Source: a virus
Strand: one strand, 5' to 3'
Length of the DNA: 33,107 bases
Virus record (IMG/VR): IMGVR_UViG_3300032304_002271
Span: 1-33,107 of that record
Below, in pieces: positions 1-33,107 of the stretch; positions within the stretch are counted from its first letter, which is position 1, and each line of letters begins with the position of its first letter. The position numbers and the translations under genes were made by a program. The notes under the pieces are model-generated. The model saw nothing but the letters and a program-made list of their open reading frames with translations, made no database searches and was not told where the DNA came from.

Positions 1-1
1 A

Positions 2-331
2 GGTAGCCAAGGTTCACAAGGATTAACAGGTAGCCAAGGATTAACAGGTTCACAAGGATTAACAGGTTCACAAGGATTAACAGGTTCACAAGGATTAACA
101 GGTTCACAAGGATTAACAGGTTCACAAGGATTAACAGGTTCACAAGGAACAACAGGTTCACAAGGAACAACAGGTTCACAAGGAACAACAGGTTCACAAG
201 GATTAACAGGTTCACAAGGATTAACAGGTTCACAAGGAAATCAGGGATCAATTGGTGTGCAAGGTTCACAGGGAACCACAGGATCGCAGGGAACCACAGG
301 ATCGCAGGGAACACAAGGAAGCACCGCAAAT
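2..331 (+). repeat. Collagen-type 18-bp coding repeats, block 1
   Basis: In-frame tandem units of 18 bp (GGT TCA CAA GGA TTA ACA, Gly-Ser-Gln-Gly-Leu-Thr) with many exact copies, drifting to GGAACA-type units after about base 145. The near-perfect nucleotide identity suggests recent expansion by slippage or unequal recombination. Assembly length may be unreliable here. Confidence 0.9.
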
Positions 332-2560
332 TTAACAACAGAGTTACTTGCAGGGAACAACATTGTATTAACATACAATTCAGCCAACGATACCTTAACA
401 ATCGGCGCATCACAAAGTATCCAAGGAACCACAGGCTCGCAGGGAACCACAGGCTCGCAGGGAACCACAGGCTCGCAGGGAACCACAGGCTCGCAGGGAA
501 CCACAGGCTCGCAGGGAACCACAGGCTCGCAGGGAACAACAGGATCGCAGGGAACAACAGGATCGCAGGGAACCACAGGCAGCCAAGGAACACAAGGAAG
601 CACTGCAAATTTAACGACAGAGTTACTTGCAGGTAACAACATTGTATTAACATACAATTCAGCCAACGATACTTTAACAATAGGGGCAGCACAAAGTATC
701 CAAGGAACCACCGGCAGTCAAGGAACTACCGGCGGCCAAGGCATAGCTGGTTCACAAGGAACCACAGGCAGTCAGGGAACCACAGGCAGTCAGGGAACCA
801 CAGGCAGTCAGGGAACCACAGGCAGTCAGGGAACCACAGGCAGTCAGGGAACCACAGGTAGTCAGGGAATACAGGGAATAACTGGACCCGTCGCTGGTTC
901 TGCCAATCAAGTCGTATACAAAAATTCAAGCAATATTGCATCCGGCGACAGCAATTTCACATTTAACGGCACAACTCTCAGGGCAAACCAGATAATAGGC
1001 GGCATACAATCGGTATTCACAGGTGTTCAGAGCACCGTAGGTGGAGGATTTCAGAACTCGGCACAAGGGACGAATAGCACCGTGGGTGGCGGGCAGAACA
1101 ATCTAGCACAAAGTCAAATATCATTCATCGGCGGAGGAGCCAATAACGTTGCTGCCGAAAAGGTTAGACGAGCAAATAGTATAGCATTTAGTACAAGCAG
1201 CATAACGGTGTTTAGTGCAACAGCAGCAGATTTTGATAATACTACCACTAACGCTGTGCAAATAAGATACTTTTATAACGGCACTTGGAATTTAATCACT
1301 AGAACAATTAGTAGTGCCTCTCAGTTCGGAAGTCAGGTAAATTTAACTTTAACGTCTAATGTTGGAGCTAATGGTCAAACTTGGAGCGAAGTCAGTGTTG
1401 TTAACACAGCAGAAACCGACACTGTTGTTGGTCAAGTAATTAATGGAAATAACAACAACGCCAGCGGCAACTACAGCACAGTAGGCGGCGGTCTGAGCAA
1501 TACCGCCAGCAACACCTACAGCACCGTGGGCGGGGGACAGAGCAACACCGCAAGCGGAAACCGCAGCACAGTAGGCGGGGGATTTAGCAACACCGCAAGC
1601 AGCATTTACAGCACCGTGGGCGGGGGATTTAGCAACACAGCAAGCGGACTGCGCAGCACAGTAGGCGGCGGTAGAAACAACACCGCCAGCAACACCTACA
1701 GCACCGTGGGCGGGGGATTTAGCAACACATCAAGCGGAAACCGCAGCACAGTAGGCGGGGGATTTAGCAACACCGCAAGCGGCCAATACAGCATCGTGGG
1801 GGGCGGAGCTCTCAACACCGCCACCGGCAGCAACAGCACCGTGGGCGGGGGAATTGGCAACAACGCCGCCAGCTACTCCAGCACCGTGGGCGGGGGTCAA
1901 AGCAACACCGCCAGCAACACCTACAGCACCGTGGGCGGGGGACTTAGCAACGCGTCAAGCGGAACAAGAAGCACAGTAAGTGGCGGACAAAATAATACCG
2001 CGAGTGGCACGTACAGTTGTGTTCTTGGCGGAGCTCGTGCTGTTAGTTCAAAACACGGAGAGGTAAGTCATGCGGCAGGGAGGTTTGGTTCCGATGGTGA
2101 CGCACAACACAGCATTCTTGTCGCAAGAAGAGAAACCACAAACGCAACCGCCAATCAGGTGCTATTCCTTAATGGAAGTAGCGAAAGGCTGACGATTCCC
2201 GCTGAGACCACATGGACATTCTCAATTAAACTAAGTGCCTATAATGATACAGATAATCAAGGAGGATGGTGGATTTTTAGGGGAGGAATAAGAAGAAATC
2301 AATCTAATGGCACTGCATTGGTAGGATCAATTATAACTGAAAATGGCGTTGAAAGTACTCTTAGCGCCGCCAGTGCCAGTGTTGTGGCTGACGATACCAA
2401 TGAGGCTCTTGAAATAAGGGTTACCGGTGTGGCGAGCAAAACCATTCGTTGGGTTGCAGTGGTTGATATTAGTCAAGTCAGTTCATCAGCAGTGTCATCT
2501 ACTTTATCTGGACTAGGGCTGGCCGGAATGGCAGTTTTAACGGCAGAAATTATACCATGA
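2..2560 (+). CDS. Collagen-like / beta-roll tail fibre protein (5' partial)
   Basis: The reading frame is open from base 2, so the gene enters from outside the window; the ATG at 257 is internal. Visible order: Gly-X-Y collagen repeats (GSQGLT, then GTTGSQ), interrupted by two near-identical copies of a short segment ([13 protein letters not shown]...), then a stretch ending in [16 protein letters not shown]. After that come about 15 beta-roll repeats of the form STVGGGxSNTASxx (15 residues, 45 bp). These resemble the head repeats of YadA-type trimeric adhesins, and an unrelated segment of about 100 residues is inserted after the third repeat. The C-terminal roughly 150 residues form a non-repetitive domain that is probably a trimerising tip. 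Collagen-like triple helices and YadA-like rolls are both trimeric, which fits a long phage fibre that contacts the host. The next gene starts on its stop codon (ATGA), so the fibre and a glycosyltransferase are translationally coupled. Host range determination is inferred. Confidence 0.85.
320..709 (+). repeat. 279-bp direct duplication plus collagen block 2 in the fibre gene
   Basis: A segment of about 110 bp starting at 320 (coding [19 protein letters not shown]...) recurs at 599 with only a few silent or conservative changes, exactly 279 bp (93 codons) later. Between the copies is a run of GGAACCACAGGCTCGCAG units (Gly-Thr-Thr-Gly-Ser-Gln). The whole collagen-plus-spacer unit has been duplicated in frame. 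Confidence 0.85.
704..885 (+). repeat. Collagen-type 18-bp coding repeats, block 3
   Basis: Third run of Gly-Thr-Thr-Gly-Ser-Gln repeats (GGAACCACAGGCAGTCAG units), ending in GIQGITGPV. It uses a different synonymous set (GGCAGTCAG rather than GGCTCGCAG) from block 2, so each block appears to have been amplified separately from its own founder unit. Confidence 0.85.
1030..2040 (+). repeat. 45-bp beta-roll coding repeats (STVGGG units)
   Basis: Three STVGGG/SFIGGG units at about 1030-1150, then an inserted non-repeat segment of about 300 bp, then about 12 further 45-bp units (AGCACCGTGGGCGGGGGA core) from about 1470. Each encodes 15 residues in the register STVGGGxxNTASxxx. Units alternate between NTY and GNR/GLR endings, suggesting two-unit expansion steps. 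Confidence 0.85.
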
Positions 2561-5500
2561 AAAAAGTTGCAGTCTGCTTGCAATTATACCACATAAATTT
2601 ATGGCCAGAATTTGAAAAATTACTAAGGCCAATATCCGACAAGATAAAGCTTTATGTAGCGATATGCGAAGATGAAAATTTTGAAGTAGATTTGAGTGGC
2701 TTTGATCATCAAATATCAATTCACAAAAATTATGGAGTTGATATTGCGCCATTTTTGCATCAAATAAGATGCTTAGAAGAAGACTTATTCATCAAGATCC
2801 ATTCAAAAAAAAGCAAATTTGGCAACAATAATCAAGTAAACTGGAGAGTGGTTTTATTGAATGATCTTATTGGTTCTAAAGAAGTTTTTATTTCTAACGT
2901 AGAGTCAATGCTATCAGATCAAAGTTGTGGCATGATTTGCAATGAAGCATTCTTGTTGAGTGGCGAAATGACAAATGCAAAAAAAACAAAGCATCTCTGT
3001 CAGATAATAGGCATGAATTATGACTTGTATAAAAATTCTCAATTTGCCGCCGGCAATATGTTCATGAGTAGAACCAAGCTGTTTCAGAACAGATTGAACC
3101 AGTATTTTTCTAAACTTGATCTATTGCTAACTAGCGAAGTGGGAAAGGTTAACTGCACGGTTGACGGCACATACTCTCATTCTTTAGAGAGAATTTTTGG
3201 ATACATCATCAAAGAAGAAAACTTAAAGTTTTGTTTTCCTAAGCAAGAAAAAATCAAAATCCTCAATCGTAATGCTCCCAACAAAGAATATTTCAGCCTG
3301 ATAAAAATGTACAATGACGAGTGTTATGTGGTTGAGATTCCAACAATTTTTGGTTCATATCAAGAGGCAAATAACAAGACAATAATTGATTGGAAGCATA
3401 CAAAACAAGACAGTTTCAAGCAAATATACCACAGAACGGCAGAAAAGACACTCATCAAAAGCCTATCGTATCAACTCGCCTATTCTCAGTTCTATGAGCG
3501 ACAAGAGCCTCGTGCAATACCATCATGTGTAAAAACAATTGCTTTTTATTTGCCTCAGTTTCACGAGACATCTGAAAATAATAAATGGTGGGGCAAGGGA
3601 TTTACTGAATGGACTAACACTTCAAAAACTCTGCCGCGTTTTTCTTCACATTACCAGCCTAGAGTCCCCCATCCCGATATAGGCTATTACGATTTGGATG
3701 ATGACAATGTTCTTGACAAGCAAGTCAAAATCGCCAAATCTTCTGGCGTGGATGGGTTTTGCTTCTACTATTACTGGTTTGGTGGCAAAAAGCTACTTGA
3801 TAAGCCTATTAACAATTTCATTCAACGTCAAGACATTGATCATGGATTTATTATATGTTGGGCCAATGAAAACTGGACAAGAAGATGGGATGGACTTGAC
3901 AACGAAATACTTATAGAGCAGCAATACGAAGAGAATTGGGACATTAGATTCATAGAAGATGTTTCAGTACTATTCCAGGATAGACGTTATATTTGCATAA
4001 ACAAAAAGCCAATCATAATTATATACAAGCTATCGGAGATTCCCAATGCCGAGTTGGTCATCAATAATTGGCGCCAATGGTGCAGAGATAATGGCATAGG
4101 TGAGATTAGTGTTTGGGCTGTGTACGATAGCTCATTTTTCAACCACGAGCCATCGTTCATTGATAAATTTGTTGAATTTCCTCCGCGACCGATCTCTACG
4201 GTTGAGCAGTTAGACAAAAGATCTTTGGCCTGTAATCAGTCGGATGCTTACATCTATGACTACGAGAAATTTGTAGATTCTATTCTTCAAAACAAAGGAC
4301 TGGCAGATAGTGTAAGTTTTCCAATTTACCGATGTGTGATGATGGGCTGGGATAATTATGCTCGTCGCAAAGAAGGATGGAGTTCTTGGGCTAAATTTAG
4401 TGGAGATAAGTTTTACAGCTGGTGTCGTAAAGTATGGGAATATACAGTCCGCGCATTCCCCGAAAATGAGCGTTTTATTTTTGTCAACGGATGGAATGAA
4501 TGGGGAGAGGGAACATACCTGGAGCCGGATGCTCGTTTTGGATATGCAAATATCAATACGCTTTCAAGAGCAATAAACAAACTGCCTAACCGCCCAGGGA
4601 TAATTGCTAAAGGGCCAGCAACGCACGCTAATTTACATAACGTCACCATAATAGTTCATCTTCACTTATACTTTTCAGACCTTCTTGACGAGTTTATTGA
4701 TTCAATTAATTGCATCCCTACAACCTATGATTTAATAGTTACCGTTTGTGATCAATTATCTCTAGAATTGGTGAAAAGCAACAAACATCGCTTCATTAGC
4801 GCTTCAAATATTTCAATCAAGTTGGTTCCTAATCGTGGGCGCGACTTGGGTCCATTTATTGTTGAGCTTTCGGACATTATTGACCGATACGAATTTGTTT
4901 TGCACATACATAGCAAGAAGTCAAGGACAGTGAGTTGGGGACACCTATGGAGGAGATACCTCGCAAAAAATCTTCTGGGGAGCGAAAGTAATGTAAAACA
5001 GATTTTAAGTACATTTCTATGCAATCCTGACATTGGAATTATTGGTGTTCCTATTTATGCTCCTATTAGCACTCATCTGTCTTGGGGACCAGGTCAGAAA
5101 TCCAACTGTCAAGACTTATTGAATGATTGTTTGGGGGATTCCTCAACTGTGCCTTCGCTTCCCGATGAGCCCGACTTTTCTGCCGGAAGCTTTTTTTGGG
5201 CGCGCACAAACTCAATTAGGCAACTATTTTCTTTAGGCTTGACGTATGAATCATTTGAATCCGAAGATCAACAGGTTGAATCAACGCTCGCAGAAACTAT
5301 AGAGCGCGTTCTGCCCTACCTGGCCAGGTGCAATCAATACTCTTATGAAAAAGTTGTTGCATTTGACACGGGACCAGGAACCTCTTCTCGCAAAAGAATA
5401 GCCATTTATGTATATTTTGGCAAAGAGACCAGCGTGTCGGCCGAAGATGAATATTTCATAAAATCGCTCTACTCAGAAGTTGACTACTTGCTTTTGGTTT

Positions 5501-6198
5501 CAAATTCAAGGCTATCGCCTGCTGAGAGGTTGTGCTTGGATAGAATTTCTTCAAATATTTACTGTCGGGATAACGTCGGCTATGATTTTGGCGCTTGGAA
5601 GGACTCACTTACTTATCTTGGAATGGACTTCTTGTCAACTTTTGATGAACTCCTGCTTGTGAATTCAAGTTGTATTGGTCCATTCATTCCATGGTCGTCA
5701 GTTTTTGAGACTATGGAAAAGAAAAATGATGACTTTTGGGGTCTTACAATCTTTCCTGAACTTTGTGATTCAAATCGCCCTGAAGCGGTGCATTTTCTGG
5801 ACAAACGAATTCCTAGACACATACAGTCTTTTTTCTTGGCATTCACCAATAAAGTCTTCACAAGTCAATCCTTTCAGGACTATTGGAAATCTGTTGCATT
5901 TACAGCCACGCTAACTGAGGCTGTCGCGCGGTTTGAATGCACTTTAACTGAGCACCTTGCCAAATCGGGCTTCAGCTACTCGGCATATGTTGAAGACCAT
6001 GAACCATTTCAACTTCACGCATCAACTAACCCTAATTTCAATGCCATTTACAATTTTCCTTATCAAATGCTAACGATCGGTTCGCCAGTGATCAAGAATA
6101 AACTAAATATGATGCACGAAAATCAACTATCGCTAGTAAAAGAATTCTTGGCAAAGCACACAGATTACCCTTCAAACATTTTTGAAAACTGGATCTAA
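2557..6198 (+). CDS. Multidomain glycosyltransferase: RgpF-like - WbsX (GT99-type) - RgpF-like - RgpF-like
   Basis: A 1213-residue protein whose ATG overlaps the fibre stop (ATGA). Residues about 326-670 are a WbsX-type glycosyltransferase domain: it opens with [12 protein letters not shown], contains [12 protein letters not shown] near 436 and ends with NGWNEWGEG near 643, the family signatures. Around it are three modules resembling rhamnan synthesis protein F. They fall at residues 1-300, 690-930 and 945-1213, and each carries an N-x-G-x-D-x-(G/A)-(P/A)-(F/W) core ([27 protein letters not shown]). The first two also share an IHSKKS motif. WbsX and RgpF proteins build O-antigen or rhamnose-containing surface polysaccharide in bacteria. 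Coupling to the fibre gene suggests the enzyme glycosylates the fibre; altering host glycan is the alternative. No membrane segment is obvious, so it is probably cytoplasmic. The sugar donor cannot be read from the sequence. Confidence 0.85.
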
Positions 6199-7037
6199 GA
6201 ATCTAAAATTTCTTTCATAATGGCTTTTTTTAAATTCAATCTATTCTGCTGTTTATCTGTGTCATCGGTATGTTTTCCAAGAGAAATATAAAACTCACAA
6301 CATTCGTGCGGTTGAACAAGGGGCTGCGTGTCTTGGGGGTTTCGTACATCAAAACTAAAAATTTCTTGCAAATTTACTAAACCAAGTTGTTGAGTATCTA
6401 AAAGAATAAGCTTCAAACTAGATGGCGTGAATCGCCAATTGTGGCAGTCTATATACCCAGAATTTGATTTCGCCAACTCCATAAGTTCACTTGCTTGTTC
6501 AATGCTGTGTACTAGACCTAACTCTCCGCCAGATCCTTTACCCCATGACATTTGTCCATTTAAAGAGCAGGCTGAAATGAAGTGGTCAAAAACGGCGCCA
6601 GGTGTGTGGCGCGAACGATTTTCAAAATAAGCCTGCAGAACATCCCCGGTGCTACTAGGAAACCGGAAATAATCAAAACAATAACGCCTATCAGGAACAA
6701 TCAACGACAATACGCCCGTTGGCTTTAGAAGAGCAGAACACTGTTGAAGAAAACCGATAAAGTCAGTTGTGTGTTCTATGACATGTGACGCAATAATGTA
6801 ATCATACGCCTCGGTTTTGCCAATTAATTGATCAAGAGGCTGACCAGTCCACACATAATCTACTTCTTCAATATTATCAACATGATATTTGATTTTTAGT
6901 TCGGCGGCGGTCAAATGATCAACAATTTCAACATTAAATCCTTCTTTTTTTGGGGCTATGGGTGCAAAACTTGGTCCAATTTCCAAGCCCACTCCATTAC
7001 GATCAATCATATACAATGCTTTTTCTATTCTATTCAT
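6195..7037 (-). CDS. Class I SAM-dependent methyltransferase
   Basis: 280 residues with a Rossmann methyltransferase core: motif I is GLEIGPS at residues 17-23, an acidic residue ends the next strand (VEIVDH), and YDYIIASHVIEHT at 78-90 matches the motif II region of the Methyltransf_11/23 group. This type usually methylates small molecules or sugars rather than DNA, and no DNA-recognition domain is visible. The gene ends tail to tail with the glycosyltransferase, sharing four bases (ctaa). Its ATG overlaps the stop of the upstream small gene (ATGA), so it is the last gene of a minus-strand unit running from the sulfotransferase at 8419. A role in methylating the glycan made by its neighbours is inferred from context. 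Confidence 0.8.
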   Translation of the reverse strand: MNRIEKALYMIDRNGVGLEIGPSFAPIAPKKEGFNVEIVDHLTAAELKIKYHVDNIEEVDYVWTGQPLDQLIGKTEAYDYIIASHVIEHTTDFIGFLQQCSALLKPTGVLSLIVPDRRYCFDYFRFPSSTGDVLQAYFENRSRHTPGAVFDHFISACSLNGQMSWGKGSGGELGLVHSIEQASELMELAKSNSGYIDCHNWRFTPSSLKLILLDTQQLGLVNLQEIFSFDVRNPQDTQPLVQPHECCEFYISLGKHTDDTDKQQNRLNLKKAIMKEILDS

Positions 7038-7231
7038 TTATTTTCTAATAGGCGTGGATATAACTGTAGGATCTCTTTTTCTAGGATTTCATTAGACAAA
7101 ATGTTCTTGCTTTGTATGAATCTTTGACAGGCAAACAGATAAACCTCTTTACTAATATTCAAATGTTTGAATGCTGTCTCAATATATTTGTCAAGAATAA
7201 TGTTACGATTTTCGTCAGTAATTCGTATCAA
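7034..7231 (-). CDS. Small hypothetical protein (TTG start)
   Basis: 65 residues, not recognised. It begins with TTG, preceded by a GAGG ribosome site that lies over the end of the upstream gene (GAGGTATAATTG). The TTG follows the upstream TAA directly, and its own TGA overlaps the methyltransferase ATG. This tight packing is the main evidence that it is real. The sequence is mostly helical and charged with no cysteine pairs or membrane segment. Function unknown. Confidence 0.6.
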   Translation of the reverse strand: MIRITDENRNIILDKYIETAFKHLNISKEVYLFACQRFIQSKNILSNEILEKEILQLYPRLLENK

Positions 7232-7582
7232 TTATACCTCACGCGTGTCATGATCTGAAGATTCTACGATTGTGACCGTACCATCTGAATTGTATTGAAA
7301 TTGACCCACGACAGATAATCCAGGCTGTATGGCTTCAGGTTTGATCTCAGCCAAAAGAACACCTATCTTTCCATGTAGTTCAAAAATTTCCTTGGCATCT
7401 TCGCCAAGAGCCAATGCGATCTCCGCAGGCGATGCGTTAGGATCGCTCCAGAAAGATTGCGCTCCTTGGTTGAAAGCTTGAACCAGTTGAGTGAATGTGT
7501 TTCTGGTCTGTTGCTTTAGCATATTTGCAATTCTCTCAGAAGGATTTATTTCTTGATTTGGATTGTTGTCTAAAATTCCCAT
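7232..7582 (-). CDS. Hypothetical phage protein, 116 residues
   Basis: The ATG is preceded by a strong GAGAGGA ribosome site six bases upstream. The product starts MGILDNNPNQ and has a predicted helical middle (residues about 20-90) and a short C-terminal beta segment (VVGQFQYNSDGTVTIVES). No domain is recognised. It sits between the sulfotransferase and a small TTG-start gene in one minus-strand unit. Its strong ribosome site suggests good expression, which would suit a structural or accessory protein, but this is a guess. Confidence 0.65.
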   Translation of the reverse strand: MGILDNNPNQEINPSERIANMLKQQTRNTFTQLVQAFNQGAQSFWSDPNASPAEIALALGEDAKEIFELHGKIGVLLAEIKPEAIQPGLSVVGQFQYNSDGTVTIVESSDHDTREV

Positions 7583-7603
7583 ATTTTCCTCTCAATTAAG
7601 TGT

Positions 7604-8419
7604 TTAACCTATATTAGTTACATTTCGCCATACTTCTGTTCCTGAGTATTTATTTTTAAGTGCTGATCCTAGTATTTCCAAGGCTCTATGAGGCACGGGA
7701 GCCACAACAGGTCTTACAGAATGAAGTTCTGGTATTCTATGTATCCCCAGATCATCTTCCTTTGTGTACTGCTGTACATTCTTAAAATCATGATTGAAAA
7801 GGGGTTCTTCCAGAAAATTGTATATTTTTTGCAAGGTTTTTTCCGGATAAGTTGTTAAATTGTCCATTTCTACAAAAAGCAATAATTTACTGTGTCCTCT
7901 AGAGATCGCATCTTTGACTCGGTTATAAGCCAAACCAACGGGCTGTTCTTGGGAAGCCCATATATCGCATCTTCCTTCTAGTGTTTGAGACTTGAAGTAG
8001 TCGGAACTCTCAAACATCCACTGGCTCTGTCCTGTGCTCTTTCGCCAAAGCTGCTCAAAACTTGCAAGTATCTCTGCTACGTCCCTAACTGGTACTATTA
8101 TTTTGGGCGGCTCATTTGTTATGAACTGCACCATCTCTATCAAGGATAGCCAGCCCCGACCCTTATCTATTACAATCTCTTTTTCCGTGCCGTGGTACGA
8201 ATCAAGTACGGCACGAAGAACGGAACGTAACCTTTCGTAGTCTACACCTTCCGCTTGGTGCTCAATGAGGCGGTCCCATTGATTGCGTATGTTGAAAAGG
8301 ACATCATGACAGCCCGATGTTGCAGGCGAAACAAAAAACTTGGGATTTTGTGCAAGAATGTTGCACAATAAAGTAGATCCAGATCTTGGCATTCCGCTGA
8401 TGAAATAATGTCTCTTCAC
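7604..8419 (-). CDS. Sulfotransferase family protein
   Basis: 271 residues with a GTG start (GTG AAG AGA CAT). The N-terminus carries the 5'-phosphosulfate loop of PAPS-dependent sulfotransferases, FISGMPRSGSTLL at residues 6-18. The 3'-phosphate-binding segment is VPVRDVAEILAS, with Arg112 and Ser120. These enzymes move a sulfate group from PAPS to hydroxyls or amines on carbohydrates, proteins or small molecules. The length is typical for the family, with no signal peptide or membrane anchor, so it is probably cytoplasmic. It heads the minus-strand unit that ends with the methyltransferase and lies between two fibre clusters, which suggests it sulfates a phage or host glycan. The acceptor is unknown. 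Confidence 0.85.
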   Translation of the reverse strand: MKRHYFISGMPRSGSTLLCNILAQNPKFFVSPATSGCHDVLFNIRNQWDRLIEHQAEGVDYERLRSVLRAVLDSYHGTEKEIVIDKGRGWLSLIEMVQFITNEPPKIIVPVRDVAEILASFEQLWRKSTGQSQWMFESSDYFKSQTLEGRCDIWASQEQPVGLAYNRVKDAISRGHSKLLLFVEMDNLTTYPEKTLQKIYNFLEEPLFNHDFKNVQQYTKEDDLGIHRIPELHSVRPVVAPVPHRALEILGSALKNKYSGTEVWRNVTNIG

Positions 8420-8543
8420 GTTCTAATATAGTGTTGGGGCAACTCTTTAAGACCGCAACGTGCATCATAGACGATCAAGGTGGCCAGAGCAATAAAAATA
8501 CACATTTTGAAGTCAGCAGCGTAAATAATATGAGGAATAAATC
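8420..8543. promoter_or_regulatory. Divergent intergenic region between the sulfotransferase and the fibre chain
   Basis: 124 bp between divergent starts, so it should hold promoters for both directions. On the minus strand a TATATTAG box lies just before the GTG at 8419. On the plus strand GTAAATAATA (8521-8530) is followed by the ribosome site TGAGGA (8531-8536) and the GTG at 8544. These are A/T-rich boxes only; no exact consensus promoter is present. Confidence 0.35.
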
Positions 8544-9113
8544 GTGCCTATAGACTATGGAACCAATAATGTAACAACGAGTGGCAGCGTAACACTTCAA
8601 AGATTAACTTTTAGTAATGCGACATTCTTAGAAACTGCGTCTAAAACATTTTGTCAATTTACTAGCAGCGGTAATCAACCACCATCCTCAAATTTTGCAA
8701 CGATTGATACTAGAAATAGCATCTTGGTATTAGATTTTGATGATTCATTAGTTGAATCAAGCGTATTTGTCGGTATCATACCTGATGGCATTTCTTTAGC
8801 TAGCGGCATTACGGTTAGGATTGCGTGGATGGCCACTAGTGCTACGTCTGGTAATGTGAGGTGGCGAGTGGAATTTGAAAGAGGCAATACAGATTATGAC
8901 GCAGACTCCTTCCACACTGCTACAGAGGCAAACTCAACCGCTTCAGCAACGGCAGGCATACCTGTCTATTTAGATATTAGCTCAACCAGCATAGACTCTT
9001 TATCGGCTGGCGATCTGTTTAGGGTGAGAATTAGCAGAGTTGGCACAGATGCCACAAACGACACCATGGTTGGGGATGCTGAACTGATAGGCATTACTTT
9101 AAGGTACAACTGA
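8544..9113 (+). CDS. Putative tail/fibre beta-rich protein
   Basis: 189 residues starting with GTG, supported by a TGAGGA ribosome site seven bases upstream. The sequence is rich in Ser, Thr, Ala and Asn and reads as an all-beta domain: SILVLDFDDSLVESSVFVG, then VRIAWMATSATSGNVRWRVEFER, then a final beta strand ending ITLRYN. I recall similar short proteins among structural genes of environmental T4-like and other tailed phages, but I cannot name a family. It opens a tightly overlapping chain with a LamG protein and a chaperone-like protein, supporting a fibre or baseplate role. Catalytic motifs are not visible. Confidence 0.65.
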   Translation: MPIDYGTNNVTTSGSVTLQRLTFSNATFLETASKTFCQFTSSGNQPPSSNFATIDTRNSILVLDFDDSLVESSVFVGIIPDGISLASGITVRIAWMATSATSGNVRWRVEFERGNTDYDADSFHTATEANSTASATAGIPVYLDISSTSIDSLSAGDLFRVRISRVGTDATNDTMVGDAELIGITLRYN

Positions 9114-9745
9114 TGAGCTATTCATTCACAGCAGCTTCTTCGCAATACTTGACAGAGGACTATAATTTTTCTGTTAACACGCCAATCACTATGAGCTGCT
9201 GGATTAAAATAAGTGCCACTCCAAGCGCCACTCAAAGAATAATGGGTGTTCAAGCCTTTCAGGGCACCAATGGAAGAATGACAATGTTCATTGATACCAG
9301 TAGAAGAATTTTAGCAACACATGTCACTAAAACTACTTCTCAAACAGCTACTAGTTTTGCTTCAGTATCAACTAATACATGGACTCACGTTGTGGCCAGA
9401 TTCGTTTCCGATTCTACAAGAAACGCATTCGTCAATGGGGCTAGTGGCAGTAACAACAACGCTATTACCGGAGGCCAAGATCCATTTACTGTGGTTCAGA
9501 TAGGCTCATCCAATTATTCTGTATTTTTTGATGGATTAATAGCTAATGTCGGTATCTGGGAGAGAGTGGTGACTAATCCAGAAATAACCTCCTTAGCAAC
9601 AGGCATAGCGTGCAATAAGATTATAAACAACAATCTAGTCTTTTATGCTCCACTAATCAGAGATTTGAACGATCTTAAAGGCGGACAAATTACAAACATG
9701 AATGGATCTACACAGTCTTCAGATCATCCGAGGATTTATATATGA
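9113..9745 (+). CDS. LamG / concanavalin A-like lectin domain protein
   Basis: 210 residues; the ATG overlaps the preceding TGA by one base (TGATG). The whole protein matches the LamG/Concanavalin A-like beta-sandwich pattern: it opens with SYSFTAASSQYLTEDYNFSV and has MSCWIKIS (strand 2), WTHVVARFVSDSTRNAFVNG in the middle, and FDGLIANVGIWERVVTNPEI near the end. Such domains bind carbohydrate or pack as jelly-rolls on phage fibres. With no enzymatic residues visible and fibre-like neighbours, a receptor-binding or particle-decorating role is the most likely. The next gene starts at its stop codon, so all three genes of this chain are probably made together. Confidence 0.8.
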   Translation: MSYSFTAASSQYLTEDYNFSVNTPITMSCWIKISATPSATQRIMGVQAFQGTNGRMTMFIDTSRRILATHVTKTTSQTATSFASVSTNTWTHVVARFVSDSTRNAFVNGASGSNNNAITGGQDPFTVVQIGSSNYSVFFDGLIANVGIWERVVTNPEITSLATGIACNKIINNNLVFYAPLIRDLNDLKGGQITNMNGSTQSSDHPRIYI

Positions 9746-10164
9746 TGAAATTATGCTACAATGTACAAACTTTTGAACTAAAAGAAATAGAACAATCAGT
9801 ATTAGATGATTGGAACATTAATAACAATCCAAAATCTAGCGTTTGGGTTGCAGCCCCAGAAAAGCCTGGAGACAACTATGTTTGGAATAATGGAGAGTGG
9901 CAACAATTAACGACACCAATTCCAGAATCTATTTCCGCCAGACAGATTAGAATGTGGTTGGTTTTACACAATATTTCTTTAGAAGCAGTCAAACAAGCCA
10001 TTAATTCTATAGAAGACCCAATACAAAAACAGTTGATCAATATAGAATGGGAGTATGCCCCTTATGTAGAACGTAATCACCCATGGATAAATACATTGGG
10101 CTCAATTTTAGGATTAAATGCGACACAAATAGACGAGGCTTTCATAGAAGCATCAGTTCTTTGA
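9742..10164 (+). CDS. Putative tail-fibre-associated chaperone-like protein
   Basis: 140 residues beginning at ATGA overlapping the LamG stop. The C-terminal half reads RQIRMWLVLHNISLEAVKQA, then a helix with WEYAPYVERNHPWINTLGSILGLN and a final QIDEAFIEASVL. This W-E-x-A-x-x-(V/I)-x-R-x-x-P pattern ending in an aspartate/phenylalanine helix is common in small phage proteins encoded directly after fibre or tail genes, several annotated as fibre assembly proteins. The N-terminal half contains a short WNNGEWQQ element. Assembly of the neighbouring fibre is an inference; no enzymatic motif is present. Confidence 0.55.
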   Translation: MMKLCYNVQTFELKEIEQSVLDDWNINNNPKSSVWVAAPEKPGDNYVWNNGEWQQLTTPIPESISARQIRMWLVLHNISLEAVKQAINSIEDPIQKQLINIEWEYAPYVERNHPWINTLGSILGLNATQIDEAFIEASVL

Positions 10165-10194
10165 AAAATATCCTAAGCCCCGATATATAGACAT

Positions 10195-11223
10195 ATGCCA
10201 ATACAGACAAAAAATGGAAGATATTATCTTCTTTCAAGAAACTCCAGATTTTACATAAAACCTAGCGTGCCAACTCCGCCGCCCATCTCTGCATCACCGT
10301 CTACTGGCTGGACGGGCGACGGCAGCGAGGCCAGCAAACTTTCTGCGTCCGGTTTGACTGTTCCGGGCTTCTATAACACTGCGGTTACGCTGACTGCAAA
10401 CTCGGCTGGGTTGCTCCGAATCACGGGAGAGTGGTCTGTCTGGGCGGAGGCTGGTTCTTACATTAATTTTGATTTTTCTACCGGCGGCGACATTGTGCAA
10501 TTTGAAAATGGTCCTGTTGACCTGACTCGCACCGTATCGGCAGGAACGACGGTTGCATTTATTTTTGAGCATCCATATTCAAGTTTCACAAACGTACAGG
10601 CATGGATCATTCCGCCCGCTGCCCCACCCGCTCCGACATCGCTTGCCTCGCCGTCGCAGGGCAGCGGCAGTGTTTATCTCACATGGGCTGCACCGGCAAA
10701 CGACGGCGGCAGTGCAATCACTGACTACGTTGTGCAATACAGTTCCAATAGCGGATCAACATGGACTACGTTTTCTGACGGCACATCTACCGCGCTCAAC
10801 GCGACGGTCACAGGATTAACAAACGGCACCGCGTATCAGTTCCGAGTGGCGGCGGTCAACGCCATCGGCACCGGATCGTATTCCTCCACCACGACAGCCA
10901 CGCCAACAGCGGGCAACAGTTTCTTAGGTGCTACTGCCGGATCGGGAACAGTTTCTGACCCATATATTCTTGAAAACGTAACAGTATCAGCAACCGCATC
11001 AGTTACCATACAATGGCAACGAGTACAACTAGGTGGTTACGGCTGCGACTACGGAGAGTACGTTACGCTAGAAAGAAGAAATTCGAGTAATGCTCTTATA
11101 TCTGCAAATGACAGAAGGGACGGCGCGGCGCAAATTTCTAATCCAGTAACTTTAAATACTGGAGACAAACTTGTCTCATACACCGACTGCGCAAATGGCT
11201 ATTACAGAGTGTGGTTTGTATGA
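10195..11223 (+). CDS. Fibronectin type III domain fibre/adhesin protein
   Basis: 342 residues. Residues about 145-240 form a fibronectin type III domain: APTSLASPSQGSGSVYLTW at its start, DYVVQYSSNSGSTWTTF in the middle, and GLTNGTAYQFRVAAVNAIGTG at its end. Before it is a beta-rich region of about 110 residues (GWTGDGSEASKLSASG...). After it is a C-terminal domain with paired Cys residues (GYGCDYGEYV and YTDCANGYY). The short N-terminus (MPIQTKNGRYYLL) resembles that of the surface protein at 32254. No signal peptide is seen. FN3 domains on phage virions are thought to aid weak carbohydrate binding. Bases 10270-10915 are visibly richer in G and C than the ends of the gene, suggesting the middle was acquired as a module. 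Confidence 0.75.
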   Translation: MPIQTKNGRYYLLSRNSRFYIKPSVPTPPPISASPSTGWTGDGSEASKLSASGLTVPGFYNTAVTLTANSAGLLRITGEWSVWAEAGSYINFDFSTGGDIVQFENGPVDLTRTVSAGTTVAFIFEHPYSSFTNVQAWIIPPAAPPAPTSLASPSQGSGSVYLTWAAPANDGGSAITDYVVQYSSNSGSTWTTFSDGTSTALNATVTGLTNGTAYQFRVAAVNAIGTGSYSSTTTATPTAGNSFLGATAGSGTVSDPYILENVTVSATASVTIQWQRVQLGGYGCDYGEYVTLERRNSSNALISANDRRDGAAQISNPVTLNTGDKLVSYTDCANGYYRVWFV

Positions 11224-11600
11224 ACATACCCCCCAAAAGATATTGCGATGTGAATGGTCGTTTTTATTCTGAAGTTCCACCAAACGAAGATTTACCAATA
11301 TCCAACAATCAGTGCTGTGTCGGTTGGCTAGACCGCGAACAATACGGTGAGTCATGCACGGCTGCTATTTGGTATCCGCCGGGTGGATTCATGGATTGGC
11401 ATACGAATAGCAACAATCCCGGCAAGCGACTCTATGTGTCATGGAGCGAAACTGGCGATAGCGGAATGAAATGGTACAGGGATGGAGAAGTTATCGACGA
11501 TCCAGACAAGAAGGGTTGGAACGTTAGATTATTTGAAGTTCCCTGTTGGCACATGATCTACGCAGATTGCTGGCGGTTCAGCATTGGATGGAAGGTATGA
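11220..11600 (+). CDS. Small 2-oxoglutarate/Fe(II)-dependent oxygenase-like protein
   Basis: 126 residues counted from the ATG that overlaps the FN3 gene stop (ATGA); a GTG nine bases upstream in the same frame is less likely. The core looks like the double-stranded beta-helix of Fe(II)/2-oxoglutarate oxygenases. A first metal pair sits in GFMDWHTN (His61, Asn63 in place of the usual Asp) and a distal His111 in PCWHMIYAD. Arg119 in WRFSIGW would bind the 2-oxoglutarate carboxylate. These enzymes hydroxylate proteins, sugars or nucleic acids. The Asn at the metal site is unusual, so activity is uncertain. Being the last gene of the fibre chain suggests a fibre protein or its glycan as substrate. 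Confidence 0.6.
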   Translation: MNIPPKRYCDVNGRFYSEVPPNEDLPISNNQCCVGWLDREQYGESCTAAIWYPPGGFMDWHTNSNNPGKRLYVSWSETGDSGMKWYRDGEVIDDPDKKGWNVRLFEVPCWHMIYADCWRFSIGWKV

Positions 11601-11618
11601 AACACACCATTATTGAAC

Positions 11619-12212
11619 TCATGTCTGCGGGACGATGAGAGTGCGGCACTGATGTCGGTCGCATTGAATTATGGGAGATGATGGTCTTCTTATGGTCATA
11701 AGTATATCATCGTAGCGGTCTCGCACCTTCCTTAGGTCATATACATCTGACTTGAATCCTTCGGGGATTTGTCTCTTCAGAATATTAGTCCAATGGAAGT
11801 CTTGTATATCCTCTATCACTAATATTCCATTTGTGCTGATCTTATTCAAGTACTCTAGGATCACGAAGGACATAGATTCCAACGTGTGAGGGCCATCGTC
11901 TATGATGACGTCAAAATCCTGTCCGACGCTGTCAGAAATCTCGTATGAATAGGCATTACCCAAGATGAATTCTATGCGATCACGATCTTTTGCTTGTGGA
12001 CAGTCCTTATTATCTACGCCGATTATATGCGCGTTCTCAAAATAGTCTCTCCACATGAATAGGCTGGCACCGTTCTTTACACCTATCTCCAATAATTTAT
12101 GAGTGGAAAATCTCAAGTCCTTGAAGATATCCTCATACACTTTATCAACATAAGAGTGGAGGATGTTCTTGTCGGTCGCGTAGATGGAGCATATTTGTTT
12201 CAGCGTCAACAT
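11619..12212 (-). CDS. Class I SAM-dependent methyltransferase (sugar/natural-product type)
   Basis: 197 residues. The N-terminus has the YATDK...HSY pattern, then motif I LLEIGVKNGASLFMW (residues 40-54) and an acidic SAM-binding residue in IIGVDNKD (63-70). These are followed by DVIIDDGPHT (101-110) and NGILVIEDI. This arrangement is typical of the methyltransferase family found in O-antigen and macrolide (TylF/MycE-like) clusters. The DDGPH motif often provides metal and base functions in that group. The family normally O-methylates sugars, which suits the surrounding glycan-modifying genes. The start is the ATG at 12212, with an AGAG element upstream. It converges on the plus-strand oxygenase gene. 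Confidence 0.8.
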   Translation of the reverse strand: MLTLKQICSIYATDKNILHSYVDKVYEDIFKDLRFSTHKLLEIGVKNGASLFMWRDYFENAHIIGVDNKDCPQAKDRDRIEFILGNAYSYEISDSVGQDFDVIIDDGPHTLESMSFVILEYLNKISTNGILVIEDIQDFHWTNILKRQIPEGFKSDVYDLRKVRDRYDDILMTIRRPSSPIIQCDRHQCRTLIVPQT

Positions 12213-12333
12213 GAATAACTCTCTATATATGATTGGTTTCTGTGTTTTAACAGCAATCCCACCAAGTAAAGCCTGTGATCGTTGTTGCCGCTGGCCCCCT
12301 CCCTACGGCACTTGTCGCCATTTTGGGCATATG
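12213..12333. other. Intergenic gap, no gene seen
   Basis: 121 bp between two minus-strand genes. On the minus strand CATATATAGAGAG lies upstream of the ATG at 12212 and could be a promoter plus weak ribosome site. No hairpin terminator or small gene is convincing. Confidence 0.4.
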
Positions 12334-13569
12334 CTATTTAATCACATCAAACATGATTTTTCCAATATAATTTATCTCTCTGGTCTCGTTCTTGATTTTT
12401 TTAACCATATCCATATTGACGAGATCCTCCATGACCCACCAATCCTCAAAACTGCAATTTTCGTTTGGAGACACATCGTTCACGACCAATTTATACCCAA
12501 GGTTTGATAGAAATCTCCTGGATTTCTCTCGATAAGTGCCTGATACATCCGCATAATGGTCGTGTTCGTATGTTATGACCCTGAATTTGTATTTTTCAAA
12601 CGGTATGGCAAGCATAGCCTCAAAGGTATTCTTGGGTGGCTCTATATCAAGTTGAAGATAGTCCACTACTTCGCCAAGATCAGCAAGTATGGAATCATAA
12701 TCCATAGCCAAGGCGTCGGCACAAATCACCTTGTTGCCTCTTACTGAATATTGTTCTACCAATTCCTTTTTTAATTCTATTCCAAACCCCTTCCATCCCA
12801 ATTCCTCAAGGAGAGCCGTGTTGCTATTGTGATAGGGGTGTGCCGCCCCTATTTCTAAATACGTTCCATCTCTTTTGCCGTTTAATACGGAGAGCACAAA
12901 AAGGTCTTGGCATACTTGGGAGTAGTTTTTACCTATGCTTTCTAAGCCATCAAATTTAAATTTATAAGACTCGTATTTGCTTTTGTCATATTTAACGGAA
13001 CTTTCCGTTTCATTTCCGCTTCCTATAGAAGATATGTTTTGTTGAACGAGAGAAAAATATCGATTATTCATCACATGACGAAAATTTTCAATTAAGATTC
13101 TGAGGATTTCTCTAGACTCATTCGGCTTTCCATACCACCATGATGACACTGCCTTTTGAAACAGCAACATATATTCATGTTCATATTCGGACCCAAACAA
13201 GAGATCAGAAGGATTTTTATCAGAAAGATCAAGCCCCAAAGATGCGTACAAATAAGAATCCATCCAATTCTTCTTTCTCTCATAAAACTGACTCAGAAGG
13301 AAATATGCCTCGGGACTTTTGGGCATAGTTTTCAGTGCTGTTTTCAGAACGTTCTCGCATGTATAATCTCTATCTCCCAATGCAGAATAACAATAATAAA
13401 GTCTGATCATACATTCATATACAATTTTAGGATCTGTAGAGAATTCGGCAGCTCTTAAATAAAAGCCACAAGCAGGCGAAAGATGTTTTTGTGTTTCATA
13501 CCACCGAGCCACGCGTAAATTTTCTTGGGAGCCTAGAGGGTTTTCCAGGTATGATTCAACTTCGTTCAA
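12334..13569 (-). CDS. TPR-containing FkbM family methyltransferase
   Basis: 411 residues. It starts with TTG overlapping the upstream TGA (TTGA) and has a strong AAGGAGG ribosome site just before it. Residues about 15-175 are helical repeats of TPR type (for example SPEAYFLLSQFYERKKNWMDSYLYASLGLDL). Residues 215-400 are an FkbM-type methyltransferase: YSQVCQDLFVL, TYLEIGAAHPYHNSNTALLE (motif I, 237-256), GFGIELKKEL, and VVDYLQLDIE (301-310). FkbM enzymes usually O-methylate sugars or polyketides. TPR segments fused to glycan enzymes often bring protein partners together. Here they could dock the enzyme on a fibre or on the propeller enzyme encoded directly upstream; that is a guess. Confidence 0.8.
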   Translation of the reverse strand: MNEVESYLENPLGSQENLRVARWYETQKHLSPACGFYLRAAEFSTDPKIVYECMIRLYYCYSALGDRDYTCENVLKTALKTMPKSPEAYFLLSQFYERKKNWMDSYLYASLGLDLSDKNPSDLLFGSEYEHEYMLLFQKAVSSWWYGKPNESREILRILIENFRHVMNNRYFSLVQQNISSIGSGNETESSVKYDKSKYESYKFKFDGLESIGKNYSQVCQDLFVLSVLNGKRDGTYLEIGAAHPYHNSNTALLEELGWKGFGIELKKELVEQYSVRGNKVICADALAMDYDSILADLGEVVDYLQLDIEPPKNTFEAMLAIPFEKYKFRVITYEHDHYADVSGTYREKSRRFLSNLGYKLVVNDVSPNENCSFEDWWVMEDLVNMDMVKKIKNETREINYIGKIMFDVIK

Positions 13570-14540
13570 ATTGCCTCCTTCAAAAATAAACTCAACATTT
13601 TCTTCGGAAATGAAGCAATGAATGCAGCGTTATCTTGAAACCCAAAAGTTATAATTAAATTTTCATTTTTTTCTGCTATTCCACAACAAAATTCAATCTT
13701 ACCGCCCATAAAAGAAAAAGAATCAGACACGTCGATTAAATTAAATTTTTGATCCCACAAAACAAATCTATGGAGGTACACAGCATTTTTTCTTCCTGCT
13801 TCTGAATTAAAAAGATCAACTTCATGAACTACCGCTAGATATTTGTCACCCAAGGACAACACTTGTGATCCACCCCGAAGATCTTTTGTATGAAATGGCT
13901 TGTGATCAGAAAGAAAAACAGTATCGCAAGATCCAGTTTTCATATCGAACTTTACAACCTCGGTCGGGTTGGTCCATTTTACATATGTAAATGGTTGATC
14001 TAGAATAGGCATCCAGTTTTTTTCGCAATAACTAGTATCCGGTGGCGGAGCAGGTATTCTTTTTCTTTCAGTCTCAAAAACTTTATTTTTTCTAGAAATT
14101 TTGGAAAGTTCCATTCTGCCCTGGCCATTTGTAGTTGTGTCTCTTCTTACCCCGCTTAAATAAATTTCATTATTCCAATTAACAAGTCTTCCGTCTTCAA
14201 GACCAACAAACTCCCAAAGAGGTGTCTCATCCAGCAAAGAAGTGTCTATTGTGTTGAATTTAACCACGCCCAGTTTGTCGTCCAAGACGCAGAGTATGTT
14301 CTTAGTAAAAAGTCTTTGGTCATTTTCTCCATGAAGATAACAAAGTGGTCCCCAACTATGCTCGTACTTGCCTTGCTCACTGTGGTGGAGGACATAATTG
14401 ATGTTGCGTAAGTTTACAATAATTTCACCTTCTTTGTTCAGAACAGAAGGATTGCACAAAGAAGGGCCATTAAGATTTTGATGGGGAACAAGAAGCGGCT
14501 TGACTATTCCGCCATTTTCTAAAACTTTTCTAGCAAACAT
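13566..14540 (-). CDS. Five-bladed beta-propeller, GH130/GT108-like glycan enzyme
   Basis: 324 residues. Repeated propeller-blade motifs resemble the GH130 phosphorylases and related beta-mannosyl-processing proteins: NPSVLNKEGEIIVNLRNINY (residues 30-49), FVGLEDGRL (111-119), YCEKNWMPI, DLRGGSQVLSLGDKYLAVVHEV, and IEFCCGIAEKNENLIITFGFQD. GH130 enzymes phosphorolyse beta-mannosides, and the related GT108 group transfers mannose. Which activity applies cannot be decided, because the key acid and phosphate-binding residues vary in distant members. The FkbM gene follows with a TTGA overlap, so the two are co-translated. A role in building or trimming the same glycan is inferred. Confidence 0.65.
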   Translation of the reverse strand: MFARKVLENGGIVKPLLVPHQNLNGPSLCNPSVLNKEGEIIVNLRNINYVLHHSEQGKYEHSWGPLCYLHGENDQRLFTKNILCVLDDKLGVVKFNTIDTSLLDETPLWEFVGLEDGRLVNWNNEIYLSGVRRDTTTNGQGRMELSKISRKNKVFETERKRIPAPPPDTSYCEKNWMPILDQPFTYVKWTNPTEVVKFDMKTGSCDTVFLSDHKPFHTKDLRGGSQVLSLGDKYLAVVHEVDLFNSEAGRKNAVYLHRFVLWDQKFNLIDVSDSFSFMGGKIEFCCGIAEKNENLIITFGFQDNAAFIASFPKKMLSLFLKEAI

Positions 14541-14598
14541 ACAATAAATGAGTCAAAAAATATCTATTTTGTCAATTCAAAATGATACATATATTTAG
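14541..14598. promoter_or_regulatory. Short divergent promoter region
   Basis: 58 bp between divergent starts at 14540 (minus) and 14599 (plus), very A/T-rich. On the plus strand CATATATTTAG abuts the ATG. On the minus strand a CATTTATTG element lies just before the ATG. Neither gene has a clear ribosome site, so short-leader late transcripts are possible. Confidence 0.35.
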
Positions 14599-14979
14599 AT
14601 GCAATACGAATCAACAGGAACTATAAGAGTAGTCGGCTGCGCCGGGCTGTCCCTTAAAAAAAACTTTTTAACATTGTTTCTTGTAGGAGATCGTGCGTAC
14701 ATAAGAAAAAAAGCAAGATTGGGCGATATAGAATCTGTAGTCGTCAAGCGAATCCACAGAAAAGAACCACAATTTGTCTCAAGACAGGGCGCTCAACCAA
14801 ATATCATGTATGTTGACACATATAACAGAATATGGGAAGAAAGCGAATTGTTGTCTGAAGAGGACGCTGTGGATTTGGCGAGAATTTATTGGCAAAATAT
14901 AGAACAAGAAGGAAGAAGATTGTTTGAAGAAGATGGATGTTTTCCAATACCTCCAGAAGGATGCAGACAAACAGCGTAA
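14599..14979 (+). CDS. Hypothetical phage protein, 126 residues
   Basis: Not recognised. A beta-rich first half (TIRVVGCAGLSLKKNFLTLFLV, then RLGDIESVVVKRIHRK) is followed by YVDTYNRIWEESELLSEEDAVDLARIYW, a strand-then-helix pattern seen in other small phage proteins of unknown function. It stands alone on the plus strand between two minus-strand blocks, with its own presumed promoter. There is no Cys-Cys zinc pattern or membrane segment. The reverse-strand overlap at the same place is judged a shadow because it lacks a start signal. Confidence 0.6.
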   Translation: MQYESTGTIRVVGCAGLSLKKNFLTLFLVGDRAYIRKKARLGDIESVVVKRIHRKEPQFVSRQGAQPNIMYVDTYNRIWEESELLSEEDAVDLARIYWQNIEQEGRRLFEEDGCFPIPPEGCRQTA

Positions 14980-14997
14980 CCTAGACCGGGAGGTGGA

Positions 14998-15720
14998 TTA
15001 GCCTTCTTCTAGACTTTGAAGCGTTGCTTTTCCCCAATCGTGAGATTTATTTGCAACGTAATCTTGTGCCAGAGCAGCATCTTGACAAAGTGAAAAACTC
15101 ATTTCGCTTGTCATTTCTATATTCTTAAGTTGACAATTTGCAGTTCGCGTTTCGTTTGAATGTGGTATGCACAAGCATATTGGGGGAGGAACAAACAAAA
15201 AAAGATCATTCTGCATCCTTACTCGAAACTGATAGTTCATGTCGTCACAACCCCACCCCATGGATATACTCTCATCATATCCATTAACTGAGTAGAAGTG
15301 CTCTCGCAAAGCAGCAACTATTCCAGCGCATCCATTATTTCCATGTGCGTCTTCACTACTAAAACTCATGACAATCTTCCTTTCAGTAGAAAACGCTTCA
15401 TTAATATATTCGCAAAATCCCTCGGGAATTAAAATATCGCAATCTAAATTACATAGCACATCGCCACTAGCCATCTTGTGTGCTATGTTTTTGGCATGGG
15501 CGGCAACCCAATATCTCGGTTCAGAAGTTCTAAAAAATTTAACCACACTTTGATTTGAAAGATTTTGTTTTGCCCATTCTTTCAATCCATCTGTGCTGTT
15601 GTAGTCCAATAAGATAAACTCAACATCAGGATAAGAAGATGCATTTTGTATATTCTTGAGATACGTTTGCTCAAGATGAAAAAGCCTATTCATGCATGTG
15701 GTACAAAAAGATATTTTCAA
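14998..15720 (-). CDS. Family 2 (GT-A) glycosyltransferase
   Basis: 240 residues from a TTG that overlaps the upstream stop (TTGA). This start gives the N-terminus MKISFCTTCMNRL usual for the family; another TTG 33 bases upstream (15753) would add 11 residues and a longer overlap. The GT-A fold is shown by the nucleotide-binding start, FILLDYNSTDGLKEW, the metal-binding NLDCDIL (a DxD motif), and GYDESISMGWGCDDMNYQFR. The last resembles the acceptor-side motif of GT7C/GT27-type enzymes (gWGxDDxxxxxR). A sugar nucleotide donor is expected, but the sugar cannot be told. It is the third gene of a minus-strand unit after a sulfotransferase-like gene and a 2OG oxygenase, which suggests stepwise modification of one product. 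Confidence 0.8.
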   Translation of the reverse strand: MKISFCTTCMNRLFHLEQTYLKNIQNASSYPDVEFILLDYNSTDGLKEWAKQNLSNQSVVKFFRTSEPRYWVAAHAKNIAHKMASGDVLCNLDCDILIPEGFCEYINEAFSTERKIVMSFSSEDAHGNNGCAGIVAALREHFYSVNGYDESISMGWGCDDMNYQFRVRMQNDLFLFVPPPICLCIPHSNETRTANCQLKNIEMTSEMSFSLCQDAALAQDYVANKSHDWGKATLQSLEEG

Positions 15721-16343
15721 GACTTGAAAAACCCCACAATAGTTGCTCGACAATGGTCGCCCGCGTCGTCATCTACCCGATTAATAGAATGCCAGACGCC
15801 TGGGCGGGTGATCACAAGACGATTGGGCTTAGCAGTGATGTAAGTTCCCATTCCATGTAAAGAAAGAAATTTATCTTCTTCTTTATGATCAAGGTGTGGG
15901 GCGGGCAAACTAAAATCTGGGGGAGTTGAGGCAATCATCAATTCTCCGCCCCAAGTTGATCCCCATTCCGGGTGTATGTAAAAGATGGCCGCACCTTCGT
16001 ATCCTAGATCATTGTGCCACGATAATTTTGTGCCTCTTGGATAAAGATAAGACCTTAAAGTTAATGTTTTCCAATTTGTAATTATTTGTGGACTAGCAGC
16101 AGCAGCATTTTTCACAAGAAAAAGCATGAGATCCATATAATTATTGAATGGAGCATTTTCTGTCTCGTAGTTTTTGCTTCCAATACAGGCGCCGTCAGTA
16201 AGCCTCCAAACTTTTGACCATCCTCCTATATGCGGCATGGAATAGTCTTCTGCTTGTGCTGCTTGCCAAACAGAAAGAAATTGTTCTTGTTCCAGCACAT
16301 CATCATATACTACAAAATCAGAAGTTTCCGTGGATTTTATCAT
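15717..16343 (-). CDS. 2-oxoglutarate/Fe(II)-dependent oxygenase (prolyl-4-hydroxylase-like)
   Basis: 208 residues from the ATG that overlaps the upstream stop (ATGA) and follows an AAAGGTG ribosome site; a GTG six bases earlier is an alternative. The jelly-roll core has the metal triad of Fe(II)/2OG dioxygenases: KLSWHNDLGYEG (His110, Asp112) and PGVWHSINRV (His185). Arg199 in CRATIVGFF would bind 2-oxoglutarate. The GGELMI segment between them is typical of the prolyl-4-hydroxylase-like subfamily. Proteins of this group hydroxylate prolines, other side chains or sugars. It is coupled to a glycosyltransferase on one side and a sulfotransferase-like gene on the other. Hydroxylation could create the attachment point for sugar or sulfate. 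Confidence 0.8.
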   Translation of the reverse strand: MIKSTETSDFVVYDDVLEQEQFLSVWQAAQAEDYSMPHIGGWSKVWRLTDGACIGSKNYETENAPFNNYMDLMLFLVKNAAAASPQIITNWKTLTLRSYLYPRGTKLSWHNDLGYEGAAIFYIHPEWGSTWGGELMIASTPPDFSLPAPHLDHKEEDKFLSLHGMGTYITAKPNRLVITRPGVWHSINRVDDDAGDHCRATIVGFFKS

Positions 16344-16939
16344 GCGCACCTTTTCAAATTTATGTTGTTAAGATAGTAATAGTATCTTTCATAAGCGTCT
16401 TGAGACTCTTTTACGATGGATTCTCGAACAGAGTCAGAATAATCCGCTACGAAATCTTCATGGCTAACTTTGATGGGATCATTTAATCCCAAATATTCTT
16501 CAATTGTACTAAAAGCACGCCCACTCGCAAGATCATCCCATGAAAGAAAAAGGGCGTCCGGAGTTTTGCGAGCCATTTCACAAATCCTTCGAAGTCTAAA
16601 TCTATAATAATTTGCCGCATAAGTCTCAGAGTAGATTTTGCCCTGGGTGGATATTATTGAATTTAAAGATGGTCTGGCTGGCCTTATCACATATATAAAT
16701 TTACAGAAATTAAAGAACGATTTATGCGACATGCTGGGGTTGTAAAGAAGATGATCGCCATAAATAGCCGAGTTGTCTCTCCGCTTGTGTGGGCTAGAAA
16801 ACATCCAATTTAATGATTCTGGGCTGTCGTACCTATTTTGCGAATTATAAATAGTACATGCTGGGTTGTCATTAATTATACGAACAAGATCATCAGAACC
16901 CGATCCCAGATGACTAACTATAAAGCAGACTTTCTTCAT
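16340..16939 (-). CDS. Sulfotransferase-like P-loop protein
   Basis: 199 residues from the ATG at 16939, which gives the expected N-terminus MKKVCFIVSHLGSGSDDL. A longer frame back to 17008 would overlap the divergent portal gene and is less likely. The N-terminal FIVSHLGSGSDDLVRII matches the phosphosulfate loop of sulfotransferases, although the usual Ser/Thr after the Gly-Ser pair is replaced (GSGSDD). IYVIRPARPSLNSII (Arg86, Ser94) fits the 3'-phosphate site. The family would transfer sulfate from PAPS. It is the first gene of the minus-strand unit 16939-14998. Because the loop is atypical it could use a different nucleotide or be a distant kinase-like relative. Confidence 0.65.
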   Translation of the reverse strand: MKKVCFIVSHLGSGSDDLVRIINDNPACTIYNSQNRYDSPESLNWMFSSPHKRRDNSAIYGDHLLYNPSMSHKSFFNFCKFIYVIRPARPSLNSIISTQGKIYSETYAANYYRFRLRRICEMARKTPDALFLSWDDLASGRAFSTIEEYLGLNDPIKVSHEDFVADYSDSVRESIVKESQDAYERYYYYLNNINLKRCA

Positions 16940-16974
16940 AACACTATTATAAGAGTAAAGAAAAGCGAGGTCAG

Positions 16975-19473
16975 ATGCCCTGGTGGGATTTTTATAAACT
17001 TTGGACATATCAATTCGAAAAAGGTCCGATCGAAAGAGTGGATAATAGTCAGATTACAGGCGCAGGCATGGTTGTCCCAGATGCCATGCCAGACCTTAGA
17101 GGAGATCAATACAGTGCTGGACAATCTCAATTAAGACTCCACGACAGCAATGATTTTATAGATTTATCAACTGTTACAAATAGACAGTCTCGATACAAAG
17201 AATACGAAAGGCTCCGAAGCGTTGCGGAAGTCGAAATGGCAATGACCGTCATAAGTGATGAAGCATGCATAGCCGGAGAAACAAGAATATCAACCCTTTT
17301 TGATGGACCAAGAACCATAGAGTGGCTTACAGATAGATGGAAAAAAGATCCAAGTCCATTTTTGGTGTACTGCTGGGACTTTGACAAAGAAGACTATACC
17401 CTTGGATGGGCATATGAACCTAGGAAGGTAAAGAAATCTAAAACTATTAAAGTTTTGATGGATGATGGCCACACCTTCACAGTAACAACGGATCATCGCA
17501 TATTAAAACGAGATCAAGAATGGATCGAAGCAGGAGATCTAAAGGAAGGCGATGAATTGATGCCATTCTATAGGCTAGATCCGAATAGAAATTTAACTAA
17601 AGCAAAAAATCGTCAATTTCCAAGAATATTCACATTTAACGGATGGAAGCACGAAAGACAATTCATTGACGAATGGAGAGATAAAAGAACCAAGGAAAAA
17701 TACAAGAAATTAAATGAAGCAAGCAGACTCATTGCGGCAGGAACAACATGCAAATCAGTTGAAAAAATCATGCGACATCCATGGAAGAGTGTGCATAACT
17801 GGATAACAAGGGAAGGGTTTAGTGGAAGAGAGCTTAAATGGCTAGGCGAACACGAAGATAAAAGAAAAGTTCTAGGAATATTACCTGGTCCAGAAGTGCA
17901 AGTTTATGATTTGAGCGTCAAAGATCATGAAAATTTCTGCACCGATTCAGTTGTCATGCATAACTGCCAGAAAAATGAAGACGGCGATATATTCAAAATT
18001 GAATCTGACAACGAAGAAGTTAGAAAAGAATTAGAATTTCTTTGTTTCAACAGAAAAATGCTAAATCTTAATAGAAAAATTTGGCAGATGGTCAAAAAAC
18101 TCTGCGTATTCGGTGACGGTTTTTATGAACTCATAACAGATCCAACCAATCCCAAAGAAGGAATATTAAAAATTCAAGAACTTCCAGCGGAAAGTATGTA
18201 CAAGATAGTTACAACCAAAGGAAGAGTTGTCGAATACCAGCAAAGTAGAGAAGGTCCAGACTATCAGGCATTAACAAGAAGTAATGTCACAACAGCCACT
18301 GACCAAGAACTTATGCAGTCTACAGCAATTAGATTCGCGCCATCTCAAGTAATTCATATGTTCCTTGGAGAAGATAGAAAAACCTTCTACCCATACGGTC
18401 AAAGCCTTATGGAACCAGCAAGAGGTCCAGCACATCAATTGCGACTCATGGAAGACGCAATGATGGTATATCGTCTTACAAGAAGTCCAGAAAGAAGAGT
18501 TTTTTATATCGATGTTGGCCAATTGCCGCCATTCAAGGCAGAAGCATTTGTCGAACGAATGAAGGACCAGTTCAGAAAGAAAAAAGTTCAAACAAGAACA
18601 GGAACCGGACAGGGAGCAAATGCCGTAGACGAAAGATGGCACGCTCCAGCGGCTGATGAAGATTACTGGATTCCTATCAGACCTAATGCAAACACAAGAA
18701 TAGACACACTTCCTGGAGCCCAGAATCTAGGAGAGATCGATGATGCACTCTATTTCAGAAATAAACTTTTCACTGCTCTGAACTTTCCAAAGAATTATCT
18801 CAGCAATGAAGATGTCGGAGCAACAAGAATCACCTTGTCTGCTCAAGATGCTAGATTCGCAAGAATGATCGAAAGAATACAAGCAACCTTAGAAGATGGA
18901 ATTTTAGAAGTCTGTGAGAGACACCTTGAAATGCGTGGATTTCCTCAAGAATCATTTGAAGATCTTAAAATACAAATGAATCCTCCTTCAAGTTGGAGAG
19001 AATTGAGTGAAGCCGAAGTAATGAACAACAGAATCAGCGCTGTGACGACTCTCAAATCAAGCACTCTGATGAGCGATTTTGATCTTTTAACAAAATATAT
19101 GAAGATCCCACAGGACGAAGCAGAAAGAATAGTTGCAAGAAACAAGATTCAAAAAATCGAAGATCTCAAGATTCAGATAATAGGTCAAAATCCACAACTA
19201 CTCGGCGTGGGGACACCAGGACCACAATCTGGCGAGCCTGAGATGGGTACGGAAGCAGGAGGACCGACTCCTAATCTAGAATTGTCTCAAGAACAACCGC
19301 AAGAGGAAACTCCAGAAGAACCATCAGAACAACCTGAACAAGAGGAAACCCAATCTAAACCAGAACCACTTCCCGAGCCTTCCGAAGAAGATATTAAAAA
19401 ATATAACTTAGGAATAGAAGACTATAGCAGAACAATAGATAGTGAAGAAATAGATTGGAGCGAGGAGGGGTAG
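16975..19473 (+). CDS. T4 gp20-type portal vertex protein interrupted by an intein
   Basis: 832 residues as translated, about 599 after removal of the 233-residue intein (T4 gp20 is 524). The ATG follows GCGAGG. The N-terminal extein ends at VISDEA and continues after the intein as CQKNEDGDIFKIESDNEEV. This is the conserved DEC-x-KNEDG region of T4-like portals, followed by LNLNRKIWQMVKKLCVFGDGFYEL and YPYGQSLMEPARGPAHQLRLMEDAMMVYRL, both recognisable gp20 segments. The portal forms the dodecameric ring through which DNA is packaged and where the tail attaches. The last roughly 90 residues are an acidic Pro/Glu/Gln-rich tail unlike T4 gp20. Because the portal is essential, splicing is presumably efficient. 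Confidence 0.92.
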   Translation: MPWWDFYKLWTYQFEKGPIERVDNSQITGAGMVVPDAMPDLRGDQYSAGQSQLRLHDSNDFIDLSTVTNRQSRYKEYERLRSVAEVEMAMTVISDEACIAGETRISTLFDGPRTIEWLTDRWKKDPSPFLVYCWDFDKEDYTLGWAYEPRKVKKSKTIKVLMDDGHTFTVTTDHRILKRDQEWIEAGDLKEGDELMPFYRLDPNRNLTKAKNRQFPRIFTFNGWKHERQFIDEWRDKRTKEKYKKLNEASRLIAAGTTCKSVEKIMRHPWKSVHNWITREGFSGRELKWLGEHEDKRKVLGILPGPEVQVYDLSVKDHENFCTDSVVMHNCQKNEDGDIFKIESDNEEVRKELEFLCFNRKMLNLNRKIWQMVKKLCVFGDGFYELITDPTNPKEGILKIQELPAESMYKIVTTKGRVVEYQQSREGPDYQALTRSNVTTATDQELMQSTAIRFAPSQVIHMFLGEDRKTFYPYGQSLMEPARGPAHQLRLMEDAMMVYRLTRSPERRVFYIDVGQLPPFKAEAFVERMKDQFRKKKVQTRTGTGQGANAVDERWHAPAADEDYWIPIRPNANTRIDTLPGAQNLGEIDDALYFRNKLFTALNFPKNYLSNEDVGATRITLSAQDARFARMIERIQATLEDGILEVCERHLEMRGFPQESFEDLKIQMNPPSSWRELSEAEVMNNRISAVTTLKSSTLMSDFDLLTKYMKIPQDEAERIVARNKIQKIEDLKIQIIGQNPQLLGVGTPGPQSGEPEMGTEAGGPTPNLELSQEQPQEETPEEPSEQPEQEETQSKPEPLPEPSEEDIKKYNLGIEDYSRTIDSEEIDWSEEG
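17266..17964 (+). mobile_element. Intein in the portal protein (233 residues)
   Basis: Residues 98-330 of the portal translation. Block A starts with the nucleophile Cys98 (CIAGETRIST). Block B is GHTFTVTTDHRIL, with the conserved TxxH. Block F is VYDLSVKDHENFCTD, block G is VVMHN, and the +1 residue is Cys331. All class 1 splicing residues (Cys1, B-block Thr/His, penultimate His, terminal Asn, Cys+1) are present, so it should splice. No LAGLIDADG or HNH nuclease motif is seen. In the linker, residues about 246-285 (NEASRLIAAG, then SVEKIMRHPWKSVHNWI) read like a helix-turn-helix, probably left over from a lost homing endonuclease. Confidence 0.9.
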
Positions 19474-19623
19474 TTGGATCTCTTCAAAATTAAAAACAAA
19501 ATATGCGAAATAAGATCATACATCGCATCGGATTGGCCCGGCGTAGAAGAGAGAAAAAGACTATACAAGCAACTAGAAGAACTTGAGAAAGAACTTAAAG
19601 CTAAAGAAAAAGAGGAAAACTAA
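19474..19623 (+). CDS. Small charged coiled-coil protein after the portal (gp67-position)
   Basis: 49 residues (MDLFKIKNKICEIRSYIASD...), starting with TTG immediately after the portal stop codon. A strong GAGGAGGGG ribosome site lies within the portal's last codons. The second half is a highly charged helix (ERKRLYKQLEELEKELKAKEKEE). In T4 the small charged prohead-core protein gp67 is encoded directly after gp20, so the position and character fit an analogue, but there is no sequence match I can claim. Its TAA converges with the AAA ATPase stop, sharing four bases (ctaa). Confidence 0.6.
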   Translation: MDLFKIKNKICEIRSYIASDWPGVEERKRLYKQLEELEKELKAKEKEEN

Positions 19624-20741
19624 AAACCAACTTTTCTCTTTTCTTCTTTTTCGTGAAAGTTTTCGTCTTCATTATAAATTTCAGCAAGAGTCATAGGAGA
19701 CTCGGCTTTTCTTGAAGAACCAAGAGACTTTAGAACAAGGTTAGCCTCTTCGGATTTTAAAGGACTAAAGTGATGTTCAACAAGAAGTCTTCCTTTTCTC
19801 ACAAGGGCTTTATCTATATTTTCTCGATCAATATTAAATGTTGCAACGACCATGATATTCAAGCAGTCGCCTAAAATTCCATCCGTAATATTAAGAATGT
19901 TGCTAATAGCCTCATTATCTTGAGATTCTCTACTCCGGAGTACTTTCTCCGCATCCTCTAATAGAAGCACAGCATTTCTGTGTCTCATTATGAAACTAAG
20001 AAAATCCGGATTGGTGAGTTGCTCGGCAGCAGCACTAGAAATATAGATTACTTTCCTAGTGGTTTTGGTTGTAAGATACTTGATAAATGTACTTTTCCCA
20101 GTACCAGGATCTCCTGAAAACAGAACAAGTCCATTCTTGTTCTTACTCAGACATTTTATTACTTTGTCAAATTTATCAGATGCTGCTTCGCCATAATTTA
20201 ACTTTAAATCTATTTTCTTCTGCGGGAGTTTAATATCGAACCGTTGAAGGGCAAGCATGCCATCCGAACTACACAAAAGATAAACATTGCTGTGTTTCTT
20301 TGGTTCCGGGTCTCTTTCTATGCAAGATCGAACCTTTTCCATATTTTCCTTTTTTTGGAAAAGTATTTTACACCGATATGCAGACGCCTCTTTCAGATCT
20401 TCTTCTTCATCTTCCACGCCATCTTCATACTCCATCACAAAACGACTGACGATACTCTCTCTTCTATAGAAAAAACACAGTACATCTTCAAATTCAAAAC
20501 AAACTTCCGTGTTGTTCACGGAACGTTCTTCATCAATAAACTTTTCATTTTCACAGGAGAAAATGCGTTTTGCGCCCATTTTCTCAATTTTTTTAATACT
20601 GCTTTCGTTTATAGAAAAATTAACTTCATGAATAAAAGGCTGTGCCGCGTACTTGTTGCAATAATAATAAAGAAGATTGAAATATACGCCGTAATCGTTG
20701 GTGTGAACCTTGCGAGCATAAGGGTTAAAATTTGTTTCCAT
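19620..20741 (-). CDS. BCS1-like AAA+ ATPase
   Basis: 373 residues from the ATG at 20741 (a GTG one codon earlier is possible). Numbering from that GTG: an N-terminal domain of about 180 residues has an acidic stretch (EYEDGVEDEEEDLKEA). It precedes an AAA+ core with Walker A GDPGTGKST (211-219), Walker B VLLLEDAE (259-266), sensor-1 ATFN (301-304) and the Arg-finger region RKGRL (316-320). LNYGE and the late MTLAEIYN match a BCS1/YjoB-related group common in Bacteroidetes and large phages. It probably acts as a hexameric unfoldase or remodeller. It is on the minus strand inside an otherwise plus-strand head block, which suggests a head-assembly role or a later insertion; neither can be proved here. 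Confidence 0.8.
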   Translation of the reverse strand: METNFNPYARKVHTNDYGVYFNLLYYYCNKYAAQPFIHEVNFSINESSIKKIEKMGAKRIFSCENEKFIDEERSVNNTEVCFEFEDVLCFFYRRESIVSRFVMEYEDGVEDEEEDLKEASAYRCKILFQKKENMEKVRSCIERDPEPKKHSNVYLLCSSDGMLALQRFDIKLPQKKIDLKLNYGEAASDKFDKVIKCLSKNKNGLVLFSGDPGTGKSTFIKYLTTKTTRKVIYISSAAAEQLTNPDFLSFIMRHRNAVLLLEDAEKVLRSRESQDNEAISNILNITDGILGDCLNIMVVATFNIDRENIDKALVRKGRLLVEHHFSPLKSEEANLVLKSLGSSRKAESPMTLAEIYNEDENFHEKEEKRKVGF

Positions 20742-20929
20742 CACCCTATTTTATAGAACTTCAGCAAAAATGCAACTCCAATAACCGAAAAAAATGGTTC
20801 CTGAAGCATACTATACCTATTAGTTATTTCTGTTTCGGTAATTAGAGATCAAAAAAGAAGCCCGGAGCGACTATATAGGTCTATGTGTATGGCTTTCGGG
20901 ACCAAAAAAGACTAGGAGCATAATAAGAT
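20742..20929. promoter_or_regulatory. Divergent control region between the AAA ATPase and the head operon
   Basis: 188 bp between divergent genes. A 10-bp inverted repeat, ATAACCGAAA (20781-20790) and TTTCGGTAAT (20833-20842, one mismatch), flanks an A/T-rich segment with TATACCTAT. Further right, CCCGGAGC (20861-20868) can pair with GGCTTTCGGG (20891-20900), one base bulged, around a CTATATAGG element. AGGAGC (20915-20920) is the ribosome site for the ATG at 20930. On the minus strand CTATAAAATAG lies just before the ATPase start. Operator or leader hairpins are possible; function is inferred. Confidence 0.4.
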
Positions 20930-22726
20930 ATGAAAAGAAAACTCATCGACTTCGACGCTTTCAGCAAAATCAAGACAGAATCGCTTTCAAGCGTCCAACG
21001 CGAACTCGAGGCCGCAGCGCCCCTTCTCGCCAGAACACTCGAACTCGAAGGACTCTCCCTTGATTCCTACGGATCAGAAAGCGCCCTATTTGAAACAGTA
21101 GACGGTGACTATGTTCACGCTGATTTTCAAATTAAAAATGGCCATGTTCAGTTCGATAACGTTGAACAACTCGTAATTAACGAAGAAACAGAACACGCAA
21201 AAAGCAAAGAAGTCATCTCCCAAATGATTGATTCGCTCATCGAATCAAATAATGCCAAGGCTGACGAACTCTTCGCCGAATGGATGGGTCTCCCAAGAAC
21301 AAAAAGAATTTTCAATGAAGTCAAGAAAATGCGCGTTGTTCCGATCAGAAAAAAGGTCGGAGGAAAAACAAAGATCGTAGGCTACAAAAAGGCTCGTTGG
21401 AATGTCACTCCTCATTCACACGAAAGCGCTGGAAAAACTGCCAAGCGCATGCGTAGTAAGAAAATAAACCAGAAAAAACTACCCGAAGGACTCAGAAAGT
21501 TTCTCGCCCAAAGACGCGCCAGAATAAAGAAGACAATCGGAGAATGGCGCGTAATCGCAGAAAATGTTCTCGGATATGTTGATCTAAACGAAAATGGTCC
21601 AATTGTAGATCAATGCCAAGTTCTAAAGAATGGCGGAGAAATAGTCGGAGTTAGAGTTCCCACTGTGAAACTCAGAAACGAAGCCAAACTCCTCAAATTC
21701 AATTGGAAAACTCTCAACACTGACGTTGTCGTCAAGAGAAACGAAAGCAAGAAAATTCACGAAAACAAAGAGTTTAGCAACGAAATTGTCGAACTCAAGC
21801 GTTTCAATGCTCTCTCTGACAACAAGACAACAGAAGAATGCATCGAAAGAATATCAGCTAACTTTCCAAGTGTAATCTATCTCACAGAAGAAGAACTCGC
21901 AGGAAAGATCAAAAACGTTCTCGAATCAGCGAACGCGAGCAACTATGACGATGAGACATGCAGATTCCTAGCGGAAGGCATTCTCCGCACAATCCATGAT
22001 AACTTCGTGGATCGCGTAAGTAAGATCGTCAAACTCGCGGGCGCCAAAATCAACGAATCCGCAGCGGACAAGTATGCGGAATTCAAGAACACCGTAAATG
22101 CCTATTACAAGAGCCTTGACGAATCTTCGGCTCTAGAAATGCAAGCATTCGTCGATGTCTATGAAGCCCTCAGACAAGTTCATGAACTTGCCAAGGAAGA
22201 AAACAATGAAGTCGTAGCAGAAGAAACTGCCACTCACCTCGATGAACTACTTCCAATCGTAAAGAATGAATCTGATCTTTCTCTTGAAGTGCTCGCAGAA
22301 GCCGCAGAATGGCTCTACGACATCGTAGAAGGAACCATGGGAGAAGAATGGAAGACAAACGAACCAGTCGTAAGCGCCGAAGGAGAACATCCCGAAGTTG
22401 CTAAGAAAGGTAAGCACTCACAGTCGCCAGCAGATATGGAAGGAAACACACCCGAGCAACACCACACCAGCGACGGAAAAGAAGTTCAAGGCGATGCAGC
22501 CAAAGAACTAGCCGCCGGTGGATGGAGCAACCTCGGAGGCGAAGGAGTTTATCCAAGTCTCGATAATCCCTACGTGCCAAAAGCAGGAGATTACAAAATC
22601 GCCGGCGAAAAAGATGTTGACTCAGACAGTGATCAACTTGCTCAATGGGGCGACAACGAAACTTGGCCAAACCTTCAGAATCCCTACGTAAAAGATTCTG
22701 CTGCACCTGAATCCGTCAAAGAATAA
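20930..22726 (+). CDS. Large head-module protein of unknown function
   Basis: 598 residues, not recognised, with a good AGGAGC ribosome site. It lies where T4 has gp67/gp68, just before the prohead protease, so a prohead-core or internal protein is likely. Residues about 130-205 are very basic (VPIRKKVGGKTKIVGYKK, RARIKKTIGEW), a possible nucleic-acid-binding patch. Residues about 370-470 are helical and acidic. The C-terminal about 120 residues are low-complexity with two copies of a short motif, YPSLDNPYV (541-549) and WPNLQNPYV (579-587), spaced 38 residues apart. Several (L/I)-x-E sites, the T4 gp21 cleavage pattern, are present, so it could be processed during head maturation. Confidence 0.75.
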   Translation: MKRKLIDFDAFSKIKTESLSSVQRELEAAAPLLARTLELEGLSLDSYGSESALFETVDGDYVHADFQIKNGHVQFDNVEQLVINEETEHAKSKEVISQMIDSLIESNNAKADELFAEWMGLPRTKRIFNEVKKMRVVPIRKKVGGKTKIVGYKKARWNVTPHSHESAGKTAKRMRSKKINQKKLPEGLRKFLAQRRARIKKTIGEWRVIAENVLGYVDLNENGPIVDQCQVLKNGGEIVGVRVPTVKLRNEAKLLKFNWKTLNTDVVVKRNESKKIHENKEFSNEIVELKRFNALSDNKTTEECIERISANFPSVIYLTEEELAGKIKNVLESANASNYDDETCRFLAEGILRTIHDNFVDRVSKIVKLAGAKINESAADKYAEFKNTVNAYYKSLDESSALEMQAFVDVYEALRQVHELAKEENNEVVAEETATHLDELLPIVKNESDLSLEVLAEAAEWLYDIVEGTMGEEWKTNEPVVSAEGEHPEVAKKGKHSQSPADMEGNTPEQHHTSDGKEVQGDAAKELAAGGWSNLGGEGVYPSLDNPYVPKAGDYKIAGEKDVDSDSDQLAQWGDNETWPNLQNPYVKDSAAPESVKE

Positions 22727-22741
22727 ACAAGGAGGTATTCG

Positions 22742-23458
22742 ATGGAACTATTGGTAGAACACGACAGGACGCCCGGAGTCGTATACGAAAACAGATTGAT
22801 CATGGGAGGAGCAAGCGCAATCCTTAACGAAATGGATCTGCACGAGTCTTCCTCACAAGGATCTACTATCGTAAAGTTCCGTGGCAAATTCCAAGAAGCA
22901 GATGCAGTTAACAAAAATAAAAGAACATATCCCTTCAGTGTGCTCGATGATAATGTCAAAGCACTCAATGAAGCAATAGAAGGTGGCGGACTCATTGGAG
23001 AACTCGACCACCCAACCGATAGCATAGTACACTTCGCCAATGCAAGCCACAAAATAACAAAACTATGGTGGGAAGGCAAAACACTCATGGGCGAAGGAAT
23101 CATACTTAATACACCCCACGGGAAGATCCTCAAGGCACTCATCAACGACGGAGTCCGAGTTGGTATCAGTAGCCGAGGGGTAGGTAATGGCAAAGTGAAC
23201 GAAGAAGGAATCCTCGTCATAGGTGAGAGCTACAAACTCATAACTTTCGACGCGGTTGCCGACCCAAGCACAAGCCAAGCTTTCCAAAAGAAGGTGGTTT
23301 CAAAGGAAAGCGCAAACCAAACCACAACGTCCGGAGAGACCGCGTTGGTGAAAAATGAATCCAGCAGCATACATACTCTAAGCAAAGAGCTAATTCTTGC
23401 TGCAATCGGTGGGATTGTCCAGAAACAAGCTAAAGAAATTAAAGAGAGGTTGAACTAA
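22742..23458 (+). CDS. Prohead core protease, T4 gp21-type (peptidase S80)
   Basis: 238 residues with an AAGGAGG ribosome site. Conserved segments are VNKNKRTYP (57-64), LIGELDHPTD with the catalytic His90, VGISSRGVG with the nucleophile Ser143 or Ser144, and ITFDAVADPS (168-176) with the conserved Asp. These match the T4 gp21/herpesvirus-like prohead protease fold. The enzyme cleaves the scaffold, the capsid protein and internal proteins after the prohead has formed. T4 gp21 is 212 residues, so the length fits, with an extra Ser/Thr-rich C-terminal tail (about 185-238) that may itself be removed by self-cleavage. The scaffold gene follows with a one-base overlap. Confidence 0.93.
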   Translation: MELLVEHDRTPGVVYENRLIMGGASAILNEMDLHESSSQGSTIVKFRGKFQEADAVNKNKRTYPFSVLDDNVKALNEAIEGGGLIGELDHPTDSIVHFANASHKITKLWWEGKTLMGEGIILNTPHGKILKALINDGVRVGISSRGVGNGKVNEEGILVIGESYKLITFDAVADPSTSQAFQKKVVSKESANQTTTSGETALVKNESSSIHTLSKELILAAIGGIVQKQAKEIKERLN

Positions 23459-24372
23459 TGGAAAAAATTGTTGAGGCTCTAACAAAGCTGCTCCCGGAAG
23501 AAGCAGTCGCTGAAGTAACCGAAGCTGTAAAGACCGAACTCGAAGGCGCAAAACAAGCCTACGAACAGGAATATAGCAGCAAGCTCGAAGAGGCTTATGC
23601 CGAACTCTCGGACGAACTCAAGACCTCCGAAGAGACAGCGTACCAAGGCTACAAAGAAGCCTACGCCATCATCGAAGACCTCCGTGGTCGTCTCGAAACA
23701 CAACAAAAAGAATTCGAACTAAGCATGGAAGAAGGATACGAAGAAGCCTACCAAATGCTAGTTGCGGAGAAAGGTAAGAACGAAAATCTCGAAGTCGAGA
23801 TGTACGAACAGTTCAACACCAAACTCCAAGAAATGAAGGAATACATGGTCGACAAAGTTGATCAGTTCCTACAGTACAAAGGCCAAGAAATATACGAAGC
23901 CGCAAAAAATGACGTCAGCAACGACCCCAGAACCGCTGAACACAAGGTCGCCCTCGATAAAATCGTCGAATGCGTATCTGAATTCATCGGCGAAGAAGGC
24001 GTTAGCAATGTAAACAATACTAAAGTAGAGGAAATCGGAACAAAGCTCGAAGAACTCAAGAGCCAAGTTAAGATCCTCGAAGCTAGAAACATCCGCCTCA
24101 GTGCGGAAAATACGAAACTCACCGAAGCCGTCCGTGAAAGCCAAAAGGTAATCACAGAATCGGTCAAGGAAGAGAAGAAAGAAAGAGCAGAAAAAGCGAA
24201 GAATGTGCAGGGGAGAGGACGTGCCGTCAACGATTCGGAGATAGTTGCCGAATGGAATGGCAAAAAGACCGAAGAAAAGAACACTAACGTTGACACAACT
24301 TTAGTCGAAAGTCTCGATCCCGACTTGCTACGTCAAATGCAGGTCTTAGCAGGAACGAAAAACAACGACTAA
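23458..24372 (+). CDS. Prohead scaffold protein, T4 gp22-type
   Basis: 304 residues, starting at ATG overlapping the protease stop (TAATG). It is long, acidic and mostly helical with repeated coiled-coil heptads (for example residues 25-130 rich in EEAY and EL). It ends in a hydrophilic tail of about 70 residues. This composition and its place between gp21 and gp23 are the marks of gp22, the internal core around which the capsid shell assembles and which the protease then destroys. T4 gp22 is 269 residues. There is little sequence identity to expect in this family, so context carries the call. One cysteine (CVSEF) is present; no catalytic motif is visible. Confidence 0.85.
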   Translation: MEKIVEALTKLLPEEAVAEVTEAVKTELEGAKQAYEQEYSSKLEEAYAELSDELKTSEETAYQGYKEAYAIIEDLRGRLETQQKEFELSMEEGYEEAYQMLVAEKGKNENLEVEMYEQFNTKLQEMKEYMVDKVDQFLQYKGQEIYEAAKNDVSNDPRTAEHKVALDKIVECVSEFIGEEGVSNVNNTKVEEIGTKLEELKSQVKILEARNIRLSAENTKLTEAVRESQKVITESVKEEKKERAEKAKNVQGRGRAVNDSEIVAEWNGKKTEEKNTNVDTTLVESLDPDLLRQMQVLAGTKNND

Positions 24373-24406
24373 TTTTACCATCTAGTATAACCAAGGAGAA
24401 AATCAA

Positions 24407-25834
24407 ATGCAAGCAAATGCTAAATTTCTAAATGAAGCAAGAGAGCTGGAATCTCGTTGGGCACAGACAGGTTTGCTAGAGAACATAAGCGACAAGTACA
24501 CACGTTCTTGCACTGCCGTTCTCCTAGAAAACCAGAGGCTCATCAACGAGAGTTCTACTGATTCGGGCGACGTAGCCCAGTTCAAGAGAATCTCGATTCC
24601 ACTCGTTCGTAGAATCTATCCGCAGCTTATCGCTAACAAGGTAGTCTCGGTTCAGCCACTACTTGGCCCAACCGGTCTAGTGTACTACCTCCGTTTTAGA
24701 TACGGCAGCAACAAGGGCAGCGTCCGTGGAGCCAACAAGAGTGGCTTCCCAGGCGACGATGCCAACTCGCTCCAGCAGCTCGCCAGTGGCGATGCCAACC
24801 TGAGCGTGTACTACTCGCACCAGTTCGTTGAGAACGAGTCGAGCAGTGTTGATGCCGGCGGCACATCGTCAACATTTGTTCTCGAGCACACACCGGTTCT
24901 TGCCGGAACAGTGACCGGAACAGTATACGACGGAAACGTAGCCGTCCAGACCTTCGTGGTCTCGGAAAATGGCAGTTTCACGTTCAGCGACATCGGCACT
25001 CCTTCCGCTAAGGCAACCGCCGGTACGCTCAACCTCACCACAGGTGAACTTGGCATGACTTGGAACAGTGATCCAGGTCCAAACCGTGTTGTTGTCTCGT
25101 ATGAGTACAACATGGAATGCAACCAAGATCTCCCCGAAATCAACCTCGTCGTTGAATCGGAAGAGATCGCTGCCAAGACCAGAAAGCTCAAGGCAGTGTG
25201 GAGCTACGAGGCCCAACAGGACCTCCGCAGCCAGCACAACCTCGACGCCGAGGCCGAACTCACCGCCGTATTGGCGCAAGAGATCAACCTCGAGATCGAC
25301 CGTGAAGTTCTCAGCGACCTCCGCAATAATGCGGGCACAGTCGCCTCGTGGGACTTCAATACTGCCCTTGGTGATACCATCAAGGAAAAGTATGAGTCGC
25401 TCTACGTCAAGGTCGTAGAAGTCTCGAACGTCGTGCATCGCAAGACGCTTCGTGGCGGATGCAACTGGCTCGTAACCAGCCCAGAAGTTGCCTCGATCTT
25501 CGAGACAGCCACCGCTGGTTTCGCTCCGGCTCCTTCGGAAGGCTTCACAAGCTCGCTCGGCATTCAGTATGTCGGCACAGTGAACAACCGTTGGAGACTC
25601 TATAAGGATCCACTGTTCCCAACCGGACAGATCCTCATGGGTTATAAGGGCGACAGCTATATGGACAGTGGTTACTTCTACTGCCCATACGTGCCACTCA
25701 CCCAGACTCCAGTAGTACTCGACCCAGAGTCCTTTTGCCCACGCAAGGGAATCCTGACTCGATACGGTAAAAAGTTGCTTAGAGAGGGAGCAAAGTTTTA
25801 CGCCCGCCTCAGCATAGCAAATTTTGTGATTTAG
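24407..25834 (+). CDS. Major capsid protein, T4 gp23-type
   Basis: 475 residues (T4 gp23 is 521) with an AAGGAG ribosome site. Hallmarks are the N-terminal propeptide start KFLNEARELE...TAVLLENQRLINE, then VRRIYPQLIANKVVSVQPLLGPTGLVYYLRFRYG (residues about 67-100). Later come EINLEIDREVLSDL and the C-terminal CNWLVTSPEVASIFE and YGKKLLREGAKFYARL. The gp21 cleavage pattern (I-x-E) occurs at Ile46-Asn-Glu48, just before SSTDSG, so the mature protein probably begins near Ser49. This would be a shorter propeptide than T4's 65 residues. The protein forms the HK97-fold hexamers of the head. Its codons are richer in G and C than those of neighbours, as expected for a highly expressed gene. A hairpin terminator follows. 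Confidence 0.94.
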   Translation: MQANAKFLNEARELESRWAQTGLLENISDKYTRSCTAVLLENQRLINESSTDSGDVAQFKRISIPLVRRIYPQLIANKVVSVQPLLGPTGLVYYLRFRYGSNKGSVRGANKSGFPGDDANSLQQLASGDANLSVYYSHQFVENESSSVDAGGTSSTFVLEHTPVLAGTVTGTVYDGNVAVQTFVVSENGSFTFSDIGTPSAKATAGTLNLTTGELGMTWNSDPGPNRVVVSYEYNMECNQDLPEINLVVESEEIAAKTRKLKAVWSYEAQQDLRSQHNLDAEAELTAVLAQEINLEIDREVLSDLRNNAGTVASWDFNTALGDTIKEKYESLYVKVVEVSNVVHRKTLRGGCNWLVTSPEVASIFETATAGFAPAPSEGFTSSLGIQYVGTVNNRWRLYKDPLFPTGQILMGYKGDSYMDSGYFYCPYVPLTQTPVVLDPESFCPRKGILTRYGKKLLREGAKFYARLSIANFVI

Positions 25835-25841
25835 CGGAAAC

Positions 25842-25856
25842 CCTTGCTACGCAAGG
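25842..25856 (+). other. Small hairpin after gp23
   Basis: CCTTGC TAC GCAAGG forms a perfect six-base-pair stem eight bases after the gp23 stop codon. It lies directly upstream of the main terminator and may protect the 3' end of the capsid message. Function is inferred. Confidence 0.4.
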
Positions 25857-25871
25857 AGTTACGAACAGAAA

Positions 25872-25904
25872 CCCTCGGCAGAAATGCCGAGGGTTTTTTG
25901 TTTT
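25872..25904 (+). terminator. Rho-independent terminator after gp23
   Basis: An eight-base-pair stem, CCCTCGGC (25872-25879) with GCCGAGGG (25886-25893), has a six-base loop (AGAAAT) and the T-rich tail TTTTTTGTTTT. It ends the head operon. The minus-strand nuclease gene stops at 25904, so the same hairpin may weakly serve that gene, though its tail in that direction is poorer. Confidence 0.9.
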
Positions 25905-27082
25905 CATTCATATGGTTTGTGCGTAACCACGACTTCCTTTTTGCCCAATATATCAAGAAGATTGATGCCTAGGGCATGGATGTCTTTCTTCAAGAAAATA
26001 TTGTACTCGACATTGGGAGTGTTTTTGACATATTCTCTTGCACAATCGTACTTCATCTGGGTCTCCAGACTATCGTGAAGATAATCCGCTTTGATTTCGC
26101 AAAGAGACAAAACTGAGTTGTTTTGGTACTTGACCAAAAAATCAGGAAAATAAAGACCTACATTACCATTATCTTTATTGTAGGGAATACAGAAGGGTTC
26201 ATAATCGTACCATTCAACCAATTCTGAATGGTCCAAGTGCCAATGGTAAATCAATTCAAATCCAGACCTGAACATGGGATTGGACTTCTTGCACTTTATA
26301 GAATCGTAATTGCCCCGCCAAGTGTTCTTGTGCCCAGCATTCCACTTTCCTTGAAGTATTAGTTCGGTTATGGTCTCCCTCTGCTTCTGGTTCCATTCCT
26401 CTGGTCTAACTATGCCCTTTGCCCAAGGGTTGGCCCACGACTCGGCCAGCCAGTCCCGGCAGTTCTCACGCAGGTAGTCTTTCATCTCGGGGAGTTGGTT
26501 GTAGTGTTCAACTCCATATCTTTCCAAGGTTGTTTTTGCCATTTTTATTTGAACTTCGGGCAACTGGGCGACGTTTTCTACTCCGTGTTTTTTCAGATTG
26601 TTTTCTTTCATCTTCGCCATGATTTCGGAAGATTGATATGGGTGATCAACTCCATATTTTTCTTGCATGGTCTTCTTCTGCCTATCCTTGGTCTCCTCGA
26701 GATGCATGGGGTGCTCGACTCCGTAACGCTCCAGCGAAGTCTTCTTGCGCTTTTCCACCCACTGCTTCTTGAACTCCTCGTCCTTGAATTTTTCATTCCT
26801 TTTCTTGACGAATTCTTGCTTGTTCATGGGCATTTCCGTGCCGTACTTCTCAAGGCAGGTCTTTCTGACCTTATCCTTGGTCTCCTTCTTTTTCATGGGG
26901 TTCTTGTTCTTCAGGAAGCACCTGCGGCAGATGTGTTTCCCGTCGTTGTCCCTGAAGTTCTTATCGGCGTACCGGAGCTTGAGCATCCTTTCCCGCCCGC
27001 ATTCGTCAAAGCCTCCGTCGCAGTCGTATTTGATCTTGACCTCGTGAGCCTGCAGTTTTTTGCTGATTTCTTCCAAATACAT
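25904..27082 (-). CDS. Homing-type endonuclease: zinc ribbon, tandem repeats and PD-(D/E)XK domain
   Basis: 392 residues with an AAGGA ribosome site. An N-terminal Cys4 ribbon (Cys21, Cys28, Cys52, Cys55) is followed, at residues about 66-205, by five or more imperfect repeats of the form K-(E)-(K/R)-YG-V-E-H-P-x-x-x-x-E. These are the DNA-reading repeats seen in free-standing phage endonucleases. The C-terminal domain has SGFELIYHWHL (Glu276), YFPDFLV (Asp314) and CEIKAD (Glu329-x-Lys331), a PD-(D/E)XK active site like that of TnsA or Vsr-type nucleases. It lies directly after the gp23 terminator, opposite in strand, as expected for a selfish gene placed next to a conserved target. It lacks intron or intein context; the target is not known. 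Confidence 0.8.
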   Translation of the reverse strand: MYLEEISKKLQAHEVKIKYDCDGGFDECGRERMLKLRYADKNFRDNDGKHICRRCFLKNKNPMKKKETKDKVRKTCLEKYGTEMPMNKQEFVKKRNEKFKDEEFKKQWVEKRKKTSLERYGVEHPMHLEETKDRQKKTMQEKYGVDHPYQSSEIMAKMKENNLKKHGVENVAQLPEVQIKMAKTTLERYGVEHYNQLPEMKDYLRENCRDWLAESWANPWAKGIVRPEEWNQKQRETITELILQGKWNAGHKNTWRGNYDSIKCKKSNPMFRSGFELIYHWHLDHSELVEWYDYEPFCIPYNKDNGNVGLYFPDFLVKYQNNSVLSLCEIKADYLHDSLETQMKYDCAREYVKNTPNVEYNIFLKKDIHALGINLLDILGKKEVVVTHKPYE

Positions 27083-27153
27083 CTTGATTTCCTTGTGAAA
27101 GTTACTATATTAGTAATAGTACCACAAACGAAAAAATAATCAAAGGGCAGAAA
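27083..27153. promoter_or_regulatory. Shared divergent promoter region of the two nuclease genes
   Basis: 71 bp between divergent starts. A perfect inverted repeat, TTACTA TAT TAGTAA (27102-27116), sits midway and could be an operator or overlap both -10 regions. Ribosome sites AAGGAAA (minus) and AAAGGG (plus) flank it. Confidence 0.45.
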
Positions 27154-28713
27154 ATGGATTATATATTGGTTGATTTGGGCGAAGTGGCGAATGCCGAAAA
27201 GAAGGATTGGGGGGCTGGAGTGCTGATATTCTCGGACGAATGGTCCGAGAGACGAAAACAAGTCTTGGGCTTCTTGGCCTCAAAAAGTGGAGAGGGGGAG
27301 AAGTTGAATGCCAGGGACTGCGTAGTGAAAGAGATTTCGGGTTTGGACGCAAGGCCCTTTCTGGAGGACCACCACATACAGGGCTCCAACAACCTTTCGT
27401 TGGTTTTCTTCGGTTTGTTCCACGATTCGGGGATGGTCGCCGTCATGTCTTTGGGTCGGCACAGCAGGAACATATCGGAGAACAGGATTGTTCTTGATCG
27501 GTTCTGCGTGAGGGCGGGAGCGATTGTTCGGGGTGGCGCGAGCAAGTTGTTCGGCGAGGCGATGAAGTGGGCCAAGGAGAGAAAGTACGACGAAATAATC
27601 AGCTTCAGCGACAATAGGCTGAGCGACGGGAAGGTGTATGAAGTCCTCGGGTTCTACATGGAGAAGGAGCACAAGTCCGACTATTTTTATGTGGATTTGC
27701 AGTCGGGCAGGAGATTGAGCAAGCAGAGTCAGATGAAATCCTCGTCCAAGTGTCCAGCGGGAATGACCGAGTCGCAATGGGCGAAGCAAAGGGGGTTGGT
27801 GAGGTTTTGGGACAAGGGTAAGAAGAGGTGGGTGTTCCCTCTGAACGAGTCTTTCGTTTCTTGGACCAAGAAGTTGTCCGAGAAGTGCGCCAACCAGAAC
27901 AAGAACGGAGATTTCAAACAATCTCACATCAGGGGATATTTCAAGTCTAAGAAGAACGGCAAGGACGTATATTACGGATCGTCCTATGAGTTGAGATGCG
28001 TTTTCCTTTTGGAGGAAGATGCCGAAGTGGTCTCCTACGACAGGGGCGAGTGCTTCGAGGACTCCAAGGGAAAGTTCAGAAATCCTGATCTTTTCGTGGT
28101 CTATTTGGATGGTAAGAAAGAAATATTGGAGGTCAAGCCCAAGTCTAGGCTTGGAGAGGAGGACGTGGTCGAGCAAGTGGAGGAGTCAAGGAAGTATTCG
28201 GCTGAAAAAGAGATGGGCTTCAAGGTTTGGACGGAGGATCATTCTGGGTTAGACGACGCCGGCAAAATAATAGATTGGGCTCGAGAGTTCTTAGCGGAGC
28301 GTGGCGATCCCAAGTGGAAAGAGGCGAAGAAAGCGTCTAGCGTCAAGCGATCTAAGAAATTCTACGACACCCACATCGCCACCGACAAGGTCTCCGTCTT
28401 CTGCGAGTACTGCCAGGCGACCCACGAGGCCCTTAGATTGACTCACGACAAGAACATAGCCCGCAACGGCCGGTACATCTGCGAGCGCGAGGGAGGCCAT
28501 ATAGCGGGCAGCAGGCCCAAGAAGAAGAAGGACAACCCGCACGCCGCTTCAGGACGCAAGGAGTGCCTCGGGTGCAAGCAGGTCTTGTCTTTCGACAATT
28601 TCGGAACTGACAAGGGCCGTTCGGACGGCTACGCCAGCAAGTGCAAGGAGTGCAGGAGGAAAGCGGCCAACGAGAAATACAAGGCCAAAGAAAAAAGGCC
28701 TATCGACAAATAA
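27154..28713 (+). CDS. Composite homing-type endonuclease: GNAT-like domain, PD-(D/E)XK and two zinc fingers
   Basis: 519 residues with an AAAGGG ribosome site. Residues about 55-190 are the GNAT-like domain found at the N-terminus of some phage endonucleases (PFLEDHHIQG, VAVMSLGRHSRN, DRFCVRAG, GGASKLFGEAMKW, FSDNRLSDGKVYEVLGF). Residues 255-380 are a PD-(D/E)XK nuclease: YGSSYELR (Glu279), RNPDLFVVY (Asp312) and ILEVKPK (Glu326-x-Lys328). Next is a ribbon (Cys417, Cys420, Cys443) resembling the N-terminal ribbon of the neighbouring nuclease. A final Cys4 finger (471, 474, 497, 500) follows, with CKQVLSFDNFGTDKGRSDGYASKCKEC. Acetyltransferase activity is not implied. Base composition is richer in G and C than nearby genes, suggesting recent arrival. 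Confidence 0.8.
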   Translation: MDYILVDLGEVANAEKKDWGAGVLIFSDEWSERRKQVLGFLASKSGEGEKLNARDCVVKEISGLDARPFLEDHHIQGSNNLSLVFFGLFHDSGMVAVMSLGRHSRNISENRIVLDRFCVRAGAIVRGGASKLFGEAMKWAKERKYDEIISFSDNRLSDGKVYEVLGFYMEKEHKSDYFYVDLQSGRRLSKQSQMKSSSKCPAGMTESQWAKQRGLVRFWDKGKKRWVFPLNESFVSWTKKLSEKCANQNKNGDFKQSHIRGYFKSKKNGKDVYYGSSYELRCVFLLEEDAEVVSYDRGECFEDSKGKFRNPDLFVVYLDGKKEILEVKPKSRLGEEDVVEQVEESRKYSAEKEMGFKVWTEDHSGLDDAGKIIDWAREFLAERGDPKWKEAKKASSVKRSKKFYDTHIATDKVSVFCEYCQATHEALRLTHDKNIARNGRYICEREGGHIAGSRPKKKKDNPHAASGRKECLGCKQVLSFDNFGTDKGRSDGYASKCKECRRKAANEKYKAKEKRPIDK

Positions 28714-28715
28714 AA

Positions 28716-28743
28716 ACGGCTCCCAAGTTTCCCCGGGAGCCGT
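28716..28743 (-). terminator. Hairpin terminator between convergent genes
   Basis: A perfect nine-base-pair stem, ACGGCTCCC (28716-28724) with GGGAGCCGT (28735-28743), has a ten-base loop. Read on the minus strand it is followed by TTTTATTTG, so it should end transcripts of the tail-collar gene. On the plus strand the tail is TCTCAAAG, so it is weaker for the nuclease gene. Confidence 0.85.
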
Positions 28744-28769
28744 TCTCAAAGTTATCTAATAATAATTAG

Positions 28770-29393
28770 TTAGTTTTTGTTTCCATATCTAATGATATAG
28801 TTTAAAACTGTGAATGGTTGCATATTATTGTGAGCAGTTCCACTACCAGTATTATCTATGGTCAGTGCAACAGGTGCAGCGTATATATTAGGTTCTACTA
28901 ACGAGGCGTCTGTAGCGACTGCCGTGTTTAATCCGTCTGCTTTGATTAGACCCACGGTGTTTCCCACTGCGTTGGATGTGTGAGAGTGACTTGGCATCTC
29001 ACTGACGTTCAATGCATGAGTTTCTACTCCTGCGGTGGCTCCCATGGCTCTGGCTGTTAGACCCGATCCGGTTCCCTGACCTACGACAACTCTGCCCGAT
29101 AGGTTTGGCAAATTAAATGTAGTAGTTCCGTTTCCTACGCCGTATGTTGTTCCGATCACAGCGAACAAATCGGGGTAATCTCCTCTATGGACTTCTTGGC
29201 CGAGACAGCTCAGCCATCCTTTCGGGGCGTTACTTGAGCCGTAGGCAACTACTGCTCCGACTGGGACGAATACTGACGATCTTGTTAATAGTTCTGGAAG
29301 AATATTATCTTCCCTGACGAGTGAGTTATGTATTTTTCTTCTGATTTCTTCGACTGATCCGTGGCCTGTGCCTTCTGTGGTTGTTGCTGGCAT
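28770..29393 (-). CDS. Phage tail collar domain protein (short-tail-fibre / MdpB-like)
   Basis: 207 residues from the ATG at 29393, chosen because an exact AGGAGG ribosome site (29400-29405) lies just upstream; the frame extends to 29495 without such a site. Residues about 50-110 form the tail collar domain: PVGAVVAYGSSNAPKGWLSC, YPDLFAVIGTTYGVG, TTFNLPNLSGRVVVGQG. This is followed by MPSHSHTSN and the C-terminal NNMQPFTVLNYIIRYG typical of the family. In T4 gp12 this domain is part of the short tail fibre that locks onto the host. The HSH motif in gp12-like proteins binds metal at the trimer axis. Located away from other tail genes, it may be an accessory fibre tip. Confidence 0.88.
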   Translation of the reverse strand: MPATTTEGTGHGSVEEIRRKIHNSLVREDNILPELLTRSSVFVPVGAVVAYGSSNAPKGWLSCLGQEVHRGDYPDLFAVIGTTYGVGNGTTTFNLPNLSGRVVVGQGTGSGLTARAMGATAGVETHALNVSEMPSHSHTSNAVGNTVGLIKADGLNTAVATDASLVEPNIYAAPVALTIDNTGSGTAHNNMQPFTVLNYIIRYGNKN

Positions 29394-29588
29394 GTTTGTC
29401 CTCCTTGTTTGGATGCCTTTGTATTTATTTATTATTTGTTTATGATAAATTTGGCGTGCGTCTGTTGAAAAAATATTCCGTACGGTACCTTGCATCTTTT
29501 AAACTTTAAATCCCTTTTGAAAGGGCAGTCGGTCTAAATCCCTTCCGCACTCACATTAAGAGCGATTTGTGATTTCATAAATAATTGT
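29394..29588. promoter_or_regulatory. Divergent region with late-promoter-like boxes and a hairpin
   Basis: 195 bp between the collar gene and the gene at 29589. Minus strand: overlapping AATAAATA boxes (29422-29433) stand 28-40 bp before the collar ATG, a good spacing for a T4-type late promoter. Plus strand: CATAAATA (29576-29583) ends five bases before the ATG at 29589. Between them CCCTTTTGAAAGGG (29511-29524) can fold into a small hairpin and AAATCCCTT occurs twice (about 29507 and 29535). No gene or tRNA is seen. Confidence 0.45.
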
Positions 29589-30278
29589 ATGAACTACACA
29601 AATCCAATTGAATATACGGTTGATCTCACTCCTGCGTTTACCAATATTGCTACTGAGGGCGGGTTGGACACCAGCGTCTTGAACGGGGTGTCTTTGCAGA
29701 GGACCGTCAACATGGTGATGACGAGGGATCAGCAGGGCAACGTCAAGGTTGTCGGAAGCAGGAAGGACGGCGAGTCCTACGACGACGTGGTTTCTTACGT
29801 CTCGGGATGGAAGACTGTCATAGACACGATATGGCTTTATCCGGTTGCGGACATGAATTCGGTCTTGAGGGACTTCAGGGAATCTTCTCCATCCATAGTT
29901 GAGGAGGACAAGAAGATAGTTTTCGAGGACATTGACCATCTGTATGACTTTTACAATGAAGTGTTTGAGAGTACTTCTGTCGCCCAGCCTGTGGGGAATG
30001 TCGGATATTCATTGGGTGTCGGGACTCGTCTGCGGGATCTCGGGATCACCGTTCACTTGGAGTTGGCGAGTGGTCTTAGGGTCGTGACCTGGCGGCTTGT
30101 GGAGCAGTTGACTTCGCAGTCGAATCTTCCGGTTGGTGGCAATTCGCCAGACGGAACCATTGGATTTGTCCTCATTTACTGCGACTGGAATCAGGATGGA
30201 GTTCAGGACGCCTTGAATTTAAATCCGGTCAGCCTCGGTTTTTCTAGCGCTGATTCCTTGAGGGTGGAGCAGGTCTGA
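29589..30278 (+). CDS. Hypothetical phage protein, 229 residues
   Basis: Not recognised. No Shine-Dalgarno sequence precedes the ATG; instead a CATAAATA box ends five bases before it. The middle (about residues 60-130) looks alpha/beta with an acidic helix (EDKKIVFEDIDHLYDFYNEVFE). The C-terminal part is beta-rich and ends with DWNQDGVQDALNLNPVS, whose DWNQDGVQD looks like a calcium-binding DxNxDG loop. It lies between the collar gene (minus) and a converging gene of unknown function. A virion protein is plausible given the neighbours and late-type promoter box, but no family supports it. Confidence 0.6.
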   Translation: MNYTNPIEYTVDLTPAFTNIATEGGLDTSVLNGVSLQRTVNMVMTRDQQGNVKVVGSRKDGESYDDVVSYVSGWKTVIDTIWLYPVADMNSVLRDFRESSPSIVEEDKKIVFEDIDHLYDFYNEVFESTSVAQPVGNVGYSLGVGTRLRDLGITVHLELASGLRVVTWRLVEQLTSQSNLPVGGNSPDGTIGFVLIYCDWNQDGVQDALNLNPVSLGFSSADSLRVEQV

Positions 30279-30290
30279 AATATTTGATGT

Positions 30291-31121
30291 TTATTGATTT
30301 AATGTTATTCTTACTTTAACTTTTATTGGTTGCGATCCGCTGTTTTCTTGTTGTACAAAATCTATTGTGCTTCTTGGTGCTTGTTTGACTTCTATGCCAT
30401 GATGTTTACTTAAATCTTCAAAGTTTTTTAAGTTGTATCCTCTATCTTTTGCAATTTCGCGAACAACGATCTCGACTCTTTTAATGGCATCATTTTCATT
30501 GAGTGCCATTACTGTTCCAGTGATATCTATTAATATTGTTTTGCCGCCTGTAACTGTGTCTTCTGCTCCGACAAGTCTGACGAACATTTCCCTACCGAAA
30601 TGTTTTCTCATTTCGCCTTGCATAATGTTCACTTCTTCTTGTGAAAGTTCTTCGACTGTTGATATTTTTTGTCCATAAGCAAAATGTCTTATTGTCGAGG
30701 GCATATAATTGCTTGGCAATCCTGCTCTTTTCAAAATTTCTTTGTGTTGTGGAGTTGATCTGAATTTTAAGAACTGCTCTGCGGCTTCTGGGGTTTTTTG
30801 AAACTTTGGGCCGCCTGCATTGATGTACGCTTTATCCGCTTCTCGGTCTTCTATGCTTTGCTTGTTGTCTACTAATTTTTCGGCAGAGAATTTATATGGT
30901 TGTGGATTTGGCAATTCGTTTGGAGGCATCCAATTAGCGCCAGAAATAGCGGGCATGGCGGCCAGCAAAGCTCCTGTTCTCAGACCTTTTTTGGCAGCAT
31001 CCCACCAGCCAGATTCTATAAGAATTTGTATATCAACTTTACTTAAATCAACATTGTTTTTAGTTAAAAATTCAATTAATTGTTTTTGATCTTTTTTCTC
31101 AACATATTCTGAAAATTTCAT
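30291..31121 (-). CDS. Hypothetical protein with capsid-targeting-like N-terminus
   Basis: 276 residues from the ATG at 31121, chosen because a GAGG ribosome site precedes it; a TTG 15 bases upstream overlaps the GNAT gene stop. It opens MKFSEYVEKKDQ, similar in pattern to the targeting peptide of T4 internal head proteins. Residues about 45-65 contain a short hydrophobic segment (TGALLAAMPAISGANW), possibly membrane-active. The rest is soluble and alpha/beta, including VTGGKTILIDITGTV and a C-terminal beta strand (IKVKVRITLNQ). No enzyme family is recognised. It follows the GNAT-type gene by seven bases and is probably co-transcribed with it. Packaging into the head is a hypothesis. Confidence 0.6.
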   Translation of the reverse strand: MKFSEYVEKKDQKQLIEFLTKNNVDLSKVDIQILIESGWWDAAKKGLRTGALLAAMPAISGANWMPPNELPNPQPYKFSAEKLVDNKQSIEDREADKAYINAGGPKFQKTPEAAEQFLKFRSTPQHKEILKRAGLPSNYMPSTIRHFAYGQKISTVEELSQEEVNIMQGEMRKHFGREMFVRLVGAEDTVTGGKTILIDITGTVMALNENDAIKRVEIVVREIAKDRGYNLKNFEDLSKHHGIEVKQAPRSTIDFVQQENSGSQPIKVKVRITLNQ

Positions 31122-31128
31122 GCTTGCC

Positions 31129-31500
31129 TCATTCAACTTTTGTTTTCCAAATTGCTCCTAGAGTCGAGAGGTCTTTGGAGTGGGTAATAAATTCAAATCC
31201 TTGTTTTGCTCTATTAAGAAGTTCTTTTGCGAATCCTTGTCTTCTATATTCTGGTCGTGTATATACGTTTGCTATTTGTGCGTTTTTTCCATCTTTAGAT
31301 ACGATTTGTATGGCGCTGACTGGTTCTCCATTTACGTATCTAACGTATCTGAATGATCCGTTTGGCGAGATGAATTTGACGGATCCATCTTTTGCATTTC
31401 CGATTTGTTTTTCCGGTCCGATTTGTGGGACTTTTCCTGCTGGTTCGAGTAGGTATTTGAGATCGGGTTCGGATGACTCGATCCATGTTTTGAATGTCAT
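31129..31500 (-). CDS. GNAT family N-acetyltransferase
   Basis: 123 residues. The acetyl-CoA-binding motif A of the GNAT fold is clear: IANVYTRPEYRRQGFAKELL (residues 76-95), with the R/Q-x-x-G-x-A loop. A preceding strand-loop-strand (FRYVRYVNGEPVSAIQIVSKDG) fits the fold. The protein is short for the family and begins with MTFKTWIESSEPD, resembling a T4 capsid-targeting peptide. A CATAAATA box (31505-31512) ends four bases before the ATG, with no Shine-Dalgarno. The acceptor is unknown. If the N-terminus does direct it into the head it could be injected with the DNA, as T4 Alt is; this is inference. Confidence 0.75.
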   Translation of the reverse strand: MTFKTWIESSEPDLKYLLEPAGKVPQIGPEKQIGNAKDGSVKFISPNGSFRYVRYVNGEPVSAIQIVSKDGKNAQIANVYTRPEYRRQGFAKELLNRAKQGFEFITHSKDLSTLGAIWKTKVE

Positions 31501-31504
31501 GCTT

Positions 31505-31512
31505 TATTTATG
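31505..31512 (-). promoter_or_regulatory. Late-promoter-like box before the GNAT gene
   Basis: Minus-strand CATAAATA, one base from the T4 late promoter TATAAATA, ends four bases from the ATG at 31500. Such a box would place the transcript start inside or at the gene, so either a leaderless message or a coincidence must be considered. Confidence 0.35.
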
Positions 31513-31541
31513 TATTTTTTATAAGAAGTGTAGATATATTC

Positions 31542-32096
31542 ATGTTTAATTTCAAAGAGTGGATGAATAACCAGTCAGATATAAAGACGAGGCAAACGGG
31601 GAATGAATTTGAATTGACTTATCAAGGATCTGATGCGAGTGGGTCGTTGTATGCGAAAAAGGACAGCGAAAACCCGGGCATATACAGGGTAACTAGGGTT
31701 TGGGCTAAGCCTCAGGGAAAAGGACATGGTAAAAAACTTTACATGGCTGCTCTTGAGTTGGTAACGAAAGCGAATGGGGTATTGGCACCGGCAAAAAATA
31801 GTACTTCTGACTCTGCGTCGAATATATGGCGATCGTTGTATGGAACTGGCGGTGTTGAAAAAGTTCCTTTGAAACCGAATGATTGGCCTGCGACACCAAG
31901 AAACAACTTGATGATGAATAAGTATCCCAATCTTCGTTTTAATGATCCTAGTACTTATCCTCCGAAGACTGACTCTGAATTCTGGACATTCAACTCGGGT
32001 TACAAACTCAGAACTAATTCTTTTGAAAGTCCAAAACCTGCTGTGTCAGATCAAAAAACAAATCCTGTTGAAGACTTAAGTTTAGAAGAAATTTAA
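31542..32096 (+). CDS. GNAT-like fold protein with capsid-targeting-like N-terminus
   Basis: 184 residues from the ATG at 31542; an earlier in-frame start at 31494 would overlap the divergent gene. Residues 49-67 (YRVTRVWAKPQGKGHGKKLY) match the acetyl-CoA loop of GNAT proteins (Q-x-x-G-x-G). The following helix and NSTSDSASNIWRSLYG resemble the rest of the fold's second half. It begins MFNFKEWMNNQSD, another N-terminus of the pattern shared with its two neighbours. The C-terminal about 70 residues are Pro/Asn-rich and look unstructured. It is diverged from the GNAT next door but may be an old duplicate. Acetyltransferase activity is likely but unproven. Confidence 0.65.
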   Translation: MFNFKEWMNNQSDIKTRQTGNEFELTYQGSDASGSLYAKKDSENPGIYRVTRVWAKPQGKGHGKKLYMAALELVTKANGVLAPAKNSTSDSASNIWRSLYGTGGVEKVPLKPNDWPATPRNNLMMNKYPNLRFNDPSTYPPKTDSEFWTFNSGYKLRTNSFESPKPAVSDQKTNPVEDLSLEEI

Positions 32097-32118
32097 CATT
32101 TATTCCGATTTTTATTTT

Positions 32119-32126
32119 TATAAATA
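32119..32126 (+). promoter_or_regulatory. T4-type late promoter (exact TATAAATA)
   Basis: TATAAATA matches the T4 late promoter core recognised by the phage sigma gp55 with gp33/gp45. It ends five bases before the ATG at 32132 and lies 128 bases upstream of the ATG at 32254, so it could drive the truncated PP-loop stump or the surface protein downstream. Confidence 0.5.
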
Positions 32127-32131
32127 GTAGC

Positions 32132-32206
32132 ATGGAAAAGCCAACGGTTCTAATAATGTTCTCAGGTGGACTAGATTCCACAGGTGTATTTTTCAAGTAC
32201 ATTTAA
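32132..32206 (+). pseudogene. Truncated PP-loop ATPase (QueC/ExsB-like) stump
   Basis: Twenty-four codons followed by TAA encode an N-terminus ending ...VLIMFSGGLDSTGVFFKYI. SGGLDST is the ATP-pyrophosphatase (PP) loop of QueC, asparagine synthetases and related ATP-using enzymes, normally at the very start of a protein of 200 or more residues. The coding sequence stops after the loop and no remainder is visible in other frames before the next gene at 32254. It looks like the remnant of a gene cut by recombination. It could not be active on its own. Confidence 0.6.
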
Positions 32207-32253
32207 CTTTTCTAGCGGCGGGAATAGATATGGGAGCGCGAATTTAGAGCAAT

Positions 32254-33107
32254 ATGGCATATAAAACAAAATACAAAAACGACGGAAAAATTTACGTAAA
32301 AAAAACCGGGGCGGAATTTCGTATTTTGCGCACAATAGACGCATCTCCAACACCCACACCAACGGCGAGTGCCACACCAACTCCTACGCAGGTTGCATTA
32401 TTGTTGGAGACTTCGATTGGATCAGATGTTGTGGTTTCTGTTCCCAAACAACAACCTTCTGACATAGGAATATCTTTAAATTTTGACTCTGTTGTTAATT
32501 CTGGGGTAACTACTGTAAGTGTGATAAATCCAAACCTAGGCACACCAGACCTCCCAGCCAATTTCGTGGTTGGAGACTCTTTAGCATCTTTTTCGATAAA
32601 TTCAACTGCGAATTTCTCTGGCGTGGTGGTTATTGATTTTTACCTTCCGGAAGGTATTTCGCAAGAAATTTTTAATTCATGTAGAATATTTCGGGTTTCA
32701 AACGGACAAACCACAGACTCAACTGTACTTAACGGTCCAAAAGCACCAGACTTTAGCACAAAAAGAATATCAGCACTCGTGGATGGTTTTAGTGAATTCT
32801 ATATAATACCAGCAACAAATACAGCCACGCCAACATCAACAGCCACGCCCACGCCCACGCCCACTGCAACGGCAACACCTGCATTGATCGATGTTGGATA
32901 CACATATAATGTTTTAAATTTAAACTATATAGGCTCAATAAACAATAGCATTTATGGACTATATTATGACTTAGATTCAACGCCAACACCCACGGCAACT
33001 GCTACGCCAACACCCACGGCAACTGCTACGCCAACACCCACGGCAACTGCTACGCCAACACCCACGGCAACTGCTACGCCAACACCCACGGCAACTGCTA
33101 CGCCAAC
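32254..33107 (+). CDS. Thr/Pro-repeat surface adhesin-like protein (3' partial)
   Basis: 284 codons are open to the right edge with no stop, so the gene continues outside. The N-terminus MAYKTKYKNDGKIYVKKT resembles the start of the FN3 protein at 10195 (KTK..GKYY pattern). After a TPTPTASATPTPT stretch, residues about 50-190 form a beta domain (IGISLNFDSVVNSGVTTVSV, then FSGVVVIDFYLPEG, CRIFRVSNG and a late ALVDGFSEFYII). Its layout resembles a domain seen in bacterial cell-surface proteins that ends in an LSPF-like strand. A second Thr/Pro tract, a short linker and then an 8-residue repeat (TPTPTATA) run to the edge. Probably a phage fibre or a captured host surface protein. Ribosome site weak. 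Confidence 0.75.
   Translation, partial: MAYKTKYKNDGKIYVKKTGAEFRILRTIDASPTPTPTASATPTPTQVALLLETSIGSDVVVSVPKQQPSDIGISLNFDSVVNSGVTTVSVINPNLGTPDLPANFVVGDSLASFSINSTANFSGVVVIDFYLPEGISQEIFNSCRIFRVSNGQTTDSTVLNGPKAPDFSTKRISALVDGFSEFYIIPATNTATPTSTATPTPTPTATATPALIDVGYTYNVLNLNYIGSINNSIYGLYYDLDSTPTPTATATPTPTATATPTPTATATPTPTATATPTPTATATP
32980..33107 (+). repeat. 24-bp Thr/Pro coding tandem repeat
   Basis: Five full, identical copies of ACGCCAACACCCACGGCAACTGCT (in pieces of eight codons, T-P-T-P-T-A-T-A) and eight bases of a sixth run off the edge. The identity at every synonymous position implies very recent expansion, and the true copy number may exceed what was assembled. Confidence 0.95.

Follow-up and report, generated by a model that had tools for sequence, protein, structure and literature searches.

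What a complete intein with a helix-turn-helix (HTH) in place of a nuclease might be doing in the portal gene of a phage was the question raised by a 33,107-nucleotide stretch of viral DNA (IMG/VR record IMGVR_UViG_3300032304_002271, positions 1 to 33,107), hereafter called the window. The ORF at positions 16975–19473 (coordinates on the plus strand) encodes an 832-residue T4-type portal protein (Portal_T4, E 4e-77; match to phrog_213), which is broken at residue 98 by a 233-residue insert at 17266–17964. The insert matched Intein_splicing (PF14890, 2e-11 when searched alone), TIGR01445 intein_Nterm (6e-9) and TIGR01443 intein_Cterm (1.5e-3), and these three matches, like that to Portal_T4, exceeded the curated cut-offs. 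The N-extein (16975–17265), delimited by the ORF and by alignment with the intein-free portals of contigs L160 and L218, ends in VISDEA, and the C-extein (17965–19470), in which Portal_T4 covers residues 343–719, starts with the Cys+1 of CQKNEDG. The borders are exact (DEA before Cys1, His232-Asn233 before CQKNEDG), as relatives at 42–76% identity aligned end to end over the identical 233 residues and the L160 and L218 portals join DEA directly to CQ; more distant gp20 proteins also lack the insert. Every class 1 feature was present: Cys1 and T74-x-D-H77 in the Hint-N half (17266–17577; TIGR01445, PF14890), and VYDLSVKDHENF and the terminal VMHN, with His232-Asn233, in the Hint-C half (17863–17964; TIGR01443), followed by Cys+1. 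The insert was thus confirmed as a complete class 1 intein in a T4-type portal, and from its intact residues it is predicted to be splicing-competent.

An AlphaFold2 model built with 64 relatives (pLDDT 96.4, pTM 0.91) showed the Hint fold, with a Z of 21.7 to both 8ubs and 2in0, and solved inteins superposed on it with Z values of up to 21.7 (1.4 Å over 139 residues); as the list of structural matches for whole-protein models is filled by the Hint domain, these values reflect Hint and not the fold of the linker. Nuclease-less mini-inteins such as the Mtu RecA splicing domain and Pho RadA share this Hint fold (Z 21.7 and 16.9–18.4) and likewise have no nuclease, but their linkers are short, whereas that of the portal intein is conserved, structured and roughly 90 residues long. 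Its best conserved part is the motif FPRI.T..GW.HERQFIDEW (GW motif; residues 118–140, 17617–17685), modelled as a beta hairpin and a helix, and behind it lies an HTH-like helical domain (residues 145–196, 17698–17853) with helices at 147–157, 162–169, 173–182 and 187–193. Among 39 linkers of the family, HTH_23 matched 12 (best 1.1e-4) and HTH_28 matched 6 (1.1e-5). The match of the window's own linker, searched alone, was below significance, so its HTH assignment rests on family membership and the model. A small-terminase PHROG matched 3 of the 39 linkers (3.8e-5) and, since other HTH families match them too, a packaging role is to be taken as a lead only. The alignment with RtcB_rel_intein2 (NF052663) spanned the whole linker of the window intein, and sequence matches of the linker in the PDB were mainly designed helical repeat proteins, uninformative on function. 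Pfam and NCBIfam scans found no LAGLIDADG or HNH match in the insert or its relatives. On all these points (the class of intein, its position between DEA and CQKNEDG, the HTH-like linker and the missing nuclease motifs), the original prediction was borne out, and the intein-free gp20 homologues, by which it had proposed to locate the insertion, were found in L160 and L218.

IMG/VR scans and one uncultured phage record (LR756511, 595 kb) yielded 97 distinct intein-bearing portals, all from one phage clade, which includes huge phages. C1, T74, H77, H232 and N233 were invariant in 97 of 97, the length was 230–236 residues in the 73 complete copies measured, and the insertion lay between DE(A/S/T) and C, with HN before CQ, in nearly all relatives, one variant (L204) having EM before the cysteine. 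The intein was present without exception in portals whose C-extein was 59% or more identical to that of the window and whose contig reached the site, and the intein-less portals in the same search had identities of 39% or lower. For a scan blind to the intein, we used a DNA pattern for EIDDALYFRN, a portal motif distant from the insertion site: it matched 40 stretches, 34 of them scorable, and the intein was present in 33 and absent from one (L160). A search of the whole IMG/VR collection with a pattern for the empty site matched two contigs only, L160 and L218, and given the specificity of the pattern, divergent empty sites may be missed by it. With the N-extein as query, megablast found no matches among phages. 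The locus L192:4000–6000, which first looked like a freestanding intein gene, turned out to be a portal contig, probably of low quality, with the intein broken by frameshifts. In a contig scan of genomes, one short match was found, to the GyrB intein of a Patescibacteria MAG (L058:1231–4494), whose C-terminus (VYDFSVKDHENF) is similar to that of the portal intein.

The distribution is therefore not patchy (33/34), and the identity of the intein drops along with that of the extein, with no pair in which the intein was markedly more similar than the portal, so that no sign of recent homing was seen. Judged from these identities, the portal intein was shown to be vertically inherited and not homing now. 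In close pairs of intein-bearing portals, the dN/dS of the linker was about 0.02–0.15, which shows strong purifying selection. The suggestion that this might be a decayed or alternative homing intein was not upheld on either count: the linker is constrained and the complete copies are uniform in size, and a near-fixed intein that diverges vertically with its portal and holds no recognisable endonuclease domain does not have the profile of a homing element.

Inteins were found at no fewer than three sites among related portals. A second site in the same portal gene, between VYRL and (T/S)RAPERR, was occupied in 11 of 93 portals, a count that excludes false cases with 90–101 residues retrieved by the regular expression, which were removed by hand; L107 (3753–5000) has weak LAGLIDADG matches there, and the further loci of this intein are L138, L139, L142, L153, L162, L170, L186, L233, L249, L048 and L053. 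A third, occupied in 2 of 92 portals (L123:5745–7007 and L243), lies between LPGA and NLGEID, the intein starting with C and ending with NS, and carries C-terminal helices and an HNH motif, the latter seen in L123. Weak matches to LAGLIDADG or HNH_3 were thus seen in inteins that occupy other positions in related portals. A 484 kb phage record (L025, LR756508.1 145234–150545) encodes a T4-type portal with three inteins, one of them with an HNH motif, and with an empty first site (ADEACAEN). The earlier view that portal inteins are uncommon needs correction in the light of these sites and of those reported in mycobacteriophages, where they are listed for 6 phages of cluster C1 (PMC5050341). The two cases have in common an intein in the portal protein, and they are set apart, by description, in that the mycobacteriophage inteins belong to a single cluster whereas the present one has come close to fixation in a diverse clade.

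Comparison with HNH-bearing phage inteins (the portal inteins of L123, L243 and LR756508, and SP-15) points to a possible origin. Their Hint-N aligned with that of the portal intein up to GDxLMPF (hhalign probability 99.5%). In addition, hmmsearch alignments continued from Hint-N into the segment preceding the HNH core, W..(V/T)HR.V, which lies opposite GW.HERQ of the portal intein, and reached residues 135–146, becoming weak over the HTH and the C-terminal helices of the HNH inteins. These inteins have 300–450 residues, a C-terminal helical stretch and an HNH core (VHHxDFNxxNN), whereas the present insert, with about 230 residues, lacks the core. The portal intein is thus probably an HNH-HTH homing intein that lost its HNH core and retained the DNA-binding part. 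However, local hhalign against the HNH inteins covered only Hint-N, ending near residue 111, and the alignment score came mainly from Hint, which leaves this derivation plausible but not proven.

Apart from the portal, the window contains near its structural genes several genes for enzymes acting on glycans or small molecules: a WbsX/RgpF glycosyltransferase (2557–6198), a methyltransferase (6195–7037), a sulfotransferase (7604–8419) and a 2OG-Fe(II) oxygenase-like protein (15717–16349), this last match being near or below the curated cut-off. In addition, a 519-residue protein (27154–28713) matched Mom (DNA modification) and a TnsA-like nuclease domain, possibly as a fusion, and also homing/HNH and endonuclease VII PHROGs.

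The two contigs with intein-free portals, which come from different metagenomes, had the empty site YADEA-CQIGENG and, upstream of the portal, a freestanding ORF of 235 and 236 residues, respectively, homologous to the entire intein; such a copy was absent from every other locus fetched. Their common gene order was terL, a small ORF, a 2H phosphoesterase/Acb1-like gene, the freestanding gene, a reverse-strand ORF and the portal, L218 differing from L160 by one extra gene. The 2H phosphoesterase-like proteins are encoded at L160:3590–4132 and L218:11221–11781, and that of L160, just upstream of the freestanding gene, matched Acb1 (anti-CBASS, E 1e-7). Both intein-free portals formed a single clade nested among intein-bearing ones, together with L138 and L170 (SH-aLRT 99), and in the intein tree the freestanding proteins were nearest to the L138 intein. 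From this nesting, it is most likely that the intein was ancestral and was then relocated out of the portal in the L160/L218 branch.

The freestanding pair, two copies that stem from one relocation event, showed a dN of 0.35, a dS of 0.69 and an omega of 0.51, without a single stop codon, compared with an omega of about 0.09 (0.106/1.16) for their portals. In 1000 neutral simulations to the same divergence, the mean was 11.9 stops, and none of them ended with zero stops or with so low an omega. When the columns conserved in 90% or more of the inteins were counted, retention in both copies was complete for the GW motif (GW..ERQFIDEW, 9 of 9) and nil for the catalytic residues (0 of 6), with Hint-N at 19 of 32, the HTH at 3 of 5 and Hint-C at 3 of 7. 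Nonsynonymous differences were distributed unevenly between the linker motif and the rest (p 3e-5), and the omega of the HTH was near 1 (0.63/0.73), so that the GW motif, and not clearly the HTH, appears as the target of selection. Constraint on the freestanding genes is therefore real, although relaxed and several-fold weaker than in the inteins, and it bears most heavily on the GW motif.

The near-universal presence of the intein and the existence of freestanding, splicing-dead copies suggest that the insert itself is useful. We regard it as fairly probable that a class 1 intein reached fixation in the portal genes of a single clade, where an HNH-HTH remnant was retained for a role independent of splicing, probably DNA binding. 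In the course of events that we propose, an HNH-HTH homing intein would have been stripped of its nuclease core, with the DNA-binding part left in place; it would then have become fixed in the portal gene and been passed on vertically under the purifying selection on the linker described above; and in one branch it would have left the portal for a gene of its own, where the sequences record the decay of the splicing residues and the persistence of the linker motif. Translation of the portal followed by self-splicing would yield two products, the mature portal and the intein body with its HTH, and the separate role of this body, which we infer from the freestanding descendants, would most likely be exerted through DNA binding. 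Release of two products is the mechanism that best accounts for fixation, vertical inheritance, selection on the linker and relocation. More specifically, and more tentatively, the intein may be a domesticated second product of the portal gene, a DNA-binding (HTH) protein released one-for-one with the portal for phage development or packaging, which in one lineage moved to its own gene and lost splicing; this would make it a phage analogue of the yeast HO case, but one lacking a nuclease.

The first alternative is that the intein persists by inertia, the nuclease having disappeared, exact removal from an essential gene being a rare event and the linker being needed to fold or splice, with the freestanding genes as a slowly dying leftover. 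A fixed intein whose nuclease has ceased to function is a classic outcome of the homing cycle (PMC1654191), and the freestanding omega is much relaxed with respect to the 0.02–0.1 of whole inteins; however, a need for the linker in splicing cannot apply to the freestanding copies, and yet over a dS of 0.69 they kept the whole motif and open frames of a kind that neutral simulation never reached, and we consider this explanation unlikely. More doubtful still is a conditional splicing switch, in which the HTH would sense DNA or a partner and gate portal maturation, with the intein kept in order to time the assembly of heads or packaging. The location of an HTH inside the intein of a packaging protein fits this idea, as does the nuclease-less Pyrococcus RadA intein, which splices in response to ssDNA (PMC8987985), but the splicing-dead descendants persist with no splicing to regulate. 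Finally, it is very improbable that the linker conceals a DNA-cutting domain that went unrecognised and that the freestanding genes encode homing endonucleases of the freestanding kind, since, despite a conserved set of polar residues in the linker motif (R120, E130, R131, Q132, D135, E136) and the precedent of phage inserts that hide nucleases (PMC11855218), the linker has no invariant histidine (H129 occurs in 89% and is lost in the freestanding copies), the insert has no alternative-frame ORF of nuclease size, one weak match, to a family of HNH endonucleases, was all that the PHROGs search of the 39 linkers yielded, and the intein is vertically inherited and nearly fixed.

The closest precedent for the freestanding copies is, by analogy, the yeast HO endonuclease, a non-splicing relative of inteins that exists as a separate protein and acts as a nuclease (PMC7282813). 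Like the HO and WHO elements of yeasts, the L160 and L218 genes are standalone, intein-like ORFs related to a true intein, without exteins and with the splicing residues lost, and they are under purifying selection. In contrast, the HO and WHO proteins are nucleases of the LAGLIDADG type that carry zinc fingers, whereas the phage proteins have an HTH linker and no nuclease motif was seen in them; in addition, unlike in yeasts, the intein from which they descend persists in sister portals. No report of a fixed phage intein with a freestanding, splicing-dead descendant was found in the literature searched, whose coverage was incomplete. It has long been asked whether inteins are mere parasites or of benefit to their hosts. 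Here, the single lineage in which the portal intein was not found keeps the intein body as a splicing-dead gene, which suggests that the function of the body may be separable from splicing and would make its second role testable.
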